This document shows, piece by piece, positions 1 to 64,000 of a stretch of DNA of 64,000 nucleotides (the first letter of the stretch is position 1; every line of letters begins with the position of its first letter). The position numbers and the translations under genes were made by a program. A model generated the notes under the pieces. The model had not been told where the DNA came from. It saw only the letters and a program-made list of their open reading frames with translations, and did no database searches. Location: positions 124,001-188,000 of the forward strand of contig NZ_SHMH01000008.1 of the NCBI RefSeq assembly GCF_004283755.1, written 5' to 3'. Origin of the DNA: Pseudoxanthomonas winnipegensis. Its GTDB lineage: Bacteria > Pseudomonadota > Gammaproteobacteria > Xanthomonadales > Xanthomonadaceae.

Positions 1-7
1 GCCCTGA

Positions 8-745
8 TTGACGAGTACGTCGACCGCCATTACGCGCGCAGTGCGGGCTGAGCATCCCGGAGGCGGCGCGGGCGTCGTCGGCCGCATCCTGCGGCGCATC
101 GGCTGGCGCATGGGCCTGCTGTTCGCGGCGATCCTGCTGCCGCTGTGGGGCTTCGCCGAGCTGGGCGAGGAGGTGCACCAAGCCGAAAGCTTCGTCTTCG
201 ACGATCCGATCCTGCTGCGCGCCAAGGCGCTGTCCGGGCCCTGGCTGGACCAGGCCTTCCTGGGCATCAGCTGGGCCGGCTACCAGGGCGTGATCCTGGT
301 CGATGCGCTGCTGGTGGCCGGCCTGCTGCTGGCGCGACGCTGGCGCGAGGCGACCTTCGTCGGCGCGACCGTGGTCGGCTCGGCCCTGCTGAACATGGGC
401 ACCAAGCAGCTGTTCGGGCGCGCACGGCCGAGCCTGTGGGAGTCGATCTCGCCCGAGGACACCTTCAGCTTCCCCAGCGGCCATGCGATGGGCTCGATGA
501 CGCTGATGGCGGTGCTGGTGCTGCTGGCCTGGGGCACGCGCGGGCGCTGGCCGGCGCTGGTGCTGTGCGCGCTGTTCGCGCTGGCCGTCGGCGCCTCGCG
601 TGTCTACCTCGGCGTGCATTACCCCTCGGACATCCTCGGCGGCTGGGCCGCGGCGATCGCCTGGACGGTGGGCGTGTACGCGGCCATCTTCCGCGGCGCG
701 CGGCGGCCGTGGAAGACCCCGCAGGTCGAGCCGCCGGTGCGCTGA
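8..745 (+). CDS. PAP2-family membrane phosphatase
   Basis: Probable phosphatidic acid phosphatase type 2 enzyme that removes phosphate from a lipid phosphate (phosphatidate, undecaprenyl diphosphate or similar) at the inner membrane. All three family signatures are visible: K-x6-RP at about residues 133-141, PSGH at 156-159, and SR-x5-H-x3-D at 197-208, with several hydrophobic segments around them. The frame is closed by TGA at 5-7, so the longest start is TTG at 8; GTG at 41 or ATG at 110 are alternatives and the true start is uncertain. It converges tail to tail with the racemase gene, the two stop codons being adjacent. The family is clear, the substrate is not. Confidence 0.85.
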   Translation: MTSTSTAITRAVRAEHPGGGAGVVGRILRRIGWRMGLLFAAILLPLWGFAELGEEVHQAESFVFDDPILLRAKALSGPWLDQAFLGISWAGYQGVILVDALLVAGLLLARRWREATFVGATVVGSALLNMGTKQLFGRARPSLWESISPEDTFSFPSGHAMGSMTLMAVLVLLAWGTRGRWPALVLCALFALAVGASRVYLGVHYPSDILGGWAAAIAWTVGVYAAIFRGARRPWKTPQVEPPVR

Positions 746-1435
746 TCAGTCCAGTGCGCGCAGCGCCGCGGCGCGGGCGTGCAGGGTGGTGGTGTCGAAC
801 AGCGGCACGGTGGCATCGTCCTGGCCGACCAGCAGCGAGATCTCGGTGCAGCCCAGGATGATGCCCTGGGCACCGGCCTCGACCAGGCGCGCCATCACCT
901 GGCGATAGGTCGAACGCGAGGTCTCGTCGATCACGCCCTGGCACAGCTCGTCGTAGATGATCCGATGCACGTCGTCGCGATCCGGCGCCGGGGGCACGAG
1001 CACTTCCAGCCCGCGCGCTTCCAGCCGCTTGCGGTAGAAGTCCTGCTCCATGGTGAAGCGCGTGCCGAGCAGGCCGACGCGGTCGATGCCGGCGTCGAGC
1101 AGGGCCTGGGCGGTGGCATCGGCGATATGCAGCAGCGGCAGCGGCGTGGCATGAGTGATCGCGTCGGCGACCTTGTGCATGGTGTTGGTGCACAGCACGA
1201 TGAAGTCCGCGCCGCCGGCGTGCAGGCGGCGCGCGGCGTCGGCCATGGCCGCGCCGGCCGCGTCCCAGTCGCCGGCGTGCTGCAGTACCTCGATCTCGTG
1301 GAAGTCCACGCTGTACAGCAGCACCTTGGCCGAGTGCAGGCCGCCGCGCGCCTCGCGCACGGTCTGGTTGATGAGGCGGTAGTAGGGCAGGGTGGATTCC
1401 CAGCTCATGCCGCCGATCAGGCCGATGGTCTTCAT
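746..1435 (-). CDS. aspartate/glutamate racemase family protein
   Basis: A 229-residue cofactor-independent amino acid racemase-fold protein of the YgeA type. The N-terminal IGLIGGMSWEST motif and the two catalytic cysteines, in CTNTMHK (first half) and GCTEI (second half), are all present, so an active two-base racemase is expected. The natural substrate cannot be told: aspartate, glutamate or a broad range are possible, and some relatives are hydantoin racemases. It is the last gene of a loosely spaced minus-strand series, 86 bp after the TPM-domain gene. Confidence 0.85.
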   Translation of the reverse strand: MKTIGLIGGMSWESTLPYYRLINQTVREARGGLHSAKVLLYSVDFHEIEVLQHAGDWDAAGAAMADAARRLHAGGADFIVLCTNTMHKVADAITHATPLPLLHIADATAQALLDAGIDRVGLLGTRFTMEQDFYRKRLEARGLEVLVPPAPDRDDVHRIIYDELCQGVIDETSRSTYRQVMARLVEAGAQGIILGCTEISLLVGQDDATVPLFDTTTLHARAAALRALD

Positions 1436-1521
1436 CCGTGCGTTGCGCTCGTTGTCCGGTGGAAGGTCACTTTGCGCGGCCGGGGGCGGTGCGACAAGTC
1501 GCCGTCATGCGGGGCTGGGCC

Positions 1522-2586
1522 TCACCAGCTGGAGCTGGCGCCGCCGCCGCCGGAGCTGCCACCGCCGGAGGAGGAACCGCCGCTCGAAGAAGACGCACTC
1601 TGGCTGGCGTAGTAGGCGGTGGTGTAGGCGTACGCGCCAGATTCTGTCCGCGCGACGTGGCCCTTGCGGATCAGGCTTTCCCGTTCGCTGGCCACGTGGC
1701 GGAGAAACTCACGGAAACGGGCTTCGCTGCGGTAGCGCCGGCCCGCGTGGTAGAGGGTGAGCATGAAGAACAGCAGTTCCAGCGCGATGATGATCGCGAA
1801 GGCGGGCGCGAACGTCGCCGACAGAATGAGGACGAAACACCCCGGGTTGAGGGTCATGAATCCCTTGATGAACAGACCGAGGTAGCGTCTGGGAGGGGCT
1901 TGGGCGCGGGCGACTTCTTCATCCTCCCCGATCAGCTCCGGGTGTCGCGCCATCAGCCGGGCGCGCCGCCGGCTGGCCAGCCAGCGGACGAGCGGCTGGA
2001 ACAGCCACACCAGGGCCGCGAATCCGGCCCAGGCCGCCAGACCACGGTTCCACTTGCCGCGCTTCTCCGCCTGCGCCTGCGCCAGCAGCTCCAAGGTGGC
2101 CGGATCCTTCGCCGCCACGCGGGCCATGAAATCGAAGGCGTCGATGATCGCGCCCGCGATATCGCCCTGTCGCATCTTCGGAGCCAGGGCATCGTCCAGC
2201 GCGCGCTTGGCGACGAGGTCCGGCAGGGTGCCTTCCAGACCATAGCCGACCTCGAAGCGTGAGCGCCGCTCCTGGATCGCCAGCACCAGCAACAGGCCGT
2301 TGTCCGCGCCGCGCTTTCCCAGCCGCCATTGTTCAAAGGCGGTGGCCGCCACCTGCTCGATGCTTTCGCCCTCCAGCGACGGCGCCAGATACACCGCGCC
2401 CCAGATCTGCTGGCCGTTGCGGATCTCCGCCAGGGCGTGGTTGATACGCTGCGTGTCGTCCTCGCTGAGCAGGCCGGCCGGGTCGACCACATTGGGCGTG
2501 TACGCAGGAATCTGGAGCGCGCGTACCGCTAGGGGCACCAGCAGCAGGACCAGGATCAAGGTGCACAGCAGGCGGTGCGGTTTCAT
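1522..2586 (-). CDS. TPM-domain (YgcG-like) membrane protein
   Basis: A secreted or membrane-anchored protein with an N-terminal signal sequence, a TPM domain (starting around IPAYTPNVVDPAGLLS, then a VGYGLEGTLPD motif), two later hydrophobic segments and a Ser/Gly-rich tail ending in W. This layout is typical of YgcG-type proteins; related TPM domains act in photosystem repair or have phosphatase activity, but the role here is unknown. The ATG at 2586 is preferred over one at 2604 because GAGGA lies five bases before it. It encodes 354 residues. The 219 bp upstream (2587-2805) hold no gene I can support. Confidence 0.8.
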   Translation of the reverse strand: MKPHRLLCTLILVLLLVPLAVRALQIPAYTPNVVDPAGLLSEDDTQRINHALAEIRNGQQIWGAVYLAPSLEGESIEQVAATAFEQWRLGKRGADNGLLLVLAIQERRSRFEVGYGLEGTLPDLVAKRALDDALAPKMRQGDIAGAIIDAFDFMARVAAKDPATLELLAQAQAEKRGKWNRGLAAWAGFAALVWLFQPLVRWLASRRRARLMARHPELIGEDEEVARAQAPPRRYLGLFIKGFMTLNPGCFVLILSATFAPAFAIIIALELLFFMLTLYHAGRRYRSEARFREFLRHVASERESLIRKGHVARTESGAYAYTTAYYASQSASSSSGGSSSGGGSSGGGGASSSW

Positions 2587-2805
2587 CTTGGTCCTCGGGC
2601 GCATGACGAACGTAGAACGGGCGTGCCGCAGGCAGGGCGATCATCGCAGGATCGCGGCCGAACCAGAACCAGCGTGCTGGCCGCCGCGATCGTCCCGCGC
2701 GCTGGCCGCGACGGCAAGCGTCCGCGTGGTGGTCCATCTGGCCGATCCGGTCATCACCTCGGGCGCCTCGCGGGAGGTCCTGTATCTAAACGCTGGCGGC
2801 GAGGC

Positions 2806-3723
2806 TCATTCGCCCGGCTTGGCGCCTTCCACCGGGGCGGTGGTCGCCGCGCGCCGGGCCAGGGTCGCCTCGCGCTGGGCGATGTAGGCCGTGGAGGCCA
2901 GGATGATGCCGGCGCCGACCGCCGTCCACACATCCAGGCGTTCGCCGAACAGCCAGCCGCCCAGCACGATCACCAGCGGCAGCTGCATGAAGCTGATCGG
3001 CTGCAGCGCCGAGACCTCGCCCAGCTTCAGCGCGCGCGTCCACAGCAGCTGGCCGCCGGTACCGAACACACCGCAGCCCACCAGCCACAGCCAGGTGATG
3101 CCCTGCGGCCAGCGCCAGTGCGCCAGCGCCAGCAGCAGCGACAACGGCACCCAGAACACGTAGGTGTAGAACACCACCGTGTCGGGCGGATCGATGCGCG
3201 AGAGCTGCTTGATCTGGATCGCCACCACCGCGCTGGTCACCGCCGCGGCCACCGCCACCAGCAGCCCGGGCGAAAACTGCGAAGAGCCCGGGCGCAGGAT
3301 CACCAGCACGCCGATGAAGCCTGCCGCGACCGCCAGCCAGCGCCGCACGTGGACGCGCTCGCCCAGCCAGAACACCGCCGCGATGGTCGCGAACAGCGGC
3401 GTGGAATACGACAGCGAGATCGCCTGCGACAGCGGCAGATGGGCGATCGCCCAGAAGCCGCACAGCATCGAGCACAGCCCGATCAGGGTGCGCACCAGAT
3501 AGTGCGGCAGATGCGCGGTGCGCGGCGCCGGTCGGCCCGGGCGCAGGACCATCGGCAGCAGCACGGCCAGGCCGATGGCGTTGCGGAAGAAGGCGATCTC
3601 GGTGGTGCCCAGCGACTGCGAGGCCAGGCGGATGCTGATGGCCATCAGGCCGAAGGACAGCGTGCTGGCCAGCATCAGCAGCGCCGCGCGCAGCGGCGCG
3701 ACCGGCGCCGGGGCGATCACCAC
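2806..3723 (-). CDS. EamA/DMT-family permease
   Basis: A 305-residue inner-membrane transporter of the drug/metabolite superfamily, with two EamA repeats of about five helices each (the first ending near WLGERVHVRRW, the second near WLFGERLDVWT). The paired GER motifs after helix 4 and helix 9 are characteristic. The substrate is unknown; relatives export amino acids, S-adenosylmethionine or riboflavin. The GTG start overlaps the murB stop (GTGGTGA), so it is translated last in the pyrD-murB operon. Its physiological link to those genes is not evident. Confidence 0.85.
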   Translation of the reverse strand: MVIAPAPVAPLRAALLMLASTLSFGLMAISIRLASQSLGTTEIAFFRNAIGLAVLLPMVLRPGRPAPRTAHLPHYLVRTLIGLCSMLCGFWAIAHLPLSQAISLSYSTPLFATIAAVFWLGERVHVRRWLAVAAGFIGVLVILRPGSSQFSPGLLVAVAAAVTSAVVAIQIKQLSRIDPPDTVVFYTYVFWVPLSLLLALAHWRWPQGITWLWLVGCGVFGTGGQLLWTRALKLGEVSALQPISFMQLPLVIVLGGWLFGERLDVWTAVGAGIILASTAYIAQREATLARRAATTAPVEGAKPGE

Positions 3724-4760
3724 GCGGCGCCGACGATGCGCGGCTCGGGTTCGATGGCCACGCCGAAGCGCGCCTGCACCGAGGCGGCGATGCGCCGGGC
3801 CAGCGCCAGCAGCTGCGCGCCGCTGGCGCCGCCGTGATTGACCAGCACCAGCGCGTGGTCCGGCGAGACGCCGGCATCGCCGTCGCGCTGGCCTTTCCAG
3901 CCGGCCCGTTCGATCAGCCAGGCCGCCGAGAGCTTGCGCGTGTCCTGGGCATCGCCGGGGAACACCGGCAGGCCGGGGAAGTCGGCCGCCAGCCGCTCGG
4001 CCAGCGTCGCCGGCACGATCGGGTTCTTGAAGAAGCTGCCCGCGTTGCCCAGCACCGCCGGGTCGGGCAGCTTGCGGCTGCGCACGCGGATCACCGCCTG
4101 CGCCACCTCGGCCGGGCCGGGTTCGGCCACGCCCATGGCGTCCAGCTCGGCGCGCAGCCCGGCGTAGTCCAGGCGCAGATCAGGCACGCGCGACAGGGCG
4201 AAGGTCACCGCGGTGATGATCCAGCGCCCGGACTGGCGCTTGAACACGCTGTCGCGGTAGCCGAAGGCGCACTCGGCCCGCGACAGCCGGCACCAGTCGG
4301 CGGCGCGGGTATCCCAGGCCTCGACGCTGTCGATGTGTTCGCCGACCTCCACGCCGTAGGCGCCGATGTTCTGGATCGCGCAGGCGCCGACGGTGCCGGG
4401 GATCAGGGCCAGGTTCTCCAGGCCGAACGCGCCCTGCGAGAGCGTCCACAGCACCAGCGCGTGCCAGACCACGCCGGCCTCGGCGCGCACCCGCACGCCG
4501 GCCTCGTCGTCTTCGAGCAGGTCGATGCGCCGCGCGTCGAAGCCCAGCGCCACGCCGTCCAGATCGCCCGCCAGCAGCAGGTTGCTGCCGGCGCCGATGG
4601 GCAGCAGCGGCTGGCCCTGGATCGCCGGCAGGGCCAGCGCCTCGGGCAGCGCGGCCAGGTCGGCCACCTGCAGCAGATAGCGCGCCTGCGCGGCGACGCC
4701 GAAGGTGTTGCGGGAGCGGAGCGGGGCGTGCTCGGTCAGCAGCCAGCGCGATGCGCTCAT
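3717..4760 (-). CDS. murB: UDP-N-acetylenolpyruvoylglucosamine reductase
   Basis: Cytoplasmic FAD enzyme that uses NADPH to reduce UDP-GlcNAc-enolpyruvate to UDP-MurNAc in peptidoglycan precursor synthesis. The 347-residue length matches type I MurB. Visible signatures are LRSRNTFG, the FAD-loop [23 protein letters not shown], the proton-donor serine in NAGSFFKNP, and the conserved C-terminal Glu in EPEPRIVG. The ATG at 4760 overlaps the pyrD stop as ATGA, implying translational coupling; the frame stays open further upstream but that part lies within pyrD. Its own 3' end overlaps the DMT permease start. Confidence 0.95.
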
Positions 4761-5821
4761 GCCGGGGCGACCGGGCCGCGGCTGGGCTGCTCGCGGCGGC
4801 GGCGGATGGCTTCCACGCATTCGTGGACCAGCGAGGGCCCGCGATAGACCAGGCCCGAATACAGCTGCACCAGCGAGGCGCCGGCCGACATCTTGGCCAC
4901 CGCATCGGCGCCGGAGGTGACGCCGCCCACGCCGATCAGCGGGATCTGCTGCGGCAGCCGCGTGCGCATGCGCCGCAGCACCAGCGTGGACTGGCCCATC
5001 AGCGGGGCGCCGGACAGCCCGCCGGCCTGGCCGGCATGCGGGTGGGCGAGCACGGCGCTGCGATCGACGGTGGTGTTGGTGGCGATCACACCGTCCACCG
5101 ACAGGTCGGCCAGCACGCGGCACACCGCATCGATGTCGTCGTCGGACAGGTCGGGCGCGACCTTGACCAGCATCGGCACGCGCTTGCCGTGCTGGGCGCC
5201 CAGCCGCTCCTGCGCCTCGCGCAGCGTGCCGATGAGCTGGCGCAGGGACTGCTCCTCCTGCAGCTCGCGTAGCCCCGCGGTGTTGGGCGAGGAGATGTTG
5301 ATGGTGATGTAGTCGGCCAGCGGGTAGACGCGCTCCAGGCAGAACAGGTAGTCCTGCGCCGCGTCCTCGTTGGGCGTGTCCTTGTTCTTGCCGATGTTGA
5401 TGCCCAGCAGGCCGCCCTTGCGGCGCGCGCGCTGCACATTGCGCACCAGCGCATCGACGCCCTCGTTGTTGAAGCCCAGCCGGTTGATCACCGCCCGGTG
5501 CTGCGGCAGCCGGAACATGCGCGGCTGCGGATTGCCGGCCTGCGGGCGCGGGGTGACCGTGCCGACCTCGACGAAGCCGAAGCCCAGCGCCAGCAGCGCA
5601 TCGATATGCGCGCCGTTCTTGTCCAGGCCCGCGGCCAGCCCGACCGGATTGGGGAAGTCCAGCCCCAGCACGCGCGTGGGCATCGGCCCCGGCTGGCGTG
5701 TGGCCAGGCCGAGCGTGCCGCTGCGATAGGCCAGCTCCAGCGCCCGCAGGCCGGCGCCGTGCGCCTGCTCGGCGTCCAGGGCGAACAGGAACGGGCGCGC
5801 CAGGGAATACATCGGAATCAT
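4757..5821 (-). CDS. pyrD: dihydroorotate dehydrogenase (quinone), class 2
   Basis: Peripheral inner-membrane flavoenzyme that oxidises dihydroorotate to orotate with quinone as acceptor, the fourth step of pyrimidine synthesis. The N-terminal extension ([17 protein letters not shown]) that docks class 2 enzymes on the membrane is present, followed by the FMN barrel with [10 protein letters not shown], the catalytic serine motif [14 protein letters not shown], and KVAPDLSD. Length 354 is slightly above the usual 336. The ATG at 5821 is chosen because AAGGA precedes it at suitable spacing; ATG at 5812 is possible. It lies 8 bp after the DUF4190 gene and overlaps murB. Confidence 0.95.
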
Positions 5822-5829
5822 GCGGTCCT

Positions 5830-6114
5830 TCAGTTGGCGTACGCAGCCAGCGCCGCGATGCCGCCGAAGAACAGGAACAGCGCCGCGATGCCCAGCACCA
5901 GCAGCACCAGGTGCAGCCAGCCCAGCACCAGCCCGGCCACGGCCATGCCGTCGCCGTCCAGCGCGCCCTGGCTGCGGCGGATCTCGGCGCGGGCCATGTG
6001 CCCGGTGATGACCGCCACGAGCGCGCCGACGGTGGGCAGCAGGCTCCAGCCCAGGATGCCGAACACCAGCGAGACCACGGCCAGGCTGCTGGTGGGACGT
6101 GCGATGGCGTTCAT
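5830..6114 (-). CDS. DUF4190-type small membrane protein
   Basis: A 94-residue protein with two hydrophobic segments (about residues 10-40 and 60-90) joined by a short loop with [13 protein letters not shown], the pattern of DUF4190 proteins. Function is unknown. AAGGA lies eight bases before the ATG and overlaps the end of the upstream methyltransferase gene, so it is co-translated in the methyltransferase-DUF4190-pyrD-murB-permease series. Its gap to pyrD is 8 bp. Confidence 0.75.
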
Positions 6115-6126
6115 GCGGCGGTTCCT

Positions 6127-6900
6127 TCAGGAAGTGAGCGCAAGGGTACCGGCAAAGGCCCGCGTGTCGTAGTCGAACGACACCGTTCCGTCCACCGCGG
6201 TGGCGTCGAACAGCGCGCGCAGCGCGGCCATCATCGGCGCATGGCGCGGATGACCGGCCTGCGGGGCATAGGACGAGGACAGCAGGCGCCCGCGCAGCGC
6301 GTCGAAGTCCAGCCGCTGCCCATGGTCGAAGCGCACCGTGCCCTTGAGCCCGCCGCCGAACCAGGCCGTCATCGCCGCATCGTCGCTGTAGCGCTCGGCC
6401 ACGCTGGTGTAGTCCAGACCGTAGTCCAGCAGCAGCTGCTCATAGCCTTCCAGGAAGGGCGTACCCGTCAGCCGGCGCGAATTCCAGAACACCACCGCCA
6501 GCCCGCCGGGCCGCAGGATGCGCGCCCACTCACGCCTGACCGCCTGCTGGTCGAACCAGTGGAACGCCTGCGCCGCGGTCACCAGCCCGACACTTGCATC
6601 GGCCAGCGTGGTTGCCTCGGCCGTGCCGTCCACCGCGGCGAAGCGCGCATCGCCGCCAAGCCACTCCACCGCCGCCGCGCGCATGGCGGCATTGGGCTCC
6701 ACCGCCGTGACCGGATGGCCACCGTCGAGGAACAGCCTGGAGGAAATGCCCGTGCCGGCGCCGATGTCGGCCACCGGCGCGTCGCGCGCCACGCCCATCG
6801 GCCCATGCAGCCAGTCGATCAGCGCCGGCGGGTAATCGGGCCGATAGCGCACATAGTCGGCCACGCGCGAGGTGAAACGTTGGGTTGAATCCAGCGACAT
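6127..6900 (-). CDS. class I SAM-dependent methyltransferase
   Basis: A 257-residue Rossmann-fold methyltransferase. Motif I ([12 protein letters not shown]), the acidic residue ending strand 2 (TAVEPN), and a post-motif ([15 protein letters not shown]) are clear. It resembles SmtA/Methyltransf_11 proteins and yeast Crg1-like enzymes acting on small molecules; the substrate is unknown. The second ATG at 6900 is preferred because GGGAG sits six bases before it, while the first ATG at 6906 directly abuts that ribosome site. It heads the operon leading to pyrD and murB. The 272 bp upstream (6901-7172) contain no gene I can support. Confidence 0.8.
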
Positions 6901-7172
6901 GCCCATCTCCCGGTAACCCGCCCGGGAAACGTCCGGACTGCGATCGGTCCGCAGATTTTAGGCCTTTCGCCGGCGCGCGGGGCTGGGAGGATTCGCCTCG
7001 CTCGCCAGACTCGACCCGGGAGGATTCAGGTTCTGGGACACCGCCCGCCGGACCGTTGCCCCTCCGAGGCCAAAAGACGCTCAGACGCCGCAATCTCCAG
7101 CCGAGATATGCCAACAGCGAAAACGAACGGACACCAGCACGTCGTCTACGCGCTGGCCACTCGGCTCCAGAC

Positions 7173-8735
7173 TCACCAGAACACGGCGTACAAACCGATC
7201 AGAATCACCACCACCAGCAGCGCGGCCAGATTGAAGCCCTTGCTGGTGGTGTAGTCGATGTCGTCCAGTTCCACGTTGTAGCGGCTCTGGCCACCGCGCT
7301 GCACCAGCGAGATCACCACGGCCAGCGCGACGCAGGCCAGGAACACGAGGCCAACCCGGTCCATGAAGGCCACCGAAGGCAGCCACAGCTTCAGCGCCAG
7401 CGACAGCACCGCCGAGGCCACCGCGGCCACCAGCGCCGCCGTGGCCGTGGTGCGCTTCCAGAACATGCCCAGCAGGAAGATCACGCAGATGCCCGGCGTG
7501 AAGAACCCCGTGAATTCCTGGATGTACTGGAACGCCTGATCGAAGCTGCCCAGCAGCGGACGCGCCGAGAAGATGGCCAGCACCAGTGCCAGCGCCGCGG
7601 CGATGCGACCCACCCGCACCAGCTGCTTCTCCGACGCCCCGCGCCGCAGCGGCCGATAGACGTCCATGGTGAAGATGGTCGCGATGGAATTGATCTTGGA
7701 GCCCAGCGACGCGATCACCGCTGCCATCAGCGCCGCGAACACCACGCCCAGGATGCCGTTGGGCAGCAGACTCATCAGATGCGGATAGGCCGCGTCGGGG
7801 CGCTCCAGGCCCGGCGCCAGCAGCACCGCCGCGATGCCCGGCACCACGATGATCAGCGGCATCATCAGCTTCAGGAACGCCGCCAGCACGATGCCCTTCT
7901 GCGCCTCGCCCAGGCTCTTGGCGGCCAGCGCGCGCTGGATGATGTACTGGTTGAAGCCCCAGTAGGACACGTTCATCACCCACATGCCGCCGAGCAGCAC
8001 CGACAGCCCCGGCAGATCCTTGTAGTGCGGATTGGAGCGGTCCAGGATCATGTGGAACTTCTCCGGCGCACGCTGCAGCAGCACCTGGAAACCGGCGACC
8101 ACGCCCGCCCCATCGGCCACCTTGTCCAGTGCGATCCAGGTGATGAGCAGCCCGCCCAGCACCAGCAGCGAGACCTGCACGAAGTCCGTCAGCGCCACCG
8201 CCTTCAGCCCGCCATACAGCGCATACGCGCCGGCGAACAGGCCCAGCGCGACCAGCGCCACGTCCACGTCCACCCCGGCCACGGTATGCACCGCCGTGGC
8301 GCCCAGCCACAGGATCGAAGTCAGGTTGACGAACACGTACACGCCCAGCCAGAACAGCGCCATCACCGTGCGCACCGTCGGGCTGTACCGCTTCTCCAGG
8401 AACTCGGGCATCGTATAGATGCCGTTCTTCAGGAAGATCGGCAGGAAGAACTTGCCGACGATGATCAGCGTCAGCGCCGCCATCCACTCGTAGGAGGCGA
8501 TGCCCAGGCCGATCACATAGCCCGAGCCGGACATGCCGATGATCTGCTCGGCCGAGATGTTGGCCGCGATCAGCGAGGTGCCGATGGCCCACCACGGCAG
8601 CGCGCGGCTGGCCAGGAAATAGTCCTGCGCACTGCGCTGCCCGCCGCGCTTCTCGCGCGAGACCCACTGGGCCAGGGCGAAGATGAAGATCGCATAGAGG
8701 ACGACGATGCAGGTGTCGAGAGGGGACAGGCTCAT
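7173..8735 (-). CDS. Na+/galactose symporter (SSS family, SglT-like)
   Basis: Inner-membrane sodium:solute symporter, 520 residues, that probably imports galactose released by the galactanase and beta-galactosidase of this locus. It closely resembles the Vibrio galactose transporter vSGLT as I recall it: ISAEQIIGMSGSG (sugar-binding Gln at 64), SYEW (sugar-binding Glu at 83), WGFNQYIIQRALAAKS (the Asn), FLKL (the Lys) and FQYIQEFTGFF (the inner Gln) are all kept. The ATG at 8735 gives the expected N terminus (MSLSPLDT); the frame stays open to a GTG at 8774. It is the last gene of the dgo operon, 82 bp after dgoK. No terminator was seen after it. Confidence 0.88.
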   Translation of the reverse strand: MSLSPLDTCIVVLYAIFIFALAQWVSREKRGGQRSAQDYFLASRALPWWAIGTSLIAANISAEQIIGMSGSGYVIGLGIASYEWMAALTLIIVGKFFLPIFLKNGIYTMPEFLEKRYSPTVRTVMALFWLGVYVFVNLTSILWLGATAVHTVAGVDVDVALVALGLFAGAYALYGGLKAVALTDFVQVSLLVLGGLLITWIALDKVADGAGVVAGFQVLLQRAPEKFHMILDRSNPHYKDLPGLSVLLGGMWVMNVSYWGFNQYIIQRALAAKSLGEAQKGIVLAAFLKLMMPLIIVVPGIAAVLLAPGLERPDAAYPHLMSLLPNGILGVVFAALMAAVIASLGSKINSIATIFTMDVYRPLRRGASEKQLVRVGRIAAALALVLAIFSARPLLGSFDQAFQYIQEFTGFFTPGICVIFLLGMFWKRTTATAALVAAVASAVLSLALKLWLPSVAFMDRVGLVFLACVALAVVISLVQRGGQSRYNVELDDIDYTTSKGFNLAALLVVVILIGLYAVFW

Positions 8736-8817
8736 GGTGTACGGGTTCCAGGCAGGACCGCTTGGCCGCGCCACCGGTGGTGGGAAGCGGACGCTGCGGC
8801 ACAGGGGCGGCGGACGT

Positions 8818-9693
8818 TCATCGAGTCAGGTGGAACAACCCGCAGGCGGCAAGATCCTCGCCGTGCAGGTGGCTGTCGATTCCCAGTAAGTCGAAGGCCT
8901 GTCGGTAGCGCGCACCGAGCGTTGGCCCACCGATCAGGTGCACCGGCGCCCGCAGCGGCAGCTGCGCGCGGACCTCATGGCCGATCAGCAGCCCGGACAG
9001 GTAGGCGGGCGCCTGCGCCGGCCCGAGCCGGTCGAACAGGCCGAGCGTGCGCACGCCGAACAGGTGATGCAGCAGCCCGCCCGGCTCGCCGCTGCGCCGC
9101 ACGCCGGCGGCGAAGGCGTCCGCGTCGAAGGCCTCCGGCTCGGACGTCGGCGGCATGCTGCGCGCGAGCATGCTGTGCTGCCGGTACAGCGCATAGGACT
9201 CGCCGGTCATGGCCGTGTGCACGCTGGCGATCGCGCCGGCTTGCAGCGACACCCACTTGCTGTGGGTGCCGGGCAGACAGACCTGCGCCGCATCAGGGCA
9301 TTGGCTGAGCAGGCCGACGATCTGCGTCTCCTCGCCGCGCATGACGTCGGGCAGGGCCTGGCTGCCGCCGCGCACGCCGGGCACGATCCGCGCGCGCCGA
9401 CCCTGCAGCGCGGTGCCCTGCGTCGGGACCTCCTGCAGCGCCTGCGCCAGCGCCCCCGGCGTGGCCGGACAGGGCAGGTAGGGCGCGTCGGACCAGCCGC
9501 CGCGCGCGCCGACCATCCCGCACAGCAGCAGCTCGGTATCGTCCCAGCCCTGCAGCGCATCGGCCAGCAGTGCCGGCGTCGCCGCGCCATGGCCGAGCGC
9601 GCCTAGATCCGCGCGCCGCGTGTCCACGGCCGCGCCGTTCGCATCGAGCCGCCAGGCGCGCAGGCTGCTGCTGCCCCAGTCGATCGCGATCAT
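8818..9693 (-). CDS. dgoK: 2-dehydro-3-deoxygalactonokinase
   Basis: Cytoplasmic kinase that phosphorylates 2-keto-3-deoxygalactonate (KDGal) with ATP to KDPGal, the fourth step of the De Ley-Doudoroff galactose pathway. The 291-residue length and the motifs DWGSSSLRAW (nucleotide phosphate loop), GMVGARGGW, LPGTHSKWV and GLLIGHEV identify DgoK. The ATG at 9693 overlaps the stop of the lactonase gene as ATGA. Neighbours provide the substrate (dgoD) and use the product (dgoA). Confidence 0.93.
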   Translation of the reverse strand: MIAIDWGSSSLRAWRLDANGAAVDTRRADLGALGHGAATPALLADALQGWDDTELLLCGMVGARGGWSDAPYLPCPATPGALAQALQEVPTQGTALQGRRARIVPGVRGGSQALPDVMRGEETQIVGLLSQCPDAAQVCLPGTHSKWVSLQAGAIASVHTAMTGESYALYRQHSMLARSMPPTSEPEAFDADAFAAGVRRSGEPGGLLHHLFGVRTLGLFDRLGPAQAPAYLSGLLIGHEVRAQLPLRAPVHLIGGPTLGARYRQAFDLLGIDSHLHGEDLAACGLFHLTR

Positions 9694-10589
9694 GCGCGCA
9701 CCCGGCCTTCGGGCAGGCCGACGACGCCGGGTTCGCAGGCGAACAACCCGCCGGCGTGCGGCGTGCGCTCCAGCTCCTCGGTGGTGTGGTCCAGACGCGA
9801 GCTGATCGCGAACAGGCGCCCCAGCCCAGGTCCGCCGAAGGCCGGGCAGGTGGGATGCTTGACCGGCATCGGCACGATCCGTTCGATCCGGCCATCGGGC
9901 GCATAGCGCACCACGCGCCCGGCGCGCCACTGCGCATTCCACAGATGGCCCTCGGCATCGATCACCGAGCCATCCGGCTCGGCGCCCTGCACATCGACCT
10001 GCGCGAACACGCGCGGATTGGCCGTCCAGGCGCGGTCCGGATCGTAGTCGCAGCACAGGATGCGCGGCCGCAGCGAGTCGCAGTAGTACAGCGTGCGGCC
10101 GTCGCGGCTGAAGCAGATCGAGTTGGGAATCGACACCCCGCCCAGCGGCAGCCGGCGCAAACCATGGGCGAAGGAGAACTGGTAGAAGGCGCCGCGTTCT
10201 GCCTTGTCGGGACGCTCATCCATGGTGCCGAACACGAAATGGCCGCGGCGGTCGGCGCGGCCATCGTTGCTGCGGGTAAGCGGCTGATCGGCCTCGACCG
10301 CGCACACCGTCTGCAACGGCAGCGCGCCGGCGGGCGCGTCCGGGTCGGCCAGTGCGATCGACTTGGCCAGCACCACCAGCAGCCGGCCGTCTTCCATCAG
10401 CCCCAGGCAGGCCGGACGATCGGGCAACGACCAGACGCGGGTGAGGGCGTCGGCGGGGTCGTGGCGCCACAGGCGCTGCCCGCTGATGTCCACCCAGAAC
10501 ACGGCCTGCCGGCGCTCGCACCACAGCACGCCTTCGCCGTGGGTGCAGCGGCTGTCCACCGCCAGGGCGACGCTGGGCGCGGCGCTCAC
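9690..10589 (-). CDS. SMP-30/gluconolactonase family lactonase
   Basis: Six-bladed propeller metal-dependent lactonase, inferred to open D-galactono-1,4-lactone to galactonate, between the SDR dehydrogenase and DgoD. Expected metal ligands are visible: Glu in HGEGVLW, Asn in SNDGRADRRGHFVFGTM (also substrate contact), Asn in IPNSICFS, and Asp in PDGSVIDAEGHLWNA. I choose GTG at 10589, just after the dgoD stop and preceded by GGTGAG; an ATG at 10622 inside dgoD is open in the same frame but has no ribosome site. The 3' end overlaps dgoK. Confidence 0.85.
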   Translation of the reverse strand: MSAAPSVALAVDSRCTHGEGVLWCERRQAVFWVDISGQRLWRHDPADALTRVWSLPDRPACLGLMEDGRLLVVLAKSIALADPDAPAGALPLQTVCAVEADQPLTRSNDGRADRRGHFVFGTMDERPDKAERGAFYQFSFAHGLRRLPLGGVSIPNSICFSRDGRTLYYCDSLRPRILCCDYDPDRAWTANPRVFAQVDVQGAEPDGSVIDAEGHLWNAQWRAGRVVRYAPDGRIERIVPMPVKHPTCPAFGGPGLGRLFAISSRLDHTTEELERTPHAGGLFACEPGVVGLPEGRVRA

Positions 10590-10593
10590 TGGC

Positions 10594-11742
10594 TCACCAT
10601 TCGGCCACGCTGCCATCGGCATGGCGCCAGAGCGGGTTGGCCCAGTCCGGCGGCGTGCGGTTGGCGTGGATCAGCCGCTCCTCGTCGATCTCCACGCCCA
10701 GACCCGGCCTGGGCAGCGCGGCGATGTAGCCGTCCACGCAGGCGAAATCTTCCTTGTTGATCAGGTAGTCCAGCAGGTCGGCGCCCTGGTTGTAGTGGAT
10801 GCCGATGCTCTGTTCCTGCAGCACCGCGTTGTGCGAGACCAGGTCCACCTGCAGGCACGCGGCCAGCGCGACCGGGCCGAGCGGGCAGTGCGGCGCCAGC
10901 GCCACGTCGTGGGCCTCGGCCATGGCCGCGATCTTCAGGCATTCGGTGATGCCGCCGGCATGCGACAGGTCCGGCTGCAGCATCGCCAGGCCGCCCTGGG
11001 CCAGCACGTGCTTGAACTCGAAGCGCGAGTACATGCGCTCGCCGGCGGCCAGCGGGATGCTGGTGGTATCGGCCAGGCGCGCATAGTGCTCGTAGTGTTC
11101 GGCCAGCACCGGCTCTTCCACGAACAGCGGCCGGTAGGGCTCCAGTTCGCGCAGCAGCGTCCTGGCCATGGGCACGCCGACGCGGCCGTGGAAGTCGATG
11201 CCGAAGTCCACCGTATCGCCCAGCGCCGCGCGGATGCCGGCGATCTTGGCCACCGCCGCATCGACCGCGCGCGGGCTGTCGATCAGCCGCATCTCCTCGG
11301 TGCCGTTGAGCTTGAAGGTGTCGTAGCCCAGCGCCTGGTGGGCCTGCATCTGCGCCACGATGTCGGCCGGGCGGTCGCCGCCGACCCAGCGATAGGTCTT
11401 CATCCGGTCGCGCACCAGGCCGCCGAGCAGCTGGTACACCGGCACGCCCAGCGCCTTGCCCTTGATGTCCCACAGCGCCTGGTCGATGCCGGCGATGGCG
11501 CTCATCAGGATCGCGCCGCCGCGATAGAAGCCGCCGCGGTACAGGGTCTGCCAGAGGTCGTTGATGCGCGCCGGGTCCTGGCCGACCACGTACTGCGACA
11601 GCTCGTGCACCGCCGCCTCGACGCTGCGCGCCTTGCCTTCGATGACCGGTTCGCCCCAGCCGGTGATGCCCTCGTCGGTCTCGACCTTGAGGAACAGCCA
11701 GCGTGGCGCGGCGTGGTAGGTGGTCAAGCGGGTGATCTTCAT
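10594..11742 (-). CDS. dgoD: D-galactonate dehydratase
   Basis: Enolase-superfamily enzyme that dehydrates D-galactonate to KDGal, third step of the pathway. At 382 residues it equals E. coli DgoD. Signatures are [10 protein letters not shown], the catalytic His and Mg-ligand Asp in [10 protein letters not shown], Mg-ligand glutamates in FVEEPVL and [23 protein letters not shown] and the second catalytic His in APHCPLGP. The start overlaps the dgoA stop as ATGA. Homologues acting on related acid sugars (e.g. fuconate, gluconate) exist, but the kinase and aldolase beside it make galactonate the best assignment. Confidence 0.94.
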
Positions 11743-12365
11743 CCCTGGGCGTCCTGATAGGCCTGCACGAAGGCACGCGCGTGCGCGGCGGTGGTCTCGG
11801 GCGTCTGGCCCGGCCGGTACAACTCGCCGCCGATGCCGGCCCCGGCCGCGCCCTGGGCGAGGAAGCCGGCCAGCGTGTCGGGGGTGACGCCGCCGACCAC
11901 GTACACCGGCACCGTCGCCGGCAGCACCGAGCGCAGCGCGCGCACATGGCCGGCGCCGTAGGTGGCGGCGGGGAACAGCTTGAGGATCTGCGCGCCGGCA
12001 TCGATCGCATCGAAGGCCTCGCTGGCGGTGGCGAAGCCGGCCACGACCGTCATGCCGCGCTCGACCGCATGGCGGATCAGCGAGGGCCGGGTGTTGGGCG
12101 TGACGATGAAGCGCGTGCCGATCTCGGCCAGCGCATCGACCTGCTCGTTGCGCAGCACCGTACCGGCGCCGATATGCGCCTGCGCGCCGTATTCGCGATG
12201 GGCCAGGGCGATGCTGTCGCGCCAGCGTGGCGAATTGAGCGGGATCTCGATGGCATCGAAGCCGGCGCCGACCAGGGCGTCGACATGCGCCGCGGTCTCT
12301 TCCGGCGTGATGCCGCGCAGGATCGCGACCAGCGGCAGCTTGAACAGGCGCGTGTCGTGGGACAT
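11739..12365 (-). CDS. dgoA: 2-dehydro-3-deoxy-6-phosphogalactonate aldolase
   Basis: Class I aldolase that splits KDPGal to pyruvate and glyceraldehyde-3-phosphate, feeding the gapA-pgk-pyk genes further along the window. The Schiff-base lysine is Lys129 in ILKLFPA and the general base Glu40 in [15 protein letters not shown] and VVGGVTPD also fit the KDPG/KDPGal family. The 208-residue form from ATG 12365 matches single-domain DgoA; the longer open frame upstream lies in the SDR gene. It starts 4 bp after the SDR stop and overlaps dgoD by ATGA. KDPG aldolase (Eda) is the alternative; context favours KDPGal. Confidence 0.92.
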
Positions 12366-12369
12366 GGAC

Positions 12370-13110
12370 TTACTCGTGATAGAGCTGGGAGCGACCGCCA
12401 TCGATCAGGATGTCGGTGGCGTTGATGAAACGGGCCTCGTCGCTGGCCAGGAACAGGGCGGTGTAGGCCACTTCCTGCGGCGTGCCGATGCGGCCGGGCG
12501 GCAGCAGCGCGGTCTGGCGTTCGCGCGCGCCCGGCTCGCGCTCGAACCAGGCCTCGATGCGCGGCACCAGGATCAGGCCGGGCGAGATCGAGTTCACCCG
12601 CACGCCGTGCGCGGCGTATTCGATGCCCAGCGCCTTGGTCATGCCGATCAGGCCGTGCTTGGCGACCGGGTAGGGGAAGGCGTGCGGGATGATCTTGTGG
12701 CCGTGCACCGAGGCGATGTTGACGATGCTGCCGGCGCGGGCGGCGACCATCGCCGGCAGCGCCGCCTTGCACAGGTTCCAGGCGCCCTTGAGGTTGAGGT
12801 CCAGGCAGCGCTGCCAGTCGGCGTCGGTGAGCTGGAGCGGATCGGAGAACACATCCGCGCCCGCGTTGTTGACCAGCACGTCGAGGCGGCCGTGGCGCGC
12901 CAGGATGTCGGCGACGAGTGCCTGCACGCCCTCACCGTCGGTGATGTCGCCCTGCACCAGCGCCAGGCGCGCGTCGGCCGCGGCCGGCGCGTTGCGATCC
13001 AGGCCGATGACCGTGGCGCCGTGCTCGGCGAACAGCGCGGCCGTGGCCGCGCCGATGCCGCTGGCCGCGCCGGTGACCAGCGCGACCTTGCCGGACAGCC
13101 GGCCGCTCAT
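12370..13110 (-). CDS. SDR dehydrogenase, probable D-galactose 1-dehydrogenase
   Basis: A 246-residue classical short-chain dehydrogenase: TGAASGIG cofactor loop at residues 13-20, Asp after strand 2 (IGLDRN, favouring NAD), NNAG, catalytic Ser in NIASVHG and the YPVAK catalytic pair. As first gene of the dgo operon it probably oxidises D-galactose to galactonolactone, the entry step of the non-phosphorylative route; the family alone would not tell the substrate, since related SDRs act on arabinose, fucose or rhamnose. ATG 13110 is preferred to TTG 13116. Divergent from the LysR gene, with a promoter at 13273-13301. Confidence 0.8.
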   Translation of the reverse strand: MSGRLSGKVALVTGAASGIGAATAALFAEHGATVIGLDRNAPAAADARLALVQGDITDGEGVQALVADILARHGRLDVLVNNAGADVFSDPLQLTDADWQRCLDLNLKGAWNLCKAALPAMVAARAGSIVNIASVHGHKIIPHAFPYPVAKHGLIGMTKALGIEYAAHGVRVNSISPGLILVPRIEAWFEREPGARERQTALLPPGRIGTPQEVAYTALFLASDEARFINATDILIDGGRSQLYHE

Positions 13111-13272
13111 GCGCAAGGCGCCGGCGATGGGCCGGCGTCTGTCTGCGAATGCGTCATGGAACCCCTCCTCGGTTCATCACGATCCGTGACGGAATGGTCC
13201 GGTGCGTCCGTCAGGACGCGACGCTACCGGATTGGACGCCCCGGCGGACCATGCGGGGCCGGAGCGGCGCTG

Positions 13273-13308
13273 ATTATTGGAAGCCAAGCTATACCTGGCA
13301 AATGAAAT
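13273..13308 (-). promoter_or_regulatory. promoter of the dgo operon with conserved operator motif
   Basis: Reading the minus strand there is a -35 box TTGCCA (13296-13301), a 17-bp spacer and a -10 box AATAAT (13273-13278). The motif ATTTCATTTG (13299-13308) overlaps the -35 box, and an inverted GAAA-TT-TTTC lies around 13304-13313. The same motif at the same distance occurs before the TonB-receptor gene. Transcription would start about 156 bp before the SDR gene. The surrounding 284-bp divergent region also has to hold the LysR promoter, which I could not place. Confidence 0.7.
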
Positions 13309-13394
13309 TTTTCGAGTGTTCTATTTCGCCACGGAATACGTTACGGTCCGCCACCGTCCGCGTCGTCGACGCCGGTTGAGAAAGGGGCTGGACC

Positions 13395-14312
13395 ATGCTG
13401 CTGAAGACGCGCCACCTGCTGCTCCTGCAGCACCTGCACGAGCAACGCTCGGTCCTGCGCGCCGCCGAGGCGACGCGGATGACCCAGCCGGCCGCCTCCA
13501 AGCTGCTGGCCGAGATGGAGAGCCTGCTCGGCGTGCCCTTGTTCGAGCGCCACGCGCGCGGCGTCGAACCGACCCGCTACGGCGAGGTGCTGGCGCGCCA
13601 CGCCCGGGCGGCGCTGTCCGAGCTGGCCCACGCCGGCGATGAGATCGCCGCGCTGCGCGAGGGCCGGCTGGGCCAGGCGGCGCTGGGCACGGTGGTCAAC
13701 CCGGGCACCAACCTGGTGCCGCTGGCGGTGGCGCGGGTCAAGCGCGCCTTCCCCGGCATCCTGGTGCGGGTGGAGATGGACTACAGCCGGCCGCTGGTCT
13801 CGCGCCTGCTCGATGGCCAGCTGGACATCGTGGTGGGGCGGATCATGGATGCCGAGCTGCGCGATGAGCTGGAGTTCGAGCGCCTGGCCGACGAGCCGCA
13901 CGCGGTGATCGCCCGCGCCGGCCATCCGCTGGGCGGGCGCTCGCTGTCGCACGCCGACCTGGCCGGATGCGGCTGGATCGTCCCGCCGCGCGAGAGCGTG
14001 CTGCGCGCGCGGCTGGGCACGGCCTTCATGCGCTACGGCATGCCCTGGCCGGACAACGTCATCGAGACCTCGGCCCTGCCGGTGATCACCGCGCTGCTGG
14101 CCGAGAGCGACTTCCTGACCGTGCTGCCGGCGCGCTCGGTGGCCGCCCACGTCCAGGCCGGGCAGCTGGCCGTGCTGCCGATCGACATGGACGTGCAGAT
14201 GGAGGATTTCGGCATCGTGCGCCGCCGCGGCCACCAGCTCTCGCCCGCGGCGGCCTGCGTGCTGGAGGCGCTGCGCGAGACCGCCCGGACCCTCTACGAC
14301 GCACCTGCTTGA
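13395..14312 (+). CDS. LysR-family regulator (GbpR-like) of galactose use
   Basis: A 305-residue LysR-type transcription factor: N-terminal winged helix-turn-helix with ATRMTQPAASKLLAEMESLLGVPLFERHARG, then the two-lobed effector domain (GTVVNPGTNLVPLAVARVKRAFPGILV onwards). The sequence style resembles GbpR, which controls galactose-binding protein genes in Azospirillum and Agrobacterium. It sits between and divergent from the dgo operon, and directly before the receptor operon, so it is the obvious candidate regulator of both; the inducer would be galactose or a pathway intermediate. AGGGG lies seven bases before the ATG. Confidence 0.85.
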   Translation: MLLKTRHLLLLQHLHEQRSVLRAAEATRMTQPAASKLLAEMESLLGVPLFERHARGVEPTRYGEVLARHARAALSELAHAGDEIAALREGRLGQAALGTVVNPGTNLVPLAVARVKRAFPGILVRVEMDYSRPLVSRLLDGQLDIVVGRIMDAELRDELEFERLADEPHAVIARAGHPLGGRSLSHADLAGCGWIVPPRESVLRARLGTAFMRYGMPWPDNVIETSALPVITALLAESDFLTVLPARSVAAHVQAGQLAVLPIDMDVQMEDFGIVRRRGHQLSPAAACVLEALRETARTLYDAPA

Positions 14313-14352
14313 GGCGCGCACGTATTCCAGGGCTGGATAGCTCCCTGTGAAT

Positions 14353-14388
14353 ATTTCATTTGTGCGGCATGTCTGCCGTTCCTATGCT
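14353..14388 (+). promoter_or_regulatory. promoter of the TonB-receptor/galactanase operon
   Basis: On the plus strand the motif ATTTCATTTG (14353-14362) overlaps a -35 box TTGTGC (14360-14365), followed by a 17-bp spacer and a -10 box TATGCT (14383-14388). The arrangement copies the dgo operon promoter. Transcription would leave a leader of roughly 220 nt before the receptor ATG. Apart from this promoter the 301-bp interval 14313-14613 shows no gene. Confidence 0.65.
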
Positions 14389-14613
14389 GCCGCCCGCAGA
14401 CACACCGTGGCCCTGCGGGGTCCTGCCGAACCTGCCCAGCGTGGCGGGCCAGGCTCCCCTGACACGGGTGCGCCCCCGGCGGGATCTGAGGGTCCGGCCG
14501 ATCGGCACCGCGGCACCGCCTTCGGGTGACTGCCGCACGGTGGGGCCGCCACGGGCGACCCGTGCACATCACAACTTAAGTTCGGCCAATTTGTCCTTGG
14601 GAGGGAGCAAATC

Positions 14614-17295
14614 ATGCCAATGCACCAAGTGCGCGCCCCGCAACGCGGCGCGTCGGAACGTCTCGTCCGTCATCTGCTCACCGTTGCCGTGCTGGGCATC
14701 CTGGGTGGCGTAGCCGGGCAGGCGCTGGCCCAGGACGCGGCCGCGAAGCAGGACGCGGCCCAGGACGGCGAGGCCGTCACCCGTCTGGACACCGTCACCG
14801 TCACCGGCCAGCGCGCCGCGCTGGACAAGGCGGTCTCGGTCAAGCAGATGGAAGATCACGTGGTCGAGGTGATCTCGGCTGACAACATGGGCCAGATGCC
14901 CAACGTCACCGTGGCCGAGGCGCTGGCGCGCCTGCCCGGCGTGACCGCCTCGCTGGACCGCGGCAACGCCAGCCTTGCCACCGTGCGCGGCCTGGGCCCG
15001 CGGATGACCATGGGCACGGTCAACGGCCGCGAGATCGCCTCCTCCGAGCCGGACCGCGCGGTGCGCTGGGAGATCTTTCCCACCGAGATCGTCTCCACCG
15101 TCAAGGTCTACAAGACGCCCTCGGCCGACCTGATCGCCGGCGGCATCGCCGCCACGGTGGACATCGCCACGATCGATCCGCTGACCTATACCGGCCCGCG
15201 GTTCGTGGCCAGCGCCGGCCCGGTGTTCTACGACCAGGGCAAGGACGTGGACGGCTACAGCCCCTGGGGCAGCCGCTTCGGCGCCAGCTGGGTGCACAAG
15301 ATCAACGACGACCTGGCCATCGCCATCGGCGCGACCTACCAGAAGCAGAAGAACGCCAACGCGCTGATCGGCAGCTGGGGCTATACCGACGACGCCAGCG
15401 CGGTGGACGTGGATGGCGACGGCACGCGCGACTACACCCCCTGGGGCGCGGCCGACCAGCTCAAGCTGATCGACCAGACCCGCACCGGCGCGATGGCCGC
15501 GCTGCAGTGGCGCAGCGGCAACTTCGAACTGAAGGCCGACGCGCTCTATTCGAGGGTGCGCATCGACGAGGACCAGTCGCAGACCTGGTACCGCAACTGG
15601 GACGACAGCATCTGGTCGTGGTGGAACCCCTACGGCCAGCCGGGCTCGTCGATCCACATGATCGACCACAGCGTGGTCGGCGGCACGCTGATCAACTCGC
15701 AGTGGGGCACGCCGCTGGAGATGGACCAGGTGCTGGCCAAGTACAGCGAGGTCAAGACGCTGACCGCCGGCGGCCTCAACGGCAAGTGGACCGGCGAGGT
15801 GTGGACCCTCGGCGCCGACCTGTCGGCCTCGGAGGCCAAGCGCGAGAACCGCTGGCGCTCGGTGCAGTTCGGGCTCAACCCGGACAGCGTGTCCTTCGAC
15901 TTCGCGCCGGGCCACGCGCCCTGGATCTCGGCCAGCAGCGCCACGCCGGCCTGGGGCATCGCCGGCAGCGACGAGCCGCAGGCGCTGCACGACCGCATCG
16001 CCGCGCTGGCGCTGGATGCCAGCCGCCCGCTCGATGGCGCGTTCAACCGCCTGTCCTTCGGCGCGCGCGTCTCCGACCGGGTCAAGCGCAACCGCCACGA
16101 ACTGGCCAACTACTCGGACTACAGCCAGCCGATCTCGGCCTATGCCGACCTGATCCATCCCCTGGACATTCCCGGCCTGAACGTGCCGCCGGTCTATGCC
16201 GGCAACGTGGACGACATCGCCGGGCGCGGCTTCGGTGGCTTCGCCCCCTCGGCGCTGGCCGAGCAGATGCTGGATCACTGGAAGGTGCAGGAGCGGGTCA
16301 AGGAAGCCTTCGCCAAGGCCAACTTCAGCTCCAACTGGCTGGGCGTGGATGTCACCGGCAATGTCGGCGTGCGCGTGGTCGGCACGCATACTCGTAGCGA
16401 TGGCTACGACACTGTCGATGGCAATACCTATGCGCCCAGCAGCGCCAGCAAGGACTACACCGATGTGCTGCCCAGCGCGACGGTCAACTTCCTGATCGCC
16501 GACGACAAGATCCTGCGCCTGTCCGCGGCCAAGGTGGTCGCGCGGCCGCCGCTGGACGAACTGCGCACCGGCCGCTATCTGGACAATCCGGCCACGGTCA
16601 GCGGTCAGCTCACCGGCAGCGGCGGCAACCCGCGGCTGGATCCGTTCCGCGCCACCCAGCTCGACCTGTCCTACGAGTGGTACTTCCACAAGGAGGCGCT
16701 GGCCGCGGTGGCGGTGTACCGCAAGTGGGTCGATTCGAGCATCGGCTACAAGACCGAGCACGAGACCATCGACGGCCGCGACTATCTGATCAGTGGCCCG
16801 TTCAACGGCGGTGGCGGCTACATCGACGGCGTCGAGCTGACCTTCCAGACGCCGTTCTGGTTCATCCCGGGCATGGAGAACTTCGGCATCTACTCCAACC
16901 TGTCGCTGGTGGATTCCAACCTGCACGAGTTCTCGCCGGCCAACAATCCGCTGCCGCTGAGCGGCCTGGCGCGGCGCACCGGCTCGGCCGACCTGTGGTA
17001 CAGCAACGGCAAGCTGGAGGCGCGCGCGGGCTACAGCTACCACAGCCCCTACAGCACGGCGTACGGCTGGAATGCCTCCCATCTGGTGCGCCTGGACAGC
17101 ATGGGCACCTGGGACGCCAGCCTGGGCTGGCAGTTCAATCCGCGCTGGGCGGTGAAGCTGCAGGTCAGCAACCTCACCAACGAGGCCATGCGCGCCTATA
17201 CCGACAACCTGCCGTATCGCCTGGCCAACATGGACGACGGTGGCTACCAGTTGTTCGGCCGGCGTTTCTCGCTGGAAGCCACGTTCCGGTTCTGA
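14614..17295 (+). CDS. TonB-dependent receptor for (galacto)oligosaccharides
   Basis: An 893-residue outer-membrane transporter. A signal peptide (cleavage near QALAQ/DA at residue 40) is followed by a TonB box (DTVTVT, about 59-64), a plug domain (NVTVAEALARLPGV, RGLGPRMTMGTVNGR) and a long beta-barrel ending in ATFRF, with the C-terminal Phe typical of OmpA-type insertion signals. It belongs to the class of TonB receptors used by Xanthomonadaceae for sugars. The GH53 gene starts 7 bp after it, so galactan-derived oligosaccharides are the likely cargo. GGGAGGGA precedes the ATG. Confidence 0.9.
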   Translation: MPMHQVRAPQRGASERLVRHLLTVAVLGILGGVAGQALAQDAAAKQDAAQDGEAVTRLDTVTVTGQRAALDKAVSVKQMEDHVVEVISADNMGQMPNVTVAEALARLPGVTASLDRGNASLATVRGLGPRMTMGTVNGREIASSEPDRAVRWEIFPTEIVSTVKVYKTPSADLIAGGIAATVDIATIDPLTYTGPRFVASAGPVFYDQGKDVDGYSPWGSRFGASWVHKINDDLAIAIGATYQKQKNANALIGSWGYTDDASAVDVDGDGTRDYTPWGAADQLKLIDQTRTGAMAALQWRSGNFELKADALYSRVRIDEDQSQTWYRNWDDSIWSWWNPYGQPGSSIHMIDHSVVGGTLINSQWGTPLEMDQVLAKYSEVKTLTAGGLNGKWTGEVWTLGADLSASEAKRENRWRSVQFGLNPDSVSFDFAPGHAPWISASSATPAWGIAGSDEPQALHDRIAALALDASRPLDGAFNRLSFGARVSDRVKRNRHELANYSDYSQPISAYADLIHPLDIPGLNVPPVYAGNVDDIAGRGFGGFAPSALAEQMLDHWKVQERVKEAFAKANFSSNWLGVDVTGNVGVRVVGTHTRSDGYDTVDGNTYAPSSASKDYTDVLPSATVNFLIADDKILRLSAAKVVARPPLDELRTGRYLDNPATVSGQLTGSGGNPRLDPFRATQLDLSYEWYFHKEALAAVAVYRKWVDSSIGYKTEHETIDGRDYLISGPFNGGGGYIDGVELTFQTPFWFIPGMENFGIYSNLSLVDSNLHEFSPANNPLPLSGLARRTGSADLWYSNGKLEARAGYSYHSPYSTAYGWNASHLVRLDSMGTWDASLGWQFNPRWAVKLQVSNLTNEAMRAYTDNLPYRLANMDDGGYQLFGRRFSLEATFRF

Positions 17296-17302
17296 GAGGG
17301 CG

Positions 17303-18451
17303 ATGACTGTGAGCGATCGAAACAGAGGCTGGCTGCGCGCGGCGATGTTGGCGGTGGTGCTGTTCGCGCTGCCGGCCGGCGCCGAGGAGCGCGCGCGGCC
17401 GTTCTACCTGGGGGCGGACCTGTCCTTCGCCAACGAGATGGAGGACTGCGGCGTGCAGTACCGCGACGGCGGCAAGGTCGAGGACGTGTTCTCGATCTTC
17501 CGCGCCCATGGCGCCAACCTGGTGCGCGTGCGGCTGTGGAACGACGCGCGCTGGACGCGCTACAGCGACCTGTCCGACGTCAAGAAGACCGTGCGCCGGG
17601 CCCGCGCCCAGGGCATGCAGGTGCTGCTGGACCTGCACTACTCCGACGACTGGGCCGACGGCGACAAGCAGTACATCCCCAAGGCCTGGGCCGATATCGC
17701 CGACACCGACGACCTGGCGCGCACGCTCTACAACTTCACCTACGACACGCTGATGGCGCTGGACCGCGAGGGGCTGATGCCCGAGCTGGTCCAGGTCGGC
17801 AACGAGACCAATCCCGAGCTGATGAGCTCCAGGGTCTGGGACAAGCGGAAGGACCGCATCGACTGGACGCGCAACGCGGCCCTGTTCAACGCCGGCATCC
17901 GCGCGGTCCACGATGCCGGTGCCCACTCCAGGATCCAGCCGCGGGTGATGCTGCATATCGCCCAGCCGGAGAACGTGGAGCCGTGGTTCGCGGCGGCCGA
18001 CCGCGCCGGGGTGCGCGGCTTCGACCTGATCGGCATCAGCTATTACCGCAAGTGGTCCACGCAGACGATGGCGCAGCTGGGCCAGACCATCGCGCGCCTG
18101 CGCAAGACCTATCCGGACAGGGACGTGGTGGTGGTGGAGACGGCCTACCCGTGGACGCTGGAGGCGGGCGATGAATCGCACAACCTGCTCGGCGAGGACT
18201 CGCTGATTCCGGGCTATCCGGCCACGCCCGATGGGCAGCTGCGCTACCTCACCGACCTGACCCAGCTGGTGGCCGACAACGACGGCAGCGGCGTGGTCTA
18301 TTGGGCGCCGGAGTGGACTACCAGCCGCTGCAAGACGCGCTGGGGCACCGGCTCGTCCTGGGAGAACGCCACGTTCTTCGATTTCCGGCACGGCAACGCG
18401 CTGCTGCCGGGCATCGACTTCATGCGTCACGACTACCGCCTGCCGCGATGA
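17303..18451 (+). CDS. GH53 arabinogalactan endo-beta-1,4-galactanase
   Basis: Secreted glycoside hydrolase of family 53 that cuts beta-1,4-galactan (pectin side chains) internally. The 382-residue protein has a signal peptide (to about ALPAGAEE), the N-terminal FYLGADLSFANEME signature, and the two catalytic glutamates: acid/base Glu168 in VGNETNPE and nucleophile Glu279 in VVVETAYPW. SYYRKWS and GVVYWAPEW line the active site in this family. GAGAGGG precedes the ATG at 17303. It overlaps the GH2 gene as ATGA and follows the receptor by 7 bp. Confidence 0.93.
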   Translation: MTVSDRNRGWLRAAMLAVVLFALPAGAEERARPFYLGADLSFANEMEDCGVQYRDGGKVEDVFSIFRAHGANLVRVRLWNDARWTRYSDLSDVKKTVRRARAQGMQVLLDLHYSDDWADGDKQYIPKAWADIADTDDLARTLYNFTYDTLMALDREGLMPELVQVGNETNPELMSSRVWDKRKDRIDWTRNAALFNAGIRAVHDAGAHSRIQPRVMLHIAQPENVEPWFAAADRAGVRGFDLIGISYYRKWSTQTMAQLGQTIARLRKTYPDRDVVVVETAYPWTLEAGDESHNLLGEDSLIPGYPATPDGQLRYLTDLTQLVADNDGSGVVYWAPEWTTSRCKTRWGTGSSWENATFFDFRHGNALLPGIDFMRHDYRLPR

Positions 18452-21015
18452 GCGAGCTGAGCCGCCGCGAATTGCTGCGCGCGCTGATGGCCGGCGGCGT
18501 GGCGGTTACGGTGCCGGCTGGTCGTGCGGCGGCGAAGGCGAACGCAGCCGGTGACGCGGCCGTCGCGCAGGCGTCATCGGCACTCGTGTTGCCGCGGACG
18601 CCGGCCGGGCGTCCAACACCTGGCGCACGCCAGCGCGAACGCCTGGATGCCGGCTGGCGCTTCGCCTTCGGCCACGCCGACGATCCGGCGCGCGACTTCA
18701 ACTTCGGCACCTACCAGCGCACCTACGCCAAGGCCGGCAAGGACACCGCCGATGCGGCGCTGATCGCTTACGACGATGCGGGCTGGCGCGCGCTGTCGCT
18801 GCCGCACGACTGGGCGGTGGAACTGCCCTTCGTGCCCAATCCCCATCCGCCCGCCGGCGTCGACGATCCGGCCGCCGCGCATGGCTATCGTCCCGTGGGC
18901 CGCGACCATCCCGAGACCAGCATCGGCTGGTACCGGCGTGAGCTGGACATTCCTGCCAGCGATGCGGGCCGGCGCCTGGTGCTGGAATTCGACGGGGTGT
19001 TCCGCGACTGCATCGTGTTCTGCAACGGCCATATCGTCGGCACCAACGCCAGCGGCTATATCGGCTTCGAGGTGGACATCACCGATGTGGTCGACTACGG
19101 CGCTCGCAATGTGATCGCGGTGCGCGTGGACGCCACCCTGGGCGAGGGCTGGTTCTACGAAGGGGCCGGGATCTACCGCCATGTCTGGCTGCGCAGGACC
19201 GATCCGCTGCACATTCCTGCCGGCGGGCTCGTGGTGCGGGCCACACCCCGCGCCGGGCAGGCCGCCTGCGCGGTGGAGGCGACGCTGCACAACGCGGGCG
19301 ACCAGGCCGAGGCCTGCGTGCTGGTGCTGCAGGTCCTGGCCGACGACGGGCGCGTGGTCGCCAAGGCGCAGCTGCCGGCAACGCAGGCGGCGCCGGGCGA
19401 TGCGACCACGGTGCAACACGCGCTGGCCTTCGACGCACCGCAGCTGTGGTCGCCCGAGACCCCGGTCCTGTACCGGCTGCTGGCCGAACTGCGTGTGGAC
19501 GGCGTCGCACGCGACGCGGTCCAGGTCGCGTTCGGCGTGCGCAGCATCGCCTTCGACGCCCAGCGCGGCTTCCTGCTCAATGGCGTGCCGTACAAGCTCA
19601 AGGGCACCTGCAACCACCAGGATCATGCCGGCGTGGGCACCGCCATCCCAGACGCCTTGCACGCCTGGCGCCTGCAGCAGCTCAAGGCCCTGGGCTGCAA
19701 CGCCTGGCGCATGGCGCACAACCCGGCCAGCCCGGCGCTGATGGACCTGTGCGACCGCCTGGGCATGCTGGTGATCGCCGAGACCCGGCGCATGTCCTCC
19801 GACCCTGAGGCGATGCGCGAACTGCAGCGCCTGCTGCTGCGCGACCGCAACCGGCCCAGCGTGATCGCCTGGTCGCTGGGCAACGAAGAGCCGCAGATGG
19901 TCACCGCGCGCGGCGCGCGCATCGTCGGCACGATGCAGGCGCTGGTGCGCCGGCTCGATCCGACCCGGCCGACCACCTTCGCCATGGACAAGGGCTTCGG
20001 CGAGGGCGTGGGGCAGGTGGTGGACGTGGTCGGCTTCAACTACCGCACCAACCAGATGGACGCCTTCCACGCGCGCGATCCGCAGCGGCCGGTGTACGGC
20101 AGCGAGACCGCCAGCACGGTGTCGGTGCGCGGCAACTATTTCGTCGACGACGCCCGCGGCTATACGCGCGCCTACGACGTCGACCACCCGTGGTGGGCGT
20201 CCACGTCCGAGTCGTGGTGGGCATTCGTGGCCGAGCGGCCGTGGATCGCCGGCGGCTTCGTCTGGACCGGGTTCGACTATCGCGGCGAGCCCACGCTGTA
20301 CAACCGCTGGCCCAACGTGGCCTCGCAGTTCGGCGTGCTCGACAGCTGCGGCTTCCCCAAGGACAACGCCTGGTACTACCGCGCGCAGTGGACGCAGGCG
20401 CCGGTGCTGCACCTGTTCCCGCACTGGAACTGGGACGCGCTGCCGGCCTTGGCCAACGGCATGGTGGATGTGTGGGTCCACAGCAACCTGGACGAGGTCG
20501 AGCTGTGGGTCAACGGCGTCAGCCAGGGCCGGCGTCGCGTGCCGCGCTACGGCCACGTGGAGTGGCGCGTGCGCTACGCGCCGGGCGCGATCGAGGCGCG
20601 CGGCTATCGCGGCGGTGAGCAGGTGCTGGTGCAGCGGCGCGAGACCACCGGCGCGCCGGCCGCCATCGCGCTGCGCTGCGCGCGCGCCAGCCTGCTGGCC
20701 GACGGCCAGGACGTGGGCATGATCGAAGTGGCCATCGTGGACGCGCAGGGCCGGCAGGTGCCGACCGCCGCCGACGAGGTCCGCTTCCAGGTGAGTGGGG
20801 CGGGGGCGCTGATCGGCGTCGGCAACGGCGACCCGGCCAGCCACGAGGCCGACAAGGCCGATCGGCGCCGCGCCTTCAACGGGCTGTGCCAGGCGATCGT
20901 GCAGAGCGCGCGTGCGCCGGGTCGCCTGCGGCTGCAGGCCAGCGCGCCCGGGCTGCGGGGTGCGACGCTGGAACTGGAAGTCCTGGCCGCGCCTACGTCG
21001 GCGCGCGCGAGCTGA
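18448..21015 (+). CDS. GH2 beta-galactosidase, Tat-exported
   Basis: An 855-residue glycoside hydrolase of family 2 that probably releases galactose from galacto-oligosaccharides in the periplasm. The N terminus carries a twin-arginine signal (SRRELLRALMAGG). Then come the jelly-roll domain (WYRREL, FDGVFRDC, YEGAGIYRHVWL), the immunoglobulin-like domain, and the TIM barrel with acid/base Glu480 in SLGNEEP and nucleophile Glu553 in VYGSETAS; a C-terminal DUF4982-like region follows (about 670 onward). ATG 18448 overlaps the GH53 stop. Beta-glucuronidase or mannosidase activity is less likely given the galactanase beside it. Confidence 0.9.
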   Translation: MSELSRRELLRALMAGGVAVTVPAGRAAAKANAAGDAAVAQASSALVLPRTPAGRPTPGARQRERLDAGWRFAFGHADDPARDFNFGTYQRTYAKAGKDTADAALIAYDDAGWRALSLPHDWAVELPFVPNPHPPAGVDDPAAAHGYRPVGRDHPETSIGWYRRELDIPASDAGRRLVLEFDGVFRDCIVFCNGHIVGTNASGYIGFEVDITDVVDYGARNVIAVRVDATLGEGWFYEGAGIYRHVWLRRTDPLHIPAGGLVVRATPRAGQAACAVEATLHNAGDQAEACVLVLQVLADDGRVVAKAQLPATQAAPGDATTVQHALAFDAPQLWSPETPVLYRLLAELRVDGVARDAVQVAFGVRSIAFDAQRGFLLNGVPYKLKGTCNHQDHAGVGTAIPDALHAWRLQQLKALGCNAWRMAHNPASPALMDLCDRLGMLVIAETRRMSSDPEAMRELQRLLLRDRNRPSVIAWSLGNEEPQMVTARGARIVGTMQALVRRLDPTRPTTFAMDKGFGEGVGQVVDVVGFNYRTNQMDAFHARDPQRPVYGSETASTVSVRGNYFVDDARGYTRAYDVDHPWWASTSESWWAFVAERPWIAGGFVWTGFDYRGEPTLYNRWPNVASQFGVLDSCGFPKDNAWYYRAQWTQAPVLHLFPHWNWDALPALANGMVDVWVHSNLDEVELWVNGVSQGRRRVPRYGHVEWRVRYAPGAIEARGYRGGEQVLVQRRETTGAPAAIALRCARASLLADGQDVGMIEVAIVDAQGRQVPTAADEVRFQVSGAGALIGVGNGDPASHEADKADRRRAFNGLCQAIVQSARAPGRLRLQASAPGLRGATLELEVLAAPTSARAS

Positions 21016-21053
21016 GACACGCCGTCGCCGAGCATGCGGCGAAGGCAAGGTCA

Positions 21054-21085
21054 GGCACTGATCGGTCCCAAGGTCGATCAGTGCC
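21054..21085. terminator. perfect 11-bp hairpin between convergent genes
   Basis: GGCACTGATCG (21054-21064) pairs perfectly with CGATCAGTGCC (21075-21085) around a 10-base loop. It sits 39 bp after the GH2 stop and 12 bp before the end of the convergent aldehyde dehydrogenase gene. No T-run follows on either strand, so it may be a weak terminator or an RNA-stabilising hairpin rather than a classic intrinsic terminator. Confidence 0.5.
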
Positions 21086-21096
21086 GTTGAGACCCC

Positions 21097-22629
21097 TTAA
21101 AGATCGAACTTGATGCCCTGCGCCAGCGGCAGCGAATCGGAGTAGTTGATCGTGTTGGTCTGGCGGCGCATGTAGGCCTTCCACGCATCCGAGCCGGACT
21201 CGCGCCCGCCACCGGTGTCCTTCTCGCCGCCGAACGCGCCGCCGATCTCCGCACCGGAGGTGCCGATGTTGACGTTGGCGATGCCGCAGTCGCTGCCGGC
21301 CGCGGAGAGGAACTTCTCGGCCGCCTTCAGACTGTTGGTGAAGATCGACGAGGACAGGCCCTGCGGCACGCCGTTCTGCATGTCGATGGCCTCCTCCAGC
21401 GTCTCGTACTTCATCACGTACAGGATCGGGGCGAAGGTCTCGTGCTGGACGATGGCGTCGGTGTTCTTGAGGCCGGAGATGATGGTCGGCAGGACGAAGT
21501 TGCCCGCGCGCTCCAGCGCCTTGCCGCCGGTTTCCACCGTGCCCCCGGCGGCCTTGGCCTGCTCGACGGACTTCAGGAAGGCATCGACCGCGGCCTTGCT
21601 GTTGAGCGGGCCCATCAGATTGGCCGCATCCAGCGGATCGCCGATCTTGCCTTCCACCTGCTTGTAGGCCTTGACCAGCGTGGCCAGCACGGTGTCGTAG
21701 ATCGAGGCGTGCACGATCAGGCGGCGGGTGGTGGTGCAGCGCTGGCCGGCGGTGCCCACCGCGCCGAACACGATGCCCGGCACGGCCAGCTTCAGGTCGG
21801 CGGTCTCGTCCAGGATGATGGCGTTGTTGCCGCCCAGCTCCAGCAGGCTGCGGCCCAGGCGCCGCGCCACGCGCTCGCCGACGATGCGGCCGACCTCGGT
21901 CGAGCCGGTGAAGCTGATCAGCGGCACGCGCTTGTCGTCCACCAGCTGCTGGGACAGTTCGATGCCGGCATCGTTGATCAGGAAGAACAAGTCGGGGAAG
22001 CCGGCGTCCTTGAGCGCGTCGTTGCAGATCTTCTGCGTGGCCAGCGCGGTCAGCGGGGTCTTGTTGGACGGCTTCCAGATGCAGATGTCGCCGCAGATGG
22101 CGGCCAGGAACGCATTCCACGCCCACACCGCGACCGGGAAGTTGAACGCGCTGATGATGCCGACCAGGCCGATCGGGTGGTACTGCTCGTACATGCGGTG
22201 ACCCGGGCGCTCCGAATGCATGGTGTAGCCGTAGAGCATGCGGCTCTGGCCCACCGCGAAGTCGGCGATGTCGATCATTTCCTGCACTTCGCCATCGCCC
22301 TCTGGCTTGGACTTGCCCATCTCCAGCGCCACCAGCGAGCCGAGCAGATCCTTGTGCTTGCGCAGCGCCTCGCCGCACAGGCGCACGGCCTCGCCGCGAC
22401 GCGGCGCCGGCGTGGTGCGCCAGGTCTTGAACGCCGCCTGCGCGCGTTCGATGACCGTGTCGTAGTCGGACTGGCTGCTGGCATGCACCGTGGCGATGAC
22501 GGCATTGGTGGTCGGGTTGACCGATTCCAGCACGCCGGCATCGGTGGTGCTGGACCACTGGCCGTTGCCGAGATAGGTGCCGGGATTGGTCGGGCCAAGG
22601 CCCAGGGCCTTGAGCAGGTCAGCAGACAT
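21097..22629 (-). CDS. ALDH7-family aldehyde dehydrogenase (aminoadipate-semialdehyde/P6C type)
   Basis: A 510-residue NAD(P)-dependent aldehyde dehydrogenase close to antiquitin and bacterial AmaB, which oxidise alpha-aminoadipate semialdehyde (piperideine-6-carboxylate) in lysine breakdown. The catalytic Glu is in LLELGGNNA and the catalytic Cys in [30 protein letters not shown] and the C-terminal [17 protein letters not shown] are typical of ALDH7. GGAG lies 6 bp before the ATG. It is monocistronic and convergent with the galactan operon; no functional tie to that locus is apparent. Confidence 0.88.
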
Positions 22630-22814
22630 GGAAGCTCCGTGTTCGGGGACGCGATGCGCCGCGGGCGGGGGACGCGGCAGGGCCGGCAATTTTAGCAGGC
22701 CGTCCAGGCGGGCCTGGGGGCGGCTAGGGATGGCGAGCTTGTGGCAGCTGCGTCGCTGGCTCCGGCCGTGAATTTATGGCGCGCGGGCAGGTGCCGTCGG
22801 CACGCACGATCATC

Positions 22815-22856
22815 GGGATTCGGGATTCGGGATTCGGGACCAGGGACCAGGGACCA
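22815..22856. repeat. heptanucleotide tandem array
   Basis: Six 7-bp units in a row: three copies of GGGATTC (22815-22835) then three of GGGACCA (22836-22856). It lies between the aldehyde dehydrogenase and nuclease genes. Such in-phase heptamers can vary in number by slippage. It is too short, and has no spacers, to be a CRISPR array. Confidence 0.9.
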
Positions 22857-22892
22857 GGGGCTCGCAGCCAACATCAAGACCTCACCAAAGCC

Positions 22893-22935
22893 GCCCCCTC
22901 CCTTGCGCGCAGCGCAGGGGAGGGTTGGGGAGGGG
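22893..22935. repeat. C/G-rich palindromic repeat (single copy)
   Basis: GCCCCCTCCC, a short stem TTGCGC/GCGCA, GGGGAGGG and a TTGGGGAGGGG tail. The same design recurs as an inverted pair at 26880-27018, so this is one member of a dispersed intergenic repeat family. The rest of 22630-22966 holds only this and the heptamer array. Confidence 0.75.
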
Positions 22936-22966
22936 TTGGCTGTTGCCGTTGCTTTGAGTGGCTTCG

Positions 22967-23797
22967 TCAGCCGCCCTGCGCCTGCCCCAGCGCCGCATTC
23001 AGCACCGCCGCCAGGCGCACGCCGGCCAGACGCAGCTGCTGCTCGGCCACCGGTGTCCAGGTGGTGAAGTAGGCCGGGTCCAGCTTGGCCTGCGCTGGGT
23101 AGAACCCCGGCGAGCGGACGATGCGGCAGGACGCCTCGGCCCACGAGGTCGCGTCCGGCGGGAAGCCGGTGCCGGCGCCGGACGCGGGCCGGGGCAGGGC
23201 GCGGATCTGCGCCAGCAGCGCGTCCTCGTCCAGGCCGGTATGGCGCAGCAGCCCGCTGTCCCACAGCGAATGCAGATTGCTGCCCTGGCCGTCCACGTTG
23301 ATCTGCAAGGTATTGCCGCCCTTGTCGCGGGCGAAGCCGGCGTGCAGCGGCTGGTGGGCATCGCCGACCAGATGCACGACGAACTTCAGCGCCTGCAGGC
23401 GGGCGGCGGCCGGTGCGCTGCGGTCGGCCAGCAGCTTGGTCTGCGCGGTGAGCGCGGCGATCGTGCAGTCGCCGTTGCGGCAGTCGCGCGGCGGGTCGTA
23501 ATGGCAGTCGTCCTCGCCCAGATTGACGTAATGCCAGGCGGCGGTGCGCTTGCCCAGGTCGGGGTCGGACTCGCGCAGTTCGTCGGGCCAGCTGGCGATG
23601 CCGGGCAGCGTCGCGCCGGGCTCCAGCGCCAGCAGGGCGTCGATCTGCGCGCGCGCCTGCGCGCTGAGGTCCGGCTCGGCCAGCTCGGCCACCAGCCGAT
23701 GGCCGGTGCGGCCCCAGGCGAGGGCTGAAACGGGGTAAGCCAACAGGCCCAGGGACAACAGCGCGGCCAGCGGCCGCACGAACGGGATCTTCAACAC
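22967..23797 (-). CDS. S1/P1-type single-strand nuclease, secreted
   Basis: A 276-residue zinc-dependent nuclease of the S1/P1 family, acting on single-stranded nucleic acids outside the cytoplasm. Signal cleavage after ALA would expose an N-terminal Trp (WGRTGHRLVAELA), which is a zinc ligand in this family. Further ligands are visible in WHYVN, DGDC-like DCTIAAL, KFVVHLVGDAHQPLH, the GGN motif and NLHSLWDSGL. It probably serves phosphate or nucleotide scavenging. It stands alone: 168 bp before it (23798-23965) have no gene, and ompW lies beyond. Confidence 0.9.
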   Translation of the reverse strand: MLKIPFVRPLAALLSLGLLAYPVSALAWGRTGHRLVAELAEPDLSAQARAQIDALLALEPGATLPGIASWPDELRESDPDLGKRTAAWHYVNLGEDDCHYDPPRDCRNGDCTIAALTAQTKLLADRSAPAAARLQALKFVVHLVGDAHQPLHAGFARDKGGNTLQINVDGQGSNLHSLWDSGLLRHTGLDEDALLAQIRALPRPASGAGTGFPPDATSWAEASCRIVRSPGFYPAQAKLDPAYFTTWTPVAEQQLRLAGVRLAAVLNAALGQAQGG

Positions 23798-23988
23798 GCA
23801 GCATCCGGCTTTCGAAGCACGAGGGCCCGGATGATACCCGCGCCTGCGCGCCGGCTCGATGTCACCTCCGCGCGGCGACGCGCCTGAACCGCCCTCCGTG
23901 GCGGCGACACACCCGGCCTCCCTGGCCGGTCCCCATCCGGCACGCGCTGCGCGCGTCCGTTGCCGGCATGCGCGCAGCGCGCGCTGGC

Positions 23989-24612
23989 TCAGAAGCGGTA
24001 AACCCAGGCGGCGCCGTAGACCATCGGATCGATGTTGGCCGTGCCCAGCTTGGCCCCGTTGAGCTTGACCTTGGTGTCGATGTCGGCCCAGCGCACGTCC
24101 ACGCGCAGGGCGCTGCGCGCGCTCAGCGCGAAGTCCAGGCCGGCATGCGCGGCCAGGCCCCAGGAGTCGCCCAGGTCCAGGTCGCTGCCGGCCAGGGCGC
24201 CCTTGGCGTCGGTGCTGAAGAACTTGGTGTAGTTCACGCCCAGCCCCACGAACGGCGACACCTTGCCGGCGCTGTTGAAGTGGTACTGCAGCGACACCAC
24301 CGGCGGCAGCTGCTTGGTGGTGCCGACCTTGCCCAGGCCCTTGATGTTGATGTCGTGCTGGAACGGCCAGGCGGCCAGCACCTCGAGGCCCAGGTTATCG
24401 GCCACGAAGTACTCGCCGGTGACGCTGGGGCGGGTGCTGCTGTCCACGCTGACCGGCAGCGTGCCGCCGGCCAGCTTGCCGTTGTCCGACTTCGGATTGA
24501 CCTGGTGGATGCCGACGCCGACGGTGAAATCGCCGCGCGACTGGGCGGCGGCCTGGAGGCAGACGCCGCCCAGGGCCAGGGCGAGCAGGCAGGGGAGGAG
24601 GGACTTGCGCAT
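23989..24612 (-). CDS. ompW: OmpW-family outer membrane protein
   Basis: A 207-residue eight-strand beta-barrel porin of the OmpW family. It has a signal peptide (to AAAQ), GDFTVGVGIHQVNPKSDNG at the mature N terminus, LPPVVSLQYHFN, SPFVGLGVNYTKFF, and the C-terminal DPMVYGAAWVYRF, all family hallmarks. OmpW proteins are thought to let small hydrophobic molecules cross the outer membrane and are often induced by low oxygen. ATG 24612 is chosen over the longer frame because it begins the signal peptide. A perfect FNR-type box lies 59 bp upstream. Confidence 0.92.
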   Translation of the reverse strand: MRKSLLPCLLALALGGVCLQAAAQSRGDFTVGVGIHQVNPKSDNGKLAGGTLPVSVDSSTRPSVTGEYFVADNLGLEVLAAWPFQHDINIKGLGKVGTTKQLPPVVSLQYHFNSAGKVSPFVGLGVNYTKFFSTDAKGALAGSDLDLGDSWGLAAHAGLDFALSARSALRVDVRWADIDTKVKLNGAKLGTANIDPMVYGAAWVYRF

Positions 24613-24670
24613 GACGATGAGGCTCCGTTGTGTGTGGCGCACATGCTCCAACCGGGCCCGGGCGCCCGCC

Positions 24671-25841
<1,171 letters not shown>

Positions 25842-25858
25842 GCCGCGCGATTCAGGAC

Positions 25859-25886
25859 AAGGGCGCCTTTCGGGCGCCCTTTGTCT
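25859..25886 (+). terminator. intrinsic terminator of gapA
   Basis: AAGGGCGCC (25859-25867) pairs with GGCGCCCTT (25873-25881) around a TTTCG loop, followed by TTGTCTT. It lies 18 bp after the gapA stop. Confidence 0.85.
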
Positions 25887-26071
25887 TGATACAGTCACGG
25901 GAGGCGGGTAGGTCCTCCCGGCGGAAGGGGCGGCGGAGCCCGGCGGGAGCGCGAGCAGGGGTACAGGGCTCTTTTTTCGGGCCGGGTGTCGTGCTATCAA
26001 TCACCCGCGGATCGTCCAATGGCCCGTGCCGTGGGCAGGGAAGCGAATTTCACTCAAGGGGTAAGTGTTTC

Positions 26072-26584
26072 ATGAAGATCAAGCAATGGTTTGGAAGCGG
26101 CCTGATTGCAGTGGCCGCCGTGCTGATGGCGCCGGGTGCATGGGCGCAGACGGCCGACATCTTCGACATCGATTACGTGCAGGGCCACCTGGTGGCCGGC
26201 AAGACGACCAAGGCCCAGGTGCTGGAAAGCTTCGGCGAGCCGACTTCCAAGAAGGCCAAGCTGAGCTCGTCCGGCGGCGCCTCCGAGACCTACGTCTACA
26301 TCAAGGGCGCGGCCAAGAAGCCCGCGGCTTCGGCCGGCTCGGGCTTCGGCAAGATGGTGGGCTCGCTGCGTGGCGTGCTGGGCGATGTTTCCGACCTGAC
26401 CGGCAAGAACGTCGGTGGCGAAGTGGCCTCAAACAGCTATCGCGCCCAGCGCAGCGCCAACGCCGCCGATCGTCTGTCCGCGCGCGCGGGCACCGACGCC
26501 GATGCGTCGGCCGGCGCCGATGGCGCCTCGCGGCTCACCATCCAGATCCAGGGCGGCGTGGTGACTTCGTTCGATATGGAGTGA
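26072..26584 (+). CDS. secreted BamE/SmpA-like protein of unknown function
   Basis: A 170-residue protein with a signal peptide cleaved near AWAQ/TAD. Residues about 35-75 (VAGKTTKAQVLESFGEPTSKK, then a predicted strand ETYVYIKG) look like the SmpA/BamE/OmlA fold, and a C-terminal strand follows (RLTIQIQGGVVTSFDME). There is no lipobox cysteine, so unlike BamE it should be a soluble periplasmic protein. The middle is Ala/Ser/Gly-rich. AAGGGG precedes the ATG. It has its own terminator. The 230 bp after gapA hold no other gene. Confidence 0.7.
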   Translation: MKIKQWFGSGLIAVAAVLMAPGAWAQTADIFDIDYVQGHLVAGKTTKAQVLESFGEPTSKKAKLSSSGGASETYVYIKGAAKKPAASAGSGFGKMVGSLRGVLGDVSDLTGKNVGGEVASNSYRAQRSANAADRLSARAGTDADASAGADGASRLTIQIQGGVVTSFDME

Positions 26585-26611
26585 GGGGCCCTGCGGCTGC
26601 TTGCGCTCAGA

Positions 26612-26637
26612 CCCCGCGCCGAAAGCGCGGGGTTTTT
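26612..26637 (+). terminator. intrinsic terminator after the BamE-like gene
   Basis: CCCCGCGC (26612-26619) pairs with GCGCGGGG (26625-26632) around CGAAA and is followed by TTTTT. It lies 28 bp after the stop codon. Confidence 0.9.
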
Positions 26638-27302
26638 CGTTGGGATCGCCTCCGCAGTGCGGTGAGTCAACCCGGGAGTGACGTGAGCGAGGTCGGCGAA
26701 AGGGTTTCGACAACCAGCCTCGACCCGGCTGGGGGTGGCTCCTCGGCTCGGTCCTCCATCTGCGGCGGACTCGCCGCCGCGTGTCATCTGGCCCGCTCTT
26801 CGCCCGCCCGCCCGGGTCGAGGCTCTGCAGCGAATAGATCAGGACTTCTTACAACTCGAAGGTATCGAGCAAGCGCTCTGCCCCCTCCCTTTCGCCGCAG
26901 GCGAAGGGGAGGGCCGGGGTGGGGTGCCTTTGCTTTTGCTCTTGCTTCGATGGCTTGATCGGTAAAGCCCCGACCCCTCCCCAGCCCTCCCCTTCGCCTA
27001 TGGCGAAAGGGAGGGGGCCTCAAATTGAACCCCTCCCGTCACTGATCGCGTTGTGCGCGAGGGTTCGAACGCCCCGCCCGCCGGCCCGCTGCCCTTCCGA
27101 AGCAGGGCAGCCAAGGCGCTGAGATGCGTCGGTGAAGAAAGCGCCCACTTGGGCACAAAGGTGGCCAGTGACCGGCTCGGGAAGCGATGCACAAGGCCCG
27201 ACACGTCCCGCAGTGCACCTCCCAACGCCGCTGCAGGTTTGCCGCACCCCCACGCAGCGCGGACAATGGGCGTCTGATCTTTCCCCTGCACAGGACCCAA
27301 GC
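26638..27302. other. gene-free interval with repeats before pgk
   Basis: This 665-bp stretch has no open frame with coding character. It contains an inverted pair of C/G-rich palindromes (26880-27018) and then the pgk leader. No convincing sigma-70 promoter for pgk was found in it. Confidence 0.7.
26880..27018. repeat. inverted pair of C/G-rich palindromic repeats (REPIN-like)
   Basis: Copy 1 (26880-26925) reads GCCCCCTCCC, stem TTTCGCC-GCA-GGCGAA, GGGGAGGG and a CGGGGTGGGGT tail. Copy 2 (26974-27018) is the same element in reverse orientation with nearly identical sequence. The two are separated by 48 bp. A third related copy is at 22893-22935. Confidence 0.8.
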
Positions 27303-28478
27303 ATGACCATCGTCCGCATGAGCGACCTCGACCTGTCCGGCAAGCGCGTGCTGATCCGTCAGGATCTCAACGTGCCGATCGAGAACGGCCAGATCACCTC
27401 CGAACAGCGCATCACCGCCTCGGTGCCGACCCTCAAGGCCGCGCTGGAGCAGGGCGCCGCGGTGATGGTCACCTCGCACCTGGGCCGGCCGAAGGAGGGC
27501 ACCTGGAGCGAGGAGGATTCGCTTGCGCCGGTGGCCGAGCGCCTGACCGCCCTGCTGGGCACCAAGGTCGAGCTGGTGCGCGACTGGGTCGACGGCGTGG
27601 ACGTCAAGCCCGGCCAGATCGTGCTGCTGGAGAACTGCCGCATGAACGTGGGCGAGGCCAAGGACGACGAGACGCTGTCGAAGAAGTACGCCGCGCTGTG
27701 CGACGTGTTCGTCATGGATGCCTTCGGCACCGCGCACCGCGCCCAGGCCTCCACCCACGGCGTGATCAAGTACGCGCCCGTCGCCGCCGGCGGCCCGCTG
27801 CTGATGGCCGAGCTGGACGCCCTGGGCAAGGCGCTGGACAACCCGGCCAAGCCGCTGCTGGCCATCGTTGCCGGCAGCAAGGTCTCGACCAAGCTCGAGC
27901 TGCTGTCCAACCTGGTCGGCAAGGTCGACCAGCTGATCGTCGGCGGCGGCATCGCCAACACCTTCATCGCCGCGGCCGGCTACAGCGTCGGCAAGTCGCT
28001 GTGCGAGCCGGACCTGATCGGCACCGCCCAGCAGATCGTCGCCGACGCCAAGGCACGCGGCGCCGAGATCCCGCTGCCCACCGATGTGGTGGTGGCCAAG
28101 CAGTTCCTGCCCGACGCCCCCGCGACGGTGAAGCGCGTCGATGCGGTCGAAGCCGATGACCTGATCCTGGACATCGGCCCGGATACCGCACAGGCCTACG
28201 CCGCACTGATCGCCAAGGCTGGCACGGTGGTGTGGAACGGCCCGGTCGGCGTGTTCGAGTTCGACGCCTTCGGCAAGGGCACCGAGACCCTGGCGCGCGC
28301 GATCGCCGCCTCGCCGGCGTTTTCCATCGCCGGCGGCGGCGACACGCTGGCGGCCGTGGACAAGTACGGCATCGCCAAGGACGTGTCCTACATCTCCACC
28401 GGCGGCGGCGCCTTCCTGGAGTTCCTGGAGGGCAAGACCCTGCCGGCGGTCGCGGCGCTGGAAGCGCGCGGCGGCTGA
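27303..28478 (+). CDS. pgk: phosphoglycerate kinase
   Basis: Cytoplasmic enzyme that transfers phosphate from 1,3-bisphosphoglycerate to ADP. It is 391 residues, with the family start [58 protein letters not shown] and the nucleotide-loop GGGDTLAAV with [16 protein letters not shown] lies 8 bp before the ATG at 27303. It is separated from gapA by the BamE-like gene and ends in a strong terminator, so it is its own unit. Confidence 0.97.
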
Positions 28479-28501
28479 TCGGCGCGCCGCTGTCACTTCA
28501 G

Positions 28502-28533
28502 AGGCCCGGCCCTCAAAAGCCGGGCCTTTTCGC
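28502..28533 (+). terminator. intrinsic terminator of pgk
   Basis: AGGCCCGGC (28502-28510) pairs with GCCGGGCCT (28519-28527) around an 8-base loop, followed by TTTCGCTT. It lies 23 bp after the pgk stop. Confidence 0.9.
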
Positions 28534-28553
28534 TTCTTATTCGAGGTATCCGC

Positions 28554-29216
28554 ATGACTCCGCTTCCCACCCTGTTCTTCGACCTGGATGGCACGCTGAT
28601 CGATTCCGAGCCCGGCATCGTCAACGGCATCGCGCATGTATTCGCGTCCCTGCAGCGGCCGACGCCGTCGCGCGAGGCGCTGCACGCGTGGATCGGGCCG
28701 CCGATGCGCGACAGCTTCCAGGCCGCGTTCGGCGACGAGGATTTGGTGGCACGCGCGCTGACGCTCTATCGGCAGCGTTACGACACGCTGGGCTGGACCG
28801 AGCTGACTGTGTACCCCGGCATTCCTGAGCTGATCGAAGCGCTGGCGCAGGCCGGCCATCGGCTGGCGGTGGTGACCTCGAAGAACGAGCGCGCGGCGCG
28901 GCGCATCCTGGGCGCACTGCCGTTCGGCGCGGCGTTCGAGGAAATCGTCGGCGCCAGCGACGACGGGGCCCGCCGCTTCAAGCGCGACCTGATCACCGAA
29001 GCGCTGACGCGGCTGCAGGTCTCCGCATCCGACTGCGTGATGATCGGCGACCGCCGCATGGACATCGAGGGTGCCGCGGCGCACGCGATGCGCAGCATCG
29101 GCGTGCTGTGGGGCTTCGGCGATCGCGACGAACTGCTTGCCGCAGGCGCCGGACAGGTGGTCGAGACGCCGTCCGCGCTGGCCGGCGCGCTCGGCGTCGC
29201 GCTGCGGCGCAGTTGA
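28554..29216 (+). CDS. HAD-superfamily phosphatase, phosphoglycolate phosphatase-like
   Basis: A 220-residue haloacid dehalogenase-type hydrolase. Motif I is FFDLDGTLIDSE (nucleophile Asp), motif II VVTSKN, motif III the Lys in RFKRDLI, and motif IV MIGDRRMDIEGA. The helical cap between motifs I and II is of the Gph/PpaX/beta-phosphoglucomutase type. Phosphoglycolate or pyrophosphate are possible substrates; the exact one is not decidable. It lies between pgk and pyk but is separated from both by a terminator and a 185-bp gap, respectively. Confidence 0.85.
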   Translation: MTPLPTLFFDLDGTLIDSEPGIVNGIAHVFASLQRPTPSREALHAWIGPPMRDSFQAAFGDEDLVARALTLYRQRYDTLGWTELTVYPGIPELIEALAQAGHRLAVVTSKNERAARRILGALPFGAAFEEIVGASDDGARRFKRDLITEALTRLQVSASDCVMIGDRRMDIEGAAAHAMRSIGVLWGFGDRDELLAAGAGQVVETPSALAGALGVALRRS

Positions 29217-29401
29217 ATACCATTACAAGGCCATTTCAGCTCTTCGCTTTCTGAAGCCGCAGGAGCCAAGGCCTTTTCATATCAATAAGTTGGCTAAAGA
29301 CGGGCGCTGCGGAGCGCTGCAGCCTTGTTCCATGCTGCAGTGCAGAAGCGGACCACCACCAGTCCTGTGGTAGCGTTTACGGCAAGACGGAGACCCTCGC
29401 C

Positions 29402-30871
29402 ATGACCCAATCCAACGCCCGCCGCACCAAGATCCTGGCCACCCTTGGCCCCGCCACCGACCCGCCTGGCGTGCTGGAGCACCTGCTGCGCGCCGGCGTG
29501 AACGTGGTGCGGCTCAACTTTTCCCATGGCGACCCGTCGGCCCAGCGCGATCGCGCCGAGGCCGTGCGCAGCGCCGCCAACAAGCTCGGCCTGGAAGTGG
29601 GCATCCTGGCCGACCTGCCCGGTCCCAAGATCCGCATCGAGCGCTTCGCCCAGGGCAAGGTGCAGTTGAAGACCGGCGCGCGCTTCGACCTGATCGCGCG
29701 CGAAGGCGTGCCGGCCGGCGATGAGACCCAGGTCGGCGTGAGCTACCTCGACCTGCCGGGCGACGTGGCGCCGGGCGATGTGCTGCTGCTGGACGACGGC
29801 ATGATGCAGCTGCGCGTCACCGCCGTGGAAGGCGAGCGCATCGTCACCCAGGTGCTCAACGACGGCGTGCTGTCCGACCGCAAGGGCCTGAACAAGCAGG
29901 GCGGCGGGCTGTCGCTGGGTGCGCTCAGCGACCGCGACCGCGAGCTGATCGCCATCGTCGCCGACATCGGCGTGGACTTCATCGCCGTCTCCTTCTGCCG
30001 CAACGCGGCCGACATGGAGGAGGCGCGCAGCCTGGCGCGCAAGCACGGCAGCGACGCCTTCCTGGTGTCCAAGATCGAGCGTACCGAGGCCATCGAGAAC
30101 CTGAAGGAGATCGTCGGCGCCAGCGACGTGGTGATGGTCGCGCGCGGCGACCTGGGCGTGGAAATCGGCGATGCCGAACTGCCTGGTCTGCAGAAGCAGA
30201 TCATTCGCGAGTCGATCGAGCAGAACAAGGTCGTCATCACCGCGACCCAGATGCTGCAGTCGATGGTCGAGAGCCCGCTGCCCACCCGCGCCGAGGTCAT
30301 GGACGTGGCCAACGCGGTCATCGACGGCACCGATGCGGTGATGCTCTCGGCCGAGACCGCCGCCGGCACCTACCCGGTGCGCGCGGTCGAGGCGATGGCG
30401 CGCATCTGCGTCGGTGCCGAGCGCTCGTTCTCGATGGATACCGACTTCGAGGCGGCCCAGCGCAACCTGCAGCGCGCCGACCATGCCATCGCGATGGCCA
30501 CGATGTTCCTATCCGAGCACATCAAGCTGGGCGGCGTGGTGGCCTTGAGCGAATCCGGCGGCACGGCGGGCTTCCTGTCGCGCTTCCGCTCCACCGTGCC
30601 GGTCTATGCGTTCTCGCGCCATGGCGGCGCGCGCCGGCGCATGGCCTTGATGCGCGGCGTCCATCCCATTGCCTTCGACAGCCGCGGCATGGTCCCGCGC
30701 GAGGCCGCGCGCGCCAGCATCCAGATGCTGGTCAAGGCCGGTGCGCTGGGCCCGGGCGACCGCGTGGTGTTCACCAGCGGCGAGCACATGGAGACCCACG
30801 GCGCCACCAACACCCTGCGCCTGCTGGAAGTGGGCGAAGACGGCCGCGCCAGCGGGCTGGGCGAGCTGTAA
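29402..30871 (+). CDS. pyk: pyruvate kinase
   Basis: Makes pyruvate and ATP from phosphoenolpyruvate and ADP. It is 489 residues: barrel start TKILATLGPATDPPGVLEHLLRAG, VRLNFSHG, ADLPGPKIR, the phosphoryl-transfer Lys in SKIERTEAIENL, metal ligands in VMVARGDLGVEIG, and the signature ITATQMLQSM with PTRAEVMDVANAVIDG; a C-terminal allosteric domain follows. GGAG is 9 bp before the ATG. The 185 bp upstream show no obvious promoter. An internal -10 box after the stop may drive the aldolase gene separately. Confidence 0.96.
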   Translation: MTQSNARRTKILATLGPATDPPGVLEHLLRAGVNVVRLNFSHGDPSAQRDRAEAVRSAANKLGLEVGILADLPGPKIRIERFAQGKVQLKTGARFDLIAREGVPAGDETQVGVSYLDLPGDVAPGDVLLLDDGMMQLRVTAVEGERIVTQVLNDGVLSDRKGLNKQGGGLSLGALSDRDRELIAIVADIGVDFIAVSFCRNAADMEEARSLARKHGSDAFLVSKIERTEAIENLKEIVGASDVVMVARGDLGVEIGDAELPGLQKQIIRESIEQNKVVITATQMLQSMVESPLPTRAEVMDVANAVIDGTDAVMLSAETAAGTYPVRAVEAMARICVGAERSFSMDTDFEAAQRNLQRADHAIAMATMFLSEHIKLGGVVALSESGGTAGFLSRFRSTVPVYAFSRHGGARRRMALMRGVHPIAFDSRGMVPREAARASIQMLVKAGALGPGDRVVFTSGEHMETHGATNTLRLLEVGEDGRASGLGEL

Positions 30872-30900
30872 GCCGCACCTGGGCGATGAGGGGGCGCCGC

Positions 30901-30906
30901 TATACT
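30901..30906 (+). promoter_or_regulatory. candidate -10 box before the aldolase gene
   Basis: TATACT lies 35 bp before the aldolase ATG in the pyk-aldolase gap. The -35 region at 17 bp (CCTGGG) is poor, so this is a moderate prediction. Confidence 0.4.
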
Positions 30907-30941
30907 GCGGCCCCCTCGCAGTGCGTTCTCCAGGAGCTCCA

Positions 30942-31946
30942 ATGAGCATCGAATCGCTCGCCGAAACCGCGCAGGCGCTGGTCGCCCCCGGCAAGGGCAT
31001 CATCGCCATCGACGAATCCACGGCCACCATCGGCAAGCGTTTCGCCGCGGTCGGCATCGAGAACACCGAGGCGCATCGCCGTCGCTACCGCGAGCTGCTG
31101 CTGACCACGCCCCGGCTGAGCGATCACATCTCCGGCGCGATCCTGTTCGAGGAGACCCTGCGCCAGAGCACCGAGGACGGCACCCCGTTCCCCAAGTACA
31201 TGGACAGCCACGGCCTCATCCCCGGCATCAAGGTCGATAGGGGCACTTCGCCCCTAGCCGGCTGCCCGGGTGAATTGGTGACCGAGGGCCTGGACGGCCT
31301 GCGCGACCGGCTCAAGGCCTACTACGCCCTGGGCGCGCGCTTCGCCAAGTGGCGCGCGGTGATCACCATCGGCGAGGACATCCCCTCCGGCACCTGCATC
31401 GAGGTCAACGCCCACGCCCTGGCGCGCTACGCGGCGCTGTGCCAGGAGCAGGGCCTGGTCGCCATCGTCGAGCCGGAAGTGCTGATGGACGGCGACCATG
31501 ACATCCAGGTCTGCTACGAGGTCACCGAGGCGATGCTGCGCTCGCTGTTCGGCGCGCTGCACGATCAGGGCGTGCTGCTGGAGGGCACGCTGCTCAAGGC
31601 CTCGATGGTCGTGCCGGGCCAGGACTGCGAGGAGCGGGCCGACATCGAGGAAGTCGCCGAGTCGACCCTGATGTGCCTCAAGAGCACCGTGCCGGCGATC
31701 CTGCCGGGCATCGTCTTCCTCTCCGGCGGCCAGTCCGACGCGGACGCCACCGCGCACCTGGATGCGATGAACCGCCTCGGCAACCTGCCATGGCCTTTGA
31801 GTTTCTCTTACGGCCGCGCCATGCAGCAGGCCGCGCTGGCTCACTGGGCCAAGGACCCGGTCGGCAACTTCGCCAAGGCACAGGCCATCGTGCTGGAGCG
31901 TGCGAAGGAGAACGGGCTGGCGGCGCTGGGGAAGTGGAAGGGGTAG
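30942..31946 (+). CDS. fructose-bisphosphate aldolase, class I
   Basis: Schiff-base aldolase interconverting fructose-1,6-bisphosphate with triose phosphates. It is 334 residues and of the eukaryote-like class I type: GKGIIAIDESTATIGKRF, ILFEETLRQS, GIKVDRG, AKWRAVITIG, the catalytic Lys219 in LLKASMVVPG, and the phosphate-binding FLSGGQSDADAT with FSYGRAMQQAAL. Most gammaproteobacteria rely on zinc class II aldolase, so class I is notable but is regularly found next to pyk in this family. AGGAG precedes the ATG. Confidence 0.95.
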   Translation: MSIESLAETAQALVAPGKGIIAIDESTATIGKRFAAVGIENTEAHRRRYRELLLTTPRLSDHISGAILFEETLRQSTEDGTPFPKYMDSHGLIPGIKVDRGTSPLAGCPGELVTEGLDGLRDRLKAYYALGARFAKWRAVITIGEDIPSGTCIEVNAHALARYAALCQEQGLVAIVEPEVLMDGDHDIQVCYEVTEAMLRSLFGALHDQGVLLEGTLLKASMVVPGQDCEERADIEEVAESTLMCLKSTVPAILPGIVFLSGGQSDADATAHLDAMNRLGNLPWPLSFSYGRAMQQAALAHWAKDPVGNFAKAQAIVLERAKENGLAALGKWKG

Positions 31947-32058
31947 GGCGCGGGCCCGCGGCGATGAGGGTCGGCGGATCTGCGCTGAAGTGGCACCTGG
32001 CGTTGCCGTTGAGGATGGCCTTTGCGCGGTATGCAGCCGGTGGCGCGGAAAGTGAGCT

Positions 32059-32086
32059 CGTCATCCCCGCGAAGGCGGGGATCCAG
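32059..32086. repeat. CCCGCG-type palindromic repeat, single copy
   Basis: CGTCATCCCCGCG-AAG-GCGGGGATCCAG: a palindrome with imperfect arms. Related copies are at 42791-42818, 42848-42875 and 59041-59067. It lies in the aldolase-pilD gap (31947-32183). Confidence 0.8.
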
Positions 32087-32130
32087 CGGCTCTCCCTGGG
32101 CTCCACACTCACTTGAGCGCACCTAACGAA

Positions 32131-32155
32131 AAACGCCGGCTTCGAGCCGGCGTTT
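32131..32155. terminator. bidirectional terminator between aldolase and pilD
   Basis: AAACGCCGGCT (32131-32141) pairs perfectly with AGCCGGCGTTT (32145-32155) around a TCG loop, with an A-run before it that serves the minus strand. It can end both convergent units. Confidence 0.85.
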
Positions 32156-32183
32156 CATCATCAAGGGTCGAATCGGCCGCGCG

Positions 32184-33047
32184 TTACCGCAGCCCCGACA
32201 GCCGCAGATATCCGTCGATGATCTGGTCGCCCCAGAAGAACACCACCCATCCGGCCACGGCCAGATAAGGCCCGAACGGGATCTGCGTCGAGCGGTCGCG
32301 CCCCTTCGTCGCCAGCCACGCCGCACCCACCACGGCGCCGATCAGCGAGGAGAACAGGATCACCGGCAGGATGCCGCGCAATCCGACCCATGCGCCGATC
32401 GCGGCCAACAGCTTGAAGTCGCCGTGGCCCATGCCTTCCTTGCCGGTGAGCTGCTTGAACAGCCACCACACCGACCAGAGCGACACATAGCCCGCCATCG
32501 CCCCCAGCAACGCGGGCTTGGGCGGCAGATAGAGATGCTCCAGGCTGGAGACCAGCCCCAGCCACATCAGTGGCAGCGTCAAGGTATCGGGCAACAGCCG
32601 CGTGCGCAGATCGATCCCCGACAGCGCCACCAGGAAACAACTCAACACTGCCGCGCCAAAGCCCTGCCAGCCGAAACCGAAGCGCCACACGCAGAGCACC
32701 GCCAGCAGTCCGACCAGCAGCTCGACCGCCGGATACTGCACCGAAATCGGCGTATGGCAGTACCGGCACTTGCCGCGCAGCGCCAGCCAGCTGAACAGCG
32801 GAATGTTCTCGAACCAGGCCAGCTTGTGCTTGCAGTGCGGGCAATGCGAAGGCTCGACCACGATCCCGGGCGGCGGCGGGTCGTACAGATCCGGCTGCTC
32901 CAGGATCTCGGTGGCATCGCGCCGCCACTGCCACTCCAGGCGCCGCGGCAGCCGCAGGATCACGACATTGAGGAAGCTGCCGACCATCAGGCCGAGCGCG
33001 CCCACCACCGGATACCCCAGCTCGGGGTGTTGATCGAGAAACGCCAT
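32184..33047 (-). CDS. pilD: type IV prepilin peptidase / N-methyltransferase
   Basis: Inner-membrane aspartic protease that cleaves and N-methylates prepilins (PilA here, and type II secretion pseudopilins). At 287 residues it has the N-terminal methylase region with the paired CPHC and CRYC cysteines, and the catalytic Asp motifs GIDLRTRLLPD and GMGHGDFKLLA (GxGxxDxK). It starts 3 bp after the pilC stop and ends the pil cluster. coaE, often found after pilD in relatives, is not present here. Confidence 0.96.
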   Translation of the reverse strand: MAFLDQHPELGYPVVGALGLMVGSFLNVVILRLPRRLEWQWRRDATEILEQPDLYDPPPPGIVVEPSHCPHCKHKLAWFENIPLFSWLALRGKCRYCHTPISVQYPAVELLVGLLAVLCVWRFGFGWQGFGAAVLSCFLVALSGIDLRTRLLPDTLTLPLMWLGLVSSLEHLYLPPKPALLGAMAGYVSLWSVWWLFKQLTGKEGMGHGDFKLLAAIGAWVGLRGILPVILFSSLIGAVVGAAWLATKGRDRSTQIPFGPYLAVAGWVVFFWGDQIIDGYLRLSGLR

Positions 33048-33050
33048 GGA

Positions 33051-34313
33051 TCAGCCGACCACTTCGCCCAACTTGAATATCGGCAGGTACATGCCGATGA
33101 CCATGCCGCCGACAAGCACACCCAGAATCACCATGATGGCTGGCTCGATCAGACTGCTCAGCGCATCGACTGCATTGTTCACTTCCTGCTCGTAGTACTC
33201 AGCCACCTTGAACAGCATCGTGTCCAGCGCACCTGCCTCCTCACCGATTGCGGTCATCTGGATCACCATATGCGGAAACAGGTTGGTCTGCTTCATTGCC
33301 ATGTTGACCGGATAACCGACCGCTACGTCATCGCGGATGCGGAACACCGCCTTCTCGTAGACCGTGCTGCCTGTGGCACCTGCGACAGTGTCCAGCGCTT
33401 CTACCAGCGGAACGCCTGCCTTAAAGGTGACCGCCAACGTGCGCGCAAAACGGGCGATGGCGCTGTTGTTGAGGATCTGGCCGATCACTGGGACCTTGAG
33501 CAGCGCGCGGTCGAGTGCATGCTGCATTGGAAGGGAGCGCTTGAGCGCGAAGATGAAAGCGAAACCACCGCCACCAACAACCAAAAGGGCAAGCCACCAA
33601 TATGAGGTTGCTACCCTGGAGGCGGCCACGATCAGCTTGGTGAAGGCGGGAAGATCTGCGCCAAATCCAGCGAAAACCGCCTCAAACTGAGGGACGACAA
33701 AAATGAGCAAAATCGCACTGACAATCAGCGCAACCGCGATCGTCATTGCAGGGTAGAACAGCGCCTTCTTGATTTTTCCCTTCAAGGATTCAAGGTTCTC
33801 CTTGTAGGTGGCAATCGTATCCAGCACGGTCTCCAGGACGCCCGCGCCTTCGCCGGCCCGAACCAGGTTGCGGTACAACTCGTCGAACTGAACGGGGAAC
33901 TTGCCGATCGCCTCGGATAGCGACGAGCCGCCTTCGATGTCCGTCCTGATCGCTTCGATCATCTTCTTCATTCGCGGGTTTTTGTGTCCGCCGCCGATGA
34001 TCTCCAGCGAAGTGATAATCGGCACACCCGACTTCATCATGGTCGCCATCTGACGGCTGAAAAACGCGATATCACCTTGTTTGATCGGCTTGCCTGCCGA
34101 GCCGAACAGTGGTTTGGGCTTGGGCTTGAGGACGGAAGGCGTGATGCCCTTGCCGCGCAGTTCCGCCCTTAGCAGATTGGCGTTACGCGCCTCCTGCTCG
34201 CCCTTCATCTTGACGCCGCGCTTGTCGGTCCCTTGCCAAACGAAGGTGACCAACTGCTTGGTGTCACGCGTGACCGGTACGGATTTCTTGGCGGCTGAAC
34301 GGCTTACGGCCAT
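33051..34313 (-). CDS. pilC: type IV pilus inner-membrane platform protein
   Basis: Polytopic inner-membrane protein that couples the PilB/PilT ATPases to pilus assembly. It is 420 residues with two repeated GspF domains (FFSRQMATMMKSGVPIITSLEII and FARTLAVTFKAGVPLVEALDTVAG) and three hydrophobic segments. Part of the gene is clearly less GC-rich than its surroundings (29 of 60 bases at 33661-33720), and that stretch includes the weakly conserved middle. It follows pilB by 141 bp and precedes pilD by 3 bp. Confidence 0.96.
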   Translation of the reverse strand: MAVSRSAAKKSVPVTRDTKQLVTFVWQGTDKRGVKMKGEQEARNANLLRAELRGKGITPSVLKPKPKPLFGSAGKPIKQGDIAFFSRQMATMMKSGVPIITSLEIIGGGHKNPRMKKMIEAIRTDIEGGSSLSEAIGKFPVQFDELYRNLVRAGEGAGVLETVLDTIATYKENLESLKGKIKKALFYPAMTIAVALIVSAILLIFVVPQFEAVFAGFGADLPAFTKLIVAASRVATSYWWLALLVVGGGGFAFIFALKRSLPMQHALDRALLKVPVIGQILNNSAIARFARTLAVTFKAGVPLVEALDTVAGATGSTVYEKAVFRIRDDVAVGYPVNMAMKQTNLFPHMVIQMTAIGEEAGALDTMLFKVAEYYEQEVNNAVDALSSLIEPAIMVILGVLVGGMVIGMYLPIFKLGEVVG

Positions 34314-34429
34314 GTGCGTTCCCCAGTTGCCGGCATCCCCATGCCGGGTAGCTCGACCCGCATGGTAGCGGGTTCTGCTGGCAAAACAACGTGCAAGTGC
34401 GCGATTTCACTGGGCATTTGTCCAGTGTC

Positions 34430-34448
34430 TCCGTCCTTTTTGGACGGA
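34430..34448 (-). other. hairpin in the pilB-pilC gap
   Basis: TCCGTCC (34430-34436) pairs with GGACGGA (34442-34448) around five T bases (plus strand), just downstream of pilB. A second small inverted repeat CACTGG/CCAGTG is at 34408-34427. With no T-run after it on the minus strand, this looks like mRNA structure or a weak attenuator rather than a full terminator. Confidence 0.35.
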
Positions 34449-34454
34449 CTTTGC

Positions 34455-36179
34455 TCAGTCCTTGGTGACCCGGTTGATCTCGGCCAGGCTGGTCAGCCCC
34501 TGCTTGACCTTCCATAGGGCCGACTGGCGCAGGTCACGGATGCCCGAACGCTGCGCGGCCTCGGCGATCTGAATGGCGCCACCGCCCTCCAGGATGATCG
34601 TGGCGATCTCATCGGTCATCGGCATGACCTGGTAGATGCCCACGCGTCCTTTGTAGCCTTCAGTGCACTCGTCGCAACCCACCGCCTCGAAGACGGTAAA
34701 CCCCTCGTCCAGCTCTGCTTGGCTGAACCCCTCGGCCAGCAGCGCCTTGGCCGGGATCGTGGCGGATCGCTTGCAGCGTGGGCACAGGCGGCGCGCCAGG
34801 CGCTGCGCGATGACCAGGGTCACCGAACTGGTGATGTTGTAGGGCGCGATGCCCATGTTCATCAGGCGCGCGATGGTCTGCGGTGCATCGTTGGTGTGCA
34901 GGGTCGAGAGCACCATGTGGCCGGTCTGGGCGGCCTTGACGGCGATCTCGGCCGTCTCCAGGTCGCGGATTTCGCCGACCATGATGATGTCCGGGTCCTG
35001 GCGCAGGAACGAGCGCAGCGCCGCGGCGAAGGTCATGCCGCGCTTGTTGTTCTGCTGGACCTGGTTGACGCCGGGCAGGCGGATTTCGACCGGGTCCTCG
35101 GCCGTGGAGATGTTGCGCGTGTCGTCGTTGAGGATGCCCAGCGCCGTATACAGCGACACGGTTTTGCCGGAGCCGGTCGGGCCGGTCACCAGCACCATGC
35201 CGTAGGGCTTGTGGATGGCATCCAGGAACAGCTTCTGCTGGTCCTCCTCGTAGCCCAGCTTGTCGATGCCCAGCTTGGCGGCGCTGCCATCCAGGATACG
35301 CAGCACGATCTTCTCGCCGAACAGCGTCGGCAGGGTGCTGACACGGAAGTCGATCTGGCGGGTCTTGGATAGGTTGAGCTTGATGCGGCCGTCTTGCGGA
35401 ACGCGCTTTTCGGCGATGTCCAGCTGCGACATGACCTTCAGGCGCGCGGCGATGCGCTGGTTGAGCTTCTGCGGGGCCCGCGCGACGGTCTTGAGGATGC
35501 CGTCGATGCGTAAGCGCACACGGTAGTCGGTCTCGTATGGCTCAAAATGAATGTCAGAAGCCCCCTTGCGGATGGCATCGACCAGCATTTTGTTGACGAA
35601 CTTAACGACTGGCGTATCCTCACCCTTGGCGTCGATGCCTGTGTCGCCGCTCTCCTCGTCGCCTGCCGCCGTGTCCAGGCTGCCGAAATCCTCGTCGTCG
35701 CCACCCATCCCGGCGAGCGAGTCGGAGGCATTACTCCATGTTTCCAGCGTCCTTCTAAGCTGGTCATCAGCGACCAGAATCGGCTCCACAGCAAGGTTCG
35801 TATGGAACTTAATTTCGTCGAGACCTTGCATGCGCGTCGGGTCGGAGACCCCGACGTACAGCTTGTTGCCACGCTTGAACATGGGCAGGATTTGGTGCTT
35901 TTGCAGCAGTTCCTCGCTGACCAATTTCAGAGCGTTTTGAGCAGGGTCGAACGCTGACGCATCAATCAAAGGAATGCCAAACTCGATGGCGTTGGCAGCA
36001 GCAAGCTGGGCAGGGCTTACAAGCTTCATCTCTTGTATCCACTGCGCCAATGGAATCTTGGCATGAGATGCTTCGGCCATCGCGGTGCGAGCGGCGCCTT
36101 CTTCAAGCGCGCCATCCATCACGAGGCGGCGGGCGATTCCAGTAATGCCGACAAGGTTAGGAGATGCAATTGCGTTCAT
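34455..36179 (-). CDS. pilB: type IV pilus assembly (extension) ATPase
   Basis: Cytoplasmic hexameric ATPase that powers pilus extension. It is 574 residues: an N-terminal GspE/MshEN domain, then the motor with Walker A GPTGSGKT (Lys about 339), Asp box, Walker B DPDIIMVGEIRDLETAEIA, the His box STLHTNDA, and a zinc-type tetracysteine (CPRC and CDEC). ATG 36179 is preferred to TTG 36185. The first 450 bp have lower GC (30 of 60 at 35761-35820) than the motor part. A strong terminator between pilA and pilB means pilB needs its own promoter or read-through. Confidence 0.96.
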   Translation of the reverse strand: MNAIASPNLVGITGIARRLVMDGALEEGAARTAMAEASHAKIPLAQWIQEMKLVSPAQLAAANAIEFGIPLIDASAFDPAQNALKLVSEELLQKHQILPMFKRGNKLYVGVSDPTRMQGLDEIKFHTNLAVEPILVADDQLRRTLETWSNASDSLAGMGGDDEDFGSLDTAAGDEESGDTGIDAKGEDTPVVKFVNKMLVDAIRKGASDIHFEPYETDYRVRLRIDGILKTVARAPQKLNQRIAARLKVMSQLDIAEKRVPQDGRIKLNLSKTRQIDFRVSTLPTLFGEKIVLRILDGSAAKLGIDKLGYEEDQQKLFLDAIHKPYGMVLVTGPTGSGKTVSLYTALGILNDDTRNISTAEDPVEIRLPGVNQVQQNNKRGMTFAAALRSFLRQDPDIIMVGEIRDLETAEIAVKAAQTGHMVLSTLHTNDAPQTIARLMNMGIAPYNITSSVTLVIAQRLARRLCPRCKRSATIPAKALLAEGFSQAELDEGFTVFEAVGCDECTEGYKGRVGIYQVMPMTDEIATIILEGGGAIQIAEAAQRSGIRDLRQSALWKVKQGLTSLAEINRVTKD

Positions 36180-36332
36180 GCGCAATGATTCTTTCTCTTC
36201 TGTTTGACGACAGATTAGCGCGTTTCGCGTCTAGCTGAGAGATGTTCACTCAAGACTATCGGATCGACCTGGATCGACCGCGCTGGTTAGGGAAAATTCC
36301 ACAGGCTCTGGCCCAGACGTGGATTGGCGCCT

Positions 36333-36360
36333 AAAAAAAAGCCTCCAATCTCTTGGAGGC
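36333..36360 (-). terminator. intrinsic terminator of pilA
   Basis: On the minus strand GCCTCCAA pairs perfectly with TTGGAGGC (36341-36348 with 36353-36360, loop of four), followed by eight T bases (36333-36340). It lies 28 bp after the pilA stop and should make pilA mostly monocistronic. Confidence 0.95.
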
Positions 36361-36387
36361 TCTCTTAAACAAGTTAGTTAAGCTGAA

Positions 36388-36834
36388 TCATGCGCCCTTA
36401 CAGCTGCTGGGCAGGTACTTCTGCTTGATCGTGCCTGTGCAGGTCCAGACGATCGTGCCGTTCGGCGGAGTGTTGGCAGCAAGAGCGGCCCCGCCGGCGG
36501 TCGGCGTCAGAACAACAGTACCATTGCCGGCCTTGGCGGTCGTTGTAACAGTGATCACGCCTGTGGCTGCGGCAATCGCAGTGGAGGTCACGTTGGGGGA
36601 CTTATCAGCCGCGGTGGTCAAGGTTGCGCCGGTGCCAAGATCCGCCGCGCCTTGGGCGGCATTCTCGGCGACAGTGACCTTCAGGCCATCTGCTAGCACC
36701 ATAGCTTCTGAAACGCGCGACCGCACAACGTAATCTTGATACGCCGGCAGCGCGATGGCGGCCAGGATGGCGATGATGGCGACCACGATCATCAGTTCGA
36801 TGAGGGTGAAGCCGCCCTGCATGTTCTTCTTCAT
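36388..36834 (-). CDS. pilA: type IV major pilin (PilA)
   Basis: Pilin subunit, 148 residues as a precursor. The short leader MKKNMQGG is cut by PilD before Phe, giving the class IVa start [20 protein letters not shown] with Glu5; the assembly helix runs on to about residue 50. The globular part is Thr/Ala-rich and ends with a small disulfide loop (Cys in WTCTG and SSCKG). ATG 36834 has AAGGA eight bases before it. A sigma-54 promoter lies upstream and a strong terminator behind. The C-terminal half is the variable region expected of pilins. Confidence 0.95.
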
Positions 36835-36944
36835 GAGCAATTCCTTCGAAGGGTGGTGGAACTGGTTGAGGGACACTGTCTCCCCGTGTCCCTGGGATGT
36901 CGCGGACCGTGGGCGCCGTGGATACCCACGTGCGGGAGGTACTC

Positions 36945-36960
36945 AGCACGAAGCGTGCCA
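36945..36960 (-). promoter_or_regulatory. sigma-54 (RpoN) promoter of pilA
   Basis: The minus strand reads TGGCACGCTTCGTGCT, against consensus TGGCACrNNNNTTGCw: the -24 element is perfect and the -12 element differs at one base. Transcription would begin about 100 bases before the pilA ATG. PilS-PilR, the two-component pair known to drive RpoN-dependent pilA, are encoded immediately upstream. Confidence 0.8.
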
Positions 36961-37049
36961 ACATCGTCATCGCCTCAAGGCCTATCGGTGGGCAACTCAC
37001 CCGCGTTTAGGCAGTTGCGCGATGAGCTATCGATCCGCTTCTGCCTTGC

Positions 37050-37068
37050 TGCGTCAAAAAGTGACGCA
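37050..37068. promoter_or_regulatory. candidate PilR enhancer site
   Basis: TGCGTCA (37050-37056) and TGACGCA (37062-37068) form a perfect 7-bp inverted repeat with a 5-bp A-rich spacer. Its centre is about 125 bp before the predicted pilA start, the usual range for NtrC-type activators. The rest of 36835-37185 shows no gene. Confidence 0.45.
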
Positions 37069-37185
37069 TCTCGTCAGCTGTTGGTCGCTGGGGAAAGATT
37101 TGTAGGGAGAAGCTGAGCGAAGTCTCAGTTCAAGTCGCACACCAAGTCTCACTTCTGGGTTGCCTATCAGTGCGTGGCCTCGGGC

Positions 37186-38649
<1,464 letters not shown>

Positions 38650-38740
38650 CGTGGTCTCGCGTGGTTCGCCGCCAGTCTACCGGCTGAACGGGCCGGCGAG
38701 CGAGAGGCGCGCCGCGGATATCGGCCCAACCCCTCACGCG

Positions 38741-40369
38741 TCAGTTCGTCAGCAGGGCGTTGGGCCCGGGCATGGCGATGCGGAAACAGCTGCCGCCTCC
38801 GGGCACCGAGACATAGTCCAGCGTCGCCTGGTTGGCCCGGCACAGCTCCTGGGCGATGTACAGGCCCAGCCCGGTGCCGTGCTCGGAGGTGGTGAAGAAC
38901 GGCCGGAACAGCTGCGCCGCGACCGAGGGCGGAATGCCGGGTCCACGATCAAGCACGTCGATCATGGCACGCTTGTCGAGCTGGAACACGCGCAGGCGCA
39001 CGCGCGCCGGCTCGCCTGGCAGGCGGCCGTAGTTGAAGGCGTTGTGGACCAGCACCGTGCAGACCTGGTGCAGGTGGCGCGGATCGACCAGGGCGGTGAC
39101 CTGATGCCTGCCGGTAACCGCTTCCAGGCTGTCGGTCTCGATCGACATCGACTGCTGGTACTCGTCGACGAACTGGCGGGTGAAGAGGTTGAGGTCGGTG
39201 TGCTCGGGAATGGCGCGCTCGCGCCGGGCCAGGCCGAGCACGCTTTCGACGATGCCGTTGGTGCGCTGGCACTGCTGATGGATGATGCCCAGCAGATGGC
39301 GATCGCTGGCGTTGAACTCGCGCGACTCTTCCAGCAGCTGCACGGCGTAGTTGATGGCGGCCAGGGGATTGCGGATCTCGTGGGCCAGGCTGGCCGAGAA
39401 GCGTCCCAGCGCGGCCAGGGTCAGCGATTCGGCCCGGCGCGAGACCACCGTGGCGTCGTCCAGGAACACCAGCGAGAGGTCGCTGCCGGCCAGCAGGCGG
39501 GCGAAGCGCGGCTGGATGTCCGGCTGGTCGGGCGAGAGCGCCAGCGGTGTCTCGTCCTGCTGCCAGCCGTTGCGCCAGCGCTGCATGCGCCGGGCCAGCT
39601 CCGGCGACACGTTCTGCAGCAGGTTGCCCTCACTGGCCTCGGGCACTTCCGCGACTGCGCCGAGCAGGGCGGTCGCCGCCTCGTTGGACAGGCGGATGCG
39701 CCCGCCGCCATCGACCACCAGCACGCCGGTGCGCATGCGGCGGATGATCAGCTCGTTGACCTCCACCAGGTTGGCGACCTCGGCCCCCCGTTCGTCCGCC
39801 AACTGTTGGCTGCGCCGCGCGCGCAGGCCGACCTGCACCGACAGCAGGCCCACGGCCAGGTAGCTGATGCAGAACATCACGACCTCGGCCACAGGCCGCG
39901 GGGGTGCGTTCAGCGCGAAAGCGGCCACCAGGTACTGACCAAAGTGCGCGGCCGTCGCGGCCACGGCCACGCCGATGCCCCAGCGTAGCGGCAGCAGGGC
40001 GCAGGCGGCGGCCACGTTGAACAGCAGCAGCATGGCCACGCCCTGTGCGGACGGGGGCAGGGCGGAGGTCACCACGCAGGCCACGGCGATGTCGACGCCG
40101 ACGCCGATCGTCACGATCGGCAGCAGGTGCTTCTCGTTGCGGCCGAAGATCAGCATCGCCGCCGAGAACACTAGGTAGAACACGGTGAGACAGGTGACCA
40201 GCAAGGGCGACTGGATGTCGTCCCCGCCCAGGATGTCCGAGAGCGGGCTGAACAGGATGCCGGCCAGAATGCCGGCCTCCAGGACCCGGTACAGGGCCAG
40301 CGAATACAGCTCGCGCCGCGGAACCGAGGCCAGTGGCAGGGTCGGCGTCTTGGCGGGCCCGTTACTCAA
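38741..40369 (-). CDS. pilS: sensor histidine kinase PilS
   Basis: Polar inner-membrane kinase partner of PilR, about 542 residues. Six hydrophobic segments (residues about 30-190) are followed by a PAS-like region, the H box SASLAHEIRNPLAAI, N box (HQVCTVLVHNAFNYG), and G boxes (VLDRGPGIPP, HGTGLGLYIAQELC). No ATG starts the frame. I choose TTG at 40369 because AAGGA lies ten bases before it and a TATACT box lies at 40406-40411; the more distant TTG at 40426 would fall upstream of that promoter. Confidence 0.93.
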   Translation of the reverse strand: MSNGPAKTPTLPLASVPRRELYSLALYRVLEAGILAGILFSPLSDILGGDDIQSPLLVTCLTVFYLVFSAAMLIFGRNEKHLLPIVTIGVGVDIAVACVVTSALPPSAQGVAMLLLFNVAAACALLPLRWGIGVAVAATAAHFGQYLVAAFALNAPPRPVAEVVMFCISYLAVGLLSVQVGLRARRSQQLADERGAEVANLVEVNELIIRRMRTGVLVVDGGGRIRLSNEAATALLGAVAEVPEASEGNLLQNVSPELARRMQRWRNGWQQDETPLALSPDQPDIQPRFARLLAGSDLSLVFLDDATVVSRRAESLTLAALGRFSASLAHEIRNPLAAINYAVQLLEESREFNASDRHLLGIIHQQCQRTNGIVESVLGLARRERAIPEHTDLNLFTRQFVDEYQQSMSIETDSLEAVTGRHQVTALVDPRHLHQVCTVLVHNAFNYGRLPGEPARVRLRVFQLDKRAMIDVLDRGPGIPPSVAAQLFRPFFTTSEHGTGLGLYIAQELCRANQATLDYVSVPGGGSCFRIAMPGPNALLTN

Positions 40370-40405
40370 GTTGGACGAATCCTTCCACTGGATGGAACGA
40401 ACCCG

Positions 40406-40411
40406 AGTATA
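40406..40411 (-). promoter_or_regulatory. candidate -10 box of pilS
   Basis: TATACT on the minus strand, about 37 bp before the proposed TTG start. No clear -35 box. The divergent sucC gene starts at 40558, so both promoters share 40370-40557. Confidence 0.45.
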
Positions 40412-40557
40412 GGAGCCCGGCGCCAAAACCGCCGCTTTTGCGTCGCAACAGCGCCATGGGCGACAATGTGCGGCCCATCGGCGCCCAGGCTGCCCCCGTC
40501 TTGAGGAGGGCGCGCCGACGCGCGCGATGCGTACTGACCTTATCTATACGGTGACGC

Positions 40558-41727
<1,170 letters not shown>

Positions 41728-41750
41728 TCCACGACACCGAAGGAAATCCA

Positions 41751-42626
41751 ATGTCTGTCCTTATCAACAAGAACACCAAGGTGATCGTGCAGGGCTTCAC
41801 CGGCCAGCAGGGCACCTTCCACGCCACCCAGATGCTCGATTACGGCACCCAGGTGGTCGGCGGCGTGACCCCCGGCAAGGGCGGCACCACCCACCTCGAG
41901 CTGCCGGTGTTCAACACCGTGGCCGATGCGGTGCAGGCCACCGGCGCCGACGCCTCGGTCATCTACGTGCCGCCGCCGTTCGCGGCCGACGCCATCCTGG
42001 AAGCGGCCGCGGCCGGCATCAAGGTCATCGTGTGCATCACCGAGGGCATCCCGGTGCTGGACATGCTGCGCGTCAAGAACGTGCTCACCCGCGCCCATCC
42101 GGACACCGTGCTGATCGGGCCGAACTGCCCGGGCGTCATCACTCCGGGCGAGTGCAAGATCGGCATCATGCCGGGCCACATCCACAAGCCGGGCAAGATC
42201 GGCATCGTCTCGCGTTCGGGCACGCTGACCTATGAAGCGGTCAAGCAGACCACCGAGGTCGGCCTGGGCCAGAGCACCTGCATCGGCATCGGCGGCGACC
42301 CGATCAACGGCCTGAACTTCGTCGACTGCCTCAAGCTGTTCAACGAAGACCCGCAGACCGAAGGCATCATCATGGTCGGCGAGATCGGCGGCGACGCCGA
42401 GGAAGCCGGCGCCGAGTACATCGCCAAGCACGTCAAGAAGCCGGTCGTCGGTTTCATCGCCGGCGCCTCGGCCCCGGCGGGCAAGCGCATGGGCCATGCC
42501 GGTGCGATCGCCTCGGGCGGCAAGGGCACGGCCGAAGGCAAGTTCGCGGCGATGGAAGCCGCGGGCGTCAAGACTGTCCGCTCGCCGGGCGATCTGGGTG
42601 CCGCGATCGCTGCGCTGGTCAAGTAA
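41751..42626 (+). CDS. sucD: succinyl-CoA synthetase, alpha subunit
   Basis: CoA-binding, phosphohistidine-carrying subunit, 291 residues. [19 protein letters not shown] binds Co[21 protein letters not shown] is the family signature, and the phosphorylated His249 is in [22 protein letters not shown] lies 8 bp before the ATG. It is followed by a clear terminator, so sucCD form a two-gene operon. Confidence 0.97.
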
Positions 42627-42655
42627 GCAGCGCCGCCAGCTGCTTGTTGCACACG

Positions 42656-42688
42656 ACGGGTCGCCTTCGGGCGGCCCGTTTTGCTTTT
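42656..42688 (+). terminator. intrinsic terminator of sucCD
   Basis: ACGGGTCGCC (42656-42665) pairs with GGCGGCCCGT (42670-42679) with one mismatch around a TTCG tetraloop, followed by TTTGCTTTT. Confidence 0.85.
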
Positions 42689-42790
42689 GGCGCCTTCGCG
42701 CGGCCGACGGCGGCTCGAAGTGAAGCGCGAGGTCAGCGTTTCGCTTCGGCTTTCGCTGCAGAAGGCCAAGCGCCGTCGACGAACCTTCTA

Positions 42791-42875
42791 TCGTCTTTCC
42801 CGCGAAAGCGGGAACCCAGTGCCTCTGGCTCCTGCGCGCGTAAGTCGCTGGGTTCCCGCTGTCGCGGGAACGACG
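42791..42875. repeat. inverted pair of CCCGCG-type palindromes (REPIN-like)
   Basis: Arm 1 (42791-42818) reads CGTCTTTCCCGCGAAAGC then GGGAACCCAG. Arm 2 (42848-42875) is the same sequence in reverse orientation with two differences, 29 bp away. Each arm is itself a palindrome. Single related copies lie at 32059-32086 and 59041-59067. The 400-bp sucD-tsaB gap otherwise contains only the sucCD terminator. Confidence 0.85.
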
Positions 42876-43026
42876 GTAATGAGCACTTTCCCCAGCAGTC
42901 GCAAGCTGTGCTCGTGTGCATGGCAGCGACGGGGAGGCCTGTGAGCACAGGCAACCTTGGCGCGTTTGGCCGCGCCGGTGCGAGGGCGCAGAATGGCGCA
43001 CTGTTTCTTCGCTCCCGATCCGCCGC

Positions 43027-43746
43027 ATGCGCCTGCTCGCCTTTGAAACCTCCACCGAAGCCTGTTCGGTTGCCCTGTCCGTCGATGGTCAGGTGATCGA
43101 GCGCTTTGAGCTCGCGCCGCGTCGCCATGCCGAACTGGCGCTGCCGTGGGCGCAGGCGCTGCTGGACCAGGCGGGCGTGGCCAAGTCTCAGCTCGATGCG
43201 ATCGCGGTGGGACGCGGGCCCGGCGCGTTTACTGGCGTGCGCCTGGCGATCGCGCTGGGCCAGGGCCTGGCGCTGGCACTGGACCGGCCGCTGCTGTCCG
43301 TGTCGACGCTGCAGGCCCTGGCGCTGCGCGCCCCTGCCGAGGCCACCCGCGTGATGGCCGCGATCGACGCGCGCATGGGTGAGGTGTATTCCGCCTGCTA
43401 TCGCCGCCAGGGCGAGGTGCTGGAGGCGCTGGATGCCGAGACGGTGGGCGCGCCCGAGGCGGTCGCGCTGGCCGATGGTGAAGGCGGGTGGCAGGCCGTG
43501 GGCACCGGATTCGCCGCGGTCGACGGCGCCCTTGCCGCGCGGCTGCAGGACCAACTCATCGCCGTGGACGCAGGCGCGCTGCCGCATGCCGCCGACGTGG
43601 CCACCCTGGCGCTGCAGGCCTGGGCGCGCGGTGAGCGCCCGTCTCCCGAATCCGTCGAACCGGCCTACTTGCGCAACAACGTGGCGCTGACGCTGGAGGA
43701 ACAGCAGGCGCTGCGCGCGGCGAAGGCGGCGAAGACAGGAGGATGA
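43027..43746 (+). CDS. tsaB: tRNA threonylcarbamoyladenosine synthesis protein TsaB
   Basis: Scaffold subunit of the TsaBDE complex that makes t6A at position 37 of ANN-decoding tRNAs. It is 239 residues with the ASKHA fold start LLAFETSTEACSVAL, the signature GRGPGAFTGVRLAIALGQGLA, and AAIDARMGEVYSA. The C-terminal PAYLRNNVA matches the family. TsaB has lost the ATPase active site of TsaD and dimerises with it. It lies alone between sucCD and the gshB block. Confidence 0.93.
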   Translation: MRLLAFETSTEACSVALSVDGQVIERFELAPRRHAELALPWAQALLDQAGVAKSQLDAIAVGRGPGAFTGVRLAIALGQGLALALDRPLLSVSTLQALALRAPAEATRVMAAIDARMGEVYSACYRRQGEVLEALDAETVGAPEAVALADGEGGWQAVGTGFAAVDGALAARLQDQLIAVDAGALPHAADVATLALQAWARGERPSPESVEPAYLRNNVALTLEEQQALRAAKAAKTGG

Positions 43747-43870
43747 ATATGTGGGGCCTTGTGCGAAGCGGCTTCTTCGGGAAAGCCTGATCGCCGCCAG
43801 GGCAGCTCACACGATGCGATGCGCAGCGTGCCTGGGGGGGCGCCTGTATCTTCACATTACTCGTGGCCTC

Positions 43871-43944
43871 GTAGAGCGGAGCTTGCTCCGCTGAGGCTTT
43901 GCCAACGATCCGGCACAAGCGCAGCGGAGCAAGCTCCGCTCTAC
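43871..43944. repeat. GTAG-type REP inverted pair (REPIN)
   Basis: A 22-bp palindromic unit beginning GTAGAGCGGAGCTTGC (43871-43892) and its perfect reverse complement ending in CTAC (43923-43944), 30 bp apart. A GTAG head on an imperfect palindrome is the mark of REP elements mobilised by RAYT (TnpA-REP) transposases, known in Stenotrophomonas and relatives. It lies in the tsaB-TonB gap (43747-44033), where I see no gene. Confidence 0.88.
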
Positions 43945-44033
43945 AGGGGGTGGTCAACGGTGGCGAGGCGGATCCGTCGGCACCGCCCACCGGCTCTCAT
44001 CTGTCCGCTCTGCCGCCCGTGTTTTGCGCGGAC

Positions 44034-44909
44034 CTACTGATCGCGCAGCTCACCCGCCGGCAGGAACACCCAAGTCCGGGTGACGTGCAGGATGTCCACG
44101 TGCTCGTCGGTGTCGGGCAGAGGCGGGAAGGGCGCGGCCAGCGCGACCACGCGCAGGGCGGCCGAATCCAGCAGCGGCACGCCGCTGGACTGGATGATCC
44201 GGCTCTGTTCGACCGTGCCGTTGCGGCGCACCGCCACCGAGATCACCACCTGCCCGGACAGGCGCTTGCGGCGCGCCTCGTCGGGATAGTTGAGGTTGCC
44301 CACGCGCTCGGCGCGGTCGACCCAGGCGCGCAGATAGTTGGCCCAGGCGTACTCCTGGGTGCTGGCCGAGACGAACTTGCGCTTGGGCCGCTTGGCGTAC
44401 AGGTCCGAGCGCAGATGGATTTCGGCGGCCAGGCGCGCCATTTCCATGTCGTGCTCGATCTTCTGCTCGCCCGGCGGCAGGTCCGGCCGGTCCGGACGCG
44501 GATGCGCTTCCTGCGGCGGGACGATGATGTCCGAATCGGCGGTGGTGACGACCCGGGTCTGCGGCGGTGGGGCGGCGTCGGGCGCCTGCGCGCGCAGCGG
44601 CACCGGCGAGACGCCGGCCTCGGCCTGCGGCACCACGCCGGCCTGGCTTTCGCGCGGCCGCCGCGACTTCTGCGCATCGCCGCCGCCCTGCTGGCTGGCG
44701 GCCGCCAGGAAGTCGGCCTGCTTGGGCGTCAGCGGCGTGCTGGTCTGGCTGAGGATCACGTCCAGGGTCGGCACCACCGGCGCGTTGTCGTCCAGCGCGA
44801 AGCCCAGCCCGAGCAGCACGATGCCGTGGATCAGCACCGACAGCGCCAGGGTGGCGCCGAGTCGGGCGTTCTCGTCGAGCGGGGGCGCGGGCAGCGCGGC
44901 GGACGACAT
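44034..44909 (-). CDS. TonB-family energy-transducing protein
   Basis: A 291-residue protein with one N-terminal transmembrane helix (LGATLALSVLIHGIVLLGLGF, containing the SxxxH motif of TonB), a long Pro/Gln-rich periplasmic region, and a C-terminal TonB domain (VGNLNYPDEARRKRLSGQVVISVAVRRNGTVEQSRIIQSSGVPLLDSAALRVV). It would transmit proton motive force to outer-membrane receptors, such as the galactan receptor here. It starts 8 bp after gshB. No exbB/exbD are adjacent. Whether it is the main TonB of the cell is not known. Confidence 0.88.
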   Translation of the reverse strand: MSSAALPAPPLDENARLGATLALSVLIHGIVLLGLGFALDDNAPVVPTLDVILSQTSTPLTPKQADFLAAASQQGGGDAQKSRRPRESQAGVVPQAEAGVSPVPLRAQAPDAAPPPQTRVVTTADSDIIVPPQEAHPRPDRPDLPPGEQKIEHDMEMARLAAEIHLRSDLYAKRPKRKFVSASTQEYAWANYLRAWVDRAERVGNLNYPDEARRKRLSGQVVISVAVRRNGTVEQSRIIQSSGVPLLDSAALRVVALAAPFPPLPDTDEHVDILHVTRTWVFLPAGELRDQ

Positions 44910-44917
44910 GGCGCGGA

Positions 44918-45868
44918 TCAGGCCGCGAGCTTGCGCTCGATCGCGTCGAACAGCTGGCCGGCGATGTTCAGGCCGAACTGGGCGTCCAGCTCGCGTACGC
45001 AGGTCGGGCTGGTGACGTTGACCTCGGTCAGGTAGTCGCCGATCACGTCCAGGCCGACGAACAGCATGCCATGCGCCTTCATCGCCGGGCCGACCTGGCT
45101 GGCGATCCAGCGGTCGCGCTCGCTGATCGGGCGGCCCTCGCCGCGGCCGCCGGCGGCCAGGTTGCCGCGGAACTCATCGCCCTGCGGGATGCGCGCCAGG
45201 CAGTAGTCGATCACCTCGCCGTCGACCAGCAGCACGCGCTTGTCGCCGGCGCTGATGTCCGGGATGAACTTCTGCGCGAGCGCCAGTTTGCGGCCGCCGT
45301 CGGTCAGCGTTTCCAGGATCACGTTAAGGTTGGGATCGCCGGTGCCGGTGCGGAAGATCGAGCGCCCGCCCATGCCGTCCAGCGGCTTGAGCACCGCCTG
45401 ACCGTGCTCGTGGACGAAGGCCTTGAGCTCGGCGGCGCTGCGGCTGACGCGCGTGGGCGGGCAGCACTGCGGGAACAGCAGCGCGGCCAGCTTCTCGTTG
45501 TAGTCGCGCAGGCCCTGCGGGTTGTTGACCACCAGCGCGCCGGCGCGCTGGGCGATCTCCAGCACCTGCGTGTCGTAGACGTATTCCGGATCGACCGGCG
45601 GGTCCTTGCGCATCAGCACGACCTGGCCCGGGCCGAACACGGTCTCGGTCTCGGCCCCCAGGGTGAACCAGCCGGCCTTGTCGTCGGCCACGGTCAGCGG
45701 CGCGGTGCGCGCCAGGGCCGCACCGCCGCGCAGCGACAGCCCGCCCGGAATGACGTAATGCAGCCGGTGGCCGCGCCGCTGGGCCTCGAGCAACATGGCG
45801 AAGGTGGTGTCCTTGGCGATCTTGATCGACCCGATGGGGTCCATCACCACGATGACGTCGAGAGGCAT
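44918..45868 (-). CDS. gshB: glutathione synthetase
   Basis: ATP-grasp enzyme joining gamma-glutamylcysteine and glycine. The 316 residues equal E. coli GshB. Signatures: VVMDPIGSIKIAKDTTFAMLLEAQRRGH, MRKDPPVDPEYVYDTQVLE, VKPLDGMGGRSIF-type glycine loop (VLKPLDGMGGRSIFR), GGRKLALAQKFIP, and GLDVIGDYLTEVNVTSPTCVRE. It is divergent from pilG, with 196 bp between, and 8 bp before the TonB-family gene. Confidence 0.96.
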   Translation of the reverse strand: MPLDVIVVMDPIGSIKIAKDTTFAMLLEAQRRGHRLHYVIPGGLSLRGGAALARTAPLTVADDKAGWFTLGAETETVFGPGQVVLMRKDPPVDPEYVYDTQVLEIAQRAGALVVNNPQGLRDYNEKLAALLFPQCCPPTRVSRSAAELKAFVHEHGQAVLKPLDGMGGRSIFRTGTGDPNLNVILETLTDGGRKLALAQKFIPDISAGDKRVLLVDGEVIDYCLARIPQGDEFRGNLAAGGRGEGRPISERDRWIASQVGPAMKAHGMLFVGLDVIGDYLTEVNVTSPTCVRELDAQFGLNIAGQLFDAIERKLAA

Positions 45869-46064
45869 GAGGCGTACAGGAAGGGGGTGCGACAGGGTCT
45901 TGATGGTAACAGGCGCCGGCCGCGCCCCACGGTTCTGCAATGGGCGTCACAGAGCGCGCGCCACCGGCTGCGCCGTCTTGACAGGCCGCGTGGACGGGTG
46001 GGATATAAGGCGCTTCGCAGCGATGCCGCCGATGAAGCGTCGCGCGCCAGGGGAATGCTCCGCC

Positions 46065-46466
46065 ATGACAGACAACGATAGCCAGGCCGGTGGATTGGAC
46101 GGCCTGCGGGTGATGGTGATCGACGATTCGAAAACCATCCGGCGCACGGCCGAGACCCTGCTCAAGCGCGAGGGCTGCGAGGTGGTGACCGCCACCGACG
46201 GCTTCGAGGCGTTGGCCAAGATCGCCGACCAGCAGCCGCAGATCATCTTCGTGGACATCATGATGCCGCGCCTGGACGGCTACCAGACCTGCGCGCTGAT
46301 CAAGAACAACCAGGTCTTCAAGCGCACGCCGGTGATCATGCTGTCCTCCAAGGACGGCCTGTTCGACAAGGCGCGCGGGCGCATCGTCGGGTCCGAGCAG
46401 TACCTCACCAAACCGTTCACGCGGGAGGAGCTGCTCGAGGCCATCCGCACCCACGTCGCCGCCTGA
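46065..46466 (+). CDS. pilG: twitching motility response regulator PilG
   Basis: Single-domain CheY-like protein, 133 residues, output of the Pil-Chp chemosensory system acting on pilus extension and cAMP signalling. The acidic pair is Asp20/Asp21 (VIDDSKTIRRTAE), the phospho-acceptor Asp64 in IIFVDIMMPRLDGYQTC, with the conserved Ser/Thr and Lys in MLSSKDG and YLTKPF. It is the first gene of the operon; its stop codon is immediately followed by a 271-bp inverted-repeat element in place of pilH. Confidence 0.95.
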   Translation: MTDNDSQAGGLDGLRVMVIDDSKTIRRTAETLLKREGCEVVTATDGFEALAKIADQQPQIIFVDIMMPRLDGYQTCALIKNNQVFKRTPVIMLSSKDGLFDKARGRIVGSEQYLTKPFTREELLEAIRTHVAA

Positions 46467-46737
46467 TAGAGCGTGCTATGCACATTGAGATGAGATGCGT
46501 TGGCTGTCAGCGGTGCGGAGGTGGTGTCGCGCGGTGCGGCCTTGGCTGGCTGCCAAGGCAAGCCGCGCGGCGCCGGCTCCGTGCCGCTGACGGCCAACCC
46601 GGAGGGAAGCGACCTGGCGCGCGCCGATACTGCGTTGCGCGCTTTGCCCAGGCGGCCAGCCTGGGCGGCAGCGCACGCCTTGTCTCGACACGCCCCAGGT
46701 CGCTTCGCACTCATCTCAATGTGCATAGCACGCTCTA
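46467..46737. mobile_element. 271-bp element with perfect 28-bp terminal inverted repeats (MITE-like)
   Basis: The ends 46467-46494 (beginning TAGAGCGTGCTATGCACATT) and 46710-46737 are perfect reverse complements over 28 bp. Each end starts with TA, consistent with a TA target duplication as made by IS630/Tc1-type transposases. Two nested arms lie inside. Arm one: 46499-46516 with 46581-46598 (15 of 18), enclosing GCGCGG/CCGCGC (46529-46568) and CCTTGGC/GCCAAGG (46540-46558). Arm two: 46607-46617 with 46695-46705 (11 of 11), enclosing GCCCAGG/CCTGGGC (46646-46666). No open frame in it looks coding. It abuts the pilG stop codon. Confidence 0.85.
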
Positions 46738-46746
46738 GGGAACGCC

Positions 46747-46815
46747 ATGGACGCCGTTTCCCATCGCCCCGCCGCCCACGCCTCCGGCCTCGCCTCGTCG
46801 CAGGTGTCGGCATGA
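46747..46815 (+). CDS. 22-codon ORF coupled to pilI
   Basis: ATG at 46747, ten bases beyond the inverted-repeat element, encodes 22 residues (MDAVSHRPAAHASGLASSQV, then SA) and ends in TGA overlapping the pilI start as ATGA. GGAA precedes the ATG. It may restart translation after the structured element and couple pilI, or may be a remnant of whatever stood between pilG and pilI. No similarity to PilH is apparent. Whether it is translated is unproven. Confidence 0.35.
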   Translation: MDAVSHRPAAHASGLASSQVSA

Positions 46816-47345
46816 TCCGCACGCCTTTCGACATCCTGGCCGACTACGAGCGCCGCAGCCTGGCCCACGCGGTGGCCCTGCCGCAGGCGCGCGCCGAGGA
46901 GGATCAGTGGCGCGGGGTCGCCTACCGGATCGGGTCGCGCCGGCTGGTGTCCAGTTTCGATGAGGTGGTGGAGATCGTGCCGATCCCGCCGGTGACGCCG
47001 GTGCCCGGCGCGCAGCCGTGGATGCTGGGCGTGGGCAATCTGCGCGGCAACCTGTTCCCGGTGATCGACCTGAAGCAGTTCCTCCAGGGCGAGCGGACCG
47101 TGCTGCACGAGGGGCAGCGGGTGCTGGTGATGCGCCAGGCCGGTGGCGATGTGGCGCTGACCATCGACGAACTGTACGGGCAGCGCAGCTTCGGCCGCGA
47201 CCAGGTCACCGCGCCTGGGGCGCTGGCCGATGGCCGCTTCGGACATTTCGTCTCGCAGGCGTTTTCCAGCGACGGCCAGGATTGGGGGGTGTTCGCGCTA
47301 TCGCTGCTGGCGCGAACGCCGGAGTTCCGGCAGGCCGCGCAATAG
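46812..47345 (+). CDS. pilI: CheW-like adaptor PilI
   Basis: A 177-residue CheW-fold coupling protein linking the chemoreceptor PilJ to the kinase ChpA, close to the length of Pseudomonas PilI (178). The CheW core runs from YRIGSRRLVSSFDEVVEIVPIPP through GVGNLRGNLFPVIDLKQFL and VLVMRQAGGDVALTIDELYG. The ATG at 46812 overlaps the 22-codon ORF; the longer upstream frame runs through the inverted-repeat element and is rejected. pilJ starts 76 bp later. Confidence 0.93.
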   Translation: MIRTPFDILADYERRSLAHAVALPQARAEEDQWRGVAYRIGSRRLVSSFDEVVEIVPIPPVTPVPGAQPWMLGVGNLRGNLFPVIDLKQFLQGERTVLHEGQRVLVMRQAGGDVALTIDELYGQRSFGRDQVTAPGALADGRFGHFVSQAFSSDGQDWGVFALSLLARTPEFRQAAQ

Positions 47346-47421
47346 CGCGGCGCCGGAGACGCAGCGCCGCTGGGGTGGCGGCGCGCGTGCATTCACTGAT
47401 GTTCTTTTCGGGGATCAAGCA

Positions 47422-49455
47422 ATGAGTACTGCCGCGGAAACGCCCAAGGCCAGGCTGGGCGGCATGGGGACCACGTTCTGGGCGATCCTGCTGGTGCTGT
47501 CCTTCCTGGTGGTGACGGCCAATACGGCCATGTCGACCTATCAGGGCAGCCGTTTGTCAGGCGCCGCCACCGGCGCGGCCGATCTGCAGGTGCTGTCCCA
47601 GCAGCTGGCCAACCAGGCCAACGAGGCCGTCGGCGGCAACGCCCCGGCCTACGCCGCGTTCAAGGCCACCCGCGGCCAGATCAACAAGACGCTGAGTGGC
47701 TTGCAGGAGCGCTTTGGCCAGGAGCCGGGCGTGCAGGGCGCGCTGCAGCAGCTGCTGACCACCTGGAAGCCGCTGGACGCCAGCGCCGGCCAGATCGTCA
47801 ACGCCGAGCCGGCCGTGCTGGCGCTGGCCGGCAACGCCAACCGCTTCGGCGCGCAGGTGCCGCAGCTGCAGGCGCAGCTCAACGAGGTAGTGCGCGCCAT
47901 GTCCGCCAGCGGCGCACCGTCCTCGCAGGTCTACAGCGCGCTGCAGCAGGTCGTGGTGGCCGGCCGCATGGCCCGCAACGTCACCGAGATGCGCGCCGGC
48001 GGCAGCACCGCGACCATGGCCGGCGACGCGCTGGCGCGCGATGCGCTGCTGTTCGGCCAGGTGATCGAAGGCCTGCGCAACGGCAACGAGGAGCTGGGCA
48101 TCGCCCCGCTGCGCGTGCCGGCGGCGGTGCAGGCGCTGGAGCAGTCGCAGACGCTGTGGACCGGCATGAAGCGCGACCTGGACGCGATCCTGGGCAGTGC
48201 GCGCAGCCTGTTCGCCGCGCAGTCGGCCTCCGGTGCGATCACCGAGGGCTCGGGCAAGATGCTGGAGGACAGCAAGAAGCTGTTCGACGCGTTCTCCGCC
48301 TTCGGCTCGGTGCGCGATACGCGCGTGTTCCCCAACCTTTGGTACACCATCGTCGGCGGCGCCATCCTGGTGCTCTCGCTGATCGCGCTGCTCTACAGCC
48401 TCTACGCCGGGCGCCAGCGCGAGCAGGAAATCCGCTACCAGACCCAGGTCGAATACAACAGCCGCAACCAGCAGGCGATCATGCGCCTGCTCGACGAAAT
48501 CTCCTCGCTGGGCGAGGGCGACCTGACGGTCAAGGCCTCGGTCACCGAGGACATGACCGGGGCGATCGCCGACGCGATCAACTACGCGGTGGACGAACTG
48601 CGTCACCTGGTGACCACGATCAACGACACCTCGGTGCAGGTGGCCGCCTCGACCCAGGAGACCCAGGCCACCGCGCTGCAGCTGGCCGAGGCGGCCAACC
48701 ATCAGGCCGAGCAGATCACCACCGCCTCGGACCGCATCAACGAGATCGCGGTCAGCATCGAGGAGGTCTCGCGCAACTCCACCGACTCGGCCGAGGTGGC
48801 GCAGCGCTCGGTGCTGATCGCCACCGAGGGCGCGGGCGTGGTGCGCGAGACCATCCGCGGCATGGACCAGATCCGCGACCAGATCCAGGAGACTTCCAAG
48901 CGCATCAAGCGCCTGGGCGAGTCCTCGCAGGAGATCGGCTCGGTGGTGGAACTGATCAACGACATTTCCGAACAGACCAACATCCTCGCGCTCAACGCGG
49001 CGGTGCAGGCGGCCTCGGCCGGCGAGGCCGGGCGCGGGTTCGCGGTGGTGGCCGACGAAGTGCAGCGCCTGGCCGAACGCACCTCGGGCGCGACCAAGCG
49101 CATCGAATCGCTGGTCCAGGCGATCCAGGCCGACACCAACGAGGCGGTCAGCTCGATGGAGCAGACCACCTCCGAAGTGGTCTCCGGCGCGCGCCTGGCG
49201 GAGGACGCAGGCACGGCGCTGGGCGAGATCGAGCGGGTGTCCAGCGACTTGAACGAGCTGATCAAGAACATCTCCGCCGCCGCCCAGCAGCAGTCCACCG
49301 CGGCCCTGGACATCACCCAGACCATGGGCGTGATCCGCCGCATCACCCTGCAGACCTCGCAGGGCGCCGGGCAGACCGCCGAATCGATCGGACACCTGAC
49401 CCAGCTGGCATCGGATTTGCGTCGCTCCGTGGCCGACTTCAAGCTGCCGGGCTGA
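47422..49455 (+). CDS. pilJ: methyl-accepting chemotaxis protein PilJ
   Basis: Chemoreceptor of the Pil-Chp system, 677 residues (Pseudomonas PilJ about 682). One helix near residues 17-37, a periplasmic PilJ sensing region, a second helix near 305-328 (WYTIVGGAILVLSLIALLYSLY), a HAMP-like region and a signalling tip ISEQTNILALNAAVQAASAGEAGRGFAVVADEV. Receptor methylation would need a CheR; no pilK is in this cluster and ChpB looks inactive. GGGGA precedes the ATG. Confidence 0.95.
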   Translation: MSTAAETPKARLGGMGTTFWAILLVLSFLVVTANTAMSTYQGSRLSGAATGAADLQVLSQQLANQANEAVGGNAPAYAAFKATRGQINKTLSGLQERFGQEPGVQGALQQLLTTWKPLDASAGQIVNAEPAVLALAGNANRFGAQVPQLQAQLNEVVRAMSASGAPSSQVYSALQQVVVAGRMARNVTEMRAGGSTATMAGDALARDALLFGQVIEGLRNGNEELGIAPLRVPAAVQALEQSQTLWTGMKRDLDAILGSARSLFAAQSASGAITEGSGKMLEDSKKLFDAFSAFGSVRDTRVFPNLWYTIVGGAILVLSLIALLYSLYAGRQREQEIRYQTQVEYNSRNQQAIMRLLDEISSLGEGDLTVKASVTEDMTGAIADAINYAVDELRHLVTTINDTSVQVAASTQETQATALQLAEAANHQAEQITTASDRINEIAVSIEEVSRNSTDSAEVAQRSVLIATEGAGVVRETIRGMDQIRDQIQETSKRIKRLGESSQEIGSVVELINDISEQTNILALNAAVQAASAGEAGRGFAVVADEVQRLAERTSGATKRIESLVQAIQADTNEAVSSMEQTTSEVVSGARLAEDAGTALGEIERVSSDLNELIKNISAAAQQQSTAALDITQTMGVIRRITLQTSQGAGQTAESIGHLTQLASDLRRSVADFKLPG

Positions 49456-49468
49456 GGACATTGAACGC

Positions 49469-49519
49469 ATGACCAGCATCGTCCACCACCCGGCCTTCGG
49501 CATGCGGGGCTCGCCATGA
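49469..49519 (+). CDS. 16-codon ORF coupled to chpA
   Basis: ATG at 49469 encodes MTSIVHHPAFGMRGSP and stops in a TGA overlapping the chpA start as ATGA. AGGA lies 10 bases before it, while the chpA ATG itself has no good ribosome site. It may act as a translational coupling leader between pilJ and chpA. A similar short ORF precedes pilI. Translation is unproven. Confidence 0.35.
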   Translation: MTSIVHHPAFGMRGSP

Positions 49520-52500
49520 GCGCGCTGCGCGAGGCGATGAGCCACGCCGTGCTCGGCTGGGTCAAGCCCGAGCTGGACCAGACCCTGCGCCTGGTGCGCG
49601 GTGAGATCGAGTCCTTCGCCGAGCATCCGGCCGATGTCTCGCGCATGCACCTGTGCGTGGGCTACCTGCACCAGGTGCAGGGCACCTTGCACATGGTCGA
49701 GCTGTACGCGCCGGCGATGGTGGCCGAGGAGCTGGAAAAGCTCGCCCAGGCCCTGCAGGACGGCCAGGTCGCCGATCCGGCCGAGGGCTGTGCCACGCTG
49801 ATGCGCGGCACCGTGCTGCTGCCGGACTATCTGGAACGCCTGCAGAGCGGCCATCGCGACATCCCGATCGTGCTGCTGCCGCTGCTCAACGAGATCCGCG
49901 CCGCGCGCGGCGAGGCCGGCCTGAGCGAAAGCGTGCTGTTCGCCCCGGATCTGAGCCGCCCGCTGCCGCAGGACGTGCCGGCCACCGAGCCGCTGCCCTC
50001 CAGCACGCGCGAGGCCCGCTTCGCCCAGGCGGGCGATCATCTCGAACGCACCTTCGCCGGCTGGCCCGAGGACGGTACGCCGGCCGACGCCGGCGCCCTG
50101 GCGTCGGCCCTGATCCCGCTGCAGCGCCTGGCCGAGCACACCGCCGCCCGGCGCATGCTGTGGGTGGCCAGCAGTGTGGCCGAGGCGCTGCGCGATGGCG
50201 CGCTGACGCCCAGCCCGGCGCTGCACCAGGGCTTCGCCGCGGTGCTGCGCGCCGTGCGTCAGCTGCGCCAGGGGCTGGTCCCCGGCGCCACGCCCGGGCA
50301 GGAGCCCACCCGGCTGCTGCTCTACCAGGTGGCGCAGACCGATGCGCGGCATCCGGCACTGGAAGACCTGCGCCGCGCCTTCGACCTGTCCGCGGCCTCG
50401 CCCAGCCAGGCCGAGATCGACCACGCCCGCAGCAGCCTGAGCGGGCGCAACCGCGCGCTGCTGGACACCGTTGGCGGCGTGGTCAAGGAAGAGCTGATGC
50501 GCGTCAAGGACGCGCTGGATCTGCAGCTGCGCACCGGCGCGGAGATCGCGGGCCTGGCGCCGCAGGTGGCACAGCTGGGCAGCGTGGCCGACACGCTCGG
50601 CATGATGGGCCTGGGCCTGGCGCGCAACGTGGTGCTGCAGCAGCGCGATTCGCTGGCCGACCTGGTCGATGGCCGGCGCGCGCCCGACGAGAGCGCGCTG
50701 CTGGATATCGCCGGGGCGCTGCTCTACGTCGATGCCTCGCTGGACGACCAGGTCGCGCACCTGGGCGATGCCGGCGGCGCGCCGGACGCCCAGGCCGCCG
50801 AGTCGCGGCGCACGGTCGAGGCGCTGGCCGGCGAGGCGATGCGCAATTTCGCCGAGGCGCGGCAGCAGTTCGTGGCCTTCATCGAGACCGGCTGGGACCA
50901 CGCGCAGCTGGAGGCGATGCCGCGCCTGCTGGGCGAGGTCGGCGGCGCGCTGCGCATGCTCGAGCTGGCCGAACCGGCCGACTATGTCGAAGGCGTGCGC
51001 CGCTACATCGGCACCGAGCTGATCGAGCGCCGGCGCGTGCCGGGCGGGGCGCAGCTGGACACGCTGGCCGACGCGATGGCCAGCCTGGAGTACTACCTGG
51101 AAGCGCTGCGCGAGCATCGCCCCAACCGCGAGGAAATCCTCGGCATCACCCGCTCTAGCCTGGAGACGCTGCGCTACTGGCCGCTGCCGGTGCCGCAAGT
51201 GCCGGAGGTGCGGCAGGCGGAAGCCGAAGGCGCGCACGATGCTGACGATTCGAGCGCGCAGGCGTCGGTCGGTCTGACGCCGGAGGCCGCCGACAGCGTG
51301 CCCGCCGGCGAGGCGCTGGAGATCGAACGTGCGCCGGCGCTGCCGGCGTTCGAGCCGCAGGCGAGCAGCGCCTCGGCGTTCGATCCGGTGGCCAGCGAAT
51401 TCGACGGCCAGGACGATGCGCCGGCGCAGGCGATCCGCCTGGACCTGCACGATGCGCTCGAACACGCCGACGCTTTGCCGGCGTTCGAACCGACGGCCAG
51501 CGATGCCTCGGTGTTCGATCCGGTGGCCAGTGAACGCGACGAGGTGCCGTCGCCGGTCGGCGTGGCGGAGTTTGAGCTGCGCGATCAGGCGCCGGACGTG
51601 GACGTGCCGCCCCTGGCTGCGCCCGACGAAGACGTCGCGGCAGACACGGACGCGATGGCATTCGATCTCACCGCCGAGGCGCCCGTCAACGAGCAACCCA
51701 CCGAGCGCTCGCCCGAACCCGAGCAAGCGCCGGAAGACGCACTGCGGCCCGATCCCACGCTGGAAGCGCTGCTGCCTTCGGTCGGCCAGCCGGCCTTCGC
51801 CTACGAGCCCGAGGCCGCCGCGCCCGCGCAGCCGCCGCCGACGACGACCGCCGCGCCCGAGGACGCCGCCTATCCGGTCTCCTCGCTCCCGCCGCAGGAC
51901 CTGGCGCCTGCGACCGATGCGCCCGCGCTGGCCGCCGGCTTCGACGTGTCCGGCCACGATATCGACGACGAGATCCGCGATGTCTTCCTGGAGGAGTTCG
52001 ACGAGGAGATCGGCAACCTGCGCCAGCTGCTGCCGCTGTGGCTGGCCAAGCCGGACGACCTGGAGCGTCTGCGTCCGATCCGGCGCGTGTTCCATACCCT
52101 CAAGGGCAGCGGCCGCCTGGTCGGCGCGCGCCTGCTCGGCGAGTTCTCCTGGAAGATCGAGAACATGCTCAATCGCGTGCTGGACGGTTCGCGTCCGCCC
52201 AGCGCGGCCGTGCAGACGCTGCTGCAGCAGGCCACCGACACGCTGCCCCAGCTCGATGCGGCCCTGCGCGGCCGCGCCGGCGTGCAGGCCGACCTGGCCG
52301 GGATCGAGGCGATCGCCGAGCGCCTGGCCAGCGGCGAAGAGGCGTGGTACGCCGCCGCCCCCGCCAGCGAAGTTCCCGCCGCCACCGCTGCGCAAGACGA
52401 GAGCGAAGTCGCAGCGCCCACGCCTTCAAGCGACGGCACGCCCGCCACCGTGGACAGCGTGCTGCGCGAGATCCTGGAAACCGAGGTCGCCAACCACCTG

Positions 52501-55500
52501 CAGGTGGTCGATGCCTGGCTGGCGCAGGCGCGCAACGCCCAGTCCGCCGCGGCGAGCGAGCCGCTGCTGCGCGCCTTCCACACGATCAACGGCGCCTTCG
52601 CGATGGCGGACGTGCCGGAGATCACCGAGGTCACCGGCCGCGCCGAGCAGTACGTCAAGCGGCTGCTGGCCAACCAGGTGCAGGCCGATCCGGCCGGCGT
52701 CGAAGGGCTGGCCTCGGCCGCCGCGGCCGTGCGCGCCACCATCGCCGCGCTGCAGGAGCCGCAGCCGCGCATCCCGCAGTTCCTGGTGCTGCGTGCGCTG
52801 CTGGAGGAGCGGCGCGACAGCCTGCCCGCGGCCCAGCGCCTGTTCACCGCCTCGGTAGACGATCAGGATCAAGCCACCTATCCAGGGCTGGCGCCCGTGG
52901 CGCCATTGAAGCCTGAGACGCCGGGCGATCTGGAACTCACCGGCGCGATGGACCTCTCGCGCTTCGTCGACGGACACGTGGAATTCGTGCCGACGCTGGA
53001 CGCGTTCGAGCCGCCGGCGCCGCACGCCCCGCCGGTCGACGACGGCCAGGCGACCTGGTTCGACCTGCGCCTGGATTATCAGGCCGAGCGTCCCAACAGG
53101 GCGACGGCAGAGCCGCCGGTGCCGACGTTCGAGGCGCCGCTGCCGCCGGAACTGGCCGCTTTCGATACCGGCGCGCCGCAGCCGGAGGGCGCGGCCGATG
53201 ACGTCTCGCTGGAGGCCCATGCCGAGCGCGACCCGCAGATCGATCCGGACCTGCTCGCCCTCGAGGACCTGCCCGACACCGCCGACGACGCCGATGTGCG
53301 CGCGCTGGACGACGAAGATGCGCTCAGCGAGGAGGAGCGGGCCGAGCTGGAGGCGCTGGCGCAGACACCGGCCGATGGCGATGTCGCCCTGACCGAGCCG
53401 GAAGCGGCGGCCGGGGCCATGGCCTGGTACGAACACGCGCAGGCCTTCGCGCCGCAGGCGCCAGCCGCGCCGGAGCCGAGCGAGCCGACGGTCGCCGAGG
53501 TGAGCGAGGTGGTGCAGGGCGGCCCGGTCGCGCTGGAAGCCGCCGCCGAGACCGCCGAAGACGCGCCGTTGCCCGAATCGGCGGACGCCACGTTCGCCGC
53601 CACGCCGACCGCGCCGACGCACATCGCCGACGCCCAGGACGACTACGCGCCCGAGGCGCTGTTCGCCGAAGACCAGGCCGAGGACATCGAGGCTCTGGAT
53701 GGTGCGGCGGGCCATGGTCCGCCGCACGAGGAGGCGCATGCGGCCTCTTTGAGCGAGCCGGTGGCCAACGAAGCGAAGGATCAGACCGAGCACCTGCTGG
53801 ATTTCAGCGTGCTCGACCGCGATCTGGTCGATATCTTCGTCGAGGAGGGCAACGACCTGCTCGACCACTCCGACGGCCTGCTGGCGCGCCTGCGCCAGGC
53901 GCCGGACGACCGCAGCCTGGTGATCGGGCTGCAGCGCGACCTGCACACCATCAAGGGCGGCGCGCGCATGGCCGGCATCGAGCCGATCGGCGACCTCGGC
54001 CATGCGATCGAGTCGCTGCTGGAGCAGGTCGCCGAACACCGCACCGACGTGGACCGCGGCGTGATCGGCCTGCTGGAGCGCGGCTTCGACGCCCTGCACG
54101 GCATGCTCGGACGCACGGCCGCCTACCGCGTCGTAGCCCCGCAGCCGGCGCTGGTGGCCGAGTTCGACGCGCGTGCGCGCGGCGAGGTGACCACGGACGA
54201 GGGTGCGGCCGCGCCGGCCGAATCGTCGGCGTTCGATGAGCTGCAGATCGAGGAAGTGTCCTTTGACGACGTGGCCCCGCCCGAGGCGGCCACGCCTGAG
54301 GCGACGTCGTTCGACCAGGCGCCGCCGTCGATCGAAGCGGCCCCGTCCGGCGCTGACGCCGATGCGGAAGCCCTGGACGAGCAGGAGCCGGGCGTCCAGG
54401 AACCCGCCGCCGACCAGCAAGCCGAGCCGTTCGCCTTCACCGTCTCGCCAGAGCGCGAGGATGCGCTGCCGGCCGAACCCGCCGACGCGCTGGACGCCGT
54501 CGACGAATCGATGCCGGACAGCCAGGATGCCGAGGCCTTCGGTTTCCTGCCGGAGGCCGATGCGAGCCAGGCGCCGCACGAGCCGGTATCAACGGAGGAG
54601 CATCGCGATGCCGCGTCGTCGGCCTGGGATCTGCAGGACGAAACGCAGTCGCCCTCGCAGCCAGGCTTTGCTGAGGAGCCTGCGAGCGTAGAACCCGAGC
54701 CGGCCACTGCCTCGTCGGCCGACTATCTGGACGCGGAGCTGCTGGCAGCGCTGGACGTGGCCCTGGGCACCTCCTACGCCAGCGCCATCCGCCAGGCCGA
54801 GGCCGAGCGTGCGGCGATGTCTTCGGACGAACCGGCCAGCGACGCGGCCTTCGTCGACGCCGAGCCGCGCACGCCGTGGGCCGTCGAGGCCGCCGCCGAG
54901 CCGACGCCGCCCGCCGCGGAGACGAGCGCCGAGTCGCTCGCGCCCGCGCCCGTGGCCATCGCGCCGCTGGTGCCGCAGCCGATCCCGGACCTGCCGCCGC
55001 TGTCGGCCCCGCTGGACCTGCATGGCCAGGGCGAGGACGAGCAGGCCTCGTCGGGCAGCGGCCAGGAGCAGGTGCGCGTGCGCGCCGATCTGCTCGACCA
55101 GCTGGTCAACCACGCCGGCGAGGTGGCGATCTATCGCGCCCGCCTCGAGCAGCAGATGGGTGCCTTCCGCGCGGCCATGGCCGAGCTGGACCGCACCAAT
55201 ACGCGTCTGCACGATCAGCTGCGCCGTCTGGACCTGGAGACCGAGGCGCAGATCGTCGCCCGCTATCAGCGCGAGCAGGACACGCGCGACACCGCCTTCG
55301 ATCCGCTGGAGCTGGACCGCTTCTCCACGCTGCAGCAGCTGTCCCGCGCGTTGGCCGAATCGGCCGCCGACATCAGCGGCCTGCAGGGCGTGCTGGACGA
55401 CCTGGCGCGGCAGAACGACAGCCTGCTCGGCCAGCAGTCGCGGGTGAGCTCGGAACTGCAGGACGGCCTGATGCGCGCACGCATGGTGCCCTTCGAAGGC

Positions 55501-56871
55501 AGCGTGCCGCGGCTGCGCCGGGTGCTGCGCCAGGCCGCAGCCGACACCGGCAAGCAGGCCCAGCTGCAGCTGGAAGGCGCCCACGGCGAACTGGACCGCA
55601 ACGTCCTCGAGCGCATGACCGCGCCGCTGGAACACCTGCTGCGCAACGCCGTGGCCCATGGCCTGGAGTCGCCGCAGGCGCGCCGCGCGGCGGGCAAGCC
55701 GGAAGAGGGCACGGTGCGCGTGGTGCTGCGCCGCGAAGGTTCGGAAATGGTGCTGCAGGTGGCCGACGACGGCGCCGGCATCGACCATGCCGCGATCCGC
55801 CGCCGCGCCGAACAGCGCGGGATGCTGCAGCCCGGCGCGGAGATCGCCGACGTCGACCTGGAGCGGCTGATCCTGGAGCCGGGTTTCTCCACCGCCGAGG
55901 AAGTCAGCCAGCTGGCCGGACGCGGCGTGGGCATGGACGTGGTCCACAACGAGGTGCGCCAGCTCGGCGGCTCGCTGGAGATCGCCTCGACCCGGGGCCA
56001 GGGCACGCGCTTCACCCTGCGCCTGCCGCAGACCCTGGCGGTGACCCAGGCGGTGTTCGTGCAGATCGGCGAGACCCAGTTCGCCGTGCCGGTGGCGGCG
56101 GTGGGCGGCGTGGGCCGCATCAGCCGCGAGCGCTACGAGTCCGGCAGCGGCTCCTACGTCTATGGCGGCGAGGAATACGCCCTGCACGATCTGGGCACGC
56201 TGGTCGGCCAGGCCCCGGCCAAGGCCGAAGGCCAGCCGCAGGTGCCGCTGCTGCTGGTGCGCGCCGGCGAGCTGCGCGCCGCCGTGGCGGTGGACCAGGT
56301 GCTGGGCAACCGCGAGATCGTGGTCAAGCCGGTGGGCCCGCAGATCGGCTCGATCCCGGGCATCTACGGCGCCACCATCACCGGCGACGGCAGCGTGGTG
56401 GTGATCCTGGACGCCGCGCCGCTGGTGCGCCGCTATATCGCCCAGCCGGTCTCGGCCGTGCCGGCCTCGGCCCAGGTCGAGCAGCGCCACGTGCCGCTGG
56501 TGATGGTGGTCGACGATTCGCTGACCATGCGCAAGGTCACCGGACGCGTGCTGGAGCGGCACAACTTCGAGGTGGCCACCGCGCGCGACGGCGTCGAGGC
56601 GCTGGAGCGGCTGGAGGAGCGCGTGCCCGACCTGATGCTGCTGGACATCGAGATGCCGCGCATGGACGGCTACGAGCTGGCCACCGCCATGCGCGCCGAT
56701 CCGCGCTTTGCCGGCGTGCCGATCGTGATGATCACCTCGCGCACCGGCGACAAGCACCGCCAGCGCGCGCTGGAGATCGGCGTGCAGCGCTACATGGGCA
56801 AGCCGTACCAGGAGCTGGATCTGATGCGCAACGTGTACGACCTGCTGGGGATCGCCCGTGTCCGCGACTGA
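49516..56871 (+). CDS. chpA: hybrid chemosensory histidine kinase ChpA (PilL)
   Basis: Central kinase of the Pil-Chp system, 2451 residues (Pseudomonas ChpA about 2472). The first 600 residues contain degenerate histidine-phosphotransfer helices. Three recognisable Hpt sites follow: His860 in FHTLKGSGRL, His1022 in FHTINGAFAM and His1477 in LHTIKGGARM. Long acidic Ala/Pro-rich linkers separate them. The kinase core begins near 1860 (dimerisation), with the ATPase domain near 2030-2150 (LLRNAVAHGLESPQARRAAG, VADDGAGID, GRGVGMDVV), a CheW domain near 2170-2320 and a C-terminal receiver with Asp2377 (LMLLDIEMP). It overlaps chpB by 14 bp. Confidence 0.95.
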   Translation: MSALREAMSHAVLGWVKPELDQTLRLVRGEIESFAEHPADVSRMHLCVGYLHQVQGTLHMVELYAPAMVAEELEKLAQALQDGQVADPAEGCATLMRGTVLLPDYLERLQSGHRDIPIVLLPLLNEIRAARGEAGLSESVLFAPDLSRPLPQDVPATEPLPSSTREARFAQAGDHLERTFAGWPEDGTPADAGALASALIPLQRLAEHTAARRMLWVASSVAEALRDGALTPSPALHQGFAAVLRAVRQLRQGLVPGATPGQEPTRLLLYQVAQTDARHPALEDLRRAFDLSAASPSQAEIDHARSSLSGRNRALLDTVGGVVKEELMRVKDALDLQLRTGAEIAGLAPQVAQLGSVADTLGMMGLGLARNVVLQQRDSLADLVDGRRAPDESALLDIAGALLYVDASLDDQVAHLGDAGGAPDAQAAESRRTVEALAGEAMRNFAEARQQFVAFIETGWDHAQLEAMPRLLGEVGGALRMLELAEPADYVEGVRRYIGTELIERRRVPGGAQLDTLADAMASLEYYLEALREHRPNREEILGITRSSLETLRYWPLPVPQVPEVRQAEAEGAHDADDSSAQASVGLTPEAADSVPAGEALEIERAPALPAFEPQASSASAFDPVASEFDGQDDAPAQAIRLDLHDALEHADALPAFEPTASDASVFDPVASERDEVPSPVGVAEFELRDQAPDVDVPPLAAPDEDVAADTDAMAFDLTAEAPVNEQPTERSPEPEQAPEDALRPDPTLEALLPSVGQPAFAYEPEAAAPAQPPPTTTAAPEDAAYPVSSLPPQDLAPATDAPALAAGFDVSGHDIDDEIRDVFLEEFDEEIGNLRQLLPLWLAKPDDLERLRPIRRVFHTLKGSGRLVGARLLGEFSWKIENMLNRVLDGSRPPSAAVQTLLQQATDTLPQLDAALRGRAGVQADLAGIEAIAERLASGEEAWYAAAPASEVPAATAAQDESEVAAPTPSSDGTPATVDSVLREILETEVANHLQVVDAWLAQARNAQSAAASEPLLRAFHTINGAFAMADVPEITEVTGRAEQYVKRLLANQVQADPAGVEGLASAAAAVRATIAALQEPQPRIPQFLVLRALLEERRDSLPAAQRLFTASVDDQDQATYPGLAPVAPLKPETPGDLELTGAMDLSRFVDGHVEFVPTLDAFEPPAPHAPPVDDGQATWFDLRLDYQAERPNRATAEPPVPTFEAPLPPELAAFDTGAPQPEGAADDVSLEAHAERDPQIDPDLLALEDLPDTADDADVRALDDEDALSEEERAELEALAQTPADGDVALTEPEAAAGAMAWYEHAQAFAPQAPAAPEPSEPTVAEVSEVVQGGPVALEAAAETAEDAPLPESADATFAATPTAPTHIADAQDDYAPEALFAEDQAEDIEALDGAAGHGPPHEEAHAASLSEPVANEAKDQTEHLLDFSVLDRDLVDIFVEEGNDLLDHSDGLLARLRQAPDDRSLVIGLQRDLHTIKGGARMAGIEPIGDLGHAIESLLEQVAEHRTDVDRGVIGLLERGFDALHGMLGRTAAYRVVAPQPALVAEFDARARGEVTTDEGAAAPAESSAFDELQIEEVSFDDVAPPEAATPEATSFDQAPPSIEAAPSGADADAEALDEQEPGVQEPAADQQAEPFAFTVSPEREDALPAEPADALDAVDESMPDSQDAEAFGFLPEADASQAPHEPVSTEEHRDAASSAWDLQDETQSPSQPGFAEEPASVEPEPATASSADYLDAELLAALDVALGTSYASAIRQAEAERAAMSSDEPASDAAFVDAEPRTPWAVEAAAEPTPPAAETSAESLAPAPVAIAPLVPQPIPDLPPLSAPLDLHGQGEDEQASSGSGQEQVRVRADLLDQLVNHAGEVAIYRARLEQQMGAFRAAMAELDRTNTRLHDQLRRLDLETEAQIVARYQREQDTRDTAFDPLELDRFSTLQQLSRALAESAADISGLQGVLDDLARQNDSLLGQQSRVSSELQDGLMRARMVPFEGSVPRLRRVLRQAAADTGKQAQLQLEGAHGELDRNVLERMTAPLEHLLRNAVAHGLESPQARRAAGKPEEGTVRVVLRREGSEMVLQVADDGAGIDHAAIRRRAEQRGMLQPGAEIADVDLERLILEPGFSTAEEVSQLAGRGVGMDVVHNEVRQLGGSLEIASTRGQGTRFTLRLPQTLAVTQAVFVQIGETQFAVPVAAVGGVGRISRERYESGSGSYVYGGEEYALHDLGTLVGQAPAKAEGQPQVPLLLVRAGELRAAVAVDQVLGNREIVVKPVGPQIGSIPGIYGATITGDGSVVVILDAAPLVRRYIAQPVSAVPASAQVEQRHVPLVMVVDDSLTMRKVTGRVLERHNFEVATARDGVEALERLEERVPDLMLLDIEMPRMDGYELATAMRADPRFAGVPIVMITSRTGDKHRQRALEIGVQRYMGKPYQELDLMRNVYDLLGIARVRD

Positions 56872-58405
56872 GGCCGCCCTGTCCGCGCCGCGCGTGGTGC
56901 TGCTGGCGCGCCCGGGCGCGGCCCGCGAGCAGCTGCGCGGCGCGCTGCTCGGCGCCGGCGCGCGGATCGCGCTGGAAGACGACCCCAACAGCCTGGATGC
57001 CGACACGCTGGCCGCCAGCGGCCCACAGGTGGTGCTGGTGGCGCTGGAGCCGGCCATCGAGGACGCGCTGGCCCGGCTGGAGGCGGTCCTGGCCGACCCC
57101 GCCCTGACCGTGATCTACGACGAGGCCGCGCTGGCCAGCGCCCGCGAGGGCTGGGACGCGCAGCGCTGGGCGAGGCATCTGCGCGCCAAGCTGCATGGCC
57201 ACGGCGACGTGCTGCCGCCGGGCGCGGAGATCGAACCGCCGCAGGCGCCCGAACCCGGCCGCCCGCCGGCGCCGGAACAGCTGCACGAAGGCGCGCGGCT
57301 GGAGCTGCATCTGGACGAAGCCGCCGGGCAGTCGGCCGCGCTGCCGGTCGATCCGGGCTTGAACGTGCCGACGGACGCGCTTGAGGCGTCGGTCGACCCA
57401 ATCGAAGGCGTGGACACGCAGACTGCTTCGCCTTCGCCCGTGTCCTGGTCGTTGGCGGATGTCCCGGATCCGCAGCCCGGCGATCGCGACCCGGCCACGC
57501 TGCCGCCGCTGGAGCTCGAGGACGAGGCCGCCGGCGCACAGCCGGCCGATGCCTTCGTCATCGACCTGGACAACTGGACGCCGCCCGAGACGCCGACGCG
57601 CCAGGCCCTGGTCGACACGCCCGTGCTGGCGCCGCTCGAACCGGCCGAGCCGGCCGCGGAGGCGCCGCCGGTTGCGATCGAAGCGCCGCCGCCTCCGCCG
57701 CGGCCCTCGTTCGGCACGCTCTCGCTGGTCGAGGATTTCCAGGTCACGGTGCCGGAGAAGCGCGCGCCGGCCGAACCGCCGCCGCTGCCGCCGGGGTTCG
57801 GCGATCTGAACCTTGAGCTTGAGGCGCTGGACCCGGCGCATGGTGTGGCGGCCGATCCGCAGCCGAAGGGCGAGATCGTGCCCGGCGCGGTGCTGCTGTT
57901 CGCCGGCATCGGCGGGCCCGACGCGGTCCGTCGCGTACTGGCCGAGCTGCCCGACACGCTCGAGCAGCCCGTGCTGGTGCACCTGCGCCTGGATGGCGGT
58001 CGCTACGACAACCTGGTCCGGCAGATCGAGCGCGTCTCGCCACTGCCGGTGAGCATCCCGGTCGCGGGCATGGTCGCCCGTGCCGGCGTGGTCTACGTGG
58101 TGCCCGACGATCTGTCGGCGCGCGCCACCGCCGGCAAGGTCGAGTTCGTCGCCGAAGCCGTCGATGTCACCGCGCTGCTGGGCGGGCTGCCGCCGTACCG
58201 CACCGCCGTGCTGCTGCTCAGCGGCGCCGACCCGGCCCACGCCGAGCCCGCGCTGATGCTGGCCGCGCGCGGCGGCCTGATCGGCGGCCAGTCGCTGCAG
58301 GGCTGCTACGACTGGGCGGCCTCGCGCGCCCTGGAAGCCGGCGGCGGCGACATCGCCGCGCCGGAGGAACTCGCCCGCCGCGTCGCACAACACCTGGGAA
58401 TCTGA
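56858..58405 (+). CDS. chpB: CheB-like protein ChpB, apparently catalytically degenerate
   Basis: By position and fold the methylesterase-like member of the Pil-Chp operon, 515 residues. The N-terminal 110 residues resemble a receiver domain without acidic pocket or phospho-Asp (VVLVALEP where LVLLDxxMP is expected). A Pro/Ala-rich linker runs to about 335. The C-terminal part (about 340-515) aligns with CheB, but the ASTGG active-site loop reads AGIGG (Gly350 for the catalytic Ser) and QHM reads LRL (Arg377 for His, though His375 is close). It probably has a non-enzymatic role. GTG 56858 overlaps chpA. Confidence 0.8.
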   Translation: MSATEAALSAPRVVLLARPGAAREQLRGALLGAGARIALEDDPNSLDADTLAASGPQVVLVALEPAIEDALARLEAVLADPALTVIYDEAALASAREGWDAQRWARHLRAKLHGHGDVLPPGAEIEPPQAPEPGRPPAPEQLHEGARLELHLDEAAGQSAALPVDPGLNVPTDALEASVDPIEGVDTQTASPSPVSWSLADVPDPQPGDRDPATLPPLELEDEAAGAQPADAFVIDLDNWTPPETPTRQALVDTPVLAPLEPAEPAAEAPPVAIEAPPPPPRPSFGTLSLVEDFQVTVPEKRAPAEPPPLPPGFGDLNLELEALDPAHGVAADPQPKGEIVPGAVLLFAGIGGPDAVRRVLAELPDTLEQPVLVHLRLDGGRYDNLVRQIERVSPLPVSIPVAGMVARAGVVYVVPDDLSARATAGKVEFVAEAVDVTALLGGLPPYRTAVLLLSGADPAHAEPALMLAARGGLIGGQSLQGCYDWAASRALEAGGGDIAAPEELARRVAQHLGI

Positions 58406-58409
58406 CGCC

Positions 58410-58880
58410 ATGTCCCGAGCCAATGACGAAATCCGCGGCGTGCTGGTACAGACCGGCGACGAACGCGTGCTGCTGCCCAACGCGACCGTGGCCGAGGTCC
58501 TGGCCCGGGTGCCGGTCCAGCCGGTGGCCGAGGCGCCGCACTGGCTGCCTGGCACCATCGACTGGCACGGCTGGCAGGTGCCGCTGTTCTCCATGGTCGC
58601 GCTGGGCGGGCTGGGGCGCGAGAGCGTCAACGCCGCCAGCAAGTTCGTGGTGCTCAAGACGCTGACCGGGGGCGAGGGGATGCCGTACATCGGCCTGCTG
58701 ACGCAGTCCTTCCCGCGCCTGATCTCGGTGCCGCGCGATGGCCTGTTGGCCGACGCCAGCGAGGAGGCGCTGCCGCACGGGGTGCACATGCGGGTGCTGC
58801 TGGGCGACGAGGCGGCGCTGCTGCCTGACCTGGAGGCGATCGAGGCGATGCTCGCCCAGGTGATCGCCGAGCCGGCCTGA
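58410..58880 (+). CDS. chpC: CheW-like adaptor ChpC
   Basis: A 156-residue CheW-domain protein closing the operon, starting 4 bp after chpB. The CheW pattern is seen in ERVLLPNATVAEVLARVPVQPV, WLPGTIDWHGWQVPLFSMVALGG and PYIGLLTQSFPRLISVPRDG. Pseudomonas ChpC is thought to connect additional receptors to ChpA. The 251 bp beyond (58881-59131) contain only one palindromic repeat. Confidence 0.9.
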   Translation: MSRANDEIRGVLVQTGDERVLLPNATVAEVLARVPVQPVAEAPHWLPGTIDWHGWQVPLFSMVALGGLGRESVNAASKFVVLKTLTGGEGMPYIGLLTQSFPRLISVPRDGLLADASEEALPHGVHMRVLLGDEAALLPDLEAIEAMLAQVIAEPA

Positions 58881-59040
58881 AGTCCTGTGCCTGCGGATTC
58901 ACGCCTCATGCGCGGAGGGCGATGGCACTGAAGGCCTGAAAAAGCGCGTCGTGTCAGTGTCGCGTGCAGGATGAACTGCGAGCCGTCAGCGAACGTCTTT
59001 TGAAGCGGTTGTCAGCTTAAAGCCGCTGAAACGTCTCTGC

Positions 59041-59067
59041 CGTCGTTCCCGCGAACGCGGGAACCCA
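59041..59067. repeat. CCCGCG-type palindromic repeat, single copy
   Basis: CGTCGTTCCCGCG-AA-CGCGGGAACCCA, a perfect TTCCCGCG/CGCGGGAA palindrome in the chpC-rsmE gap. Same family as 32059-32086 and 42791-42875. Confidence 0.82.
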
Positions 59068-59131
59068 TGGACTTTCGCGCACAGCGCGAGAAACGCACCC
59101 TCCCGAAACAGCCACGCGATCGCGGCCTGTC

Positions 59132-59866
59132 TTACAGATCCCCCAGCCGTGCCTGCAGTGCGGCGATGGCGGCCAGGCCGGCGGTCTCGGTGCGCAGCAC
59201 ACGCGGGCCCAGGCGCAGGCCCTGGAAGCCGGCGGCCTCCAGCGCCTGGCGGTCGCGCGGCGACCAGCCGCCCTCGGGCCCGATGGCGATCACCACCCGC
59301 TGCGAGACCGGGGCCTGCAGCGTGCTCAGGGCGTGTGCGCCCTGCGGATCGAGCAGCAGGCGCAGGGCATCGTCGGGCAGGGCCGCGGCGGCGGCGATCA
59401 GGGCTTGCGGGGAGGCGACCTCCGGCACGCGAGCACGCCCGGACTGTTCGCAGGCGGCCACGACCACGCCCTGCCAGTGCGCCAGTCGCTTGTGCAGGCG
59501 CTCGCCGGACAGCTTGACCTCCGAGCGCTCGGAGTCGACCGGCAGGATCTGCGCCACGCCCAGTTCGGTGGCCTTCTGCAGGATCAGGTCCATCTTCTCG
59601 CCGCGGGCGACGCCCTGCAGCAGCACGATGCGCAGCGGCGATTCGTTCTGCAGCGGCTGCGCGGCCTCGATGCGGGCGCGCACCTGACGCTTGTCCAGCG
59701 ACACCAGGCGCGCCGGGTAGTCGTGGCCATCGCCGTTGAACAGCACGCAGGCATCGCCTTCGCGCAGGCGCAGCACACGCGCCAGGTGCGCGGCGGCGTC
59801 CTCGGGCAGGGCGACCTCGTGCCCCGGTGCCAGCGCCGCCTCCACGTGCACGCGCGTCACGCGCAT
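59132..59866 (-). CDS. rsmE: 16S rRNA (uracil-1498-N3)-methyltransferase
   Basis: SPOUT-class RNA methyltransferase, 244 residues (E. coli 243). The N-terminal PUA-like part (VLRLREGDACVLFNGDGHDYPARL) precedes the trefoil-knot domain with KMDLILQKATELGV, VVAACEQSGR, IGPEGGWSPRDRQALEAAGF and LGPRVLRTETAGLAAIAAL. ATG 59866 matches the family start; the longer open frame upstream is not supported. It is convergent with chpC and divergent from nudE. Confidence 0.95.
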   Translation of the reverse strand: MRVTRVHVEAALAPGHEVALPEDAAAHLARVLRLREGDACVLFNGDGHDYPARLVSLDKRQVRARIEAAQPLQNESPLRIVLLQGVARGEKMDLILQKATELGVAQILPVDSERSEVKLSGERLHKRLAHWQGVVVAACEQSGRARVPEVASPQALIAAAAALPDDALRLLLDPQGAHALSTLQAPVSQRVVIAIGPEGGWSPRDRQALEAAGFQGLRLGPRVLRTETAGLAAIAALQARLGDL

Positions 59867-59904
59867 GGTTCGCGCCTGAAGGCGGGCGCAGTGCTGTTCT
59901 GCTC

Positions 59905-59913
59905 TGCTAGCAT
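59905..59913 (+). promoter_or_regulatory. candidate extended -10 promoter of nudE
   Basis: TGCTAGCAT is an extended -10 element about 72 bp before nudE. It is nearly symmetrical, so it could also serve the divergent rsmE. No -35 box was recognised. Confidence 0.35.
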
Positions 59914-59984
59914 TCGCGGCTGATGATCGACTCGCATGCGCCCATGATATCGACCGCTGCCGCGCGCGGCAGCAGGCTGGGCGC

Positions 59985-60533
59985 GTGAGCCGCAGATTGC
60001 CGCTGATCCATGGCGTGACCGAGCACCAGGTCGGCCCGCTGCGCATGGAGAAGCTGGACCTTGAATTCTCCAACGGCGAGCGGCGCGTGTTCGACCGCCA
60101 GGTCAGCGGCGGCCATGGCGCGGTGGTGGTGGTGCCGTTGATCGACAAGGACACCGTGCTGCTGGTGCGCGAGTACGCCGCCGGCATGCACCGTTACGAG
60201 CTGGGCCTGGTCAAGGGCCGCATCGACGCGGGCGAGACGCCGCTGCAGGCCGCCGACCGCGAGCTCAAGGAAGAGGCCGGCTATGGCGCGCGCCAGTTGG
60301 ACGTGCTGCGCGCCCTGACCCTGGCGCCGACCTACATGAGCCACCAGTCCTGGCTGGTGGTCGCGCGCGACCTGTATCCCGAGCGATTGCCGGGCGATGA
60401 ACCCGAGGAACTTGAAGTGGTGCCGTGGAAGCTTGATGCATTGGACCAGTTGATGCTGCGCGAGGACTTTTCCGAAGGCCGATCACTGGCGGCGCTGTTC
60501 ATCGCCCGCGAGTGGCTGGCGGCCCAGGCATGA
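59985..60533 (+). CDS. nudE: ADP-compound Nudix hydrolase
   Basis: A 182-residue Nudix enzyme closely resembling E. coli NudE, which hydrolyses ADP-ribose, Ap3A and NADH. Shared features: LDLEFSNGERRV, VLLVREYAAGMHRYELGLVKG, the Nudix box GRIDAGETPLQAADRELKEEAGYG, and the tail DLYPERLPGDEPE with ALFIAREWL. The start is GTG at 59985. It overlaps cysQ as ATGA, an association known from other gammaproteobacteria. Confidence 0.93.
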   Translation: MSRRLPLIHGVTEHQVGPLRMEKLDLEFSNGERRVFDRQVSGGHGAVVVVPLIDKDTVLLVREYAAGMHRYELGLVKGRIDAGETPLQAADRELKEEAGYGARQLDVLRALTLAPTYMSHQSWLVVARDLYPERLPGDEPEELEVVPWKLDALDQLMLREDFSEGRSLAALFIAREWLAAQA

Positions 60534-61324
60534 GTCGCATCACCGCGGACCTGCACGAGGCGGTGCTGACCATCGCGCGCGACGCCTCCGACGCGATCAT
60601 GCAGGTCTATGCCGAGGACTTCGAGGTCGAGCACAAGGCCGACAACAGCCCGCTCACGCGCGCCGACCTGGCCGCGCACCGGATCATCGCCGACGGGCTG
60701 GCGCGGCTGACGCCGGACCTGCCGCTGCTGAGCGAGGAGGGCGCCAAGACGCCGTGGGCCGCGCGCCAGGACTGGCACGCCTACTGGCTGGTCGATCCGC
60801 TCGACGGCACGCGCGAGTTCGTCAAGCGCAACGGCGAATTCACCGTCAACATCGCGTTGATCGAGGCGCACCAGCCGGTGTTCGGCGTGATCATGGCGCC
60901 GGTCACCGGCACGCTGTGGCACGCCCAGGCCGGGCAGGTGGCGCTGCGCCGCGACGGCCAGACCGACCGCGAACTGCGCACGCGCCAGCCGGCCCGCGCG
61001 CCGCTGCGGGTGGCCGCCAGCCGCTCGCACCGCGATCCGCGCACCCAGGCGGTGCTGGACCAGCTGCCCGGCGCCGAACCGGTGCCGCTGGGCTCGTCGC
61101 TGAAGTTCTGCCGCATCGCCGAGGGCACGCTGGACGTGTACCCGCGCTTCGGCCCGACCTGCGAATGGGATACCGCGGCCGGGCAATGCATCCTGGAGGC
61201 CGCCGGCGGCGCGCTGCTGGCGCCCGATGGCCGCGCCTTCCGCTACAACCGACGCGAGAGCCTGCTCAACGGCGACTTCATGGCGCTGGGCGACCCTGCG
61301 CTGCCGTGGCGCGACTGGCTCTGA
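60530..61324 (+). CDS. cysQ: 3'(2'),5'-bisphosphate nucleotidase
   Basis: Li-sensitive, Mg-dependent phosphatase that removes 3'-phosphoadenosine 5'-phosphate made during sulfate assimilation. It is 264 residues with the metal-site motifs DNSPLTRAD, LLSEEG, WLVDPLDGTREFVKRNGEFTVNIAL and the C-terminal CEWDTAAGQCILEAAGG of the inositol monophosphatase superfamily. It is translationally coupled to nudE, and mazG starts 39 bp later; all three clean up nucleotides. Confidence 0.94.
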   Translation: MSRITADLHEAVLTIARDASDAIMQVYAEDFEVEHKADNSPLTRADLAAHRIIADGLARLTPDLPLLSEEGAKTPWAARQDWHAYWLVDPLDGTREFVKRNGEFTVNIALIEAHQPVFGVIMAPVTGTLWHAQAGQVALRRDGQTDRELRTRQPARAPLRVAASRSHRDPRTQAVLDQLPGAEPVPLGSSLKFCRIAEGTLDVYPRFGPTCEWDTAAGQCILEAAGGALLAPDGRAFRYNRRESLLNGDFMALGDPALPWRDWL

Positions 61325-61363
61325 CGCGCCGCCGATCTTCCCCACATCGCAAGAGGTGACCCC

Positions 61364-62185
61364 ATGGCCGAGCCGGGCACGCAGATCGCACGCCTGCTGT
61401 CGATCATGTCGCAGCTGCGCAATCCCGACGGCGGGTGCCCTTGGGATCTGGAGCAGGACTTCTCCACCATCGCGCCGTACACGATCGAGGAGGCCTACGA
61501 GGTCGCCGATGCGATCGACCGCGGCGATCTGGACGACCTGAAGGACGAGCTCGGCGACCTGCTGCTGCAGGTGGTGTTCCATGCGCAGATGGCGGCCGAG
61601 CAGGGCGTGTTCGCCTTCGAGGACGTGGCGCGCACGATCTCCGACAAGCTGGTGCGGCGCCACCCGCACGTATTCGCGCAGACCCAGGTGGACGGCAGCG
61701 CGGCGGTCAGCGCCAACTGGGAGGACATCAAGCGCCAGGAGCGCGCGGCCAAGGGGCAGACCGATCCCTCGGCGCTGGCCGGGATCGCGCGCGGTCTGCC
61801 CGAATGGCAGCGCGCGACCAAGCTGCAGTCGCGCGCGGCGCGGACCGGCTTCGACTGGCCGGGCCCGGCGCCGGTGCTGGACAAGCTGTACGAGGAGATC
61901 GACGAAGTGCGGGCCGAACTGGCGCGCGGCGAGGACGATCCGCAGCGCGCGGTGCGGCTGGAGGACGAGATCGGCGATGTGCTGTTCGTCTGCCTCACCC
62001 TGGCGCGCAAGGCCGGCGTGGACGCCGGCGGCGCGCTGCGCCATGCCAATGCCAAGTTCGAGCGCCGCTTCCGGGCGATGGAGGCCGAAGCCACGCGCGA
62101 GGGCCGGGTCTTCGCCGAGCTGGAGCTGGAGGCGCAGGAGGCGCTCTGGCAGCGGATCAAGCGACACGAGCGCGTTGGCGCATGA
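61364..62185 (+). CDS. mazG: nucleoside triphosphate pyrophosphohydrolase MazG
   Basis: House-cleaning enzyme that hydrolyses (d)NTPs to NMPs and affects ppGpp levels in E. coli. It is 273 residues with two MazG domains: [29 protein letters not shown] with the metal-binding ExxE...ExxD in [15 protein letters not shown], and the second [15 protein letters not shown] with [22 protein letters not shown] precedes the ATG. Its stop overlaps the next gene as ATGA. No mazEF toxin pair is present. Confidence 0.95.
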
Positions 62186-62505
62186 CCACTGTCCTGCTGT
62201 TCTTCGCCACCGCGCTGGCCGAGATCCTCGGCTGCTATCTGCCATGGCGGTGGCTGCGCCGCGAGGGCAGCCCGTGGCTGCTGCTGCCGGCCGCGGCGAG
62301 CCTGGCGTTGTTCGCCTGGTTGCTGACCCTGCATCCCGCCGCTTCGGGGCGTGTGTACGCGGCTTACGGCGGGGTCTACATCGCCGTGGCGCTGGGCTGG
62401 CTGTGGGCCGTCGATGGCGTGCGCCCGACGCGCTGGGACGTGCTTGGCGCGGGCCTTTGCCTGTGCGGGATGGCCGTGATCATGTTCGGGCCGCGCCACG
62501 CCTGA
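62182..62505 (+). CDS. YnfA-family (UPF0060) small membrane protein
   Basis: A 107-residue four-helix membrane protein. The family signature [26 protein letters not shown] and [31 protein letters not shown] is complete. YnfA proteins resemble small multidrug transporters and have been linked to efflux, but the role here is unknown. It is translationally coupled to mazG. Confidence 0.92.
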
Positions 62506-62578
62506 CGCCGCGTCGCAGCGTGACCTTCGGGGACACGGGCGCGACACTGCGCGCGTCTTTCGTCAGTGCCGCCCGGAC

Positions 62579-62881
62579 ATGCGCCGCTTCGCTTCCTTTC
62601 GCGCGTTCTATCCGTTCTATCTGAGCGAGCACGCCAACCGCACCTCGCGGCGGCTGCACTTCCTGGGCAGCTGCGGCGTGCTGGCGCTGCTGGCCGCGGC
62701 GCTGGCCACCGGCCGCTGGGGGTTCGCGCTGGCCGCGCTGGTGTGCGGCTACGGCTTCGCCTGGGTGGGGCACTTCTTCTTCGAGAAGAACCGGCCGGCG
62801 ACTTTCCGCCATCCGTTCTATTCGCTGGCCGGTGACTGGGTGATGTTCGTGGACATCCTGCGCGGCAAGGTGCGCCTCTAG
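62579..62881 (+). CDS. Mpo1-like (DUF962) membrane protein
   Basis: A 100-residue protein of the Mpo1/YGL010w family; yeast Mpo1 is an iron-dependent dioxygenase acting on 2-hydroxy fatty acids. Conserved histidines that would bind iron are seen in SEHANRTSRRLHFLG, AWVGHFFFEKNRPATF and RHPFYSLAGDWVMF, with two hydrophobic segments between. It starts 73 bp after ynfA. Enzymatic activity in bacteria is inferred only. Confidence 0.85.
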   Translation: MRRFASFRAFYPFYLSEHANRTSRRLHFLGSCGVLALLAAALATGRWGFALAALVCGYGFAWVGHFFFEKNRPATFRHPFYSLAGDWVMFVDILRGKVRL

Positions 62882-62950
62882 CGGGGCAAGCGCGCGCCGA
62901 AATCTCGCAAAACCGCGTCTGTCGCGCAGTCGCCCGAGCCTGCACCAGTA

Positions 62951-62978
62951 CCCGATCACGGTCGATCACGTGATCGGG
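62951..62978. promoter_or_regulatory. GATCAC repeat cluster before the response regulator
   Basis: CCCGATCAC (62951-62959) and GTGATCGGG (62970-62978) form a perfect 9-bp inverted repeat, and GATCACGTGATC (62964-62975) is itself a perfect palindrome. Thus GATCAC occurs twice in direct orientation 10 bp apart and once inverted. A 10-bp direct repeat is the usual layout of OmpR-family sites, so autoregulation is possible; it could also act as a hairpin at the end of the Mpo1-like gene. A small CAAAC/GTTTG inverted repeat lies at 63021-63036. Confidence 0.45.
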
Positions 62979-63060
62979 ACACCGCCTTCACGCATCGTCG
63001 ACTCCACGCCCGATAGTTTCACAAACCTGAAAGTTTGGGCACTTTTTCGGAGATCACGTT

Positions 63061-63762
63061 ATGCGTCATGCACAGGAAACCTCGGGACTGGTCCTGGTCG
63101 TCGAGGACAACCGCAACATCTCCGAGATGATCGGTGAGTATCTGGAGGGCAAGGGCTTCGAGGTGGATTACGCCTCCGACGGCCTGGATGGCTACCGCCT
63201 GGCCACCGAGAACAGCTACGACGTGCTGGTGCTGGACCTGATGCTGCCGCGCATGGATGGCCTGGAAGTCTGTCGCCGCCTGCGCAGCGAGGCGCGCAAG
63301 TCCACCCCGGTGCTGATGCTGACCGCGCGCGACACGCTGGACGACAAGCTCAGCGGCCTGGGCACCGGCGCCGACGACTACCTGACCAAGCCCTTCGCGA
63401 TCCAGGAGCTGGAAGCGCGCCTGCGCGCGCTGATCCGCCGCGAGCGCCGCCAGGTCGGTTCGGAAGTGCTCAAGGTCGCCGACCTGGTGCTGGACCCGGT
63501 CAGCATGCGCGTCACCCGCGGCGGCACCGAGCTGATGCTCTCGCCGATCGGCCTGCGCCTGCTCACCATCCTGATGCGCGAATCGCCGCGTGTGGTCACC
63601 CGCCAGGAAATCGAGCGCGAGATCTGGGGCAACGGACTGCCGGATTCGGACACCCTGCGCAGCCACCTGTACAACCTGCGCAAGGTGATCGACAAGCCGT
63701 TCGACAAGCCGCTGCTGCACACCGTGCAGAGCGCCGGCTACCGCGTCGCCGACATCGCCTGA
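63061..63762 (+). CDS. OmpR/PhoB-family response regulator
   Basis: A 233-residue DNA-binding response regulator. The receiver domain has acidic residues Glu15/Asp16 (VVEDNRN), phospho-acceptor Asp59 (VLVLDLMLPRMDG), Thr in MLTARD and Lys in DDYLTKPF. The C-terminal winged helix (about 135-230) shows LSPIGLRLLTILMRESPRVVTRQEIEREIWG and HLYNLRKVIDKPFDKPLLHTVQSAGYRV. GGAG precedes the ATG. A sensor kinase gene begins 59 bp later. The regulon cannot be told from sequence. Confidence 0.93.
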   Translation: MRHAQETSGLVLVVEDNRNISEMIGEYLEGKGFEVDYASDGLDGYRLATENSYDVLVLDLMLPRMDGLEVCRRLRSEARKSTPVLMLTARDTLDDKLSGLGTGADDYLTKPFAIQELEARLRALIRRERRQVGSEVLKVADLVLDPVSMRVTRGGTELMLSPIGLRLLTILMRESPRVVTRQEIEREIWGNGLPDSDTLRSHLYNLRKVIDKPFDKPLLHTVQSAGYRVADIA

Positions 63763-63821
63763 TGCGTACAGGCGCCTTCCGGCGCGGTGGCGTGCGGTTC
63801 TCCTGAAGACTGATCGCGCGT

Positions 63822-64000
63822 CGTGCCCCAGGAACTTCCCCATAGCATCCGCATCGCGTTCATCCTCAGGGTGGCCCTGGCCAGCCTGGCGGTGATCGCG
63901 TCGGTGCTGATCGTCTCGGCGGTCATCAAGCGCAGCCTGGTGCAGACGATGCTGCACGAGGAGGCCGCGCATTATTGGGACCTGTACGCCACCTCCAAGG
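63822..64000 (+). CDS. sensor histidine kinase, 5' end only
   Basis: Open frame from GTG 63822 to the window edge: MPQELPHSIRIAFILRVALA, then a strongly hydrophobic stretch (ASVLIVSAVI) and a periplasmic start (KRSLVQTMLHEEAAHYWDLY). This is the pattern of a histidine kinase N terminus with its first transmembrane helix, expected as partner of the preceding response regulator. The catalytic part is outside the window, so the assignment rests on position and topology. Confidence 0.6.

Follow-up and report, generated by a model that had tools for sequence, protein, structure and literature searches.

A dispersed MITE with a three-way-junction fold between pilG and pilI of Pseudoxanthomonas winnipegensis

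Bacterial MITEs are usually regarded as gutted insertion sequences (ISs) whose interior is not under selection. REP sequences and REPINs, with their RAYT transposases, are dispersed, palindromic and mostly intergenic, as is the element reported here, which unlike them is about 270 bp long, has TA-bounded terminal inverted repeats (TIRs) and has a DDE-type IS5 partner. The Correia elements of Neisseria insert at a TA target. Compared with our element by description, they are likewise small and non-autonomous, with TIRs and folded transcripts (PMC10969869, in the part available to us), but differ in sequence, length and host, and two long conserved internal arms are a feature of our element. What is new with respect to known MITEs is the conserved fold, a common core combined with different ends, and landing in stop codons. 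Among the titles and abstracts listed by PMC full-text searches, none described the element.

The window is a 64,000-nucleotide stretch of P. winnipegensis DNA (genome G000 below). The element, the founding copy of a family that we call F1, is 271 bp long, begins one base past the TGA of pilG (46464-46466), carries perfect 28-bp TIRs that include the terminal TA, and holds no transposase ORF (Table 1). Its closing stem comprises 31 pairs in total, with one unpaired A. Folding and comparison of the ends thus bore out the sequence-only reading, which had placed the start at this base and had proposed a three-way-junction design bounded by these repeats. As DNA, the element folds at -128 kcal/mol, compared with -69.35 (sd 3.98) in 200 shuffles (z -14.7); as RNA, it folds at -221.4, compared with -130.7 (sd 5.0) for shuffles (z -18.1). 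A known RNA family was rejected as its identity: in Rfam 15, no family reached the gathering score, and the only matches were six sub-threshold ones of microRNA type.

Table 1. Features at the pilG-pilI locus of the window, and positions of the sister family F2 elsewhere in the same genome
Feature	Position	Strand	Remarks
pilG	46065..46466	+	intact; TGA adjoins element
Whole element F1	46467..46737	+	271 bp, TA at both ends
Closing stem, left half	46467..46498	+	28-bp TIR + 3 pairs past one unpaired A; opens TAG
Arm 1, long hairpin	46499..46598	.	36 + 8 pairs
Junction CCGGAGG	46599..46605	.	2-bp mini-stem
Arm 2, long hairpin	46606..46706	.	32 + 8 pairs
Closing stem, right half	46707..46737	-	minus-strand reading likewise opens TAG
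Leader ORF, 22 codons	46747..46815	+	overlaps pilI start (ATGA); AGGGA ahead of ORF kept
pilI	46812..47345	+
F2 copies in G000	C16:93953 (L304), C16:163091 (L311), C15:118833 (L317), C2:91775 (L322)

The element belongs to a family of non-autonomous transposable elements (MITEs) dispersed through Xanthomonas and its relatives. We put at roughly 0.9 the probability that its place between pilG and pilI is the work of a trans-acting transposase, presumably of an IS5-type source, that recognises ends of about 21 bp. The same estimate covers the restoration of a stop by the TAG of copies that land in a stop codon, a fold taken to act at the DNA level, and tolerance of this insertion.

Copies, target site and partner insertion sequence

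The sequence-only reading had called the element MITE-like, and had proposed counting its copies and looking for empty sites. This check revealed copies at many places in several genera, and the label held. Any F1 match was detected in 22 of 61 genomes, mostly short and partial, and at E <= 1e-10 across the family in 14 of 198 genomes and 5 of 54 genera. Matches were present in at least 28 of the 35 Xanthomonas-genus genomes, with up to 28 per genome among the matches listed; this is the genus of G195, and flank identity places X. cissicola in it. With the exact end pattern, 50 stretches were recovered from the genome collection, every one from Xanthomonas or Pseudoxanthomonas. The window's own genome has one full F1 copy, and G010 has one at another location with 92% identity. 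P. wuyuanensis gave 13 hits, distributed over 12 places, and 10 copies are full-length with 71-73% identity; three copies have common flanks and the others different ones. The full-length P. wuyuanensis copies L044, L045 and L046 were probably copied inside a larger repeat, as all three have the same flanks and no terminal TA. Carriage on plasmids or phages was rejected, since neither the plasmid nor the phage collection contained a match to the element.

Overall, 29 of 60 copies are full-length (266-276 bp) and 27 are shorter than 255 bp. The shorter copies have mostly lost parts of the arms, with breakpoints that mostly differ, apart from two pairs with common breakpoints. Four P. wuyuanensis remnants of 51-53 bp (L223, L225, L226 and L227) hold hardly more than the two joined ends, and three of them have an identical inner junction.

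The copies point to a duplicated TA target. TA stands at both ends in 41 of the 60 copies, and 34 of these 41 fit Y-TA...TA-R; the remaining seven include the window's own copy (A-TA...TA-G). A single TA is seen at one empty site, in a GGDEF gene: G261 reads CTA-gaacag where G256 reads [TA...TA]-gaacag, with one base differing alongside.

A candidate partner came from the same end pattern. In G263, a genome of the genus Xanthomonas, the pattern recurs paired exactly 861 bp apart, at least 18 times. The 861-bp unit so delimited is an IS whose ends measure 21 bp and which encodes a transposase of 268 aa. The transposase belongs to the IS5 family (NF033580, transpos_IS5_3; E 8e-58, 196 bits against a cut-off of 110), with Pfam PF01609 (DDE_Tnp_1) and PF13340 (DUF4096) above cut-off, so that an IS630 partner, which had been guessed from the TA ends, was rejected. 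G263 contains 45 transposase matches, of which 42 cover the whole length or almost all of it with 99-100% identity, and all 22 IS copies checked fit Y-TA...TA-R. The IS is an autonomous element with TA ends and target like those of F1, and on each side the window element matches its end at 18 of 21 positions. Unlike the IS, the element has no transposase gene, and its three-way-junction interior is, as far as seen, unrelated in sequence to that gene.

The 861-bp IS5-family type is the likely source of the transposase, judging from these sequence matches. The transposase was matched in 8 of 20 genomes tried, mostly as fragments beyond G263, G195 and G272. At E <= 1e-20, it was absent from the window's genome, from five other Pseudoxanthomonas genomes tried, and from the two genomes richest in element matches among those listed, G256 and G269. 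Given these absences, movement in trans is put forward as a proposal. A transposase, probably supplied by the IS5 group, would recognise the roughly 21-bp ends of the element and insert it at a Y-TA-R target so that TA is left on both sides.

Insertions at stop codons

Gene context was assigned with a codon-model gene caller of our own, for which the 50 end-pattern loci served as training set; 6 of the 60 copies were dropped because their flanks were short. No called gene contains any of the remaining 54 copies. The terminal TAG of the element is the stop codon of the neighbouring gene in 26 of them, and three gene ends otherwise reach into an element. After merging copies by shared flanks, the element supplies the stop codon at 24 of 48 independent sites; in the background, stop codons make up 41 of the 249 Y-TA-R sites that are not interior to genes. 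This corresponds to an approximately threefold excess (binomial 8e-8, if sites are independent and the gene caller is correct). With TAG as the first bases of its ends, the element would re-create a stop codon whenever it inserts into the TA of a TAA or TAG stop. For example, the copy at gcvR in G010 does not truncate the protein, because the same residue is the last one in 119 of the 120 homologues listed, out of 1190.

The sister family F2, described below, occurs at stop codons in 4 of 10 copies examined. None of 22 IS copies in G263 does, as judged by a caller not trained on that genome, which counts against a stop-codon preference built into the transposase. The excess may reflect selection after insertion. 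Landing in a stop codon and supplying a new one would be a simple form of harmlessness for a mobile element in a compact, GC-rich genome.

A conserved fold and a sister family

Across 36 copies, 88.7% of cells pair; shuffles reach 80.0% and slid partners 30.2-44.9%. Changes on both sides occurred at 50 of 117 pairs, compared with 36.6 (sd 2.7) in shuffles, none of 500 reaching as high, and 20-30 with slid partners; these figures are inflated by the relatedness of the copies and by a structure taken from one alignment row. By part, the paired changes number 15/31 in the stem, 17/36 and 1/8 in arm 1, and 15/21 and 2/18 in arm 2. We then compared mismatch types. Where the window has a Watson-Crick pair, 165 G-T and 183 A-C cells were counted in the other copies (stem 33 and 56, arm 1 81 and 38, arm 2 51 and 89, respectively); at pairs whose commonest type is Watson-Crick, the counts are 129 and 112. 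If one RNA strand were under selection, G-U should prevail in every part; we therefore read the fold as acting at the DNA level or as a self-correcting palindrome, a reading against which the lean of arm 1 toward G-T counts. At the DNA level, the fold could bring the ends together in transposition, or the palindrome could be kept by template switching.

A second family in G000, F2, bears on this choice. It comprises four weaker matches of 270 bp with ends TAGGGCCTG...CAGGCCCTA and some end decay. Compared with F1, it has the same three-way junction and junction motif and a related arm 1, but different ends. A covariance model of arm 1 and the junction, built from both families, found matches in 9 of the 37 genomes of Pseudoxanthomonas. 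Copies of F2 with delimited boundaries, 269-270 bp long, come from G000 (4), G017 (2), G026 (2), G010 and G034; G024 and G006 contain forms with other ends.

Within F1, one arm resembles the other taken in inverted order (32 compared with 17.8, sd 3.0; best of 300 shuffles 29), and the same holds for a Xanthomonas F1 copy (35 compared with 18.1, highest shuffle 33). The same comparison was negative in F2 (18 compared with 17.5). Arm 2 also matched the covariance model (E 1.6e-11), which is moderate evidence, because the hairpin resembles its own complement and the opposite strand of arm 1 itself matches (E 1.9e-8). Tentatively, and with rather less than an even chance of being right, these observations outline a Xanthomonadaceae superfamily of about 270 bp that would retain one selected three-way-junction DNA fold, possibly made of two inverted, related hairpin modules. 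Its ends would vary (TAGAGCGTG and TAGGGCCTG in the same genome) to suit different transposases, and those with TAG would settle in stop codons and leave the protein unchanged.

The strongest competitor, only a little short of even odds, is that the internal fold has no role and that template switching between the arms corrects mismatches and so keeps them complementary. The overall near-equality of mismatch types fits this explanation, as does the loss of arm parts from many copies at mostly differing breakpoints. Against it, the full-length form has a constant length in different genera although identity is only about 70%, and F2 keeps its length, junction and arms despite its other ends. 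As interior length and pairing are kept across genera and two end-types, a DNA fold that aids non-autonomous movement becomes a testable idea.

That the element is instead a structured RNA selected for a function in cis, such as processing, attenuation or stability, with mobility secondary, we consider improbable. The fold is very stable, its paired changes exceed those of every shuffle, arm 1 leans toward G-T, and RNase III is described as cutting other bacterial MITEs in transcripts (PMC10969869, in the part available to us). However, G-T and A-C are about equal overall and arm 2 leans the opposite way, leaving RNA-strand selection over the whole element unsupported; nearly half of the copies are shortened, mainly by loss of arm parts; no Rfam family was reached; and the pilG-pilI site is empty in relatives.

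The pilG-pilI locus and the absence of pilH

PilI was present in all 37 Pseudoxanthomonas genomes tried, and loci were obtained for 30 of these, the window included. The pilG-pilI gap lacks the element in all 29 others, with 19-91 nt from the aligned end of PilG to that of PilI. The nearest relative, G017, has TGA-GCCGCA-GGGAAC, compared with TGA-[TA...TA]-GGGAAC in the window; since G017 has GCCGCA in place of the element, the ancestral site was not recovered. G008 reads TGA-GCC-TA-GGGAAA.

We consider the pilG-pilI copy most likely a tolerated insertion, because pilG keeps its stop codon and the AGGGA ahead of the pilI leader ORF is kept. In the pilG frame, the codon after the TGA is the TAG of the element, and GGGAA follows immediately 3' of its last A, with the leader ORF and pilI intact downstream. 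The outward promoters suggested from the sequence alone did not materialise: a consensus scan of 46300-46950 for promoters of the sigma-70 type found no site, and a consensus scan around the element found no intrinsic terminator. A promoter of this type or an intrinsic terminator was rejected on these scans. The element might nevertheless influence pilI-pilJ-chpA expression, for instance as the structured RNA uncoupling pilG from pilI that the sequence-only reading had suggested.

The sequence-only reading had also noted that pilH, which lies between pilG and pilI in Xanthomonas, is missing here. Both halves of this observation stood. In all 12 Xanthomonas loci examined, from a search of 13 genomes, a receiver-domain ORF separates pilG from pilI, and it is a 120-aa PilH-like protein in the three loci with ORFs listed; in X. 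campestris, XC_1183 and XC_1184 are pilG and pilH (PMC7029496, in the part available to us). In Pseudoxanthomonas, all 30 loci lack pilH at this position. Replacement of pilH by the element within the pil-chp operon, suggested by the position of the element in the very gap that holds pilH in Xanthomonas, can be dismissed with near certainty, because the 29 other Pseudoxanthomonas loci have neither pilH nor the element, making the loss of pilH older than the insertion and separate from it. This copy is a caution against taking elements in operon gaps for gene replacements.

The proposed genome-wide search for pilH placed the best PilH match of the window's genome on a different contig. The best match per genome is 44-47% identical in 23 Pseudoxanthomonas genomes; a relocated and diverged PilH could conceivably exist in this genus.

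The leader ORF of pilI is itself widespread. It overlaps the pilI start by ATGA or GTGA in 25 of the 30 Pseudoxanthomonas loci and has at least 12 codons in 22 of them. In six genomes it opens with MDA(V/A)S, and its frame is maintained although lengths differ.
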